Made by a program: the position numbers and the translations under genes | Notes under the pieces: model-generated | What the model was told of the DNA's origin: nothing | The model's input: only the letters and a program-made list of their open reading frames with translations | Database searches by the model: none | From: Sabellastarte sp. h YS-2021 | Lineage: Eukaryota > Annelida > Polychaeta > Sabellida > Sabellidae | Reading direction: 5' to 3' | NCBI GenBank assembly: GCA_964017235.1 | Contig: OZ024930.1 | Span: forward strand, 149,358,221 to 149,422,220 | Length of the DNA stretch: 64,000 bases | In this document: one piece after another, positions 1-64,000 of the stretch | Position numbering within the stretch: the first letter of the stretch is position 1 | Layout of the letters: each line of letters begins with the position of its first letter

Positions 1-82
1 TAAATACAACTGCGCATTTAGAATGTTACAAGCATGTCTAAGCATATCTAACTGTATAAACTGTAGTAAATATATTCTTGGC

Positions 83-88
83 TTTATT
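83..88 (-). terminator. Candidate polyadenylation signal AATAAA of the SWAP-70-like gene
   Basis: The hexamer AATAAA on the minus strand lies about 555 nt past the stop codon. It is the only perfect copy I see between the stop and the window edge. The rest of 1-642 is AT-rich 3' untranslated or flanking sequence with nothing else recognised. Confidence 0.35.
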
Positions 89-642
89 TACTTTGACTGC
101 ACATCTGTAAACAGGTAACTCCGAAACAATTTCACTTGAAGTATCAAGATATGACAAGGATACATTTTCAGTATATAAGTATTGTAAACTCTAAAAATTT
201 TCTTTTTGAAAGTTTTGTATGTTAATTTATAAAGTGAAAGTAAATGTAAAAAGCAACGTCTTTTGGAATAAAAACGAGAGATCTGTTCCTCAAAAAGTGT
301 TTAAATATCATACAAAAATGATTTCTCAATACATGTACAATGTGAAATTTATCATAAGATATTTTGCTTACAATTTTTCTGTGAGAAACATAATGCTATG
401 CAGTCTTTCATTGTCAATCCTTAAAAGAGTCTTTCAATAAAATAAACTATCTTTAAATGAAACTTATCCTTGGGCCTCATACTGTCCCATAACAGAGACA
501 AAGTAGAAATGTTGTGTCACTTTGAAAAACTTTGATATCTGTCTAAATCTCCCAGAATAAGATGGTGCAGTGTATAACAATCCTTCCAGAGTTTTTCCAC
601 ATTTATCCTCCAGAGTATTACTCTTCAATGTTCCTTTCTCTG

Positions 643-2175
643 TTACACCAGAGGCTTGAAGGAGAAGTTGAAATGCTGCACCTGTTCAATATCTCCATCT
701 CTTTTGACCTTCACCAGCTGTACATGTTGCACTTCTGCCTCATCAGACAACATGGTTCTCCAGGTACCTTTAAGGTAATCATTGCAGTGGATGACTCCAC
801 CAGGCACATAGATGGTGTGGCGCATAGGAACCTTGAATCCAGTAAGATGCAAGCAGTCACCTTCATACTTACCAATGACAAAGAAACCAGAGTCATTCTC
901 CAGAGGACAATCAAGGTGAGAGAATTCATGATGCTCTATACCTGCCCCACCCAAGGCCTTGTCAGCCTTCACATAATCCTCCAAGTATGTATTTTCATAG
1001 GTGAAATCCTGAATGCCATGGCGGTACAGCAAAGACACCTCCAGCTGATTCTTGTCAGCCAAGGTACAACCATAGTATGCCAGGTGCTCATTGGTGGCAA
1101 TTTCTGTAGGAAGCACACCATCAAAATCAGTGGGAAACACTGCTCTTCCAGATCGACCAGGCAAACCACTTGGGATCCAATCAACTTTGACCATGATGTG
1201 CTTTGGTATGATTGGTTCTAGGTCATTAAAACAGGCCAGATCTAGAAGGGTATATTTTCCAGGGACAACGTCATCTACCATGCCATGTCCTCCTTTCATC
1301 ACCAGATCACCTTTTGCTCCAACCCTTTTGAAGCTGGCAAATTTATCCCAGCGGTTCCTCAAATATGAAGCTAGTTTGGAGGAATCTGTCTGTTCATAGG
1401 TTCCCTTAAAGATAGCCTCTACATTTTGAGAGCCCCTGGTTGATCCTTGCATTGCTACAAATGCTGGCTCATTCTTGAAGTGCTGCTTGAAGTCATCAAA
1501 GCTGATTTCACCCTTACCTTCTTTGTCCACCTGATCAAAGGCATCCATGAGATTATCAATAGCCATGGACCTTTTCTTTGAATAGACAAACTCTGAAAAC
1601 TCACGGAAATTTATTTGCCCTGATCCATCATGGTCAGCTTTTATGAAGGCTGCGCGTAACTTGGCCTCAGTGGCAGTTTCTGATGAGCCTCCCAATACAA
1701 AGTGGACAAAATACTTGATAAATTCATCAAGGCAAATATAATTATTTTTGTCTTCATCAATCGTGTGAAATATGACATCGATCTCTCTTCTGCCAAGATG
1801 TGCTCCCAGACCAAGAATAAAAGCAGCAAATTCATCCTTGTCAACCTTGCCATTTCCATTTTTATCTATGTTGAAGAATATGGCTTTGATCCTATCCCGC
1901 TGCACATCAAACAGGTTATTATCATAGACTCCATCGTCATCTTCCAGTACTTCAACCTTGGGAGCTTCAGCCTTGGTATTGGCAGCTTCAGGTTCATGGC
2001 GCATTGTTACAGATCGGGCTATGACTTCAGCCTCATCCAACTCTTTCTCTGTTTTGAGGAGAGATTCACTCCTCTTTTCTTTGGAGAGCTGTTCTCTTTG
2101 TTTTAGCAAGCGCATCTGTGGAGTAACACCATCTTTCATTGCATTCACATTATTATGCACGGTCTTTATCCAGTC
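643..2175 (-). CDS. Exon 6 of the SWAP-70-like gene (EF-hands and C-terminus)
   Basis: It holds 511 codons including the stop, with acceptor TTTTACAG. It completes the PH helix (DWIKTVHNNV), then a charged helix and an acidic linker. Four EF-hand loops follow: DKNGNGKVDKDE, DEDKNNYICLDE, DHDGSGQINFRE and DKEGKGEISFDD. The last 250 residues form an unrecognised domain ending in HFNFSFKPLV. The coding frame is open throughout; the long plus-strand frame at 562-1221 is its antisense shadow. Confidence 0.95.
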   Translation of the reverse strand, partial: DWIKTVHNNVNAMKDGVTPQMRLLKQREQLSKEKRSESLLKTEKELDEAEVIARSVTMRHEPEAANTKAEAPKVEVLEDDDGVYDNNLFDVQRDRIKAIFFNIDKNGNGKVDKDEFAAFILGLGAHLGRREIDVIFHTIDEDKNNYICLDEFIKYFVHFVLGGSSETATEAKLRAAFIKADHDGSGQINFREFSEFVYSKKRSMAIDNLMDAFDQVDKEGKGEISFDDFKQHFKNEPAFVAMQGSTRGSQNVEAIFKGTYEQTDSSKLASYLRNRWDKFASFKRVGAKGDLVMKGGHGMVDDVVPGKYTLLDLACFNDLEPIIPKHIMVKVDWIPSGLPGRSGRAVFPTDFDGVLPTEIATNEHLAYYGCTLADKNQLEVSLLYRHGIQDFTYENTYLEDYVKADKALGGAGIEHHEFSHLDCPLENDSGFFVIGKYEGDCLHLTGFKVPMRHTIYVPGGVIHCNDYLKGTWRTMLSDEAEVQHVQLVKVKRDGDIEQVQHFNFSFKPLV

Positions 2176-5100
2176 CTGTAAAATAGACATTTACCATAAA
2201 AGATACAAGAATAATTAAAGGAAAGAAAATCACAACAGATTCCATCAAAAATTTATCAAAGTAATATCTTCATTACTTTCAAATTCTCAACATAAAGTTC
2301 AAAGTATCTGCAAAACATAAGAGTTTAACTTTTTCCAAATTTATGTGCAATAAGTGAATATATTTTACAAAGAGATCAATTATACCAATTTTTCACATAT
2401 TTATACTTTTAAGACATTTTCATATTATGGAATCCACTGCTCTCTCCATAACTTGACACATGCCTCATGCTATCAAAAAACATATTATAGAAGATTAACC
2501 GATAGCAGGTTGCATTGGTAACACTTGTGGCTTTCCGAGTTGTGCCAAGTTATGGTGTGGAGAAGCACAAGAAGCCTCAGTTTCAAAATGGTATGTAATT
2601 CAGAGCAGCATTCACTTCTTCCAATGAAAATTCTATTCAGAATCTCGTAAGCTTGTGTTAATAAAGTAGTATGTTCACAGAGTAGAATTCAGTAAGAATG
2701 TCCTTGTGTGGTCTTTTGCAATCAAACTTTCCAATACTTTTTTTGCTAAAGCCCAAAGTCAAGGGATCATATGTCATTTTAAAAGCATCCATTGCTTTGC
2801 CAAATGTAATACAGTATTACACATAGGGACATATACATGGCGTGTGCCATACAATGTACATCTATCACAGATGACTATGAAGACCACACCGGTTCCCATA
2901 AATATTTCAAAAGTAAAATTTAATACAATTTTTTTTATAAGAATGAAATTTTTCCCCTTGAGCTGGTATTTTTCAGGTCTTAGATATACACATGTATACC
3001 CATATACATACAATATATTTCTTTGGTTACCCCAAGATTGAAACAAGTATGCAGAAAAGATATGATTCTGAAATATTTGCACACAGTAAACATTCTAAAC
3101 AAGCTCCCATAGTAATGTATAAACATCAGATATTTCCTATTAATCAAAATCTACCCTGTGACAAAGATATTCCAGAGAATGTTAAAATGCGATTTTTGTA
3201 TGGTACCTGTTTTTCATCCTCACTGCCTGCACACATCTCAATCTCAAGTGATGGCAGGTTGCTGAGTTTGAACCTGTGCTCCATTTTGCTGAGAACTGAT
3301 TTGTAGTCGCTCAGTGATGCAATCTCAGACTTCCCGTCAATGATGACCTCGCCCTTCTTTTCCCGTTTTTTGTCATTAGAGTAGTACTCCAGTCGTCCAG
3401 GGCTCATCACAAACCATCGCTTCTGCCAGTTAGTCCAATTGGCACTTTTGCGGGTCCTCTTATGAAGTAAGCCAGTCTGTAATAACAAAATGATGTGGCC
3501 AATGCAACTTTGTTCTGGAAATTACTTGGTATACACTGCAAGCTAGAATTTAAAAAACCGTCTGATTTTGTTGCTGCAAATTTTTATCTTCTTTTCATTC
3601 ATATCTATTTACTCATATGCATTAGATTTTAATGCAGATTCCGCCAGATTTTTTCTTGAACTGGGATATTGAAAACTGCATAAAAGCTGTAAGGTGTCCA
3701 AGGTGATGAACAAAGTATAATAAGGCAACTTTCATGATGATTTTGGTTTCGAATGGGTGTCATGATAAAGCTGGGACTCATTAGAGAAGGAAGCAGCTGA
3801 CAGAACAAGTCAGAGAAATTATGTCAATGACCTATGCTACCAAGTAATGCTAAAGCTATGTCCAAACTGTATTTACTTTGTTAAGGCATAATATTCAAGA
3901 CAGTTAAATGTATCTATTGTAAATTAAGCCAGAAATTTTACAAATTGTTATGTAATCACACATTTTCAAAGATAAAGTAGAGCCTAGACATGCATCAACC
4001 TGCTCAGAATATATTTTGAAAGAGTTTTTGTAGGAACTGCACACAATTCTTCGTATTTATTTTAGTTGCTAACAGAAAGGATATGCACAAGATTTGGGAA
4101 TTTTCCCATTTTTCAATGGAGAGCAGAGAAGAATTCAGTTTTAGTAATGAGTACCAGGCTAAATATGTAAGGAATGGAAACTGTCACCTAAGGCAGATAA
4201 GTCTGTTGCCCACCACACTGGCACAGTCGCCTAAAGAGGAAATCTAGATCCTGGTCAACAAAAACTGGTAAAGACTAACCACCGCAAATGGGTGTGTGGC
4301 AGGCCATACTGGGCAGTTGACAGTTCTTTTCACCTTCCAACCCAAACTTTTTAAGTGGCAGACTGGAAAGGTGATCCAGTGAGTAGCGGACCAAGTCGCA
4401 AACATATCAAACAAGTTTCACGCCTCTATGCCCCAGCAATTGAGATTGAAGACCAGACATACACCCTCCCACTTTCAAAATGTGTGGCAAAAGGGCAGTT
4501 GTGTGGCCAGTTGCCATTTAAAACTAGACCTACGCATCGGAGAACCGATGCAAAGTTGTATCCACCGAAAAGACAACTTGCCAAAGCCAGTGAACCATCG
4601 TTTGACCTTGAAGGAGGGGCCCAAGGTCAAATCTGAAAACATTAAAAGATTCCCAGCCCATGACCTCCTATAAATTGGTTTCATATTGCAAACCTCTAGG
4701 ACCAATAATAAGCAAGCTATAAGCACTTCTAAGTTTGAGTATCCTCGTTTGACCTTGAAGGAGGGGCCCAAGGTCAAATCTGACCATATAAATATTCCAG
4801 CCCATGATTTCCTATAGGTTGGTTTACTATCCCAAACCTCTAGGACCAGTAGGTTTGGCTATCCTCGTTTGACCTTGTAGGAGGGGTCCAAGGTCAAATC
4901 TGACCACACCATAAGATTCCCAGCCCATGATTTCCTATAAGTTGGTTCACCATCCCAAACCTCTAGGACCAATAATAAGCGAGTTATAAGCACTTTTAAG
5001 TTTGGCTATCCTCGTTTGACCTTGAAGCAGGGGTCCAAGGTCAAATCAGACCACATCAAAAGATTCCCAGCCCATAATTTCCTATAGGTTGATTTACCAT

Positions 5101-8100
5101 CCCAAACCTGTACGACCAATACTAAGCGAGTTAGAAGCACTTTTAGGTTTGGCTATCCTCGTTCGACCTTGTAGGAGGGGGTCCAAAGGAGGCGGCCATC
5201 TTGTTTTCTAAAATGAGGCCAAAAATATTCCAAGTCAAGATTTTGTAATGAGGAACATACCCTGCGAATTTGAGACCTATAATACCCTTTGCTCTAGAGG
5301 GCCACCAAAATTCCTTGCTGAAAGTCGAAAAAACGCCTGTGGCGGCCATCTTGTTTTTCAAAAAAGAGGCCAAGGCCTGCTGCTTGCTGCCAGTAAGCAG
5401 CAGTTATGTGGCCACCCAGTTGATATGAAATTACTTAATTTGACACCCATAAAATAACTTAATTGCATGGTTTTCAAGATACAAGCATTTTTGTGTTTTG
5501 CAATTTTTGCGAAAAATTCAAAATGGGCGCCATTTTTGGATAGACAAATAATTTGTGAAATTTGAGTTCATTACTGAGCAGAGATGCCCCGAGGGTAAAA
5601 AAATTCACCGAAATCTTGCACGGTTTTCAATATATTTGCAAGAGAAAAAGAAATTGCTTTTGCTGTTCCCAATGAGTATTAATGAGTTTGTAGAAATGAC
5701 CATCTTCCTGTGTTTAATATGTTTTGCCATTTATGACAAAATGCAAGGTTTCGTAAATGAATCTGTTCTCAAAAATTTCATCGAAATCGCTCTATCTTGT
5801 GCTGTTTCCAAGATAAATGCGTTTTTTGCGATTTATGCAGAAATTCAAGATGGCCACCAAAAGCGGCAGGAAAATGTTTGTTGGGAAAAGTTGCCAGTAG
5901 ATTCTGCAGATGCCCTATGGGTCAAAAGTTTTGTCAAAATCGCTCTATCTCGCTCCGTTTCCGAGATAAATGCGTTTTTGTGTTTAACACAGAAATTAAG
6001 AGTTTCAGGTAAAGTCGAAATCGCTCTATCTCTCTCTGTTTCTGAGATAAACGTGTTTTTGCATTTTATGCATCCAAAAAATCCAAAAGTGGCAGGAAAA
6101 CCATTTTTGACTAAAGTCGCCAGTAGAGTCTGCATATACCCTGGGGGTCAAAAATTTTGTCGAAATCGCTCTATCTCACTCCGTTTCCGAGATAAACGTG
6201 TTTTTGCATTTTACGCAGAAATTCAAGATGGCCACCAAAAGTGGCGGGAAAACAATTTTTGTGAAAAGTTGCCAGTACACTCTACAGATACCCTGTGGGT
6301 AAAAAATTTTCGTTGAATTAGCTCTATCTCGCTCCATTTCTGAGAGAAACACGTGTTTGCTTTTTCAGCGTTAAGAAAAATCGTGGTGTTTAGTTAATCG
6401 TTAATAAGTCGGCCATTTTGTATTGGATCACTTCCAAAAGTTAATGATTTCCAAACATCTATATAACGAACCTACTTGCAAAATTTCATGTGGATAGGTG
6501 AAGCGCTTTTTAAGTTATCATCTGGACAAGCACACCCTTTTGAAAAACATGTTTTTGGTCATGTGACTTCCCTGATTGGTTGAAAAACATGCAATGAGGA
6601 AAAATGATAGTCCTCTTCCTATAGAAGTTCCATACCAAATTTGAAAGAAATCTGTCAAGTAGTTTCTGAGGAGAAGAGGCTGGAAAAATTGTTGACGACG
6701 CCGACAACAACGAAGACGACGCCAGGCCATGCCAATAGCTTACAGCCGTTGGCCAGTAAGCTAATGAGGCCAAAAACATTCCCAGGCAAGATTTTATGGT
6801 TATGAATATATTCTGCAAATTTGAGAAGGCTAGCTATATTTTTTTTTCGTTAGAGCCTTAACAGTGAAATCTCTCTACGCACTGCGGTGGAGGCGGCGTA
6901 ACGAAGCAAAATCCATAGTATCCACCGGATGGTATCCGCTGGATACAATGAAACCAGCAGAAGTATTATCAATTTCATCAGTGCTAGTAATAACTTCTAT
7001 TTCAATGATTCCCCTTGCGTAAAACCTTGTACTAGTTCTGTGCAACTAGACTGTCCTTGTGAGTCAAGTGGACTTCGTTGTAACAATTTGGTATGCAGAG
7101 TGCAGACAAGTCTTCCATGAGGCAGGGTTTTATAATACCCTTGTGTATAACAGCACTGATAAATAGCTTGGGCTTTAGGGAATATCCCTGTAGATCAACT
7201 TGTTAAAGTGTCACACTTGATAAATTTGCAAATTATAGGGTCAGTTAAAGGATAATACTTAATCTTTATACACACAGTTTTCGTACCTTCATCACTTCTC
7301 TGACCAGCCAGGAATGGATGTCCTCAATACACTGACGCACTAGCATGGTGGAGGTCACACTGAAGTAAGTGCGGTCAAGCTCCTCTATCATCTGCATGAA
7401 GGTCAGGCCTGCATCTGGTATACTGTCACTGCTTCCCCTTGAATATGTGATGTATATTTTATTTATTTACATATGAAATGTTTGTTTAGTTATGGTTCGC
7501 TTCCACGATACATAAACTAGATTGTGCCAACTTGACACCAACATATCCCCAGACAGGCCATCTCTCATGCCACAGGCATTCACTGGGAATTTTTGTAGCA
7601 CCAATTTTGTGTGATTCACAATAATTTTAAATTATTTTTCCATTTATTTTTATTTACTTTTTTAGGTAAAACCATCCTTTTTGGCCTATTTTAAAACAAA
7701 CTTTTCTGGGTAGATTGTTCATGGGTCTCATATACAGGTTAAATGTGTACTTAAAGCCTTGATTTTTGGCACATGTGACAAAAACTATTAATATAATCCC
7801 AGATGAGAACTGAGCTCTATCAGTCACATGGTATGAGAGGTATAGGGCTTACAAGTGGTAAAAAGTCCATAAATTGAGTCTCTGTGAGTATTTTCAGAGA
7901 CCTTAAAGTGACCTTGAAATTAAAGCTACACTTTAAATTACAAACAGAAAAATACACATAGAAGTTATATTTAATACAGTTTGAGACTTGTCAGACTTAC
8001 ATTTCCAAGTTACAGGGCAAAATATGTGAAAACTGTCGAAAAAGGGTCACTCAGGTGGGTGTATATGGTCCTCATACACAGGTTAAATGGCTATTTAAAG

Positions 8101-11100
8101 CCTTGGTTCTTGGCACATGTAAAAAGAACAGAATAATATATTCCCAGATGAGATTTTAATTCTATCGGTTACATGTTATGAGAGGTATAGGGCTTAAAAG
8201 AGGTAAAATGTCCATAAATTGGGTCTCTATGGGCATTTTGGAGACCTTAAGGTAACCTTAAAATTAAAGCTACAGACTTCAAATTTTTCACAGACAAACA
8301 ATACACATAGAAGTTATATCTAATACAGTTTGAGACTTCTCAGAGGTACCATTTCTAAATTACAGTACAAAATATGTGAAAAATGTTGAAAAAGGGTCAC
8401 TCAGGTGGGTGTTTAAAAGTGGCAGAAAGTCCATAAACTGAGTCTCTGTGGGCATTTTTAGAGATCTTTAGGTGACCTTAAATTTAAGCTAGAGACTTTG
8501 CACAAATTAGGATTACATATTAAAGTTATGTGTACCACAGTGTGATACTAGTCAGACTTGTCATTTTTAAGTCACAGGCCAAGATATGTAAAAAATGTTG
8601 AAAAAAAATGTGTGTAAGTAGCGTCTTTATGGGCCTCAAACACAATTTTATGTTTGATTTTTGGCATATGTAAGGAGAGTGTGTTAATGTGTTCCCAGGT
8701 AAAATTTGAGCTACATACGCCACACAGTTTTTGACCTAGAGGGCATTAAGTGGTCAAAAGTCAAATTTCTGACCTTAAGGTGGCCATAAATTCTTTATTA
8801 CTAGGAGTTTAAGGTCACCTTAAAATTGGGTTCCACTCCTGACCCAAATACATGTATGTGCCTAAGTTTGAATGAAATCCATGAAAGCATTTTTGAGTTA
8901 TCATGCACACAAGTTAAAATATACCGCCACAGCTGCTGCCGCGCAATGGCGTGAAACCAGTATTTCCCGACTTTCATCTGGGGATATTAAAATGGAGCAT
9001 TTTTTAATACTGAGATCTCAAAATTGGTTACACTCGCATATTAATTTGACTAGCACTGGATATAATTAAGGAATATTTTGTGAATTTGCAGTATGATGCA
9101 TGTTGAAGTTGCTCTAAAAAATTTTTTTTCCAGTTGTGAAGATGTATAACCTCCAACCAATGTTTCTCAAGGATCACATGATATATAAAGTGGCAAAACA
9201 TCTCAGCATAGCAATAAATCAATGCATTTGGGGAGAAAGCAGCAAACATATTTTCAGCATAATTTTTTTCAAATCCAACGGTCAGAGTGTAAAGGACTAG
9301 CACTGACAATGAATTTACCATGTTTTCCTGATGTTCTGAGCCACTCTCTCAAACAGGTAGTTAGTTTGTTGCTTGGACAGAACAGGTGGGTAAGAATCCA
9401 CCTTACACAGTCTATTGAAGATTGTCCACATCTAAAAAATGAAGAAAATGTATCAAATCATATGATATCAAAGCCTTGGTGGGCTATGTTATATCAAGCT
9501 CATGAACACAGTGAAATACCTGCCATGATATGACCCTGCATTGCAATCGGGGCATAACCACCTTGCTTTGGGTTTGTACTTGGGTTTTCACTTAGCTGAG
9601 ATACTGTTTTCCTCCCCATTAACATTTATTTCATCAAAGCATATAATTTAAGTTAAAATAGATTGGTTAAGAAATGACCAGTGATTAATTTGTTGATCGA
9701 CCTCACAAATTCAATGACTCCAAAATGAATGGAAAATACTGTTTTGGAATTGTGATTAGCGCTAAAATAAGATGCAGAGGTTCAAGATCCAAAAATTCTG
9801 CTATTAGTGCCTAGTAAAGCCAATTGTGTGATATAAATTAAGTAAAATATACAAAATTTTAAAAAAATTCCCAGGCAGTTAGTTCCCAGACAATCACTGT
9901 AATTACCTTGAAGAGATCTTGTTTATTGAGAGCTTCACTCTTATAGGTATCTTCTGCCATGCCCCAGCATTTCTCCTCAATGCAGTTCATAATTAATGGC
10001 ATTGGGACACTAGGGGCTCGCAGATTGTCATTCACATAAGCCAGAAAGTCGGAGAATTTTACCTGTGAATGTAAGAACTAAAATGAATATTTTATACATT
10101 ATACAGAAGAGGATTTCATTCTCATTACAAGCAACTTTTATTTCATAAATACAACAAGAATACAACATTTTCAGACCTGTAGCCTCAAAACTGATACTTC
10201 TTCAACTTAAATAAAACTGAAATTTAACTTGTACACCATCCACTACTGTATAATGCAATCTGTACTTTAACTGGTATTTTCACACGTTTTTAGCTTTGAT
10301 TCAAATTAAAATCAAAGCATATGAACAAATGAAAGTCCATTTTGCCAAAATGATCTATTTAAGGAAACAAACATAACTGGTGGAAATGATCTTTGATGTA
10401 TGAATGGATGGATAACACGGTTCCAATAGAAGTTAGACCTAGCGCATCGGACAACCGATGCAAATTGTATCCAGCAGAAAGACAACTCACCGAAGCCAGT
10501 GACCCATCATTTGACCTTGAAGGAGGAGCCGAAGGTCAAATCTGAACACATCAGATGATTCCTTGACCATGATTTCCTATTATTTGGTTTCACATTCCTA
10601 ACCCCTAGGAGCAATAATACGGGAGATACAGGCACTTTCAAGTTTTTGTACACTCGTTTGACCTTGAACAAGGGGCCCGAGGTCAAATCTGACCACATCG
10701 TTGCATATGATTTCCTATAGGTCTGTTTCACATCCCAAACTTTTAGGACCAATAATAAGCAAGTTATAAAAACTTTGGCTGTCCTTTTTGGCCTTGAAGG
10801 AGTGCCCAAGGTCAAATCTGAACACATCAGAAGATTCTTAGCCCATGAGTTCCTATAGGTTGGTTTCACATGCCAAACCTGTAGGACCAATAATAAAGGA
10901 GATATGGGAACTTTTAAATTTTGGTATGTGGGGTACTTGGGCACTCTGTGAATGAACATGAATGAAGAGCTGCTGCATGTTTGTAGAGGACATATATATC
11001 TATCATATATATCACCTGTTAAGAGATTCAACCTTCTAGTTATGAGAACCAGCCAGTGGAAAAAGGTCGATACTATTCCAGAAATGCCCAGGGTGGCCAT

Positions 11101-11758
11101 CTTGTTTTTCACAATGAGGCTAATTTCAGTCTCAGAGAAGCAAATTTGGTAAAGCTAGCTGGTCTAGTTGAGAGTGTTAACATTAAGAATCTCTCAACAT
11201 GAATTTTGGCCGCCATCTTGAATTTAAGCAGAAATGGAAAATGTGGTTTATCTCAAAAACCATAAGAGATAGAGCAATTTTGGGGAACATTTGGCAGAAA
11301 TGTCATTTTTCTTGAAATCTGTGACACAAAGCAATTTCAAGCAAACATTGGCCCCATTTAGCCTTGCTAAAGGCTCAAATTTGCATGGTATCCTTTCACA
11401 CATGCACACAGATATTTGGTATTCATAAAGCACTCATACATGTAAAGAGATAGAACTTTATCATTCTTTCTCTTATAGCTGTATGCTGCTGTAAAAGTCT
11501 ATGTATGAGTACATTATAGAAACTAAAACTCCATTATCTGAACTGAAAATATTCCCTAACTGCAAAGAAACTTGAGCTGTCAGCAAGGCTAGCCCCAATG
11601 GATTATAATAAGGACTACTCCTTTAATTCCTGTGAATAGTTCGTTGTCCTTTTCTGGTGGATACATCTTGCATCTGGCCACAGATACATCCTTGGTCTAG
11701 TTATAAATTATTTTTCATTATTTTTATTTTTGTAGGTCAAACCATTTTTTTTTTTTTT

Positions 11759-11789
<31 letters not shown>

Positions 11790-13861
11790 GAGTCAATTTT
11801 GAAAAAAAACTCCTCTGGGTAGATTGTTCATGGGGCTTGCATACAGGTTAAATGTCTACTTAAAGCCTTGATTCTTTGCACATGTACAAAATCTATTAAT
11901 GAAATCCCAGATGAGATTTCAGCTCTATCAGTCATACAGTCTGACCGCCAAAAGTGGCTTAAGGCTTAAAAACGGTTGGAAGTCCATAAATTGGATCTCT
12001 TAAAGTGACCTTAAAATTAAAGCTACAGACTCCAAATTTCAAACAGAAAAAGATTACATACAGAAGTTATACTTAATACAGTTTGACAGTTGTCAGACTT
12101 AACATTCCAAGTTACAGGGCATAATATGTGAGAAATGACAAAAAGGGTCACTCAGATGGGTCTTTATGGTCCTCATACACAGGTCAAATGTCTATTTAAA
12201 GCCTTGACTTTCACACACGCAAAAAGAACATATTAATAATTCTTAGATGAGATTTCAGCTCTATCAGTGACATAATTTGACAGTTATAGGGCTTGAATGT
12301 GGCAAAAAGTCCATAAATTGGGGCTCTGTGGGCATTTAGAGATCTAAGGTAAATAAAATTAAAGCTACAGACTTTACATTTTGCTCAGACAAAGATTACA
12401 TATAGAAGTTATATCTATTACAGTTTGACACTAGTCAGACTTATCATTTTTAAGTCACAGGGAAAAAATATGTACTAATGTCAAAAAACGTCTAATTAGG
12501 GTCTTTATGGGCCTCAAATACAATTTTAACCTTAGTCCTGATTCTAGGCATATGTCAGGAGAATAGAGCAATGTGTTATCAGGTAAACTTTGAGCAAGAT
12601 GAGCCACATAGTGTGTGACCTAGAGGGCATTAAGTGGCCAAAGGTTAAATTTCTGATCTTAAGGTGGCCATAACGTGTTTATTATCAGGAGTTTACAGTC
12701 ACCTTAAAATAGGTTTCTTTTTATGATACATGTGTGTGCCAACTTTGAATGAAATTTGTGAGAGCGTTTTTGTACATACAAGTCAAAGTGTACAGCAATG
12801 GCAGCGGTGCGATGGAGGTGAAACTAGTATATCACAGACTTTCATCTGGGGATATAAATAGGTACTGTCTTTTGGGAATCTTTAATATTGTCTAAAGTTA
12901 TAAATGGGCTTATAATCACTCTCATTATGGCAGGGAGGAGATGCCTGAAACATGCCACTGTCCGCTACCTTACTTCAGCACTCCTGTAACAAATGCACAG
13001 ATTCAGATACCAGAAATAATTTTTCATGCCACATTAATATAGCATCACATAAGAAAATCAGCACAACTCTAGCTGTGAAACCATAAAATATGCAAAATGA
13101 ACAATTTATTTTTACTTTCTACAAAGATTCTATCTTATATTCAAGTGTAAGTTCCCATGTTTATTTTATTATTATTATTATTATGTATTTATACTCAGCA
13201 CAATATCTCCATATACTACAGGACTCAAAGCGCTATTTAACCAATCCGACTGTACAGGTACAGCCCCAACTCACAAGTAACTGACATTCCCCTAACTTGA
13301 AGATAGAGGCTCAAAGATGACCATTTATCAACGTCCTTGAGGTTCTTTAACCTGCCACTGGGGATACGACCCACTGACAGAGGACCGCCATTTTAAGTGG
13401 TCATCTGAGCCACTATGTATCTGCCTGTACCTGGGATTGAACCCACGTCCTCTGAGTTCCTAGATAAGTGTGTTACCCGCTAGGCCACAGTGGCAGATGG
13501 ATAAGTATAGTGTTGTGTGTATCAGCTCTATCACGGACTGTAGTAGTGAGGATTCTGGAATTGTAATCCCAACCTGTTAAAAAGAGCCAGAATTGCATTT
13601 ATTTATGGATGTGCAAATGAGAAGACGTCAGGGCCACAACAGCTGATGTGTATAATATACAGATACTGAGATACATGCCCTCAGTCTTACCTTCGAGTCT
13701 TTGAAGACCTCATTGAACCTTCTCTCTGAGTAACGAATATGTTCCAAGCTTTCAAAATTCTCCACCACACTCATAACAGTGGCTCTCTTCACCCCACTCT
13801 CAGGGAAGATGTCCTTGGCCAACACAGCCTGCCATACACACATCAGTGGCTCTCCTGGCAT
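643..13861 (-). CDS. SWAP-70/DEF6-like PH domain protein with four EF-hands (six exons, 797 aa)
   Basis: The coding sequence joins 13691-13861, 9907-10062, 9319-9431, 7287-7437, 3207-3476 and 643-2175; all junctions are GT-AG and all phases agree, giving 2394 nt including the stop. Residues 1-197 follow the SWAP-70/DEF6 N-terminal half (VWQAVLAKD, then MWTIFNRL, then GLTFMQMIEEL, in family order). The PH domain is about residues 198-300, with KRWFVMSPGRLEYYS and the closing helix EDEKQDWIKTV. A charged helix lies near 305-345. EF-hand loops are at about 391-402, 427-438, 468-479 and 504-515; the first three end in Glu, the fourth in Asp. Residues 540-797 match no family I can name; the stretch near 700-770 (HHEF, VPMRHTIYVPGG) is faintly cupin-like. 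Vertebrate SWAP-70 has a long coiled coil after the PH domain instead, so this is a distinct architecture. Inferred role: a cytoplasmic phosphoinositide- and calcium-responsive signalling protein. The start ATG has an in-frame TGA six bases upstream. Confidence 0.85.
2176..3206 (-). other. Intron 5, no recognised content
   Basis: A 1.03-kb AT-rich intron between the two halves of the PH domain. The open frames here lack coding character and I see no repeat family shared with the rest of the window. Confidence 0.7.
3207..3476 (-). CDS. Exon 5 of the SWAP-70-like gene (PH domain)
   Basis: It holds 90 codons in phase 0, with acceptor ATTACAG and donor CAG|GTACCA. It encodes nearly the whole PH domain: TGLLHKRTRK (strand 1), NWQKRWFVMS (strand 2), GRLEYYSND, then KKGEVIIDG. 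The Lys/Arg-rich first loop is what one expects for phosphoinositide binding. The last helix of the domain lies at the start of exon 6. Confidence 0.92.
4524..6948 (-). mobile_element. Helitron-like repeat, copy A, split by a nested element
   Basis: On the minus strand the 3' end reads hairpin GCATCGGTTCTCCGATGC, ten bases, then CTAG followed by T, as Helitron 3' ends do. The body has four to five modules with TGACCTTG and CAAGGTCA in inverted orientation (4598-5180), then two copies of a unit with GCGGCCATCTTG. The far end is the GTATCC-rich tract near 6920-6948. The continuity is broken at 5374-6765 by another element. No Rep/helicase coding is present, so the copy is non-autonomous. Confidence 0.5.
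5374..6765. mobile_element. Nested element with 8-bp target duplication
   Basis: GAGGCCAA occurs at 5366-5373 and again at 6766-6773, and the host repeat is continuous if the 1392 bp between are removed (compare the uninterrupted copy at 14227-15250). Each end can fold as a hairpin: CTGCTGCTT/AAGCAGCAG on the left and TAGCTTAC/GTAAGCTA on the right. The body has tandem units of about 115 bp containing CGCTCTATCT and AAGATGGCCACC. There is no real coding; the 253-residue frame at 5555-6316 simply runs through the tandem units. Confidence 0.5.
7287..7437 (-). CDS. Exon 4 of the SWAP-70-like gene
   Basis: It is 151 nt, with acceptor TTCAAG and donor AAG|GTACGA. The first base completes the split Trp codon. 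It then reads GSSDSIPDAGLTFMQMIEEL to WLVREVMK, which aligns with the SWAP-70 stretch just before the PH domain. Confidence 0.85.
7438..9318 (-). other. Intron 3, carrying one ATATCCCC-family repeat
   Basis: A 1.9-kb intron, most of which is the repeat at 7543-8987. 8990-9318 holds nothing recognised. Confidence 0.7.
7543..8987. mobile_element. ATATCCCC-family repeat, copy 1
   Basis: It is bounded by ATATCCCCAGAC on the left and by CTGGGGATAT on the right, so the ends are short inverted repeats. The body has about three degenerate units of roughly 330 bp, each with CCATAAATTG, GGTCACTCAGGTGGGT and CCTTAAAATTAAAGC. Two further copies in the window lie in the same orientation. No coding is seen. 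Confidence 0.55.
9319..9431 (-). CDS. Exon 3 of the SWAP-70-like gene (113 nt)
   Basis: This short exon was found by looking for the missing phase between exons 2 and 4. The acceptor is TTTTTTAG and the donor is CATG|GTAAAT. It encodes MWTIFNRLCKVDSYPPVLSK and onward to RKTW. It matches the family segment IW-x-IFN-x-L and ends two bases into a Trp codon that exon 4 completes. Confidence 0.85.
9432..9906 (-). other. Intron 2, no recognised content
   Basis: 475 nt of AT-rich sequence bounded by GTAATT and TTTTTTAG. Confidence 0.7.
9907..10062 (-). CDS. Exon 2 of the SWAP-70-like gene
   Basis: It is 156 nt in phase 0, with acceptor TTCACAG and donor AAG|GTAATT. It encodes VKFSDFLAYVND through KQDLFK. 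The CW followed by a charged helix corresponds to the MCWTL region of SWAP-70. The other two frames are closed by stops. Confidence 0.85.
10433..11180 (-). mobile_element. Helitron-like repeat, copy C (diverged)
   Basis: Hairpin GCATCGGACAACCGATGC at 10444-10461, with CTAA at the minus-strand 3' end (here followed by C rather than T). Inverted TGACCTTG/CAAGGTCA modules and one GTGGCCATCTTG unit follow. The far end has decayed. The frame at 10507-11112 is an artefact of the modules. Confidence 0.45.
11640..12863. mobile_element. ATATCCCC-family repeat, copy 2
   Basis: Same body units as copy 1 and the same right end (CTGGGGATATAA). The left end is degraded. It includes a long T/G homopolymer run at 11745-11790 that the other copies lack. 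Confidence 0.5.
11745..11790. repeat. Homopolymer junction: about 24 T then 22 G
   Basis: A pure T run passes directly into a pure G run. The G run could form a G-quadruplex, and such a tract is also prone to assembly or sequencing error. The homologous position in copy 1 (near 7660-7690) has only short T runs. Confidence 0.8.
13160..13498 (-). mobile_element. tRNA-derived SINE
   Basis: On the minus strand the head has an A box (TGGCCTAGCGGG, 13476-13487) and a B box (GGTTCAATCCC, 13433-13443) at tRNA-like spacing. A tRNA-unrelated body of about 250 bp follows, ending in an (AAT)n tail near 13168-13184. The internal RNA polymerase III promoter appears well preserved. Confidence 0.75.
13691..13861 (-). 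CDS. Exon 1 of the SWAP-70-like gene
   Basis: It holds 57 codons from the ATG at 13861 to the donor AAG|GTAAG and ends in phase 0. The protein begins MPGEPLMCVWQAVLAKD; the W-A-x(2)-A-x-D pattern matches the SWAP-70 N-terminal helix. An in-frame TGA directly upstream supports this ATG, though a non-coding upstream exon cannot be excluded. Confidence 0.75.
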
Positions 13862-13912
13862 TGTTCACGTGTAGTTTAAACCAAAATTGGAAAATTTGAC
13901 TTCAGCTGACTA

Positions 13913-14226
13913 TCTGAAAAAAAGAAACATAGCATCAGAGATGCCCGTACCCCACAGCCTGGGGAAATAGTTTTCAACACCGTGAAATATAGAAGTAGTG
14001 AAACAGTACAAAGATCGGGATACTTTCAGAGCAGTGTCAGTTATATAAAGGTCCAAATAATGTTTAAGTAGAGAAAATGTATGCAAAGATAAAGTATTAA
14101 AACAAGACAATTCAATAGTAAGATGACAGCATTAATCAGTAAATTAAAAATTATGAAGCTGTAAAATGTATTAATTAGAGAATAGCCCTCAATGGAAATA
14201 GCACAATTATGTAAAAGTACATATAA
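13913..14226. repeat. Dispersed repeat with GCATCAGAGATGCC word, upstream of the gene
   Basis: About 300 bp that recurs, with divergence, at 52260-52320, 52445-52610, 52645-52850 and 54243-54370. It includes TACCCCACAGCCTGGGGAAA, which can pair CCCCA with TGGGG. It lies 50 bp upstream of the start codon of the SWAP-70-like gene, so the gene's promoter may overlap it. Confidence 0.6.
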
Positions 14227-15250
14227 TTAGACCTATGCATCGGAGAACCGATGCAAATTTGTATCCACCGAAAAGACAACTCACCAAAGCCAGTGAACCA
14301 TCATTTGACCTTGAAGGAGGGGCCCAAGGTTAAAATGTGAAAACATCAGAAGATTCCCAGCCTATGACCTCCTATAAGTTGGTTTCATATTGCAAACCTC
14401 TAGGACCAATAATAAGCGCGTTATCAGCACTTTTAAGTTTGGCTATCCTCATTTGACCTTGAAGGAGAGGTCCAAGATCAAATCAGACCACACCAAAAGA
14501 TTCCCAGCCCATGATTTCCTATAGGTTGGTTTACCATCCCAAACCTCTAGGACCAATAATAAGCGAGTTATAAGCACTTTTAAGTTTGGCTATCCTCGTT
14601 TGACTTTGAAGGAGGGGGTCAAAAGTCAAATCAAACCACACCATAAGATTCCCAGTCCATGATTTCCTATATGTTGGTTTACCATCCCAAACCTGTATGA
14701 CCAATAATAAGCGAGTTCTAAGCACTTTAAGTTTGGCTATCCTTGTTTGACCTTGAAGGAGGGGTCCAAGGTCAAATCTGACCACACCAAAAGATTCCCA
14801 GCCCATGATTTCCTATAGGTTGGTTTACCATCCCAAAACTCTGGGACCAATAATAAGGGAGATATAAGCACTTTTTATGACTGACAAAGAAACGCCCGTG
14901 GCGGCCATCTTGTTTTTCAAAATGAGGCCAAAAATATTTTCAGTCAAGATTTTGTAATGAGGAACATATCCTGCGAATTTGAGATCTCTACCTATAATAC
15001 CATTTGCTCTAGAGGGCCACCAAAAGTCCTTGCTGAAAGTCAAAAAAATGCCCGTGGCGGCCATCTTGTTTTTCAAAATGAGGCCAAAAATATTAACAGG
15101 CAAGATTTTATGGTTATGAATATATCATGCAAATTTGAAAAGGCTAGCTGTAATATTTTTTTTCATTAGAGCGGTAACGGTGAAATCTCTCTACACACTG
15201 TGGCGGCGTGGGCGTAGAAGCGAAATCCATAGTATCCACCGGATGCTATC
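14227..15250 (-). mobile_element. Helitron-like repeat, copy B (uninterrupted)
   Basis: The best reference copy. Minus-strand 3' end: hairpin at 14237-14254, then ATAGGTCTAA followed by T. There are four inverted TGACCTTG/CAAGGTCA modules (14304-14790), then two units with GCGGCCATCTTG at 14901 and 15057, then the GTATCC-type end near 15240. The apparent frames here repeat the phrase KSAYNSLIIGPRGLGW because they read through the modules and are not genes. Confidence 0.55.
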
Positions 15251-15570
15251 ACCAAAGGAACATTTGTATTAATGCTCAGAACTTACTGGGAAAGAAACCT
15301 TTTATGTGCATAGGAGATTTGCAAAATCAAAGATTCAATAATTAGTATGGGAGTATTGAGTTATTTGGATTAAAATTGTGTTCATAAAACTGAATATTCA
15401 AAACATGTTTGGATAATTGAAATAACAAGAGCACCTGGGATACATTTTCCAGTATATACAGTAACTACTAGTAATCTCTTTCAACACCAAGGAAGGATAA
15501 ACCAAGAATTGATAAACAATCCTTTGAAAAATTCCCTGATCCAGAAGGTGATATAGATCACCATCAAAAT

Positions 15571-15846
15571 TTATTCATCTCTTCCTTGTGTCTTTGTTGA
15601 CATTTCCTTAAATTTCATCAAAATCCGTTCATGACTTTTTAGATTTAAACTGATAATACACTCATTGCCAATACTTTTGAGGTTATAAAAAGGGACAACA
15701 GTTTGGTAAACTGTACTTTGCCCTTCACAAGCTAATAGGTTAATAACTTCCTGCTGGAACTCTGGTTTCCTTAATGCTGGTTGCACAACAAGGCTAGAAT
15801 AAGTCACGCTTTTTACCCCAATCGCTAATAAAATAGCCTCCTCCAA
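15571..15846 (-). CDS. Unrecognised open stretch, possible orphan exon
   Basis: About 90 codons without an ATG; the translation EEAILLAIGVKSVTYSSLVV to STKTQGRDE has a protein-like composition but matches no family I know. It sits between repeat copies and has AG upstream (AAATGCAG). It could be an exon, a transposon fragment, or chance. Confidence 0.15.
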   Translation of the reverse strand: MEEAILLAIGVKSVTYSSLVVQPALRKPEFQQEVINLLACEGQSTVYQTVVPFYNLKSIGNECIISLNLKSHERILMKFKEMSTKTQGRDE

Positions 15847-15850
15847 ATAT

Positions 15851-16757
15851 ATCCTGCATTTCCAAATTCAGGTATTATCATTATTTACAAAAACCCTCTT
15901 CAACTTCAGCCAATGAAATTGCTAAGTGATGATGCTATCATCATGAAGTGAAAAAGAGACTCCGGGTTTATATCCTTATGTGTTAAAATATGCATTGCAA
16001 AATACAACACATCCGTTGGTTGTGTTCCAAAATGTACTTTGGTAGCCGTGTCCTGTCATCTTGCTTTTGTTGATGGGAGTAAATGTAATGCATTGAATTG
16101 GAGAAAATTACATATTCTGCTATTTTAAATCTTTAAACACACATATATGACAATGTGTTCACTATGGTACCAGTTTCTATAAATAGTACTTTTGGGGAAT
16201 AATATTCCTTTCTACAATTTTATTTAAATAGTTTCAATTTACTTCATTTACTTTTGTCCTAATTTTATGTGACTTAGTTTTTTAACACAATTGTTTTTGA
16301 ACACAACTCTGAAGACCAAATCTTATGAAATCAACTTTTAGTTAAAAAGTCACATATTCTTGCTGGAAGTATGTACATTCCAAGTCAGAAAAACCTGTAC
16401 AACCATGGTGAGAGGGTATGGATATGTGTTATAAAAACAGGTTAAGCTTGAAACTTGATAGACTTTCATCAAGTACTTTTCTCTTTTGTGTAATATATGG
16501 GTACTGTATGACATTTGGAGACATAGCCAACCCTGTTTTTTTTCAGAGACTAAAGCCCTTACTCCAGAATGCATGTGGTATAATGAACTCCTGTAAATTT
16601 CCAATTTAAATTTAACTGTTCATGAGACTTGGAGCAAATCTAGACACATGACAAATGAATTTTCATAAATTGAACTGGTTTGATGCATGCCTTTTTAAAG
16701 GCATACAAATTCAGTAAATTTATTCGAAAAAAAATAGTTTGCCCAGACTCAATGCCA
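15851..16757. other. Intergenic, nothing recognised
   Basis: AT-rich sequence with no repeat partner seen elsewhere in the window and no credible coding. Confidence 0.6.
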
Positions 16758-17806
16758 ACATATCCTGAGACAGGCAATCTCTCATGCCACAGGCATTCAC
16801 TGGGTATTTTTGTAACACCCATTCTGTGAGATTCACAATTATTATAAACCATTTTTCATCTTTTTTTTTTATCAATCTTAATGCAATTATAAGATTTATC
16901 CTTTTTCAAAATATTTAAATGCTTTTCAGTACTTCCTGAAATAGTAGCATAGCATAAAGTTTTTCTGGGGCTTGTATGCCTTTAATATATTAGTTTAGAG
17001 ATGAAATCTTTGAGACTTGTCAGACTTAGTATTTCCAAGTCACAGGACAAAATATGGGAAAAATGTCGGAAAAAGGTCTCCGGGTGAGTGTTTTGGGTCC
17101 TCATACACAGATTAGATGTCTAAAGCCTTGATTTTTGGCACATGTGAAAAGAATATACATGTATTAATATATTCCCAGATGAGATTTTAGCTCTATCAGT
17201 CACATAGTTTGATAGCTATTGGGCTTAAAAGTGGCAAAGAGTCCATTAATTGGGTCTCTGTGGGCATTTTAGGGACCTTAAAGTGACCTTAAAATTAAAT
17301 CTACAGATTCCAAATTTTGTACTGACAGAGATTTCCTGTAGACATTATAGCTTACATAGTTTGAAACCTGTCAGACTTACCATTTCCAAGTGACAAGGCA
17401 AAACATCAAAAATGTTGAAAAAAATGTCTAAGTGGGGTATTAATGGGCCTCAAACACAATTTTAATTTTACCATAAAGTCTTAATTCTTGGCATATGTAA
17501 GAAGAATAGAATAATGTGTTCCCAGATAAAATTTGAGACATATGAGCCAATTACTTTGTGACCTGGATAGCTTTAAGTGGCCAAAGAGCAAATTAGTGAT
17601 CTTAAAGTGACAATAACTTTTGTACTATTGGGAGTTTAAGGTCACCTTAAAATAGGCATCCTCTTCTGACCCAAATACATGTGTGTGCCAAGTTTGAATG
17701 AAATGTGTGAAATTGTTTTTGAGTTATCATGCAAATAAGTAAAAATGTACAGCTGTGATGCGATGGACATGAAACCAGTATATCCCCAACTTTAGTCTGG
17801 GGATAT
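16758..17806. mobile_element. ATATCCCC-family repeat, copy 3
   Basis: Left end ATATCCTGAGACAGG, right end TATCCCCAACTTTAGTCTGG followed by GGATATA, which is itself a hairpin. Body units are as in copy 1, with one unit fewer. Confidence 0.55.
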
Positions 17807-18142
17807 AATTAGATACATACCAGTAATACCTTATCTCCAGCTATGAAAATAACAACAGTAATGCCTTAATTGTATGGACTTGTATGTATTAGAATTTTCA
17901 AGTCAATTACACTACTTGTGTGTTAAAAAAAGTATTTGAAAATGTGTAAAAGAATGTACAAGCATATAGATACATAAATGTCAAAAATGCACCAAGTGAA
18001 AAATTTCTTTAAATATAGAAAATAAAACTTACACAATAAGGTCATAAGGAAGTAACAAAAAAAAACTTTGCTATGGCATGCTTGTTCACTCAATTGTTAA
18101 CATGATGTTGAGTAATTATCTTCTCAGAGAAGATTCACCATA

Positions 18143-18892
18143 TACCCTGTTCACACTACAATCCGTGTTGACAAGGATTGAGGGTTGAAGCAGATTGCAG
18201 CAGATTCATCTCAATCCGGGTTGAGTGTCCACACTACAGACTTTAATCTGGATTGAGAAGTGTCCAAAACTGAGTACAGTAAAAATTCCAAATTTAGATG
18301 AATTTATGTTAAATTGTTTAAATGGAATCTTTTTTTCAATATGGATAAAATGACACAATTAATTAAAATATGCAAAATCCCTACATTATGTTATATCATA
18401 CAGTAAAATAGTTTAATAACCTTTTATAATTAAAACAAGTATTTTATATTATTTTGTCAGTTTTCCAACAACAGACCAATTGCAATCTTTTAAATAGTCT
18501 GCTTGATATATATTCTTACTATAATTACAAACATGTATTTTATGTCAAATTGCAATCATCCAGAAATCACACAACAATCACTTTTGGTGGCCTTTGTGTC
18601 AATCATGTACTGCTTACAAATGATTAAGATATATATATATATATATGTTAAGTTAAACAATTGTTATAAGGCAATAAGTCAATTGGTTACAGTAACAATT
18701 CACTCAACCCTTGTCAACCCGGATTGAGAGGGTTCACACAACAAAGGGGGTTGAACCAATCTGCTTCAATCCACCTCTTGAGTGGGGTTGAGATTTACCC
18801 TTGTCAACCCGGATTGTGAGCGTTCACACCTAATCCCAATCTGCTTCAATCTGTGTCAACCCGGGTTGAAACACTAGTCTGAATGCCCAGAT
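18143..18892. mobile_element. Inverted-repeat element with reiterated CAATCCGGGTTGACA word
   Basis: The left end carries CAATCCGTGTTGACAAGG and CAATCCGGGTTGAG. The right end carries several copies of the same word on the other strand (GTCAACCCGGATTG, TCAACCCGGGTTG), interspersed with GAAGCAGATTG. The middle 400 bp is AT-rich without coding. The ends are near CCCTGTTCACACTA and TAGTCTGAATGCCC. No target duplication is certain. Confidence 0.5.
18627..18648. repeat. (AT)n microsatellite
   Basis: A short run of alternating A and T inside the AT-rich core of the 18143-18892 element. Confidence 0.7.
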
Positions 18893-19684
18893 AGAATTAC
18901 TCTATCAGTAATTACCAGAGTGGTTGGGGCTTGTCATTACAAGTTATCTTCGTATCAGTTGGGAGCAGGTCATAATGCCTACTCCCAAGGTAGGTTGTAG
19001 GACATAAACTTTTGTGTAATATAATTTATTTTTCACTTGAGACAAATCACATGGTTTGTCACTTTTTCTTTCTTTTTCAACAGGATCAGCTGTAGCATTT
19101 CCTCCCCATTGCCACCCCCACCCTCATTAAAAATTTGCTGGGGCTTACAATATCGCATGGAAGTGGAATATTCATATAGCTTCTTGTTCTACCAGACTTA
19201 CTTGCAAGATTTTATGGGGTTTTACATAGAATGAATGTGCACATTATTACACTCTCAGAAGAAGTTCTGGAGAGAAATATAAACAGTAAATTATAATGCA
19301 CTAAGGTAGAACCTTGCACTTGACCTAATTTGTGAATGTGACCCACTTCTCAAATATATTATATAGTGTATGTATATCTGTTGTCAGTGAACTGTGAAAC
19401 ATATCAATAATTCAGTGGGCAAGCAATGTTAACTTACCAGTTTGGTGAAGTAAGAAACATAAATTCAATATTCTTGGTAATTCTGATACAGCTTACACAA
19501 ATGGCTCAGAAAGGCCACAAGTAATATTTCCCAAAATTCAGTAAAACAATCGTGGGATAGCCTCAGTAGTATACAGGGTACTCTGTTCAGTTTCACATTT
19601 GTTTCTGTTATTATCTTATTTTCTCAAACCATGCTGTGACATTTTATTCAATTTGCATACTTCAAATCTACTGTATATTTAGAT
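18893..19684. other. Intergenic, nothing recognised
   Basis: AT-rich, no credible coding or repeat family identified. Confidence 0.6.
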
Positions 19685-19898
19685 TTATTTGTTGTTTTAC
19701 GTCACGTTCAACAGCCAGGGTCATATTGCAACGGGTAGTTTACAGGTGGAGGAAACCAGTGCATACTGCACTGTAAACAACCGGGCATCGGCAAGTAACT
19801 ACCAACTTTCCATCATGAAGCGCCCGGCCCGAGATTCGAACCGGCGGCCTCACAGGTTGGAGGCGAGAGAACTCTAACTGCTACACCACCGAGCCCCC
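19685..19898 (-). mobile_element. tRNA-derived SINE with AATAAA-type tail
   Basis: Minus-strand head with an A box (TGGTGTAGCAGTTAGAG) and a B box (GGTTCGAATC, 19833-19842), followed by a body with GGTTTCCTCCACCTGTAAA and TGACCCTGGCTGTTGAACG. The 3' end reads ACGTAAAACAACAAATAAA. The body resembles the conserved central and tail parts of invertebrate SINEs of the mollusc type, from memory. The short frame at 19689-19877 is not a gene. Confidence 0.7.
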
Positions 19899-20060
19899 TC
19901 AAATCTACTGTATAGAGTAATACACAAGTTGTACTGAGTAATGGGCCAATCCCATTCACTAATTTATTGGCACAGTGCTCACTACTGCACTAATGTCGGC
20001 TCACTTCATTAAAACTGTTGCTCGAACTTAAGTAAAAGAAAGACTTTCCTTGTTGCAAAT

Positions 20061-20304
20061 ATACTGCGCCTTGCTACCAATTATCGCCGGGTACCAATTA
20101 TCGCCAAACAGAATTCAAATAGATATAACTTCACCAAGTTAGCATCCCAAGTCTAGCAAATAAGGTAAAACTATTCCCAAAGTGAATGGAACAAATACAC
20201 CACAAAAAGCTTTCAAAATATATGACCATTACTGAAATATGAACGTTTTATTTTCTGGTGGCGATAATTGGTAGCCGGCAATAATTGGTAGCAAGGCAGT
20301 ATAC
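20061..20304. mobile_element. Short inverted-repeat element, ACCAATTATCGCC word
   Basis: The left arm (20061-20106) and right arm (20259-20304) are inverted copies of about 45 bp. Each contains the word TACCAATTATCGCC twice. Total 244 bp without coding, so MITE-like. The outer ends are ATACTGC and GCAGTAT. Confidence 0.65.
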
Positions 20305-20320
20305 TATTTACTATTGTAAA

Positions 20321-20545
20321 TAGTGGTGGTGGACCAATTCACGCCGGGGTACCAATTCACGCCCACCCCTAAATTTATCCAAAACAATCACAGTTAACCA
20401 ATAAATTACAAATGTAAATGATCCATTTGATGATTATCTATGATGTGGTAAACATCTTCTCTATGAAAAATTATAAATCTTCAAGAAAATTGAGAGTGGG
20501 CCTGAATTGGTACCCAGGCGTGAATATATTGGTCCAGCACCACTA
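20321..20545. mobile_element. Short inverted-repeat element, ACCAATTCACGCC word
   Basis: Arms at 20321-20366 and 20496-20545 are inverted copies starting TAGTGGTG and ending CACCACTA. Each contains ACCAATTCACGCC-like words. It lies only 16 bp from the previous element and uses a sister word. A small palindrome (CTATTTAC/GTAAATAG) sits between the two. Confidence 0.65.
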
Positions 20546-21898
20546 TACAAAAGACTGTTTTGTTTTTTTTCATGCAACTGTATATTTTACAAAAGATTTT
20601 TAACTTTCCCACACATACCCAATTCCAGTCAGCCCAAAACACATGATTACATTTTATTCATAAAGAAAGTATGCACATATTATAAAGAAACAACATTACC
20701 TGAACCTCCCTACTGCCTGTTAGTTTATTGAACTTTACTTCTACAGTAGTCCTATATTAAAATATCCTTCCACGAAAATATTACTCAAATCACTGTTAGA
20801 ACAATTTCTACCTACACTTACCAGCCTTTTATGCACAGAAGAATTTGGGTACACTGTAAATAAAGCAGCCCTAATAAATGTCTTCTGACTTTGAAAACTA
20901 CTGGTCCAAACTAACACAGAGACTTCACCAACTGCCACATAAAAAGTTTAAACTTCTCTGCATCAACACTTTCACAGAGCCCAGACAATAAACATATCTG
21001 ACAGCGTAGCCTGTCAAATGCTCCATTTATATCTAAAAATATTGGACTCAATAGTCAGCCACAATGCAAACACTAAATTATGACTAACAAAATTTCACAA
21101 AAGTGTTTTACTTCAACAAAAAAAGCTTTCAACTAAAAAAAATGTTTGATTTAGTGCTGCAAATTTACATTTGATAAAAATAGAAAAGTAGCTTTCAGAG
21201 TGTTTCTTCAAATATCAATACACCCACGCACAGGCTATTTCAAACTGTCGATTATATCCTGTTTTGTTGAATCATATTATTTTCCAAGGTCCTTGTGCAA
21301 GGTTTGTTTTGTGGCCCAGGAACATTTACCATATTTCCCATACACAGAGACTCAGTATGATCTTCCTCTGAAAAAAGACAAAGTACACTTTTTCCCCCAG
21401 AGGGCATAAATACAGGAAAAGTTGTTTGCACATCTATTTCACAAGAGTATTGTGTATTATAGTGTATGTGTTTCTATATATATGACCCCCCTATATATCT
21501 TATACTTCAGGCTTTTTGTGCAGGAAAATAATTTGTACACATAAGCTTTTCACTTGATTTTGTTGTGCAAAGATTTAATACTACAACAGATCTCAGACCT
21601 GAAGACCAGGTTTACCTTTTCAAAAACAAATCAAAACACAATAAGATGATTAGGTTGATACTTTGTAAACCCCTGTCTCACTGTTCCATTCTGGTGCCCC
21701 AAAAACTTCGGTTTGGGAACATTTTGTGACAATGTGAATCTATATGAGCAAATATGGAAATGTGGCAGGTTTAGTTCTGTTTTCAGTACTGTTATGATTG
21801 CTGTGTTCTAAACTGAGTTGAATTAAAACTGAAGTGGGAAGTTTTTCATCTAGCCAGTCTTTTATTTTATCATTTTTGGAGTATTTTATGGTGGTTAT
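20546..21898. other. Intergenic, nothing recognised
   Basis: About 1.35 kb of AT-rich sequence with no coding that I can support. Confidence 0.6.
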
Positions 21899-21907
21899 GG
21901 GTGGCCT

Positions 21908-22660
21908 GGTGTGTGGGAAAAAATGCCTCCTAGAAAATATGCCTCCTAGAAAATATGCCTCCAAGAAAGAATGCCTCCTGAATATTTCGTGACTAGGAAA
22001 AAATGCCTCCAAAGAAAAAACGTTATTTGAAGTATTATAACACTACAGGTTCACATTACAACTTCAGAGGCTTTTTCATTTTTCCACTTGAGTCTTATAG
22101 TTGCCAATGCCTGTCAAAAATTCAGTCATTTTGCTTAGCTGTACAAATGTACTTATAATAAGTTTCTCTTGCAAGGTTTTGCTGGTTCTTCTCACTCTTT
22201 TGGCTGGCTGCTCAGTCAGGGTTTCCATCATGACAGTTGTCATGTTTTTCTTGTAAGTATATTTCTGCCCCTCCTAGTGCATCTAACTGCAATCAACGCC
22301 TTACAGAGGGGATAACCTGTGTTATAATTTGACAAGAATGCATATTCTAAGCCATAAAGGCCACAAATCCTGGTTTTAAACTGGTCCTGAGTACAGCTGA
22401 AGGGATACCCTTTCAAGAAGATATTTGTAATTTGTACTTTGTGATATTGTACGTTCTGGTTTTGACTATACATATTTGAAAGTAACATGTTTTTGATATT
22501 ATACATTATAGTTTTCATATATAACATGTTTACCAGTTGAAATAACTTTTTTTTCTCAGGAGGCATTTTTTCCTACTCACAAAATATTCAGGAGGCATTT
22601 TTTCTAGGAGGCATTTTTTTCAGGAGGCATTTTTTCTAGGAGGCATTTTTTCCCGGATTC
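21908..22660. mobile_element. Inverted-repeat element, GGAGGCATTTTTTC word, imperfect 9-bp duplication
   Basis: The left end has five copies of AAAATGCCTCC-type words and the right end has five of GGAGGCATTTTTTC on the opposite strand. Flanks are GGGTGGCCT (21899-21907) and GGGTGGCTT (22661-22669), 8 of 9 identical. The right terminus, read inward, is GAATCCGGGAAAAAATGCC. No coding; size 753 bp. Confidence 0.6.
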
Positions 22661-22748
22661 GGGTGGCTTAGTGTTCAGTAAATTTAGTAGTGTACATTCC
22701 TCTTAACTTTTATATATACAAGATCTTTGGATGTGTTGTCTGTGTGAT

Positions 22749-23110
22749 GAATGCGGGACATTTGGCTGGTGGACGTTTGGCCAGTGGACATTTGGCCGGC
22801 AGCCAGTTGGCCAGTGGACGTTTTGCCAGTGACTTTTTTGGGGGGTAGGACGATTGGCTGGTGACATTTTTATGTGTTATTTCAATATGGTCCTAAATGA
22901 AATAACTCTTGTAAATATTGCAAACAAGGTTTAATATGTTATTTTTATAATTGTCTCAAAAAAGATCTTTTTTTTGTCATTTTTATTGACACAAAGACAT
23001 AAGACAGCAATAGACCTAAACGGACATCGGACAAAAAGAAACCAGACAAAAATAAACCGGACAGAAAGAAACCAGATAAAAAGAAACCGGACCAAAAATT
23101 TTACTACTAA
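22749..23110. repeat. Left inverted terminal region of the MULE-like element
   Basis: An outer array of GGACATTTGGCTGGT-like words (22755-22830), then GTGACTTTTTTGGGGGG (22828-22845), then the inner GGACAAAAAGAAACCGG array. It is mirrored by 29830-30358. Confidence 0.6.
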
Positions 23111-23219
23111 GACAAAAAGTTTCACTATAAAATTAACTTTAAATTTCAATTAAATTTTCAAGAAATGCTAATTACTTTATGGCTCCTATAAACACCTTGT
23201 GTCAAACTTGCATAATAGC

Positions 23220-23372
23220 AGCTATTTGTTGGAGCCATCCAACCCAATGGCCAATGCAGAGATGCGATTTTAAGGTTTACTAACAACCTTAACCAAGCCA
23301 TTGGGTTACAGTAGTCCGTCCTCCCGCCAAAGAGGTCACATGACTACATTGTTTACCTCATTATTTTTGTTG
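23220..23372. repeat. DIRS 1 inverted terminal repeat, left
   Basis: 153 bp, the reverse complement of 27494-27646 with two differences (GGCCAATGC against GGTCAACGC). Unlike the right side, it has no extension of about 36 bp beyond the repeat. Confidence 0.9.
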
Positions 23373-23415
23373 CAAGTAAAAGAATGACTTGCGGGGAGGC
23401 GGGAGGGAAATTTGA

Positions 23416-23513
23416 GTGTTAGGAAATGGTAAGTATTTCTAATAAAAATTTAAATTACTATTAAATTTTTCAATTTTATAGCGAAATACCCTTACCATTT
23501 CCTAACAGTAGCT
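23416..23513. repeat. DIRS 1 internal complementary region
   Basis: The second half (23474-23513) is a perfect 40-nt complement of the right outer edge. The first half (GTTAGGAAATGGTAAGTATT and on) would pair with the lost left outer edge. In DIRS elements this region templates circle formation. Confidence 0.8.
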
Positions 23514-24048
23514 GAATTCAGCCTTGCAGGACGGTGGGAATTACTTTTAGCAACTACCATCACCAGCCCTACTACCACAACAAGAAAAAACACTGTGAGA
23601 AACTGTAATATAAACAATGTGAGTCTTACATGTAAATAACAACACATAAACTCCAACATTTAACAGTGCGTTTAACATGATTATAACATATAAACGTTAA
23701 AACTGCCAGCACCCACATTCAACATACCTTCAAATAAAAGGTAGAATGTAGATCTCACAATGTTCCAATCTATCTAATGCAATAGTAGAAAGTTGTATCA
23801 ACACAAACTTGAAACTCAACATAAACTTCAAAGCAACTACGGGTCAAACCCCACTTGGCACCACTATCAGCTGACGCATCATACGCTCCAAGCGAGGCTC
23901 AAGCCAACAAAACTGTACAATATATACAGGTGCTACAGCCATCTATCCTGTAAACACATAAAATATATAATGTATAGCCACTCAATACAAAAACAGACAT
24001 CAATACAGCATGAAAAACATAGATATAACAGACAAACTCATTACCTAG

Positions 24049-25290
24049 CTATAAATCTATCACATGCTGAGCAGATACTATAGGGCCCAATTTCAAAATC
24101 TGGCCATTATGCCAACATAGGTCCTTCAGATAGAAATTGGTGAATGTATTGTGAGACTTCCAAAAGCAAGCCTGAAGGATCTCATTCAAAGAAATTCCTC
24201 CTTTAAATGCCAAAGATGCAGCCATTGAGCGGACATCATGAGCTTTCACCTGATACAGCTGTTGAGACTCAGAGTCCGAATTCTCATAAGCCAAAAGAAT
24301 AGTCTGTTTTAACCAAGATGAGATAGTTGCCCTGGAAATATCTCTTGTAAAGCCTTCTTTTATAGCTACAAACAAAAGATTCTTATTCTTCCTCAAATCT
24401 TTTGTCCTGTCCAAATAGAATTTCAAAGCCCTCACCGGACAAAGAGATCTATCTTGAGTCAAACTTTTGTCTAACTGAGGTTTCAATGCTGGAATGACCA
24501 CTGGTTTAATTGCAGCAGGCCCATCTGAAGCCAACTGGTTCTTTGCCAAAAAGGCAGTTGATGGGGCCAAAGTGACTTGAGACCAATTCTCCTTATAACT
24601 GAGAGATGAATGAGTCCAAGCATGAACTTCACTTCTCCTTTTGCCAGAAGCCAAAGTCAAAAGAAAAACTGTCTTAAAGGTTAATAACTTCAAAGAAGCT
24701 TTCCCCAAGGGTTCAAAAGGTTGTTTGGTCAATGCATGGAGTACCAATGCCAAATCCCAAGAAGGTATAGACCTATTTGCTACTGGTTTGTCTCTGTAAA
24801 AGCTTGCTAACAGTCTATTTAGCTCAAGACTTTTAGAGATCTGCTCACCCTTCACACCCAAACCATCTGCAATAGCTGTTCTATAACCAGCAATGGTAGA
24901 TGGCTTGAGATTTCTTTCCTTAAACAAACAGTTAAGAAAATCTGCTACATCTGGAATAGTGGGATTGGAGACGTCCACCTGGCTCTCCTCACACCACTTC
25001 CCAAAAATGGACCACCTTGATTCATAGATTCTCCTTGAGGAGTGTCTCTGAGGCTCCTTAATTCACTTCGCCACCTCCTCTGAGAATCTTTCTGAATATT
25101 CATGACTGACTCCAGATGCCAAGCATGAAGATTCAGGTAAGTCAGATTGTTGTGAAGTCTGTTGCTGAAAGGCTGAGTCAACAGATCCACCCACAGGGGA
25201 AGTCTCAGAGGAAGCCTTGTGGACAGATCCACCAGATCCCAAAACCAAGACATCCCTGGCCACCCTGGTGCAATCATGATGATTTTGCAC
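24049..25290 (-). pseudogene. DIRS 1 tyrosine recombinase (one in-frame stop)
   Basis: This is the integrase of the element. The catalytic pattern is intact: Box A Arg in SGKRRSEVHAW, HDVR in Box B, and the Tyr in NTFTNFYLKDL. The N-terminal SAM-like part has IYESRWSIFGKWCEES. A single TGA at 25063-25065 interrupts the frame in the linker (AK-stop-IKEP); the second DIRS element has Arg there, so a CGA to TGA change is likely. From 24978 to 24049 the frame is open (309 codons). Confidence 0.75.
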
Positions 25291-26740
25291 CTATGGTCTT
25301 TTGAATCACCTGAGGAATGAGAGCCACTGGACAAAACACATAGGCGTCCAGACCCTCCCAAGAGATGTTCAATGCATCTGTTTCCCAAGCTCGACCGTCG
25401 GGGACAGGAGACACATACATTGGTAGCTTGTGATTCAACTTTGTTGCAAACAAATCTACCATTGGTTGATGCCAGCAATGGCAAATTTGATTGAACACTC
25501 GATGATTCAAAGCCCACTCGGTCTGAATCACCTTGTCTTTCCTTGACAGAGAATCTGCCAAGACATTGAGATTCCCTGGAATGTGTTTTGCCCGAATCTG
25601 GATCCCCCTGGCATTTGTCCAAGCCATGATTCTCCAGATTAGTGCACACATTTCTTGAGAATGGGTGCCTCCCTGTTTGTTCAGATAGGCAACCACTGAA
25701 GAGTTGTCTGTGGAAATCAGCAGATTTTGATTCAGAAGCTGATTTTCGAATGATTTTAAAGCTAGAAATACTGCTTTTAGCTCTAGAATGTTTATGTGAA
25801 GTCCTGACTCCACCTGATTCCACAGACCACTGGCTGTGTGATGCTCTAAATGAGCACCCCAGCCTTTTAGGGAAGCATCTGTGAATAGAAGGAGATTGCA
25901 CTCCTTCTGATGAAGTGGGGAACCCCTCCTCAAGTTCGAAAGATTGGTCCACCACTGAAGATGCTGTTTGAGAACCTGGGACACAGGTACTGGGATATCC
26001 AGAGACTGAGGATACCTCCAGTGTGTCTTCAGATACCATTGGAGTGGCCTCATATGCAGACGACCCAATGGTATTGTCTTCTCCATTGAAGCCATGCTTC
26101 CAATTAGTGACATGAGCTTCCTTGGAGATGTTTGAGGAGATTCCAACATGGAAACTGTTTTTTCCAGAAGACGATCAATTTTTGATTGAGTTGGAAAGAC
26201 TAGACCTACCCTGAGGTCGAATTTGTAACCCAAAAATTCGATTTCTTGAGTTGGAATTAAATCTGATTTTTCGAAATTTATGATCCAACCTCTGCACAAG
26301 ATGAATCAACCTGTGGGTATTCCTAGGGAAGTGACCTTTTGAACTGGAGTTATCGCTCTTTTGTCGATCATTTGATAAACCGCCTTTATCAAAAACTCTT
26401 GCTTCTCCCGGTTCAAATATTTGCTCCTTATTGCAGGATAATTTGTCAATGGAGGTTGATTTCTGAAATTCAGACAATAACCCTCCTTCAAAATGGTCAC
26501 TACCCTTGGATGAGCTTTCCTGGCTTCCCATACCTGCCAAAAACTGGACAGACGGCTTCCTGGGCACAGACAGTCACTTCCTTCTGCCACCCCTGCCTCT
26601 GAAAGGCCTAGAGGAGTAGGAACCCCTTCCTCTGTTTCCAGTTGCAGAAGAGCTATTGCTTCTGGCTGATGTTGTTGAAGAATTTTCATGGTAGGGTCGA
26701 AAAGATCTATTCTGAGACCTGCTATCTCTTTTCTCCTCAT
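25274..26740 (-). pseudogene. DIRS 1 reverse transcriptase/RNase H with RT core deleted
   Basis: The RT N-terminus is at 26306-26450 (YLNREKQEFLIKAVYQMIDK to KVTSLG) and the RT thumb region starts at 26299 (CRGWIINFEKSDLIPTQEI). Between them about 150 residues are missing compared with the second DIRS element, including the palm and its YLDD box. RNase H follows with LLFTDASLKGWGAHL, NILELKAVFLAL and STDNSSVVAYLNKQGG, so its D-E-D residues are present. The C-terminal linker has VDLFATKLNHKLP. Without the palm it cannot make cDNA. Confidence 0.8.
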
Positions 26741-27405
26741 GTCTAGCCGTATGCTCCTTCCTAGAATCTCTACCCCTGGACTCCCTATTCACATGGGACC
26801 ACTGAATGAAATTCTTCTGAACTTCAGAGAGAGTATCTACAGGAAAAACCTCATTTGAAGTGAAAGGAGCATTCCTAAGCTTACTAATGTCATCCTCAGT
26901 GACATCCTTGGAACAGCTTTTCAAGTAATTATCCCTCCTACTCAACAACATGTTTGATGCCATGGTCATGGAACTGCCAAGCAAAGAATCTAAAGATTTC
27001 CCCAAAGACTGATTCACTGATGACTGTAACTGAAGACACTCCTGGACATATTCCAGAGCATTATTAAAGTCAGTTTCATTCTCAGCTGATTTTAAGATAG
27101 CAACCAACCAGCGACCACAGAATGAGAAAGACATTCCTACCGAACTGTCTTCTTCATCCAATATGGAGTCATCTATCTTGTCCTTTCCTTTTTGCAAGGT
27201 AGATTCCTTCAAAGATTTCTTACCTTTTGACAGTTTTTCAGTGAGTTTCCGCTTTTGATCTTCCGACAAAGCAACACACAGAAGGCAATCTGCTAGCTTC
27301 ACGACATTTGTAGCAATATCTGTGGTTATCAAAACCAAACATAAGATGTCCACAGAAACTGGATTTCTTAGATTTAGAATCTGATGAATCTTTATTATTC
27401 GCCAT
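26574..27405 (-). pseudogene. DIRS 1 gag-like protein, frameshifted near its N-terminus
   Basis: The natural start is probably the ATG at 27405 (MANNKDSSDSKSKK), giving a Cys/His-rich head SSFCGHLMFGFDNHRYCYK and CRE. A frame change near 27290-27310 is needed to reach CVALSEDQKRKLTEKLSKG. The C-terminus is Ser/Arg/Gly-rich (RGRGSYSSRPFRGRGGRRK), as usual for nucleic-acid-binding DIRS gag. Confidence 0.7.
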
Positions 27406-27493
27406 GATTCAAAAATCTCAATAAAAAATGAAATAATCCCTGAAAACTTAAAACTTCCAAAGATTACCAAAACACGTCTCTACTGTTGATGGC

Positions 27494-27646
27494 CAACAAA
27501 AATAATGAGGTAAACAATGTAGTCATGTGACCTCTTTGGCGGGAGGACGGACTACTGTAACCCAATGGCTTGGTTAAGGTTGTTAGTAAACCTTAAAATC
27601 GCATCTCTGCGTTGACCATTGGGTTGGATGGCTCCAACAAATAGCT
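27494..27646. repeat. DIRS 1 inverted terminal repeat, right
   Basis: 153 bp, the partner of 23220-23372. It is followed outward by 27647-27682, which is copied in the internal complementary region. Confidence 0.9.
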
Positions 27647-27682
27647 ACTGTTAGGAAATGGTAAGGGTATTTCGCTATAAAA

Positions 27683-28397
27683 AGACCCCCTCAACCTGTA
27701 TTCTTTGGACAAAAAGGGATAAAGGGAAAGCCACCTCCAATCACACATAACTGTCAATTGCTATTATTGATAACTGGCATCCAATTCATACAATCTCAAT
27801 TCAGGTAAGCAGCCTTTATTCTATTCAAATTAATCCATTGATTGATTGATTACAGTAAATGTCTTACACTGCATTACATTAATCATTCTATGATCTTTTA
27901 TGTACCTGAGTTGAGTTGTGGCTTTAATCTTCCTTTGAAGTAGGTTTACTGAGTAGAAATGAAAGGAATAGCTACCTACTCAGGACAATTTAAGTTGTAT
28001 ATAAAAGGCTTAAATTTTCTTCCTGATATCATTGACATCTTACCATTTAAACTATGGAGATAATAAAAAGCAATAAAGGTGGTTTGAAGATATGCATGGA
28101 TGGATACATGTATACAAAGCTTTCTGTGAAATCTTCTTCCATTTTCTGGAAATGTTCACAAAAGATTGCTTTATCATGTAAAGCAGTTCTCAGAATAGGT
28201 CTTGATGTAAGTTTTCTATTTTGATATAAATTGATTGATAATGATAATCCACTGCTCATCAGAGAATACAGCCATAAAAAATAAATATCTTTGTTCTAGG
28301 TTCAGAGTCTAAAGTCATACATAAACAATAAGATTATTTTTGATGACCTTTTTAAAACTATACTGTAGCTTACTTTTTTGCATTTTCTATTTTCAGA
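27683..28397. other. MULE-like element interior between DIRS insertion and transposase
   Basis: AT-rich; it probably holds the intron upstream of the transposase exon at 28398. No coding recognised. Confidence 0.5.
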
Positions 28398-29688
28398 ATA
28401 ACAATCCAGAACTTGTCAAAGAACACAGCCATGAAAGCAGTTTAACAACAGTTGAGGTGGCTAAGTTAAAGGCTAGTTTGAAAGAGAAAGGTACTTCATC
28501 CAGAGGCAGACCAGCCCAGATCTTAGCAACCAAGCTGTCTGGAGTCAATGATGAAGTCCGAGCTGAATGTGGTAGAGTGGAAAGCATAAAGAGGTCCATT
28601 CGCATATGTCAGAGGGGTACACTACCCAGGAACCGAAGACCGTCACAGAGTTCAAACTGGAAGATGAGTGGACCAAGACAGCAGGATCCCAAAGATTTCT
28701 CATTCATGATAGTGGATCAGAGAGCCAGTCCCGCGTAGTGGTTTTTCCCAGTGATGAAGCTCTCAGACACCTGTTCAGGCAAGATGAGTGGTTCATTGAT
28801 GGAACGTTCAGCCTTTCTCCAGATATTCCAGCAACTCTACATCATCTGGGCCAAACTAGGGACTTCTGCAGTCACTCTCTTCGGTTAATCCCAATCACAC
28901 TATGAAGAGATCATGCAAGCAGTTCTCAAAAGATGCGAAGAGCTTGGTTTCACTCCTGATCCTACAACAGTGCATCTGGATGTTGAGCAAGCAGCAATTA
29001 ATGCAGTCAAAGCTACTTTTGGCCCCCATGTGTTGACCCTTGGCTGCTTCTATCAACTTACCCAGGCAACCTGGAGGAAGTACAAGAGTTAGGGCTCAGT
29101 CAATATTACAAGGAAAATGGCAGCTTTAGACATTTTTGTGGAATGTTGGATGGGCTAGCCTTTCTGCCTTTATCTGATGTCATTGAGGGAATGTCGTATC
29201 TCTGGAATCTAGATGAAGAATATACAGATGACCTGTTGGATTACTTTGATCACACATATGTGTCAGGATCCTTTAGGCAGATCCAGCGGCCAGCTCTACC
29301 TGGGGAAGACCAACCAACCATCAGATTGAGGAAAATGCCTCCACTTTTTCCTCCACATATGTGGAATGTGCACAATGCTACCCTGAGAGGTGATGCCTGT
29401 ACAAATAGCCTATGTGAAACCTGGAACAATAGTTTTTCACAGCTTGTTGGGAACAAACATCCATCAGTTTGGAGACTTCTCACGCATATTAAAGAAGATG
29501 AGTCCCTCTCAAGACTACAGATCTGCCAAGACTCAAGAGGGGAGCCACCAATAATACGGGTGAAAAAAGCAACTAAAGATCTCCAACAGCGCCTCAGCTA
29601 CTTGTGTTCAGAGATAAAAAGTGGCAACAAATCACTAGAGGAGTTCCTGAAAGGTGTAGGACATTCCATAAGAATCATTGAAGTGTGA
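28398..29688 (+). pseudogene. MULE-type transposase, broken by frameshifts
   Basis: An acceptor TTCTATTTTCAG precedes 28398, so the gene was spliced. Pieces in order: NNNPELVKEHSHES to ESIKRSI (28398-28600); EPKTVTEFKLEDEWTKT to EWFIDGTFSLSPD (28625-28830), which has the MULE Asp in DGTF; DVEQAAINAVKATFG to LTLGCFYQLTQ (28975-29070), the second Asp region; MLDGLAFLPLSD to ETWNNSFSQLVGNKHPSVW (29143-29480), the C-terminal part. At least three frame changes separate the pieces. An AATAAA follows at about 29829. It served to mobilise the surrounding element and cannot make a full protein now. Confidence 0.7.
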
Positions 29689-29829
29689 CATGTTTCAACT
29701 GTGTGTTTACAGACTTGCTTAAGTAATTGCCAAATGGAGCTTTGTACTATTTCTGTGCTATTGTTGTGAATATTCATGTTTAAATGTTGTATATTGTTTT
29801 TATGTTGTTACAAGAAACTTTTTTAAAAT

Positions 29830-30358
29830 AAAAACTTTTTGTCCTACTAGTAAAACTTTTTGTCCGGTTTCTTTTTGTCTGGTTTCTTTTTGTCCGTCCT
29901 TCCATCTAAACATTATAACATCATCAGCACTTTCAAACAATCAGTAATTTTGAGTAGGAATCAAAGGCCCTTTAGTTCTTTATATTTAATCCTGAGCAGT
30001 TATGAGAGACTAAACTTAAAAGGAGTCAGCAATTCTGAGTAGGAATCAAAGGCCTTTTAGTTCTTTTATTTATATAACATCATGTTTATTCAAAGTCATC
30101 ATTTTTGATAAGAAAGTGATAAAATAGAAAAAAACAGTTTATTATATTTGAAACAATATAAAAATGATATTTTAAACTCTTGCAATATGAATACAATTTT
30201 TTCATTTGGGCCAAATAATAAAACAAGATAATAACAAAAATAAATAACATATAAAAAAAGTGGCCAATTGTCCTTCCCCCCCAAAAAAGTCACCGACCAA
30301 ACGTCAACCAGCGAAAAATCAACTGGCCAAACGTCCGCCAGCCAAACAGACTGTGGAA
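29830..30358. repeat. Right inverted terminal region of the MULE-like element
   Basis: It contains the same word arrays in inverse orientation, plus a direct duplication of about 100 bp (AATCAAAGGCCYTTTAGTTC at about 29958 and 30047). Its outermost part (30260-30350) mirrors 22755-22865. Confidence 0.6.
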
Positions 30359-30524
30359 TAGGCCTGTTCTGTGGTAAAATAGTGAAGGATCACTTTGAGA
30401 TAAATATTCATGATTCAGTTTTTATTTAAACATGTTTGGCCTTTTGCTGTAAACTTCAAATATGGAAAGTCTTTATCAATAAAACAGTTGTCACGTGATA
30501 TAGCTCTATTTAAAAACAAGAGAA

Positions 30525-30542
30525 GAGTGCCCGTGAACGGGC
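30525..30542. repeat. Hairpin GTGCCCGTGAACGGGCAC
   Basis: Perfect 7-bp stem with a 4-nt loop, followed by GTGTCAGCTGACTGAG. It has the look of a Helitron-type 3' hairpin on the minus strand. A GTCAGCTGAC cluster at 34185-34216 may mark the other end of the same composite repeat. Confidence 0.4.
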
Positions 30543-30719
30543 ACTGTGTCAGCTGACTGAGTGTTTTTTTATTTGTAAAGGTAATAATGAGAGGAAAGCA
30601 TAATTATCAGGGAAAGTGCTGTACAGAAGTACAGTAAATGGTAATTGAACAGCATGTTCAAAAGAAATTCTGAACCTGACAGAAGAAAAGGACAAAAAAG
30701 TTGTGCCCTGCCAATGGTA

Positions 30720-31688
30720 TTATGAAGGAAAGTAAGGGAGTTATAAGCACTTTTAACTTTTGCTATCTTTGTTTGACCTTGGAGGAGGGGTCCAAGGCCA
30801 AATCCTACCACACCAAATGATTCCCAGCCCATGATTTCCTGTAGGTTGGTTTACCATCCCAAACCTGTAGGACCAATAACAAGCAAGTTATAAGCAATTT
30901 TAAGTTTGGCTATCCTCAACTGACCTTGAAGGAGGGGTCCAAGGTCAAATCTGACCACACCAAAAGAATCCCAGCCCATGATTTCTTATATGTTGGTTTA
31001 CCATCCCAAACCTCTAAGACCAATAATAAGCGAGTTATAAGCACTTTTAAGTTTGGCTATCCTCGTTTGACCTTGAAGAAGAGGTCCAAGGTCAAATCGG
31101 ACCACATCAACAGATTCTCAGCCTATGATTTCCTATATGTCTGTTTACCATCCCAAACCTCTAGGACCAATAATAAGTGAGTTATAAGCACTTTTAAGTT
31201 TGGATATCCTCGTTTGACCTTGAAGGAGGGGTCAAAGGTCAAATCTGACCACACCAAAAGATTCCCAGCCCATGATTTCCTACAGGTTGGTTTACCATCC
31301 CAAACCTCTAGGACCAATAATAAGGGAGATATAAGCACTTTTCATGACTGACAAAGAAACACCTGTGGCGGCCATCTTGTTTTTCAAAATCAGGCCAAAA
31401 ATATTCCCAGTCAAGATTTTATAATGAGGAACATATCCTGCGAATTTGAGATCTCTACCTGTAATACCCTTTGCTCTAGAGGGCCAACAAAAGTCCTTGT
31501 TTAAAGTTGAATAAACGTCCCTGGCGGCCATCTTGTTTTTCAAAATGAGGCCAAAAATATTCCCAGGCAACATTTTATGGTTACTAATATATTCTGCAAA
31601 CTTGAGAAGGCTAGCTATAATATTTTTTTCATTAGAGCGGTAATGGTGAAATCTCTCTACACACTGCGGCTATCCAGTGGATACAATG
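30720..31688 (-). mobile_element. Helitron-like repeat, copy D
   Basis: Four inverted TGACCTTG/CAAGGTCA modules (30774-31250), then two GCGGCCATCTTG units (31368 and 31524), and the GTATCC-type end at 31670-31688. The hairpin end is missing. It runs straight into the 154-bp satellite. Confidence 0.5.
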
Positions 31689-33880
31689 ATTTACTCAATA
31701 GTGAGAACCTGAAAGTAGCTATTGCTCAGCTATGCCATGACATAGAGGTCTGCAATTTCACTATGATATAACTGACCATAAATTATGTGAATAACATATT
31801 TAAACAAAATACTCTAAATAATATAAAAGTTACAACTGATTTACTTAACAGTGATAACCTCAAAGTAGCTATTACTCAGCTATGCCATGAGCTACATGTC
31901 TGAATTTTTACTATATTATAGCTGACCCAAAAGTAGGTGAACAACATATTTAAGCAAAATACTGTAAATGCAATAGTTTTCAAGTTACAACTGATTTAAT
32001 CAATAGTGAGAACCTGAAAATAGCTATTGCTCAGCTATGCCATGAGCTATAGGTCTGTAATTTCACTATGTTATAGCTGACCCAAAAGTAGGTGAACAAC
32101 ATATTTTAACAAATACTCCAAATGCAATATTTTTCAAGTTACAATTGATTTACTCAACAGTCAGTACCTGAAAATAGCTATTGCTCAGTTGTGCCATGAG
32201 CTACAGGTCTGTAATTTCACTATGTTATAGCTGACCCAAAAGTAGCTGAATAACGTATTTACACAAATTTCTGTAAATTCAATAGTTTTCAAGTTATAAG
32301 TGATTTACTCAACAGTGATAACCTCAAAGTAGCTATTACTCAGCTATGCCATGAGCTACCGGTCTGAAATTTTACTATGTTATAGCTGACCCCAAATAGG
32401 TGAATAACATATTGAAACAAAATACTCTAAATGCAATAGTTTTCAAGTTATAAGTGATTTACTCAACAGTGATAACCTAAAAGTAGCTATAACTCAGCTA
32501 TGCCATGAGCTACAGGTCTGAAATTTTACTATGTTATAGCTGACCCCAAAATAGATGAATATCATATTGAAACAAAATACTCTAAATGCAATAGTCTTCA
32601 AGTTATAAGTGATTTACTCAACAGTGATAACATAAAAGTAGCTATTACTCAGCTATGCCATGGGCTATAGGTCTGTAATTTCACTATGTTACAGCTGACC
32701 CAAAAGTAGGTGAACAACATATTTTAACAAAATACTCCAAATGCAATATTTTTCAAGTTACAACTGATTTACTCAACATACAGTACCTGAAAATAGCTAT
32801 TGCTCAGTTGTGCCATGAGCTACAGGTCTGTAATTTCACTATGTTATAGCTGACCCAAAAGTAGCTGAATAACGTATTTACACAAATTTCTGTAAATGCA
32901 ATAGTTTTCAAGTTATAAGTGATTTACTCAACAGTGATAACCTCAAAGTAGCTATTACTCAGCTATGCCATGAGCTACAGGTCTGAAATTTTACTATGTT
33001 ATAGCTGACCCCAAAATAGGTGAATAACATACGGAAACAAAATACTCTAAATGCAATAGCTTTCAAGTTATAAGTGATTTACTCAACAGTGATAACCTAA
33101 AAAGTAGCTATTGCTCAGCTATGCCATGAACTATAGGTCTGTAATTTCACTATGTTATAGCTGACCCAAAAGTAGGTGAACAACATATTTTAACAAAATA
33201 CTCCAAATGCAATATTTTTCAAGTTACAACTGATTTACTCAACATACAGTACTTGAAAATAGCTATTGCTCAGTTGTGCCATGAGCTACAGGTCTGTAAT
33301 TTCACTATGTTATAGCTGACCCAAAAGTAGCTAAATAACATATTTACACAAATTTCTGTAAACGCAATAGTTTTCAAGTTATAAGTGATTTACTCAACAG
33401 TGATAACCTCAAAGTAGCTATTACTCAGCTATGCCATGAGCTACAGATCTGAAATTTTACTATGTTATAGTTGACCCCAAAATAGTGAATAACATATTGA
33501 AACAAAATACTCTAAATGCAATAGTTTTGAAGTTATAAGTGATTTACTCAACAGTAATAACCTAAAAGTAGCTATTACTCAGCTATGCCATGAGCTACAG
33601 GTCTGAAATTTCACTATGTTATAGCTGACCCAAAAGTAGCTGAATAACATATTTATACGAAATTCTCTAAATGCAATAGTTTTCAAGTTACAAGTGATTT
33701 TACTCAAGATGGTAGTTACTGAAAAGCCCAAAAGTAGCTATTACTCACTTAGCTATTGAGACAGACACCCAAGTTACTCACCATGTTGTAGCTATGAAAA
33801 AAGTAGCTGAATAACGTATTTTAACAAAATGCTCTAAATGCAACACTTTTTAAGTTATAAGTGATTTAGTGCATGATTTC
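31689..33880. repeat. 154-bp AT-rich satellite, about 14 copies, higher-order structure
   Basis: Each unit has GATTTACTCAACAGT, TAGCTATTACTCAGCTATGC, CTATGTTATAGCTGACC and AATGCAATAGTTTTCAAGTT. Units start about every 154 bp (31690, 31838, 31995, 32147, 32303, on to 33697). A variant with CAACATATTTTAACAA and CAACATACAGTACCTGA recurs three and four units apart. One stray copy lies at 52320-52440. Confidence 0.8.
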
Positions 33881-34230
33881 ATGAATTTTAATGCATTAAA
33901 AATTATTAAAAAAATTTATTAAAATAAAATAAGACAGATCCAGGTCTGATACTCACACAAGAGAATCTACCACTGGCCTAGTACATATATGCAAGATATG
34001 ACAGAAATCCCTGCAATAGTCACTGAGAAAATTGTGATAAAGTGTTGAAATTTTCACACTTTTGGTGGGGGTACCTCCCTTGTAACGTCTCTAGCAAACA
34101 GACGAAAAAACAGCATGTCTCCAGGCCTTGTAGTTTTGGAGAAGAAGTTGTTCACGCGGACGCCCACGCCGCAGAGTGACGACATAATGTCAGCTGACTG
34201 ACAAGTCAGCTGACATAAAAAAGGAGGGCT
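33881..34230. repeat. Tail of a composite repeat ending in GTCAGCTGAC palindromes
   Basis: It contains CCAGGCCTTGTAGTTTTGGA and GAAGAAGTTGTTCACGCGGA, typical of the 3' part of several dispersed repeats here, then the cluster GTCAGCTGACTGACAAGTCA at 34189 and following. Confidence 0.4.
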
Positions 34231-35192
34231 AACATGCAGTGGAACAGGTAGTCCTTATTATAATATATATATAGCCTTATTATATAGCCTTTCAATAGGC
34301 ATTATTTCTTGTGATACACCAACATTATCATACTCTCATCATTGAGTTTATTTACTTGTATTAAGCACTTTAAAACTGTTACATCTTTGTTTGATCACTA
34401 CTGTTTATTCAATTTTTATTTAGCTAAATTCTTAAGGCAGGGCCAAAAGATTTGTCATAAATCTTGTTCCAACCACCAAGCAGGTTATGTAATTGGCAGT
34501 ATCTGTTTACAAAATAACTTACAAACTTGTGTACACATTTTGATGAAATTTTCAGAAAATTTTTATAATGGCAGAAGGGACAGATGATGAGATTTTGGTG
34601 GTGATCACCTTCTGGATCAAGGAATTTTTTAACAAAGGATTTTATGCCATTGCATTCACACTGTCATTCACACTGCATTCCAACTGTCAGAGCATCAGTC
34701 AAGCAACTTTACTAAGCAGCAGATGTAAAATTTGCTAAAATCACTGTGTGTTTTACAATTAAATAAATGACATTTTCCATTTCCACAAAAATTCAAGACC
34801 CCTGTCAGAATATTGAAAATTCAAATTTATTTCCACAAGAGTCCTTACTACTAGGGGTGCAAGGAATCATAAAATTGTGAACTGAATCAATTTGCAAATC
34901 AAGTTTTGCAAACCAGATCAATTCATGAATCGACTTGTTTTAAAAAAACTTTTTCAATCTTGATGCTAAATATTATGTCACAATGAATATCAAAGTCTTA
35001 CTAATATATCAGGCATTTAAAGGAAAATTTACTCATGGGGAAGTTGCAACTCAATAAATCCTTTACATGAAACAGCTGGTCACTGTTAAATGCCATATTT
35101 CTATTTCTATTTTAGAAAAAGGCGTAGTAAAATTTAAGCCTTTAGAAAGGCAAGAAGTTTTTGACACAATGCTCTGAAGACATCTATCCCAA
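34231..35192. other. Intergenic; one old repeat shared with 50835-50990
   Basis: 34256-34440 resembles 50835-50990 (TCTCATCATTGAGTTTA and following) in direct orientation. The rest holds nothing recognised. Confidence 0.5.
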
Positions 35193-37777
35193 TAGACATT
35201 TCTCAGCTGTGGAGGTTTCCCCTACCTAGGTAGTTAGTTTTGCCTCATTTGCATACACTGTTTATGATATAAGTGGAGATTCTCCTGGCCACTTTTGTGA
35301 AACACCCAGGGACAATTCATGTTAATTTGGTGTCAGCTGACATTATGGTAATTCAATGCACCATATAAAGCAATAGAATTTTGAAGTAAATTATATGAAA
35401 CACAAAACCAAATATAACAAACTGGTAAACCATGAACAGATTAATGAAGGCAGACTCTAATAAATATTAGGAATACCCCTGTTCCAGTTTTATGATTGAC
35501 CTTAAGACACAACCAATATTAAAATTGGGAGAGATCAGGTAACACTGAAAAAACTATATAATTTTCCCCTAAGATAAAAAGATTGGCCCCGCCAGCCAAA
35601 TATTGAACTTGTAACCTGCTCTATGACTACCACAATTGATGAAAATAACTCTGATAACATGTAGTTGCAGTCACTCTTGGGAAAGATTTGTTGCATCATT
35701 GGTAATGAGTGGACAACACAGGCTTTATCACAGTACAGATTGGTCCTAAATGAATCACACAAAAATTATTGTTTTTACTAAATTGGCAACCACCAGATTG
35801 ATCCCAAGATAAAATACTCAAATCCAATAGGCCCTCAAAAAACCTGGTTAAATTGGCCACAGGATAAAATACCTTTGTCAAATATGCCCCAGAAAATTAT
35901 TGTGCTTTCAAAGAGATTATGTTAAACAAAGGGAAAAGATCATAAAAGTTTACATTGGTGAACGGAAGGTATGGGTTTACCCTAATATATGATTCAACAA
36001 AACTTTTATAGCACTTAATTTCCATCAAACCAATTGCACTTTTCAAGTCTCAAACTAAACAAGTGAGCAAATGACAAACCAAAAATGGCATTGATTAAAA
36101 CATTGAAATTCATCATGAAATGATATGAAGGATATTAAGCACCCAAAAGTACTCTTTTATTACATTTATTGATTATTTACAACTGGGGGGCCAAGTTTAC
36201 ATGGTCAAGATTTCAGGGGCTCGATTTGCCAAAATATCAGTTACAACAACTTGGGAAATAAACACTTACTGAAACATCCTTAATGTATTTGACTGTCTCC
36301 AATGATCATAGCCAACATGATCAGGGCAGTTAAGAAGAAAACTTGCTACAGTGGAACAGGGGTATTAGTTTTACAACCAGAGGATAATAGTGAAGACCAA
36401 TATCTTTGTAATTTTATTTTCTATTATTTACAATAATCTCTTCAGCATTCAAATACTTTAATCCAAATTGTTTCTCTGCATTTGCAATTATGTTGGCTGG
36501 ATGAACTCCATGACATATAATAGGAAAACGTCCCGAATGACATATACAGAAAAAATATATCACGAATGAAGATAACAATATTATACGAGTGCGTATAGCA
36601 CGAGTATTATATTGTTAATCTTCATGAGTGATATATTTTTTCTGTATATGTCTGATGAGGGATGTTTTACTTTTATTATCCACCATTTTGTGCGATTTAT
36701 GGGTCAAATAATATGAATATTTAATGAGCAAACGTGAAACAGACTGTCAAAAAGAATGAGCAACACTGAATATAAAACTTCAATCTTTACCTTGCAATAT
36801 CTCATTCATTTCTGCATGGATATTTATGCAACATACATGAGCAGAAGCGCTAGAATAACACCTTTCTAATGATATATTATACATATTTTTAAGTTACATA
36901 CTTTCCGAGATATTGTTGAAAAACCGGAAGTTAATCACACTCAATATCCATAGTACCGGGGCGCCGGTGTATACAAAAAAAATACATCCCGGTCTGTATT
37001 TCCCCGTATTTAGGGCAAGTACGTCGCGTGGTGGATAATAAATTAACCTAACATTGAGTCTCTTTTATGGCAATATATTTGTTTTCTATACATTATCTAC
37101 ACCATACAGTACAATATTTTAAAAAGCATCAGTGCTCCATGTATGTAAACTTTATGGTCTTTAAAGCCTAAGCATTATTTTAACTTTCTTTGTCAAATAA
37201 AAGGTTAAATTTCTTTTTGAATTGTTTATTTACGAATAATACAGGCAACACTATCAATATTAGATTTTATGGGTTTTGTACTCGGTGACTTTGTGGGGAA
37301 AACAAATGTCTGAAAGAGGGTGTTTTCGCTAGCAACTTCATTAAAAAATTATGACCTTTTTATCCAAACTCTCAATTTAATTTTACAAAAGTAATTACAT
37401 TAATATTAATAACAATGCATAGACAATAAGGAAATACCTTTATTTTATCATAAAACAAGAAAGCACATAAAATTTTACGATGATGGCGGTTGCCTTCTGG
37501 CTTATTTAGTAAATTTAGTAAAAGTTTTAATATATCTAACTTTGTAAACTTAAACAATGTAATTTGGATGCAGACAGATCTTGCATGGCCCTTCTGTATA
37601 AACAGAAAATGTCACTTCAATGTGGCTTCCACATGGTCTGGTCAATTAGCATAATTTATCCCTGGGTTTTACAAAAGTGACCAGGAGAATCTCCACTTTA
37701 TATCATAAACAGTGTATGCAAATGAGGCAAAACTAACTACCAAGATGGGAGAAACCTCCAAAGCTGAGAAATGTCTA
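35193..37777. mobile_element. 2.6-kb element with 137-bp inverted terminal repeats
   Basis: 35193-35329 and 37641-37777 are inverted copies at roughly 90 percent identity by eye, starting TAGACATTTCTCAGCT. The interior lacks coding. A TA duplication is possible if the true ends are GACATTTC/GAAATGTC. It carries a long hairpin at 36534-36658. Confidence 0.7.
36534..36658. repeat. Near-perfect 60-bp-arm hairpin
   Basis: The left arm has GACATATACAGAAAAAATAT and ATCACGAATGAAGAT; the right arm has ATCTTCATGAGTGATAT and the complement, meeting at GCGTATAGCACGAG with almost no loop. The inverted words TTTATTATCCACCA (36672-36685) and TGGTGGATAATAAA (37029-37042) nearby suggest a small element of about 500 bp. 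Confidence 0.7.
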
Positions 37778-38292
37778 ATGAGTAAATAAATGGTCAATGT
37801 TCCCACAAGCCTATTTATATCTTATGAATAATGCTCATTTCTATTTATATATATTTGAAAGTCTTTGATGAGTCCCCAGAGAATTAGTGCACTGGGTATA
37901 TGCCGATAAGGAATAAAATCAAGTTAATATGTGTCTCCCCAACATCTCCCCTCCCCCTGTTATCATATAAGGAGTTAAGATGTTATCTTTATCTATGCTC
38001 TGTTGAAAGGGTCAGTGATATGTAGATGTTATGTATAAATAAGAGACATAGTAAAGAATATGTTTGCATTGCTGAGTTATTAGTTTACTGCAGAAGAATG
38101 GAAGTCAGAAGAACTGATAATGAGCTGAAAGTGGGAATTTATAAATGTGTCATTATCAAACTGCTGCACCAAAATAAGTTTGTAAATATTTGGACCCAGG
38201 TTTTTACAATAAAGCAAGCACAATTTGATGCATATCATAATTTTAGATGATGACAACAAAATAGGAATGTATTTTGCCTGCTTTAATAGTAT
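37778..38292. other. Intergenic, nothing recognised
   Basis: AT-rich; the short frame at 38026-38250 has no support. Confidence 0.6.
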
Positions 38293-38385
38293 GTATAAGT
38301 TGGGGAACAGACAAAAGCCCCCCCCCCCGACACAACCCCCCCCCCCCCTTTTTTAAAAGGTAGGACACAAGCCCCCCCCCCCGGG

Positions 38386-39254
38386 GAATCCGGGACAATT
38401 GGCCGGTAGACAACTGGCCGGTGGACAACTGGCCGGTGGGACAATTGGCCGATGACTTTTTTTGGGGGGGTAGGACAATTGGCCGGTGACTTTTTAAAAG
38501 TTATTTTAATATTGTTTTAAATTTTACAAGTTGTCTTCATATTGCAAATAGAGTCATAGTATGTCTTTTTGCTAGGTTGCACACACTAAAGGTCCCTTGA
38601 TTCCTACTCAGATTGCCTTAAAATTTTCTTTTGTTTAGCTGCTCATAATTAGGAAATCTTATAATAATGATATGCTTATAAATGTATTTTTCATTACCTG
38701 CTTCCATTTATTGTAAAGACCATGAAAGAACCAAAAGCCTTTTTTTTTCCTAATCAGAATTTGTAATTAGGATTGCTGCAAGAGTTTGTATTTGATAACT
38801 ACTCGTGATTGCTACAACAAAGAAGTGAAGGCTCTTTGATAACTACTCAGGATTGCTACAACAAAGAAGTGAAGGATCTTTGATAACTACTCAGGATTGC
38901 TACAATAAAGAAGTAAAGGCTCTTTGTGCCAGTTTTAGTGTTTATATCAATGACAGTGCTTAGCCTAATGATAATGTAATGTTTTGATGTATTGCTGTTT
39001 TATGTTTCATTTGTTTATACCAATGACAGTGCTTAATATGGTTTGATGAATTGTTATAACCTAATTGTTTTACCTGTATACCAATAACACTGCTTGTGAA
39101 ACACTTTGATGAGTTCAATCCTGTATGTTTTGTGTCAATAAAATTGAAAAAAAAAAACAAATTCTAAAACAACTTTTAAAAAGTCACCGGCCAATTGTCA
39201 TACCCCCCAAAAAAGTCACCGGCCAGTTGTCCACCAGCCGATTGTCCGCGCACC
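38386..39254. mobile_element. MITE-like relative of the 22.7-30.4 kb MULE-like element
   Basis: The ends are inverted arrays of GGACAACTGGCCGGT words plus GTGACTTTTTTTGGGGGGG and AGGACAATTGGCCGGTGACT. The stretch next to the left end (38490-38570) matches 22855-22945 of the large element (ATTGCAAA and flanking). It is therefore an internal-deletion derivative of that family, 869 bp. The left terminus is GAATCCGGGACAATTGG. Confidence 0.7.
38789..38927. repeat. Three tandem copies of a 46-bp unit
   Basis: TTTGATAACTACTCAGGATT and GCTACAACAAAGAAGTGAAG recur three times with few changes inside the MITE-like element. Confidence 0.7.
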
Positions 39255-39605
39255 GGGCAAAAGCCCCCCTTATAATTTTTACACACTGTTGACACTTTTA
39301 TTTTTTTCATTTAATGAATGTTAGATTTCCAAAAATGTCATTTGAGAGACTTCTATAAGTTAGGTGCCCCCAAAAAACTGTTTTTAATCATTACATGATG
39401 ATCAAACAATTACATGATGATCAAAAGCCCCCCCCCCCCCCCCCCCCCCCCCCCATCTATTTTTGAAACACTATTGTCACTTTTAATTTGTTTGTCATCT
39501 AAGGAATATAGGTTTCCAGACATGTCATTTGAGAGACTTATATAAATTAGATGCCAAAAAAACACTGTTTTTGATCATTACAATATTTACAATATTTACT
39601 TCCCC
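39255..39605. repeat. Direct duplication of about 175 bp with C-run
   Basis: Two units each start AAAAGCCCCCC, then share CATTTGAGAGACTT and ACTGTTTTTRATCATTAC. A run of about 28 C is at 39427-39454. Confidence 0.65.
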
Positions 39606-39660
39606 CCTCCTTATTTTTGTAAAGTGTATTGTAATTGCCCCTCTTTAACATGTGAATGAA

Positions 39661-40988
39661 GGTGTACCTTGGTTTCGCCACACTTAATTTCGCCATAGTT
39701 TTTTCAGAGACATTGATTTTGCCACAGGGGTACAGTGATCTCGCCACACTTTTTTTGCCACTCTGTTGCTTATGGTATTAGTGCATTTATGATTTTCAAC
39801 ATGAAAAAGCCACACTGCTTCTCAAAGTTCATTGCTTTTTTGCCACACTTTGTTGCCTAATTTTGACTTCATAAATTTTATATGGATTTTTATTAATTAG
39901 TAACAGAAAATATATTATGTAATAATTATGGAGTTTTACAGATTTCACTATGGCTTGGAAAATCATTATTAATCAAGGAAGGTAAATACTGTATTTTTGT
40001 TGCACTAACTGAAATTAAGTTTTTACTGGGAAGCCACAAACACTGGCCATAAACCAAGACTCATATATTTGTCTTTGTAATCCACTATTTCTAGTTATTC
40101 TTTTGAAATATTAAACACTGTTATGAATGGATTCTTGTTTCACCAGAAGCCACATATACTGACCCCTTTCCCAGACTCAAATGTTTGTCTTTGTAATCCA
40201 CTTTTCCAGTTATTCTTTTGAAGGATTAAGCATAGTATTATGAATGTTGTTTCTTCATGGAAAAGGTTACTTATTTTATGATCCACTTTGATGTCTAACA
40301 TCACATCAATTGACAAGGAATGCACAAGCCATAAGTTATAAGTGCAGTTAGGATTATACTTAATTAGGAAAAACAGAAAAATCACTTGGCATCTTTTTAT
40401 AATTATGAATCATCAAAGAATAATTAAGCTCAGTGTTACTAGCCAGGGCTCAAGATGCAGTGGGTAATCCCCAAATGAAAAGGAATTGGACAGTCTATGG
40501 TAATCCACAGAAAAAAACTTGAAAGATTAGTGAAGGATTTCATTAAAAAAATATATCCCTGCTTTCTTACAAGTAGTAGGAAAAACTTAGATTCCAACTG
40601 TTGACGCTAATAATTATGGGACTCAGCAAATGTCAAAAAACAGTTGTGTTTATGAATTCTATTTGAATTCTATTTGGTTATCATGGTAGTATTAACTCAT
40701 TACTGAATTTGATGTAAACCTTATGTGATTTTTGTTTCATGTTTTTAAGTAACTATAGTGCTACTATATAACAGGTGAATTGTTGTTATTATACAATTTC
40801 ATATGTCTGTATTTGTGTTACTAGCAATCTAAAATACAACTTATTATGGCAAAAATCTATAGCGCAAATGAAACATGAAAAATAGTGTGGCGAGATCAAT
40901 GTCCCCCTGTGGCAAAATCACTGTCTCTGAAAAAACTGTGGTGAAATCAAGTGTGGCGAAATCATGTGTGGCAAAATCATAGTAAATC
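39661..40988. mobile_element. MULE-like element, TTTCGCCACA word, perfect 9-bp target duplication
   Basis: GTGAATGAA flanks it at 39652-39660 and 40989-40997. About 100 bp at each end are inverted copies made of TTTCGCCACACTT-type words and sharing GTTTTTTCAGAGACA. The 1.1-kb interior is AT-rich, with two direct copies of an AGCCACATACACTG-like stretch but no coding. Confidence 0.75.
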
Positions 40989-41409
40989 GTGAATGAACCC
41001 CCCCTTTCAAGCCCTCTTGTACAAAGCCCAATAGCTTTGATGTATCTTAAATAGGTGTATTGTTAGGTAAGGTTAAGGTATCTTAATCTGGTAAGATTGT
41101 AAATCATGGTAACACAGACCTGTGAGAAAGTGATTAAAGAATCTTTAACTGTTTCCTGATTACTTATGTTTCCTAATAGCCATTATTTCTGGTCAAATTG
41201 TAATCCATGATATATCTAATAAACAGTTAACAGGTATTAGCATTGTATTTTAGACTAAATATTGAATAATAATGAAACTTATAGTTTTAAATAAATAAAT
41301 TTAGACATAGGGAGGGGGGGGGGGGCTTTTGCCCTCCCCAGGTAGACCAGGGGGGGGCTTTTGTCAGGGGGGGCTTACGTTCTACACTCGTATAAGTTGT
41401 GAGTGCAAT

Positions 41410-41829
41410 TACATAAAGTTACACTTTTTGCATGAAGATATGAAAATAACATTAAGATAATGACATCATTAATGTTGGAATATTAAAGCAGAAATTGCAT
41501 TCTATGACCTCACTGTGACCAGCTCTTAAGACTCTCCATATATGGTTTCCCACTATCTCTTAAAACTTGTAAAGCTGTAAAATCAATAATAAAGAAGATA
41601 TGAGGCAATAACAGAAAAATTGATATTTTATGACCCTAGTTTGACTCATAAGAGGGGATCAGAGAGCTAATTCGACCAGCTACCTAGACTCTCCATGAAT
41701 TCCAACTACAATATATTCTAAAGCTGTAGAAGCAAAAATGCAAAGGACATAGGAGGCAAAAACACAAAATCAGCTATTTTATGACCCCAGTTTGACCCAA
41801 ATGGGGGGGGGTCAGGGGGTAAACGTGGC
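41410..41829. repeat. 160-bp satellite, left block
   Basis: Units with GACTCTCCATATATGGTTTC, TAAAGCTGTAAAA, AGATATGAGGCAA and TTTATGACCCTAGTTTGAC. It continues after the inserted element at 42658. Confidence 0.7.
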
Positions 41830-41838
41830 CGGCTATCT

Positions 41839-42657
41839 GGGGATCATAAAAAAACCCACCATAAAAAACCCCACCATAAAAAACCCACTGTTTTTGGATA
41901 ACCTTCAAAAACTCCACCCTTAAAATTGACAGGGGCTTAAAAAAACCCACTTTTTATAATTTAATGTCTGCTTCTTTAGAATTACTTTGTCTTCCATACA
42001 GGCAGTTATGTCTCATTTTTTACAAATTTAACAATGGCTTGAAAAAATCATTATAACTTGGATGATTTCATTAAAAAAGGTAAATATTTTTGTTGCATTA
42101 ATTTAAATTTAAAAAACTCAATTTAAAACTTAGATTTAAATGGAAGATTTTACTGAGAAGCCACATACACTGTCCCTATACCCAGACTCTGCTGTTTGTC
42201 TTTGTAATCCACTATTTCCAGATATTCTATTGATGGATTAAACATAGCATTATGAATGTTTGTTTTTCACAAGAAGCCACATACATTGGTCATATACCAA
42301 GACTCAATTGTTTATCTTAGTAATCCACTATTTCCAGTTATTCTATTGAAGGATTAAACATAGAAGGGCTTCCCATTGACCAGCACATGCAACATAAGGT
42401 TTTTCTGTTTAATTAAATTCACCATTAAATCACCTGTGAAATAATACTAAGAAACAATATACAATATACTTACTTTCTCTGATGAAATCCAAACAATCCA
42501 TCAGTGTATTGTACTGTCTCCTAAAATGATCAATTCTGTTATAGTGGGTTTTTTTATGCCCCAAGAAATTTTGAGGGTGGGGAGGGTGGGGTTTTTTATG
42601 GATTTTCCAAAATCAGTGGGGTTTTCAATGGTGGTGTTTTTATGGTGGTTTTTTAGA
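41839..42657. mobile_element. MULE-like element, AAAAAACCCACCAT word, perfect 9-bp target duplication
   Basis: CGGCTATCT flanks it at 41830-41838 and 42658-42666, and the satellite reads on exactly across the insertion. The ends are inverted arrays of ATAAAAAACCCCACC-type words. The 819-bp body includes AAGCCACATACACTG and TCTTTGTAATCCACTATTTC stretches also seen inside 39661-40988, so the two elements are related. Confidence 0.75.
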
Positions 42658-42666
42658 CGGCTATCT

Positions 42667-43235
42667 AGACTCTTCACAGAAGGTTTCCCAATACCTCTTA
42701 ATACATTCTAAAGCTTTAACAGCAAGAATAAAGGAGATATAAGGCAAAAACACAAAATCGGCTATTTTATAACCCCAGTTTGACCCATAAGGGGGGGTCA
42801 GGGAGTAAATCTGACCGGCTATCTTGACTCTTCACATATGGTTTCCCAATACCTCTTAATACATTCTGAAGCTCTAAAAGCAAGAATAAAGAAGATATAA
42901 GGCAAAAAGCACAAAATCAGCTATTCTATGACCCCAGTTTGACCCATAAGGGGGGATTGGGGGTAAATCTGACCGGCTATATAGACTCTTCACATATGGT
43001 TTCCCAATACCTCTTAATACATTCTAAAGCTCGAAAAGCAAGAATAAAGGAGATATAAGGCAAAATCACCAAATTAGCTATTTTACGACCCCAGTTTAAC
43101 TCATACGGGGGGGGCTCAGGGGGTAAATCTGACTGGCTATATAGACTTTTCACATATGGTTTCCCAATACCTCTTAATACATTCTAAAGCTCTAAAAGCA
43201 AGAATAAAAGAGATATAAGGCAAAACACAAAATTG
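42667..43235. repeat. 160-bp satellite, right block
   Basis: About 3.5 units with ATATGGTTTCCCAATACCTC, TTAATACATTCTAAAGCTC, AGATATAAGGCAAAA and CAGTTTGACCCATAAGGGGG. The DIRS 2 element follows directly. Confidence 0.75.
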
Positions 43236-43479
43236 AAAATTTTAATTACTTAAATGTAGCTTTTATAAGCTACAAGCTTACCATGTGAGACTGAATGCTC
43301 TTCTCGGATGGCCGCCAGGCCCGGCCAACGTCTAAGAAAAAAAAGACACTTATTGTTGGCCGTAGCCTCAGGTTGTCGTCACGTGACCTACCCCATTTGT
43401 CTTCTCCTTTCTTGTTGAAATTTTTTAACCCATACCCCCTCAGCAGTAATACAGCGGGGAGGTCGGGTGGGACTCTTCT

Positions 43480-43580
43480 CAGTCCCACATGGTAAGCTTG
43501 TAGCTTATAAAAGCTACATTTAAGTAATTAAAATTTTTAATTTTATTACACTACAATAGCTTACCATGTGGGACTTAATG
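43480..43580. repeat. DIRS 2 internal complementary region
   Basis: The first half complements the left outer edge (CTTGTAGCTTATAAAAGCTA pairs with 43257-43276). The second half should match the missing right edge. Confidence 0.65.
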
Positions 43581-43895
43581 CTGAATGCAACCGCCCGGTG
43601 GCGGGATTACAGCTGAGACTGGAAGATATGTCTGTTTTTTCTTAGATTTTGATAGAATAAGTAGAATGAAGGTTGGAAAATACCAGTCTAAGTCCCATTT
43701 ACAGTGCCCTAAACCCGAGGGTTGGGCCTGTAAGAATATAAACTGTCTGGGTGTTTTGACAGGAGAAAGAGGTGTAGCCGAAGCACACTTACGTGAGTAA
43801 AGCCCCAAGGGCCATCACGGAAGGAGTCTGAGCCCAAGGCTCAGAGTTATCAAAATATTGCCACCTAAAGGAGATTAATGACAACCTTAAGGTCC

Positions 43896-45660
43896 TTAAT
43901 ACATTATACAATTAAAGCTAAAGAAAGTGAAGAATATATAGACCTTACCCGAAACACCCTGATGAGGTAACGTATACCTAGACCGTGGGATTAGACTCCT
44001 GAAGACTTGGTTGTAGTGGATGTGCCCCCCCTTCTTTTCTTTCCGAGGATGATAGTTCTGAGGGGAAGGGACTAGGACCTGTTGTGCCGCTACTACTGGT
44101 CCCAGATACATATTGTTGTCGTTGTCTGACCAAGTAAGGTCTTTTAGATAGAAATTTGTAAATGTATTGTGAGCTTTCCAGTGACAGGCTTGCATGATCT
44201 GGTCCACCGATACCCCACCGTAAAAAGCCTTAGAGGCTGCGAAGGCCCTAATGTCATGCGCTTTTGCTTGGACCAAGTCCAAGGCTTGTTGGTCTGCTTG
44301 TTTATAACAAAGTAGAATGGTTTGTTTCAACCAGGAAGAGAGAGTAGCGATTCTGATGTCTGAGGTATGTCCTTTCTTGAAGGAGATGAAAAGGAGGGAC
44401 CAAGACCCTCTCAGGTCTTTGGTCCGATCCAAATAGTACCTCAGGGTCCGCACCGGACACAGGGTCCTATCTTCTTTGAATTGTCGATCTAATATGGTAG
44501 TCAAAGCAGGAATAGTCACCGGAGACACACTTTGAGAACCTTCTCTTGCTAGTTGGTTTTTGGCTATGAAGTCAGAAGAAGGGAACAAGGCAACCTTTTC
44601 CCATTGGCCTAGATTAGATACTTTCTTTGCAACCCAGGCATGGATTTCGCTGCAGTGCTTGCCGGAGGCCAATTCTAGCAAGAAAGCAGTTTTGAGGGTA
44701 AGATGTTTGAGGTCTGTGTCTTTCATAGGCTCAAAGGGTGCTTTTGTGAGCTCATTGAGAACAACAGAAAGGTTCCACTTAGGAAGATTTCTGGAACTTT
44801 TTGGACGATCCCTGTGGAAACTGGAGAGTACCCTATGAAGGTCTGCATTGGGTGCAATATGGTGGGCCGTTGGGCCCAAAGTGTCAATGATGGCAGTTCT
44901 GTAACTATCAATGGTCGAGGGGCGCCTGTTTAGGTCTTGGTACAGGTACATGAAAAATTCTGAGATTTGTTTCACAGATGGAGTGGAGAAATCCACCGAA
45001 TTTTCTCTGCACCATTTTTCAAATAGGGCCCACTTTGACTTGTAGATGGTCCTTGTTGATGATTGTTGAGGGGCAGCAATTCTCTCTGCCACCTCCACAG
45101 AGAAGCCTTGTTCTTGGAGTTGTCCGCTCCTAGACACCAGGTGTGGAGGTTGAGCGGTTGCGGATTGTTGTGGAACACATACTTGTGGGACTGTTTGAGT
45201 AGCGTCGTTGACACTGGGAGTTGTAGTGGGATCTCTGTTGAGAGCTGCACTAGGTCCCAAAACCAGGGCATCCCTGGCCAGCCTGGGGCTATTATGATGA
45301 TCAGGCAATGGCATTGCTTGATCTTTTGGATCACCCTGTGAAGGAGAGCCGTCAGGAGGGTAAACATAAGCAGTGAGACCCGTCCAGTTTATGTTCAGAG
45401 CATCTATGTCCCAGGCCTTTGGGTCTGGGATTGGAGACATGTAGAGAGGGAGTTTGTGGTTCAGATGAGTGGCAAACAGGTCCACATCAGGAGTGAACCA
45501 CTTCCGGCAGATCTGTTTGAACACCTGTGGATGCAGTGACCATTCTGTTGACTGCACTTGGTTGGACCTGGATAGGAGGTCAGCCATCACAGTCAGACAC
45601 CCCGGAATGTGTCTGGCCTTTAATGTTATGTGATAGTGGTGGCACCAAGTCATGATCTTC
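43896..45660 (-). pseudogene. DIRS 2 RNase H end and tyrosine recombinase
   Basis: An open frame of 585 codons. It begins in the RNase H tail (HITLKARHIPG to MADLLSRSNQ), passes through VDLFATHLNHKLP, and runs into the recombinase (IYKSKWALFEKWCRENSVDF). Box B is intact (KAHDIRAFAAS, CHWKAHNTFTNFYLKDL, with Tyr). Box A reads SGKHCSEIHAW where element 1 has SGKRRSEVHAW, so the expected catalytic Arg is replaced. Long and open but probably catalytically dead. Confidence 0.8.
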
Positions 45661-46784
45661 CACAGGAGAGCGCACCTCTCTACTAAGTGAGTTCCTCCTT
45701 GTTTGTTTTATGTAGGCTATCACTGTAGAGTTGTCCGTTGCAACTAGAACTGTTTGGTCCTGGCACTGGTCCTTGAAATTTCGAAGGGCCAGTGAGACCG
45801 CCTTCAACTCTAGGACACATATGTGTAGCCTTTTTTCCTGGTCTGACCAGACCCTGGGTAGATCTTTGATCTAAGTGAGCGCCCCAAGCTTCGTTTGAGG
45901 CGTCTGTAAAGAGTTGGATACTGTGGTCTTTGGGATGAAGGTCTGCACCTTTCATCACGTTTGCAGGATTCTGCCACCAATCCAGGTGTGCAGAAATGAC
46001 ATCTGTCCAAGGAAGGAGGTTGTCCAGTGACTGAGGATATCTCCAATGCTCCTTGAGATGAAACTGAAAGGGCCTCATGTGAAGGCGTCCCTCCAGGACC
46101 ATCTTCTCTGTTGAGGCAAGCAACCCAATTAGCGACATCAAACATCTTGCAGTCAAAACATGTTTTGACTTGAGTCGTAGGATCAAATCCTGAAGTTTGA
46201 GCCATCTCTCTTGAGTGGGTCTTACAAGGCCTGAATCTAGATGGTATTCATAGCCCATGAACGAAAACACCTGAGTAGGATTCAGTTCTGATTTTTCCTG
46301 ATTTATTATCCACCCCAAGGACTGGGTTAGGTCTACCACTGCCTGAGTGTTCACTTGGGCTTCTTCCTGAGACTGGGACCTGATCAGCCAGTCGTCCAGG
46401 TATTGGTGAAGTCTGAGTCCTCTGGAGAGGGCCATGAGCTTCACTTCCTTTACGATCATTGTAAAGACCTGGGGGGCTGTGGCTAGTCCGAAAGGAAGGG
46501 AGGTGAACTGGAACACCTGTGACCTGTGGCAAAACCTTAGCAATTTTTTTCCTTGAGTTTGGGTGGATGGGGATGTGAAGGTAAGTGTCCGATAGGCCTA
46601 TCGATGATACCCATTCCCCTGGAACCAGGGAGGTCCTGATGGACTCTGGAGTTTCCATTTTGAACTTTTCTACATGTAGAAAAGTGTTGAGCCTGCTTAA
46701 GTCTATTACTGGCCTCCACCTTTGGCGAGGCTTGGGGACTAGAAACAGGCGACTGTAAAACCCGAGAGATTTTACATTTTCCAC
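45661..46784 (-). pseudogene. DIRS 2 reverse transcriptase with frameshifts
   Basis: The first part (46543-46784) has SLGFYSRLFLVPKPRQRWRP and VIDLSRLNTFL; a frame change near 46540 leads to FQFTSLPFGLATAPQVFT and the catalytic box HQYLDDWLIRS, then LGWIINQEKSEL and RNase H LFTDASNEAWGAHLDQ. More frame changes follow near 45810-45850 and 45700, separating LELKAVSLAL and ATDNSTVIAYI. The palm is complete here, which shows what element 1 lacks. Confidence 0.8.
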
Positions 46785-46879
46785 CCTTTCTATAGCGTTC
46801 TTTGACAGGAGAGACTTGATACAATCCAGTCTCTCCTGAAAGAACGGAGGTGACCTCCTACTGGTGGACTGAGTGAGGC

Positions 46880-48003
46880 TTTGGAGGAGTCATTGGGGGG
46901 AGGGGTTACCACGACCTCTTCTCCTATTATGGGGTCGAAAACGACCCCTGGAGCCTCTGAAGTTTGGTTTTCCCCTGCCAGAGAAAAACTGGTTACTGTT
47001 TTAAGAGGAATTGCCCCCATAGGGACGTTTCATGTAGGAGCCTCTTTTCTTGTGGGGACCACAAAAGGGCTTATTCTGATAGGGTCCAAAACCCTGAGAG
47101 TCTTTTGAGGTGCCTTTTTAAAGAAGGAAGTCTTCACCTTCCTTGACTAGTTGAGACTTGAACAAGGAAGGCGGCCAAAAGGATGCAGTCCTGAGTTCCT
47201 GACGTCTCTTTTCCCCTAAATGTGGTGGTAACAGGGTCATTTCGGCTTCGCGCCTAAGCAAACCGGTGTTGCCCATGGAATATAAGTCCCTCTGGAATAT
47301 ATGAGCAAGGGATTTGACATGTCAAGGCCCTGTGCTGGATAATGAGTGTCTTGTTCCAGATATCCAGGTACTCACAGGCTTCCTCGTATCCACACTTTGC
47401 TACCTTTTCAGGGTCAGCACCTTTCCTGATCTGAGATTTGACCTTCTTAAAGGTCAACTTCAAACTATGTTGGCACTTCTCCAGAGTGGAATTGCAGGAA
47501 GAAGTCTTGGCAAAGGTGGTAGTAAAATTGAGCGTGGAGATATTCTGTCTTGCCTGGTGTTCCAATTCCTTGAGAATTGGTAGGGGAACCTTGCCCATAG
47601 GGGCCCCAGAGGGCTTAGGAGAAATACAGATCTTAGCAAAGCCTGTATTAAGTTCTTGCATCTTGTCCTCATAACAAGGTTGTCCCACCTTGTACCACTT
47701 GGCAGTGGATGGAGGAGCTCTGATGTATTTACCCTCAGGTAAATTTGCTGCTTGAAAGTCTTGATCAAACTTATCAAAGGCATCTTTGATAATGGAATTC
47801 AGAGGCAGCATAGATGAAGGGCCTCTTGGCCTGAGCTCCTGCCTGCCTTTCTCATCGTCAAGGCCCATGACCGCAGTTGTTGAACACCTGGGTAGGCAGT
47901 CTCTAGGGTCTGGAAGTTTGAGGATACGCCTGAAGGTATCCACCTTCTCTGCATACTGAGAGGGGATGTCAGTTGAGCTTTCTGGTAGACAGGTGTGAAA
48001 AAA
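46880..48003 (-). pseudogene. DIRS 2 gag-like protein, truncated and broken
   Basis: 47254-48003 encodes SSTDIPSQYAEK then VDTFRRILKLPDPRDCLPRC to EACEYLDIWNKTLII. A basic tail follows in other frames: FGPYQNKPFCGPHKKRGSYM, then a TAA stop, then FFSGRGKPNFRGSRGRFRPH and RRRGRGN. The Arg/Gly tail is the expected nucleic-acid-binding end. The N-terminus is lost with the 5' truncation. Confidence 0.65.
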
Positions 48004-48365
48004 TCGCTCATAAATCAGTCATTTTTAATCGGATCGCTCCCAAAATCTAATCAGCTGGCATTTTTGATAGTATGAACATGTGTGTATAATTACAAGCCTT
48101 TGCGGTCAAAAGATTTTGCTGAGCGGCGATGACGGGCGGGTGTAACCAAAAAAACTATTTTTTGATCATGTGACCTTGATAAAGATCAAAGGTCAAATTT
48201 CAGCATGTGGATAAATTTTCTGATGCTTAAGGTATATAACTGCCAAATATGGTTTAAAAACTTCCAATAATAAGGGAAATATTCAAGGGAGACCATAATG
48301 CGGCGGCGGCGAGGAAACTGACGCTAAACCAAATAAGCGCCCTTTTCAGGGACGCTACTCCCTAC
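48004..48365. repeat. Dispersed repeat tail with terminal hairpin
   Basis: It contains GATCATGTGACCTTGATAAA, CAAAGGTCAAATTTCAGCA and GCGGCGGCGGCGAGGAAAC, then AAGCGCCCTTTTCAGGGACG, which can form an imperfect hairpin. Similar 3' tails end other repeats in the window. Confidence 0.45.
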
Positions 48366-48379
48366 AGGAGGGCAGTGTC

Positions 48380-50470
48380 CCATCCTGTTTCGAGACTGCA
48401 CATGTCACACCCTTGTTGAAAAAAGCTAGTCTTGACAGAAACACTCTCAAGAATTATCGACCAGTATCCAACCTCATCTGTGTTTAAGTGGGTTCAGTCA
48501 TACCTCAACTAGAGGAAACATCGGATCAATGGATGGACATCTTTCAGATGCTTATCACACTTTATATTTTGATGTGTGTGATTTAATGTAAACTAAAATA
48601 ATGTTTCTGATTTAAACTGAAAGTCTTATATTTCTCTTTATATCTTTTATTATACCTTTTACTTCTGGGGTGTAACTTTCAACAAATAACAAATACTAAT
48701 TAACACTTTAATCATAATAAAAGTCTTTTCATGTAATCCAAATGTTAAACAATTTAATATTATATCCAATCACTGATGTCCTAATGTGAAATTCTCTTTA
48801 TATTACACCTTTCTAACATTTAAACCTTTCAATAATTCATTCCCATATTTTAATTCTGATTTCAGTTCTCTTATTCAATTCTAACTTTGATTCTCTCTCA
48901 TTTCTTCTGAGTTTCACTTCTCACTCAGGTAAGATTTACCTCACAATTTATAGACAGAGTTCTCAGTGCAAAGATGTTACAATTATGACATTGGCCAATC
49001 ACATTACAGAAATACAAGACAACACAAAACACTAGATAATAAAATGAGTGACCAATGACACGACATAAAAGAACAATAACCATTTATAGTACAATATACA
49101 ATACAACATCACAAGAACACAAACCACCTCACTACATAATTATACAGTCATTCTCACATCATCACACAACTTCAAATACACCCACTAATAATGACCTCCT
49201 GCAGCTACAATAGACATTATACAACAACTGGATATCTGTGATTCCAGATTACAGATAACAGGAGGATACAAAATGAGAAGGACATACAGGACATAATGAC
49301 AGATATTTTACAATAGACATTACATCATGAAAGACATAAATGTACAAGTAATATCAAATGAACACAAACTACAAAGAAAACACACATATCCAAAGAAGTG
49401 CCATCACAAGTAAGACATTTTAACTGAAAAACTAGGGGGTATCCTTAAAATGCATCTAACTCCTAACATACTAAATTTTACACTGTGATATGCTTTTCAA
49501 CTCCTTTATGGGGTTTTCCAGGGCACAGTTCTGGCCCCACTCCTTTTTACCCTATATGCAACCCCTTTCAGTTCAATCATATCTAAATTCAATGTGACCC
49601 ATCACTTATATGCAGATGGCACACAAATTTACTTGGAACTTGACTCTAGGAACTTTGATTCTAGTATCACTGAACTGACAAATTGCCTTGAGGCCATCCA
49701 GGCTAAGGATGGGAAAGAATAAACTTAAGTTAAATCCTGACAAGACAAAATTCATAGTGACTGGTGATGATCAAATTAGAAGCTCCCTGAAGTCATCTTT
49801 CCCAGTGAGTTGTCTTGGCAACATCATGGAACCAGCTGAATCGATCAAAAACCTTGGTGTCATCCTGGATGCTGAAAATTCAATGCAGAGACGTGGCTAA
49901 TCTATATCGCATAAGTTACTATGATCTCCGGGAACTACGAAGGGTCCGCAGGTACTTAAATCATGAACAGCTGTAAAGGTGACAAATGCCTTGGTTAGCA
50001 CTCGCCTGGATTACTGTAACTGACTGCTCTATAACACAAAAAAGGCATATACTGGCAGACTACAGAGTTCAAAATGCCTTATGTCGTACTGTGTGCACAC
50101 TAAATAAATTTAATCATGTCACACCCTTTCTGCACAAACTACACTGGTTCCCCATTCATTACCGTGTATTGTTCAAATATAATCTCCTTACTTATAACGC
50201 AATACATTTCAACCAACCTCCATATCTCTCCTCTCTGATTAAGCAGAGGTGATCTCACATGGGGCAATCGGGCAATCGCCTGTCAATTTCCTCATCTAAA
50301 CCAAATAAACGCTCAGGGTTGTGAAGCTTCATAGTAGCTGCTCCCACAGAGTGGAACAAGCTTCCTCAAGCCATTAGAACCATGTAAGTATTTCTGGATT
50401 CAGAAAACAGTTGAAAATATATCCTTTCAGATTAGTCTATCTTCCACCATAGCCTATCTCCCCTATGGGA
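48380..50470 (+). pseudogene. LINE (L2/CR1-like) reverse transcriptase remnant
   Basis: Fragments in order: [20 protein letters not shown] and VSNL (48405-48475); FKWVQSYLN (48484-48512); GVFQGTVLAPLLFTLYATPF with HHLYADGTQIY (49510-49640); NKLKLNPDKTKFIVTGDD (49710-49770); LDYCNSLLYNTKK-like text; HVTPFLHKLHWFPIHYRVLF (50115-50175). The catalytic box reads YADG instead of YADD. Many stops and frame changes; about 950 bp of unrelated AT-rich DNA (48535-49505) sits in the middle. Confidence 0.75.
48535..49505. other. AT-rich insert inside the LINE remnant
   Basis: No coding and no inverted ends that I can define. It contains AGGTAAGATTTACCT and many ACA-rich stretches. It could be a non-autonomous element or intervening host DNA. 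Confidence 0.4.
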
Positions 50471-51890
50471 CACTAATATGGCAACTGACCTCTTTTTTGG
50501 AACTGGACTATCCCCTTATGGACATCAGCACCTTAGAGGATGTTTACATCAATTTCAGGGCTTTATAAGTGTTACTTACCTACTTACATGCAATATCGGA
50601 CATGCTATGCCTGGGTGGGGGTATTTGCTCCTTGAGTGCTCTAGTTTTAATACGTTTTAGTTTGTTATTTAAAAATAATTATTGCACTTATAAACTTCAG
50701 GGGTTTTCCTTTAAAAGTGGAAATCCTTCTCAACAGAAAAGAGCAGTCAAGGTGTTTATTTTCATGGTCTAGTTCACAACAGCTATTTTGAAAAGAGGGT
50801 AATAAAATGGGAGTTGTTAAAAAAAGAATACTATAGTAGTTATATATAGCCTTTTATCAGTACCATATGCCAACATAAAAAGATCTCATCATTGAGTTTA
50901 ATTATTTGCATTTATTAAATTCCTTTAAATTGTTACACCAATGTTCGAGCACTTTTATTTATTCATGCTCGTGTTATTTACTTCAAATTACTAACTCATG
51001 AAATTATTCAAATTAATATTGCCGGCTAATTACTGCTGGCATTGTGTCACTCTTTATTCCATGAAGTGAAACAACATATTATCTTGTGCTTCACAAAGAT
51101 ATTTGAATACCAAAATTCAAAATTCATTAAATTGTCACAGGCTTGTCACAAAATTTGTATGGCTATCGATTTCAAAAGAAATTTTTACTGCTGTGTTACC
51201 TATTTTTGCTGGATACTAATAACCAGAACCAACAAATGAAATGTTTATGCTCATCTGGAATATCAGGCATTATATCTTAAAAGTGTTTTTGTGTGCACTT
51301 TTTCAGTTCAAGTAGAAACAGTTGTGTTCTAAACTAACATTGGAAAGGACCATTTGCTAAGCTTATGTGTGCTTGAATTCTGTGCAGTTGGTAATTTGTA
51401 CTTGGCTACAATAGGGACAAATGCAGTGCAGTGTCATAGACTTTTTTACTTTTCTTTCACAGTAAATAGACACCCTAGTGTCAAATCTTCACAGGATCCA
51501 ATGCTTGCAAGTTTACTGGAGCTTGCACAATGACTTCTACTTGAAAAACATATGCCATTATCACTTTGACATGGATGACTTGGTTTGTATGGAATAACTT
51601 GACACATGAACTTTCAACGGTGTAGACCAGTGTCTAAAAATCTCAACTGTGTACACATGTACTGAATAATTCTTTCTGAAGACACATTTTTTGCAATTAC
51701 CATTTAGATACAAAAGTATATTGTTTGGGGTTAGATTCAATAGCCTTAGAATTTAAATTCTGTAAATTATGGCACTCATAATGGCTTTCATACAGTCTAC
51801 AGGGGACTACACCAAACTGTTACACTTTCAGTACACTTTTTCAATTCAAACAGCAAAACCAAGCATTCAAAGATAAATGCATTTGTGCAT
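50471..51890. other. Intergenic; old repeat at 50835-50990
   Basis: The only feature is the stretch shared with 34256-34440. No credible coding. Confidence 0.5.
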
Positions 51891-52260
51891 GTGGGTTTTT
51901 TTTTTGAGAAACTGAAGATGATTCCCAAAATGGCGGAGAATGATTTTTTTGAAAAAAAAAATGCGCAGATTCCTTTGCATACACCCTCCGAGTCAAAAAC
52001 GAAAATGCTCCATCTTTCACCATTTCTGAGATAAATGGCTTTTTGCATTTTACACAGAAACTCAAGATGGCCACCACAAAGGGGACCAGAGAACAAATGT
52101 TTGGAAAAATGGGTAAATGCCTTGCACATACCTTCTGGACCAAAATGTTGGATGAAATCACTCTGTCTTGCACCTTTTTCTGAGTTAAAAACATTTCACA
52201 ATATACGCAGAATTTATGATGGCCACCAAAAATGGTGGAGAATGCCTTGTAGGAAAAATA
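51891..52260. repeat. CTCTATCT/AAGATGGCC repeat family, fragment
   Basis: Units with TTTCTGAGATAAATGGC and CTCAAGATGGCCACC, as in 5800-6300 and 57930-58230. It reads into the TAGCATCAGAGATGYCCGTA repeat. Confidence 0.6.
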
Positions 52261-52860
52261 GCATCAGAGATGTCCGTACCCCACAGCCTGGGGAAATAGT
52301 TTTTAACACCATGTAAAATGCAATAATTTCCAACTTACAACTGATTTACTCAACAGCAAAAACCTGAAAGTAGTTATTGCCTAGTTATGCAATGAGCGAC
52401 AGGTATGCAATTTTACTATCTCATTGCTAATCTTTTTTACAAAAGTAGCATCAGAGATGCCCATACCTCACAGCCTGAGGAAATAGTTTTCAACACCATG
52501 AGATATAGAAGTAGTGAAACAGTATAAAAATCAGGATACTTTCAGAGCAGTGTCAGTTATATAACACTCCAAATAATGTTTTTAAGTAGAGAAAATAACA
52601 TCTAACAGAAATAAAATCTATGTAAAAATAAAGTATGAAAAAAATAGCATCAGAGATGCCCATACCCCACAGCCTGGGGAAATATTTTTCAACACCATGA
52701 GATATAGTAGTGAAACTGTACACTGATTGGGATACTTTCAGAGCACTGCATATAAAGATTAAGTATTAAAACAAGACAATTCAGTAATCTAAAAGTTATG
52801 AAGCTGTAAAATTTTTTAATTGGAGAATAGCTGTCAATGAAAATATCACAACTATGAATG
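52261..52860. repeat. TAGCATCAGAGATGCC repeats, three partial copies
   Basis: Copies begin at 52260, 52445 and 52645, each with CCCACAGCCTGRGGAAATA and AACACCATG. One stray 154-bp satellite unit lies between the first two. Partner of 13913-14226. Confidence 0.65.
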
Positions 52861-53180
52861 GTCGAATTATGGTTTGAATGTTTTGAATATTACCCATACA
52901 TACAGATGTGGCAATACATGCTTATATGTGGAGTTGGGGCAAAACCTGTGACTCACTTGATGCAATACCATCTGTTACAATGGGAAGCTGCAAAAGTAAA
53001 ACCCTTAATGAATTCTAATATGACTTTACCAGTGCTTAATCTACATCAACCGACACCCAAAGGTGCAACAACCAAGATTCAAGTAAAAAGATATGAGAGA
53101 TATAAAAGAGATAAACACATATCACATATCCCTGTAAAGAGATCAAATAGCATCAGTTATGCAAGATCAAATCCTCTCGT

Positions 53181-54239
53181 CACACCATGACGTTCGTTAC
53201 ACACCTATAACCCCCGACCAATGTTGCTACCAAATATCAACTTCATGCACCTTATGGTTTCCGAAACATAGCCCGGACAAGGCATTATAGGTCAAGGTCA
53301 CTACAGCAAGGTTAAAGGTCAAATCAAGGTCATACCATGATGACTTTTACATCTGCACACCCTAGCCAATGTCCCTACCAAGTATCAACTTCCTACACCT
53401 TACGGTTTCCGAGATATAGCCCGGACAAGATTTTATAGGTCAAGGTCACTACGGTAAGGTCAAAGGTCAAATCAAGGTCACACCATGACGTTGCACACCT
53501 ACACCCCCTAATCAATATGATCCCTGCCAAGTATAAACTTCCTACACCTTACGGTTTCCGAGATATAGCCCTGATAAGATTTTATAGGTCAAGGTCACTA
53601 CGGCAAGGTCAAAGGTCAAATCAAGGTCATACCATGATGACTTTTACATCTACACACCCTAGCCAATGTCCCTACCAAGTATCAACTTCCTACACCTTTC
53701 GGTTTCCTATATATAGCCCGGACAAGATTTTATAGGTCAAGGTCACTACGATAAGGTCAAAGGTTAAATCAAGGTCACACCATGACGTTGCACACCTACA
53801 CCCCCTAATCAATATCCCTACCAAGTATAAACTTCCTACACCTTATGGTTTCCAAGATATAGCCCTGATAAGATTTTATAGGTCAAGGTCACTGCGGTAA
53901 GGTTAAAGGTCAAATCAAGGTCACACCATGACGTTGCCCACCTACACCCCCTAACTAATGTCCCCACCAAGTATCAACTTCTTACACCTTACGGTTTCTG
54001 AGATATGGCCCGGACAAGATTTTCAAACTCAAGGTCACTACGGCAATTTCACAGGTCAAATCAAGGTCACACCATGAAATTGCACACGTAAAGCCCCTAA
54101 CCAATGTCCCTACCAAGTATCAACTTCCTACACCTCACGGTTTCTGAGATACAGGCCGGACAAACTTTTTCCCGCCACAAGCCCACCCACCCATCCGGAC
54201 ACCATGTGTGAAAACAATACCCCGAGGGCTGTGGGGTAA
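53181..54239 (+). repeat. 148-bp satellite block 1 with hairpin 3' terminus
   Basis: About seven units of 145-150 bp. Each has ACACCATGACGTTGCACACC, CCAACTAATGTCCCTACCAA-like text, CTTCCTACACCTTACGGTTT, CGAGATATAGCCCGGACAAG and a tail of AGGTCA half-sites. After the last unit come CACCCACCCATCCGG and a terminal CCCC...GGGG hairpin ending GTAACTAG at 54239. The layout (central tandem array plus fixed 3' hairpin) is that of bivalve pearl or Helentron-associated elements. Confidence 0.75.
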
Positions 54240-54439
54240 CTAGACAATTCAACAGGCAAGATGACAGCATTAATCAGTAAACTAAAAATTTTGAAGCTGT
54301 AAAATTTATTAATTGGAGAATAGCTGTCAATGGAAATAGTACATTTATGTAAAAGTGCATAATAATAATCAGTTTCAGCAATCCATGTATCTTTGTCATG
54401 AGAGAAAGATGTCTCAAATATGGCAGGTGAACACACTTT

Positions 54440-54636
54440 GGCAGAGCCAAAGTTAAAGGTCATGCCATGATGCACACCTACAGCCCCTAACCAATATCCC
54501 TACCAAGTGTCAACCTTCTATACCTTATGGAATCCAAGAAATAACCCAGACAAGATTTTAAATCTCATGGTCACTATGACAAGGCCAAAGGCAAAATCAA
54601 TGTCACACCATGACGTTGCACACCCACAAGCCCTAA
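54440..54636 (+). repeat. 148-bp satellite block 2, left of the Harbinger insertion
   Basis: About 1.3 diverged units ending CCCTAA, which is the left side of the insertion site. Confidence 0.75.
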
Positions 54637-55165
54637 TGCCCAGGTCACACTGTGGCAATGTTTAGTGGCGAATATGCGCGATCATGCAATTCGTCCTTGT
54701 TGGTAGCATATTCTTGGTCCATCTTCACTGTTCTCCAAAATTCTCCATGGATCGTCATCTGGCTACGACAGTTTCAAACTGTTCAAAACTATCGCCACGC
54801 TTCGTCCATTTCTTTGCAATTCTTCACAGATGGTGGTGGATTCGTCGACTTCGTAGCACCCTCGTACCCCAATTCGCCACTTCGTAGCAGGCTTCTTCAT
54901 TGTTCTTCATTGTTCGCCAACTTTCCTTTGAAGATTGTCGGCTGAAAGACGAAGAACAAACAACGATATTCGCAGCAGGGAAGCCATGCATCATCGCCCC
55001 TGAAGAATATGCTACGAGGCCCCGGAGATATTCGTCGCTCCTCTCAGCCAATGAGAAGCGAATGTCGCAGTAGTTCGTCGGTGATTGGCGAACTGACTGC
55101 GCATGCGAAGAACTGGCTACCAATCAGCTACAACCTTTGTAGGTTGCGGCGAACTGGCTGGAGAC

Positions 55166-55173
55166 TATAAAAG
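55166..55173 (+). promoter_or_regulatory. TATA box of the Harbinger Myb-like gene
   Basis: TATAAAAG lies about 100 bp before the preferred ATG at 55275. Confidence 0.55.
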
Positions 55174-55274
55174 CAGGGCACCGCGAACAATTGTCATCAC
55201 TTGCGAATTTTTCTTCAATGCGTACACATCGACGAACTTTGGATAAATTTTTGGATATATTTCATACAAGAAAT

Positions 55275-55644
55275 ATGGTGAAGAGACCTGGACTTGGAAA
55301 GAGGAAGAGGGTCACTCTGCCTCCTGTTGAAGCATCTGAGGAGCCTGAACAGCCGGATGAACTGCCTGCCACTCAAGCTTCATCATCAGACCCAGGGGAT
55401 ACAGCCACTCTGGCCACCCAGCCGGAAGACACAGATGACTTGGAAGAGGCAACCCAAGACAGCCAGTCCCAGGGGAGGTTCAAGAAGAAGAGGCTGGTGA
55501 GGATGACAGATGGGCAAGAGGATGAGATGGCTGAGTGGCTCAAGAACCATCCGGAAATGTACAACAAGGCCAAGAAGGAGTACAGGGACACAGACAGGAA
55601 GGAGGCTGCTTGGGCCACCCAGGCCAGGGCCATGGGCCTGGAAG
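55275..55644 (+). CDS. Harbinger MADF/Myb-like DNA-binding protein, first exon only
   Basis: The likely start is MVKRPGLGKRKRVTLPPVEA; an upstream in-frame ATG exists at 55191. After an acidic, Ser/Thr-rich stretch comes the helical domain RMTDGQEDEMAEWLKNHPEM and YNKAKKEYRDTDRKEAAWAT, which is the trihelix type of Harbinger accessory proteins. These bind the element's ends and carry the transposase to the nucleus. The frame meets a donor-like GAAG|GTGAGT at 55645. The codons that follow read antisense through the transposase, so the second exon was lost. Confidence 0.65.
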
Positions 55645-55649
55645 GTGAG

Positions 55650-56200
55650 TTAGAAAATTTCCATCTGGAAGAAAATTCTGCAGCAACCTGCTTCCATGCA
55701 TCACTGGTACGGGGACACTGCATGACTTCCTCACCATATTCTGCCACGATGACCTCACAAGTCTGTCTTACTATGACTGAGATGGTGTTGTGTGCTACCC
55801 TGAAGCCAAACATCAGACTCCTGTACTTCTCTCCAGTGGCAAAGAAACGAAGTGTGATTGCAAGTCTGCATCCAGGGTTGATAGACTTCCTGAACCATGT
55901 GTCATATTTCTCAATTCTGGGCCCCACCCTCTGCAAGACCTCTCTGAACATGGCCGGGTCCATCCGGACAAAATTTCTGAAAGACACCACATCCTCAGCC
56001 TCCAGCTCCCTCATCAAACGATCATAGTGTCCATAGTCCAACCTCCTGGAGAGCCAGGGCTTCACCCAATACCTCCTGGGCCTTGGTCGACGCCTTCTCT
56101 GTCTATCAACCAGTATCTGTGCAATCACAATCTGATTCTGTACATTTAAACGATGAGCCTCATACAGTTGCTGCAATAATCTGAGTCTCTGTAGATCCAT
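55650..56200 (-). pseudogene. Harbinger transposase, N-terminal half only
   Basis: The likely start is MDLQRLRLLQQLYEAHRLNV at 56200, behind a TATATAAA at 56265-56272. Motifs: RRYWVKPWLSRRLDYGHYDR, ELEAEDVVSFRNFVRMD, AMFREVLQRVGPRIEKYDTW, RLAITLRFFATGEKYRSLMF, FRVAHNTISVIVRQTCEVIV, ending WKQVAAEFSSRWKFSN. The DDE catalytic domain that should follow this Trp-rich point is absent; the frame runs on into the Myb-like gene. It cannot catalyse transposition. Confidence 0.85.
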
Positions 56201-56264
56201 AGCCTTTGATGTACACTGTCCGACGTCTGATGATAAATGAAGTGAATCCAGATGATCCAGGCTG

Positions 56265-56272
56265 TTTATATA
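56265..56272 (-). promoter_or_regulatory. TATA box of the Harbinger transposase
   Basis: TATATAAA on the minus strand, about 65 bp before the preferred ATG at 56200. Confidence 0.5.
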
Positions 56273-56709
56273 GGAACTGGCATTATACACGAATTGGTCG
56301 TCACTTCTTCTCAGCACGTTCTTCCTCCTCGTCGGGGGCTCGTCACAGCTCGCTCAACCCTCCACCATGGTCGTGGCTCGGTGCAAGAACATCTCACGGA
56401 AATCGCTACACTTCGCATTAATTCGTACATACTTCTACGAAGTTCGTTTGATCTTCGTCGACGTTCTTCACAGAAACAAGATGTTCTTGACTGGGTGATG
56501 AGAACATCGTACCAAGATCTTCCACAGGATGAAGATGATGGTAGCCCATGGTAGCCGGATCGAAGTAATTCGTGGATTTTTCAAATTCCAACCACGTGAC
56601 CACACTTTCCCGCCCTTTCTGTGGCGAACTACCACGATTTCTAATTCGCAGCAAATCTTCATATTCGCCAGTTAATTCGTAGTGGCCTCGCCACAGTGTG
56701 ACCTGGGCA

Positions 56710-57737
56710 TAACCAATGTCCCTACTAAGTATCAACTTCCTACACCTTACAGTTTACGAGATATTGCCTAGACAAGATTTTATAGGTCAAGGTCACTGTG
56801 GCAAGGTCAAATATTAAATCACGGTCACACCATGACAGTGCACAACTACAACCCCCAACCAATGTCCCAACCAAATATTAACTTCCTACACCTTCTAGTT
56901 TCCAAGATATGGCCCGGACAAGATTTTATAGGTCAAGGTCAGTACGGCAAGGTCAATGGTCAAATCAAGATCATACCATGATGTTACACACCTACACCCC
57001 CTAACCAATGTCCCTACCAAGTAACAACTTCCTACACCCGACGGTTTCCGAGATACAGCCCGGACAAGATTTTATAGGTCAAGGTCACTACAGTGAGGTC
57101 AAAGGTCAAATCAAGGCCACACTATGATGTTGCACACCTACACCCCCTAACCAATGTCCCTACCATGTATCAACTTCTTCCACCTTATGGGTTCTGAGAT
57201 ATAGCCCAGACAAAATTTTATAGGTCAAGGTCACTGCGGCAAGGTCAAACCAAGGTCACACCATGATGTTGCACACCTACACACCCTAACCAATGCCCAT
57301 ACCAAGTATCAACTTCCTACACCTTACGGTTTCTGAGATATAGCCCAGACAAGATTTTATAGGTCAAGGTCACTACGGCAAGGTCAAAGGTCAAATCAAG
57401 GTCACACCATGATGTTGCACACCTACACGCCCTAACCAATGCCCGTACCAAGTATCAACTTCCTACACCTTACGGTTTCCGAGATATAGCCCAGACAAGA
57501 TTTTATAAGTCAAGGTCACTATGGCAAGGTCAAAGGTCAAACCAAGGTCACACCATGATGTTGCACACCTACACCCCCTAACTAATGTCCCTACCAAGTA
57601 TCAACTTCCTACACCTTATGGTTTCTGAGATACAGGACGGACAAACTTTTTCCTGCCACCCGATCACCCACCCACCCATCCAGAAACCATGGGTGAAAAC
57701 AATACCCCAACAGCCCTAAAGGGCTGTGGGGTAACTA
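56710..57737 (+). repeat. 148-bp satellite block 2, right of the Harbinger insertion, with hairpin terminus
   Basis: About 6.5 units continuing 54440-54636. It ends with CACCCACCCACCCATCCAG, then ACCATGGGTGAAAACAATAC and the hairpin CCCCAACAGCCC/GGGCTGTGGGG, then TAACTAG. Both block ends are followed by GACAATTYAACAGGCAAG. Confidence 0.8.
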
Positions 57738-57775
57738 GACAATTTAACAGGCAAGATGACAGCATTAATCAGTAT

Positions 57776-57900
57776 ACAGTTTCTGAGATACAGGCCGGAC
57801 AAACTTTTTCCCGCTGAGTGCCCACCCTTCCGTGCGCCCGCCTATCCAGACACCATGGGTGAAAACAATACCCCAACAGCCCTTAAGGGCGGTGGGGTAA
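57776..57900 (+). repeat. Isolated 3' terminus of the 148-bp satellite element
   Basis: It starts inside a unit (TTTCTGAGATACAGGCCGGA) and has ACCATGGGTGAAAACAATAC plus the hairpin CAGCCCTTAAGGGCGG. No satellite units precede it. Confidence 0.7.
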
Positions 57901-58330
57901 AAATGGGCAGATGACTGCACAAACCCTCTGGGCCAAAACTTAGGACAAAAATTGCTCTATCTTGCATTGTTTCTGAGATAAATCATACATGCATTTTTGC
58001 GTTTTATGTAGAAAGTCAAGGTAGCTGCAAAAAATAGTGAGAGAACGATATTTTGCAAATAGGTTGATGCACATGCACATACATCTTCCCAGCCTAAAAT
58101 TCAGTCTAAACACTCTATCTCACACAATTTCCAAGATAAATGTGTTGTGTTTTACAGAGAAATCAAGATGGCCCACAAAAATGGCAGGACAATGATTTTT
58201 TAGAAAAAAGCAGATGCCTTTGCACAAACCCTCTAGGTCTCTATATAACAAACCATTTGCCAAATTTCATGCTAATAAGTGAAGTGCTTTTAAGTTATCA
58301 TCCAAACAAGCACACCCCCTAGAAATAAGA
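57901..58330. repeat. CTCTATCT/AAGATGGCC repeat family, fragment
   Basis: Units with TTTCTGAGATAAAT and TCAAGATGGCCCAC, then the 3' part with AGTGAAGTGCTTTTAAGTTA and ATCCAAACAAGCACACCCCC, matching 6490-6560. Confidence 0.6.
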
Positions 58331-60700
58331 TGTGACTTCTCTGATTGGTCAAAATGACATCACATGGTATTCAGAAAATTTTCCCAGGGCTTTAACAGCA
58401 TACATGTGCCTGTAGATAATGCAGGAACCAGCAACCCTTCCACTTTAAATTTTTCAAATATACACAAAATGACTGTCCCTGTTAATGAATCTCATTATGA
58501 AACTTACCTCCACACAGTTGGTGTAATGAAAGATAAATTGTAAATAACTTGAATCACTTTTTCATGAAGAAACACAGAGTTTATTATCTTCATGTGACCA
58601 CGATGCTAATTGTGTATCAAATACTCCCTTATAAAAATATGTAACAGTTACCACATTATTTAACCAGTATCTATGAGGCCAGCATCAATGTGTCAAGGTA
58701 AATACCACCCCTGTAACAACTTTTGAATACATTTCATGCATGATAACCAAATGTTTCAATCAATATCTCAAAAGTAAACTACCTGTGTTTTACCTCAAGA
58801 AAAAAGCCAAGATAGTGTGTGTGTAGCCACCACACTGTTTCAACAATGTTCTTACTGTAGTTTTAGTGTTTGGAGATTAGTATTTTTCTGGTTCTAATTG
58901 TACTCAACAAAACCAAGTTAAACTGTATTTAAGTACCAAATCCTCCCAAAAAATTCATACCAATGCAAATTAATATATGGCCTTGAAAAGTTTGGTTGCA
59001 GAACTAACACATGGAGATGCCTTTGAATGAATGTATGTGCAAGGTGAGAATCACATGTACACAGGGAAATCAAGGGGCTCAGTGAATGCTGTGAATAGAT
59101 TCTGGCCAAGGTTGTGCAAAAATAGGTTTTCCTACATACTACTTCAGTTTCAAATTCAATAACCACATAAGGGTAACTGGCTTACAATACAATCTTCCAT
59201 ATAATACAACCGGAGGAGATAACCTTACATAAAATACACCATTTGTTATTACCCACCCTCCAAAGAAGAGGGGCAAAGATATTGTAAAGGGTTCTGTAAT
59301 ATTATAAAACTATACATTGGAGCCATGTCATATCTTCATACAAGGTGGAGTTTTCCTGTGGCTCGGTCATCCCTAATGATGATTCGGCCCTGTTTCAAGA
59401 CAGAGTCTCCAGAAATTTGTTCCTTATTTTTCCAAATTTATTTTTTGTACAGGACAGATGAAAGCACACGACACTATATGTGAAAGTTAAGGATAGGTAT
59501 TAGCAAAAATGCAAAGAATGATGTCATGGGTAGTATTTACCGCTTGTGAGTAGAGTATCTTCAGGAGCTTTTTAATTTGCGACCTTCACCTCTAATGATA
59601 ATAAAGATGTTTACAAAACATGTTAAATAAAGTATTTTTATACTTTGGATTTTGTAAATAACCTGAGAAAATGTATAAATATATGCATCTTTTACAAAAT
59701 GGATAGCAAAATATTGTGACTACTTTTCTTTGTCTTTGTTCATTCCATATGTTTACCTACAGATATAAACATACAGGAGGTGAATAACCAAAGAACACAC
59801 AAAGCTTCCTACTGGTAGATACAAACTCAAGAGTGGTGTGTACGACCTCACAAACAACTACAGAATGCTGCATCAGTTCTTTAAATCAAGCTTTCACTGA
59901 GTTTTCACACCCAATTTATGACTCGAGTTCCGTTTTAAATCTAAGAATGTGAGGAGGGTGACTGCAGTTCTTGATATCACATTGATGTGGCTATATAGAA
60001 ATTGTTTAACGCTCTGATCATCAGGATTTCTGAATAGAACAAATGCAACTTGAGACCTTTAGTCAATTCAGTCATGGCGAGTCCACAAACTGTCATGTTG
60101 CAAACTTCAAAATTGCTAAAATTTAGCAAACGAGTGTCACGAGAAGTTTAGAATCAAATTATAGGAAAATATGCTTGAAAAGAATGTAAGATTTAGACTA
60201 AGTACTTATATGTCCATAATCAATATTATTTCTCTAAGGATGGTTGACAAATTAAATTGTTCTTCTAGTAAAACAATATTAGATTTACTGACTTTGTTGT
60301 AATACTGTGAATATTGAGGAAAACTTGCAAACTGTTTTACAAAGCAACAATTTATTCAAAACTAACAATAAACATACACAGTTAATGTCACATGTGTTAA
60401 ATAAATGGAATACTCATTATACAACAAGCATATCAATTATCCATTGAAATACCTTATACTTCATGCTGCACAATCAGTGCAAAAAAATAGCCAGCCTCGG
60501 CAGGCAAGAACCCCATCCCGCAGGTACAGCTAAATGGCCAACAACATTGAGATTTGGGGAAATCTTAGAAACAACTTCTGTTGTACATGAAGTATAGAGA
60601 AGCCACAAGATGTTCTACAAAAGATTCACAGGCCATGATTTCTTACAAGTAGTTTTCATATTCTGAAGCAAAAGAAACAATTATAAGGTAGATATAAGGC
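58331..60700. other. Intergenic, nothing recognised
   Basis: 2.4 kb of AT-rich sequence. The frame at 58918-59166 has no supporting similarity. No inverted ends or tandem units noticed. Confidence 0.6.
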
Positions 60701-60739
60701 CTTTTTCATATGATGACCCTCCTATTTGCCATTAAAGAT

Positions 60740-61325
60740 TGATATGGCGGCCATTTTGTTTCCAAAACAAGGACACAATTACTCTAAGGCAAGCTTTCCT
60801 ATCCATTTACATTTTGTGCAAATCTTATGAAGCTAACTGCAATATTTTAGGTTAAAGAAAAGATTTTAGAACAAACTTTTTAAGATCCAAAGCTTTTAAA
60901 AGTGTTGCCATGGCAACAGTTGCCGCTGGATACCCCCCAAAACCTAATCAGCTGCAGATCCTCTTGGGGTAAACGTATCCTGAAAATTTGGTGAAAATCC
61001 ATGCATGGGTTTAGACTGTGGAACACCTACAAAGTTTAAGACCTGAAAATCTTAAAAGTGTTGCCATGGCAACAGTTGTTACTGGATATCCCCCAAAACC
61101 TAATCAGCTCTAGATCCTCTTGGGGTAAACATCCCCTGAAAATTTGGTGAAAATCTGTGAAGGGTTTAGTCAGAAGAACACCCACAAAGTTTAAGACCTG
61201 AAAATCTTAAAAGTGTTGCCCTGGCAACAGTAGTTACCGGTTACCCCCCCAAACCTAATGCCCGCCGCTGCCTGGACGGCGCAGGGGACGACTATAACCC
61301 CACCCTTTATGGGCTGGGGTTAAAA
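60740..61325. repeat. Repeat with three 155-bp units carrying RFX X-box palindromes
   Basis: After ATGGCGGCCATTTTG at 60744, three units share AAAATCTTAAAAGTG, a palindrome, GGATAYCCCCCAAAACCTAA and CCTGAAAATTTGGTGAAAAT. GTTGCCATGGCAAC is perfect at 60904-60917 and 61060-61073; the third is GTTGCCCTGGCAAC at 61215-61228. It ends in a hairpin AACCCCA/TGGGGTT at about 61297-61322. Confidence 0.7.
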
Positions 61326-61366
61326 AGGACAAAAATTCTGCAGAGACCGAAAAAACACCTACCATA

Positions 61367-61392
61367 TTTATCCGTATAAATGGCCCCTCACT

Positions 61393-61424
<32 letters not shown>

Positions 61425-61542
61425 TCTGTAACTTCGCAAAGTTTATATTTCGGGGTTTTGAGTTGATTTTTTTCATCTGTAATAGTAGCCCCCTTTTGAA
61501 AAATGTATCGCCCCCGGGGAGTTTATACAAGTAAATAAGGTA
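61367..61542. mobile_element. Short inverted-repeat element with C-run
   Basis: The left end is TACCATATTTATCCGTATAA and the right end read inward is TACCTTATTTACTTGTATAA. A run of about 25 C lies at 61399-61424. 176 bp, MITE-like. Confidence 0.5.
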
Positions 61543-61980
61543 TCATACTTTCACTGATAAAAATAGCATTCACAGTTATAAGCAGAGCTTTTAGCTGAAA
61601 GAAAAAGAAATTCTCAAAGTGTAACAAAGTTACATGAATTACTTTTCACTGATAGTCAATTTGTACTAACTAATGGATTAAAACAGATTAAACATTTCAC
61701 TGGGAAAAAATTACACTGTCCAACTCTATGAGTAATATGAATGCCACGTAACAATTTCAGCTCATCTTATCTGTCTTTATACAGAAATTAAGTTTAACAC
61801 AGAATTTGCATAGTTGAATATTAGCCTCCAGGGGAAAACCAAATTCTACAGTAACAAGAGGATCGCTTGCAAAAAAAAGATAATGTTTTTGCACAGCAAA
61901 AACAAAGTGTCCCGAAAAGGATATAACGGTAAGTGCTAAAGTTCTAGCCTTGTACTGTTGTGGCAACCAAAGTCTGCGTA
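61543..61980. other. Intergenic, nothing recognised
   Basis: AT-rich sequence without repeat partners or coding. Confidence 0.6.
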
Positions 61981-63560
61981 GTCTGCTCTATCTAGCACAG
62001 TTTTCAAGATATAAGCATTTTTGTGTGTTTCAATTTTTTGTGAAAAAATAGAGAATTTAAAATGGCTGCCTTTTTTGGCGAGACAAAATATTTTGAAAAT
62101 TGAGATGGCTACTCTGCAGTCTTACACTGTGGGTCGAAATCGCTCTATCTAGCACGAGATACCCTGTGGGTCATAAATTTTGTTGAAATTACTCTATCTA
62201 GCACAGTTTTGTGAGATATAAGCATTTCCATGCTTTGCAATTTTGCAAAAAAAAATCAAAAATTCAAAATGGCCGCTATTTTTTGAAAATTGGAATTGCT
62301 ACTCTGCAGATAACTTGTGGGTCAAAATTTTCGTCGAAATTACTCTATCTAGCATGATTTTCGAGATATAAGCATTTTTGTGTTTTGCATTTTTTTGCGA
62401 AAAATTCGAAAATTCAAAATGGCCGCCAATTTTGACGAGACAAAATTTTTTTGAAAATTAGAATGGGTACTCTGCAGAGATACCCTGTGGTTCAAAAATT
62501 TTGTCCAAATCGCTCTATCTAGTACGGTTTTCGAGACATAAGCATTTTTGTGTTTTGCAATTTTTGCGAAAAATTCGAAAATTCAAAATGGCCGCCAATT
62601 TTGATGAGACAAATATTTTTTGAAAATTGGAATGGGTACTCTGCAGAGATACCCTGTTGTTCAAAAATTTTGTCGAAGTCGCTCTATCTAGTACGGTTTT
62701 CGAGACATAAGCATTTTTGTGTTTTGCAATTTTTGCGAAAAATTTGAAAATTCAAAATGGCCGCCAGTTTGGGTGAGATAAAATATTTTTTGAAAATTGG
62801 AATGGGTACTCTGCTGAGATACCCTGTGGATAAAAAATTTTGTCGAAATCGCTCTATCTAGCGCGGTTTTCGAGATATAAGGATTTTTGTGTTTTCCTTA
62901 TTTGGAAAATTTGTAATGATTAATTAATCATTAATTACTCGGCCATTTCTTGACCAATCAATGCCAAAATCTAATGATTTCCAAATTTTAATAGAATGAA
63001 TGTATTTGCCAAGTTTCAGGTGAATTGATAAAATTCCTTTCAAGTTATCATCCGGACAAGCTTCCCCATCGAAAAAAGACATTTTTGGTCATGTGACAAA
63101 ACTTTTTTTAAAATTGGGATGGCTACTCTGCAGAGATACCCTGTGGGTCAAATTTCATCAAAATTGCTCTATCTAGCACAGTTTTCGAGATATAAGCATT
63201 TTTGTGTTTTCCTTATTTGGAAAATTCGTAATGATTAATTTATCATTAATTATTCGGCCATTTCTTAACCAATCAATGCCAAAATCTAATGATTTCCAGA
63301 TTTTAATAGAATGAATGTATTTGGCAAGTTTCAGGTGAACTGATAAAATCCCTTTCAAGTTATCATCCGGACAAGCTTACCCATCGAAAAAAGACATTTT
63401 TTGTCATGAATAGAATATTCAAAAACAATTCCCCAAGGCTACTGCATACACCTGCCAAATTTGAAAAAAATCTGCCCAATGGTCATACAGTTATAAGGAA
63501 AACAAAACACGGAGCCGGCAGAGCCTGATTTTCTCCCATATCCAAACAAGCGTCCCTTGC
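61981..63560. repeat. Tandem array with CTCTATCTAG and CAAAATGGCCGCC words
   Basis: Units of 150-170 bp, each with TCGCTCTATCTAG, TTTTCGAGATATAAGCATTT, TTGTGTTTTGC and TTCAAAATGGCCGCC, plus ACTCTGCAGAGATACCCTG. Two longer units near 62900-63400 share AATGATTAATTWATCATTAA and TCAAGTTATCATCCGGACAA. It ends with ATTTGAAAAAAATCTGCC and an AAGCGTCCCTTGCGAGATGC imperfect hairpin at 63547-63569. Confidence 0.7.
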
Positions 63561-64000
63561 GAGATGCTTAAATATATATTTATTATACCTTTAAAAACTG
63601 GTAGGATTACTCTTGTCAATACAAAATTTATCTTGAAAATTTCACATTATTTTATACGGTATGCAAACAATTGGTAGACTGTTAAACAAAACTTTCTTCG
63701 GAGAGGAAGGGCAAATGGTTGGTTATTTTTTATATACCATTTGTATAATGTCCCACCAGAAATAATCTTAACAAAATAAGAAGAAAAATGGTCATCTGCA
63801 TAAACTTTACTTATATAATCATTTTATTAATATAGAATTAGTCAGGCTACAAGTACCAAAACAGTCTAATGTTTCCATGTTTCCACTGAACATAAAGCAA
63901 ACCCACCAAGAAAAACATTAAAATTAAACATTAATATCTCGAGTCCATGCATTTTTGCCAACTGGGTTTCATTTTCTCCCAGCTAATGTCCTGTCCACAG
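63561..64000. other. Window end, nothing recognised
   Basis: AT-rich; no coding or repeat partner seen. Confidence 0.6.

Follow-up and report, generated by a model that had tools for sequence, protein, structure and literature searches.

Most of the transposable elements in the window, a stretch of 64,000 nucleotides from the annelid Sabellastarte sp. h YS-2021, fit into one group of Mutator-like elements (MULEs), in which tandem arrays of a short reiterated word form the inverted ends and the word follows the lineage of the transposase. They are read here, with a probability of about 0.8, as cut-and-paste, FLYWCH-bearing (Phantom-like) MULEs with Foldback-like ends, whose word arrays serve as recognition sites for the transposase.

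The outer element at 38302–41389 (all window features are given on the + strand) is non-coding, has the ends GGGGAACA plus GACAAAAGCCCC... and GAGTGTAG..., carries expanded C-runs and is flanked by the target duplication GTATAAGTT at 38293–38301 and 41390–41398. A sequence-only reading of the window had placed this duplication one position off, as TATAAGTTG; since a copy of the element with the same ends (L004) has another 9-bp duplication, ATTATATAT, and starts at GGGGAACAG, the duplication is best read as GTATAAGTT. Nested within the outer element are a GGACAATTGGCCGGT element (38386–39254; tips GAATCCG and GGTGCGC) and an element of the CGCCACA word (39661–40988; tips GGTGTAC and GATTTAC), the latter between duplications GTGAATGAA at 39652–39660 and 40989–40997. 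No target duplication was found at the flanks of the former, but its ends and interior match, on comparison by eye, locus L101, where a transposase fragment is flanked by GGACAATTGGCCGGT arrays and the 9-bp duplication is GACTGGGAA. The ATAAAAAACCCACC-word element (41839–42657) has the left tip GGGGATC, a right tip that is not clear, and duplications CGGCTATCT at 41830–41838, within satellite DNA, and 42658–42666; CGGCTATCT is found again at 42816 because the insertion adjoins a 158-bp satellite.

Further upstream, the GGAAAAAATGCCTCCT-word element (21908–22660; tips GGTGTGT and GAATCCG) is flanked by GGGTGGCCT and GGGTGGCTT, which differ by one mismatch, and shares its word with the transposase loci L075, L077 and L079. 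The GGACGTTTGGCCAGT-word element (22749–30343; tips GAATGCG and GGCTGGC), at whose flanks no target duplication was found, contains a GGACAAAAAGAAACC-word element (23022–29903) with a broken FLYWCH-MULE transposase and a duplication, ACCTAAAC and ATCTAAAC, that is imperfect in a reading by eye. The transposase remnant extends from 28054 to 29688 and comprises the first half of a FLYWCH domain, from 28054, and a C-terminal frame of the MULE transposase at 29002–29688. Words of the window elements are 15–16 bp long according to TRF, except in the AAAAGCCCCCC family with its grown C-runs. The arrays, inverted ends and 9-bp direct repeats reported for the window are present, with these small corrections.

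In complete copies, a target duplication of mostly 9 bp is followed by a 7-bp tip and an array; after the interior come the inverted array, an unlike tip and the second duplication. A perfect 9-mer lay no more than 3 bp from its expected position in 8/28 rows, compared with 0/756 swapped flanks, and was absent from that strict place in the other 20/28; in a looser window the counts were 13/28 and 9/756. Some duplications depart from 9 bp (8 bp in L061, 10 bp in L042), and the lengths agree with the 8–11 bp, mostly 9 bp, by which MULE duplications are recognized. In 17 of 24 elements a GA[A/T]T tip at one end is paired with a GG tip at the other, none of the 24 has GA[A/T]T at both ends, and the tip kinds recur across different words, including CGCCACA. 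The elements also show the feature by which Foldback-like ends are recognized, inverted ends of composite build that contain tandem repeats.

Fifty transposase loci were read (the 30 best matches and 20 picked by hand for spread of identity), and in 46 of them a word array with a period of 15–16 bp lies within 600 bp downstream. These arrays have 2.7–7.0 units, 41 of them between 4.2 and 5.2; three of the remaining loci carry spaced 15-bp units and one has no array. No array of its own was found for L087. At least 19 words occur in the genome, 11 of 16 bp and 8 of 15 bp. As claimed from the window, both ends of an element bear the same word: in all five loci where the left array was detected independently by TRF (L040, L059, L061, L065, L066) it repeats the word of the right end. 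Neighbouring arrays less than 8 kb apart converge in 15 pairs and diverge in none. The two-unit CGCCACA pattern gave 92 matches versus 0 for its reversed form, and the GAATCCG tip followed by GGAMAA and a second GGAMAA gave 682 versus 7 in a comparison against chance. The pitch of the arrays is not rigid: among 100 listed first-unit distances, 39 are 15–16 bp, 46 are 17–18, one is 14, a further 11 span two units (30–34) and three are others. One family has an extra 32-bp repeat between gene and end.

The transposases encoded between these ends have frames of up to about 490 aa. A Pfam search placed a FLYWCH domain at aa 5–65 of P0001 (E 8e-11), N-terminal to a MULE domain, PF10551 (E 3e-10), and PF10551 was also recovered in the L049 frame (E 7e-10). 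By tblastn, the first half of FLYWCH was detected in seven word families and the second half only, as a weak match, in families 11 and 13 (L105, L106); no FLYWCH was found by this search in the pieces available for families 8 and 12 (L104, L107). The 228-aa frame of the window had no Pfam match and is tied to MULE transposases through sequence similarity. The occurrence of FLYWCH-MULE transposases between such ends, together with the 9-bp duplications, supports the MULE identity that had been proposed for the window elements from their duplications. Plain ends characterize the ZSWIM3/FAR1-type MULE clade in all four family groups with readable ends.

On the basis of their letters, 13 words (f1–f6, f8–f14) were placed in one transposase tree, and f15 was assigned to the same transposase group through its listed match and a FLYWCH piece. 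The genome holds no fewer than 13 lineages of transposase that each have a word of their own. Mapped on the transposase tree, 14 words (8 found in more than one locus, 6 in a single locus) require 13 changes, the minimum possible, which supports the earlier suggestion that the words change together with the transposase. With the register of word comparison fixed at GGA by the analyst, similarity of transposases and of words was weakly correlated over all words (n=14, r=0.257, p=0.021), the chimeric locus L072 included. L072, which couples a family-5 transposase with another word, was left out from the second test onward, and the correlation was then r=0.498 (n=13, p=1e-4), or r=0.569 (n=9, p=0.0017) for words with several copies or both ends. 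L072 was considered as a switch of word with unchanged transposase and rejected; it is a chimera, because family-5 similarity ends near the stop codon, beyond which lie the tail of another transposase and the word that belongs to that tail. A ZSWIM3/FAR1-type MULE in L030 was likewise discarded as the carrier of GGACAATTGGCCGGT, the array lying outside the boundary where L029 and L030 diverge; the correct lineage is the one in L101. Seven identical rows of the L049 type were found among the transposase copies, and the presence of several lineages in identical copies suggests recent activity.

No transposase was found for the families of 38302, 39661 and 41839, and nearness of genome positions gave nothing convincing for the CGCCACA and ACCCACC words. 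The transposase at 28398–29688 was rejected as the source for all words of the window, as it pairs with the GGACAAAAAGAAACC word alone; the transposases that belong to other words lie at other places in the genome.

The plan itself has been described before, in elements of mosquitoes and nematodes; the families described here are new and are matched to Muta, Tm1 and Phantom by description. What is new is that one genome contains at least 19 words of shared form, that a pair of unlike tips persists from word to word, and that word and transposase are linked. Sea urchin TU elements have inverted ends of about 15-bp repeats, and Phantom MULEs reportedly go back to Marquez and Pritham in 2010. The sequence-only reading knew of no described group with such ends; however, Muta1 and Muta5 of Aedes aegypti and Tm1 of Meloidogyne, in the parts of their accounts drawn on here, share the plan closely (PMC5225508; PMC3169594). 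Muta1 and Muta5 have FLYWCH-MULE transposases of 504 and 554 aa, 8–9-bp duplications and ends made of a 10- or 8-bp tip followed by nine copies of a 12-bp repeat with 3–4-bp spacers or of a 15-bp repeat; such repeats occur in 10 of 12 long-ended Aedes families, many copies are non-coding, as here, and Muta1, with nine copies of the 12-bp repeat behind its 10-bp tip, transposes in yeast (PMC5225508). The annelid elements differ in having about five units, 7-bp tips of two unlike kinds and frames of up to about 490 aa, and a comparison of repeat words with a transposase tree was not encountered in the portion of the mosquito account used (PMC5225508). Tm1 combines a 496-aa transposase (FLYWCH at 5–66, MULE at 197–294) with 13–15-bp repeats, duplications that are mostly of 9 bp, dissimilar 7-bp motifs at the termini and an extra unit further inward; it differs in its units (most often 14 bp) and tip letters, is a single family and is inactive according to its authors (PMC3169594). 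Phantom MULEs, compared by description, resemble these elements in their FLYWCH-MULE transposase, 8–10-bp duplications and, in some cases, Foldback-like ends (via PMC3169594, PMC6446971). A survey of bivalves yielded 39 curated MULEs, and no comparison of word arrays was encountered in the part consulted (PMC10294476).

The arrays might instead be neutral minisatellites, grown by slippage in ordinary inverted repeats and copied along, with no role for the word. Growth of this kind, named beforehand as what would undo the pattern, applies in part: it is clear in the C-runs of the 38302 family and the A-runs of some first units, and the spread of unit number (2.7–7.0 among 46 arrays) and the separate 32-bp repeat in one family agree with it. 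Yet unrelated words keep near one length, whereas tandem repeats of other kinds in control MULE loci have a period of 15–16 in 2/26 cases and are otherwise scattered; the arrays adjoin the tips at both ends, the words track the transposase, and the mosquito repeats have a like pitch (12 bp plus 3–4-bp spacers, our sum, or 15 bp; PMC5225508). Neutral growth is accordingly an unlikely source of the arrays. It is also quite improbable that they bind an anti-silencing protein or host transcription factor. The precedent is VANDAL of Arabidopsis, likewise MULEs, in which a DNA-binding protein changes in step with its tandem target motifs: the YAGTATTAY motifs bound by VANC21 accumulate and change as tandem repeats (PMC5735166). 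Those motifs, as described there, are in internal, non-coding parts and act in anti-silencing, whereas the arrays considered here form the ends, are inverted and lie 7 bp from the duplication; moreover, in elements with read frames the encoded transposase has a DNA-binding domain itself, and the ends are retained in non-coding copies.

That several unrelated superfamilies have grown alike is very unlikely, even if Foldback is a shape and not a clade, such ends occurring with different transposases (e.g., the P-type element Galileo; PMC3169594), and the 38302, 39661 and 41839 families are without a linked transposase. Thirteen words fall in one transposase tree, with f15 joined by match and FLYWCH piece, and tip kinds are common to several words, CGCCACA included.

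Each end consists of a 7-bp tip beside the target duplication and, next to it, about five copies of a 15–16-bp word arranged head to tail; under the favored reading, of ends recognized by a FLYWCH-MULE transposase, this word is the putative site of the FLYWCH domain. Several transposase subunits may load next to each other along each array, cutting would take place at the tips, of which one opens with GAAT or GATT and the other with GG, and short non-coding copies, which retain the ends only, could be moved in trans. As different transposase lineages bear different words, the lineages are probably largely separate. A tentative extension, for which the odds are somewhat below even, is an address code: variable FLYWCH residues would set the variable right half of a common site, (G/A)GA-M-AA-W-W-N-S-C-C, and the arrays at both ends would be rewritten accordingly, giving many mutually deaf families per nucleus; the near-constant pitch of 15–16 bp (about one and a half turns, as also in the mosquito) might reflect a chain of transposases in which adjacent members sit on opposite faces, and the unlike tips might make the ends non-equivalent.

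Survival of a transposon requires that enzyme and ends fit, and changes in the specificity of the pair have mostly been deduced from few cases. With many versions of the word side by side in one genome, these elements could reveal how address tags and the transposase that they belong to evolve jointly. The lineages with their own words, at least 13 in number, and the non-coding families provide a set for reading which FLYWCH residues select which word, and the same lineages allow asking how the arrays at both ends get rewritten.

TRF recovers periods of 15–16 bp wherever the sequence-only reading had claimed arrays, namely GAAAAAATGCCTCCTA at 21917 and inverted at 22590, GGACATTTGGCCAGT at 22756, GACAAAAAGAAACCA at 23030 and inverted at 29856, GGACAACTGGCCGGT at 38393, TGTGGCGAAATCAAG at 40937 and CATAAAAAAACCCAC at 41845. 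The three 9-bp duplications proposed there are exact, but the border of the outer element was off by one base: L004, a copy elsewhere in this 1.79-Gb genome, has both ends as in the outer element and is flanked by the duplication ATTATATAT, which places that element at 38302–41389 with the duplication GTATAAGTT. Nested inside it are the GGACAATTGGCCGGT element (38386–39254), with a 44-bp tandem repeat (38791–38926) that by eye is also present in the copy L101, and the CGCCACA element (39661–40988). The 41839 element is inserted in a 158-bp satellite (41560–43233), and for this reason its 9-bp duplication recurs close by. The window also contains a 155-bp tandem array (31682–33868, about 13 copies, higher-order periods of about 310 and 464 bp) and, at 23280–27600 and 43896–48018, frames with a phage-integrase-like region (weak Pfam match) and minus-strand reverse-transcriptase-like neighbours, which are probably DIRS-like elements; one of these regions sits within the 23022–29903 element.

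Left-end searches with the 39661, 41839 and 21908 elements each gave at least 40 matching copies, counts that are lower bounds as 40 of 221, 447 and 1836 first-look candidates, respectively, were scored. In the 39661 family most copies begin at query base 1 or 13, and in the 41839 family at 1 or 22; matches to the 21908 family mostly begin at 11–15, which excludes the tip and puts their start on the first word. Perfect 9-mers lie within 3 bp of a 7-bp tip in 8 of 28 flank rows (L007, L008, L042, L047, L058, L059, L089, and L101) vs. 0 of 756 swapped pairs, and 8-mers in 8 of 28 vs. 2 of 756; among the 28 rows, three begin at an inner unit and two are elements of the window itself. When the three inner rows and L001 were excluded, a one-base shift permitted and the CGCCACA register moved 3 bp outward, one GA[A/T]T tip was paired with one GG tip in 17 of 24 rows, two GG tips occurred once (a degraded window copy), two GA[A/T]T tips in none, and six rows were ambiguous. 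The tip GAATCCG followed by two GGAMAA units has 682 genome-wide matches vs. 7; among the first 100 of the 682, the first-unit distance is 15–16 in 39, 17–18 in 46, 14 in one, 30–34 in 11 and other values in three.

Read inward from the element end, the transposase-linked words are GGACAAAAAGAAACC (f1), GGACAAAAAGAACCT (f2), GGACAAAAAGTATCT (f3), GGAAAAAAGGCCTTGT (f4), GGAAAGAAAGCCTGGT (f5), GGAAAAAAGGGGCCTA (f6), GGAAAAAATGCCTCCT (f8, also carried by the 21908 element in the window), AGAAAAATGGCCTCCT (f9), AGAATAGTGCCCTCCT (f10), GGACAAAACCCCGGA (f11), GGAACCTTGCCCTTCA (f12), GGAGAAAACCCCTCA (f13), GGACAATTGGCCGGT (f14) and GGACGTTTCGGCCAC (f15), and GGACAAGTTCCCATCA (f7) lies on the tail of a chimera. 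Nineteen words, including four from elements without a linked transposase, were compared in a common register fixed at GGA; three that lack an initial GGA were excluded, namely CGCCACA, ACCCACC and the 38302 element's C-rich word. The words are 16 bp (11/19) or 15 bp (8/19) long, with GA at positions 2–3, A/T at position 8 and G/C at position 10 in all 19, A at positions 5 and 6 in 15, and C at positions 11 and 12 in 14 and 15.

The window transposase has 151 listed matches, of which 50 were examined: the top 30, plus 20 lower-ranking ones chosen for spread of identity. With repeats of period 12–18 bp displayed, an array lies less than 600 bp downstream in 46 of these 50 loci, always with a period of 15 or 16 bp and in 41 of the 46 with 4.2–5.2 units; no array was found downstream of the L087 transposase, and by eye L080, L081, and L084 have 15-bp units separated by spacers. 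Without the period filter the longest downstream repeat has a period of 15 or 16 in 33 loci, 31–33 in 16 and is absent in one; among the 16 are ten family-4 loci whose 32-bp repeat exceeds the 16-bp array in length. This 32-bp minisatellite (L059–L064, L066–L069) is mostly separate, between transposase and right end, and resembles the minisatellite noted 3' of the gene in aphid Phantom elements (PMC6446971).

The L066 protein (486 aa) contains a FLYWCH finger (5–65) and a MULE domain (185–282), its closest solved structure being the FLYWCH domain 2rpr (E 2e-5). For f1–f6 and f15 the search detected the finger's first half (the f5 piece, from L099, being tied to the L072 transposase frame by frame length), for f11 and, weakly, f13 the second half only, and no FLYWCH was found in the fetched pieces for f8 and f12. 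The control, thirty loci with the strongest PF10551 matches, is mostly of another MULE kind, with ZSWIM3/FAR1-like N-termini in all three loci scanned. This second clade (L010–L012, L028–L030, L032, L034, and others) also has an RNaseH-like domain and a weak SWIM match. Ends are plain in all four control family groups with visible borders, many ends lying outside the 1.5 kb covered from the domain; L026 and L027 contain short 16–17-bp repeats.

On the transposase tree (49 loci plus L101) the 14 words require 13 changes, the minimum possible, six words being represented by single rows. Clades unite f1–f3 (support 99), f4–f6 with f8 (87), and f9–f10 (99), and the f5 clade includes L072 (C4:65221470–65223012), which by comparison with L070 and L073 is a chimera of two MULEs: a family-5 transposase, 97.4% identical to L070 across 614 bp, continues into a C-terminal tail and word array that come from a different MULE. 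Word and transposase similarity correlate across all 14 words (r = 0.257, p = 0.021), minus L072 (r = 0.498, p = 1e-4), minus L072, f2, and f3 (r = 0.387, p = 0.010) and in nine words with several copies or both ends (r = 0.569, p = 0.0017). The relation is genuine yet loose among distant lineages, since in several cases (f11, f12, f13, f14) the closest transposase pair does not have the closest word. Transposase copies of L047–L055 and of the C1:70794723 family are identical across the compared part (seven identical tree rows, L048–L054; many equal scores also among PF10551 matches), which suggests recent activity.

The sequence-only reading knew of no described group built this way; the plan is that of Muta1/Muta5 of Aedes aegypti and of Tm1 of Meloidogyne, and Dupeyron and others list Phantom elements that have a FLYWCH finger, a SWIM finger or none (PMC6446971). 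A tie of array words to transposase lineage was not found in the literature searched. Muta1 is reported to be active in yeast, and by analogy with it the array would load the transposase and the tip would be cut. The link of word to lineage, together with a pitch control lost only in A or C runs, fits selection acting on the array.
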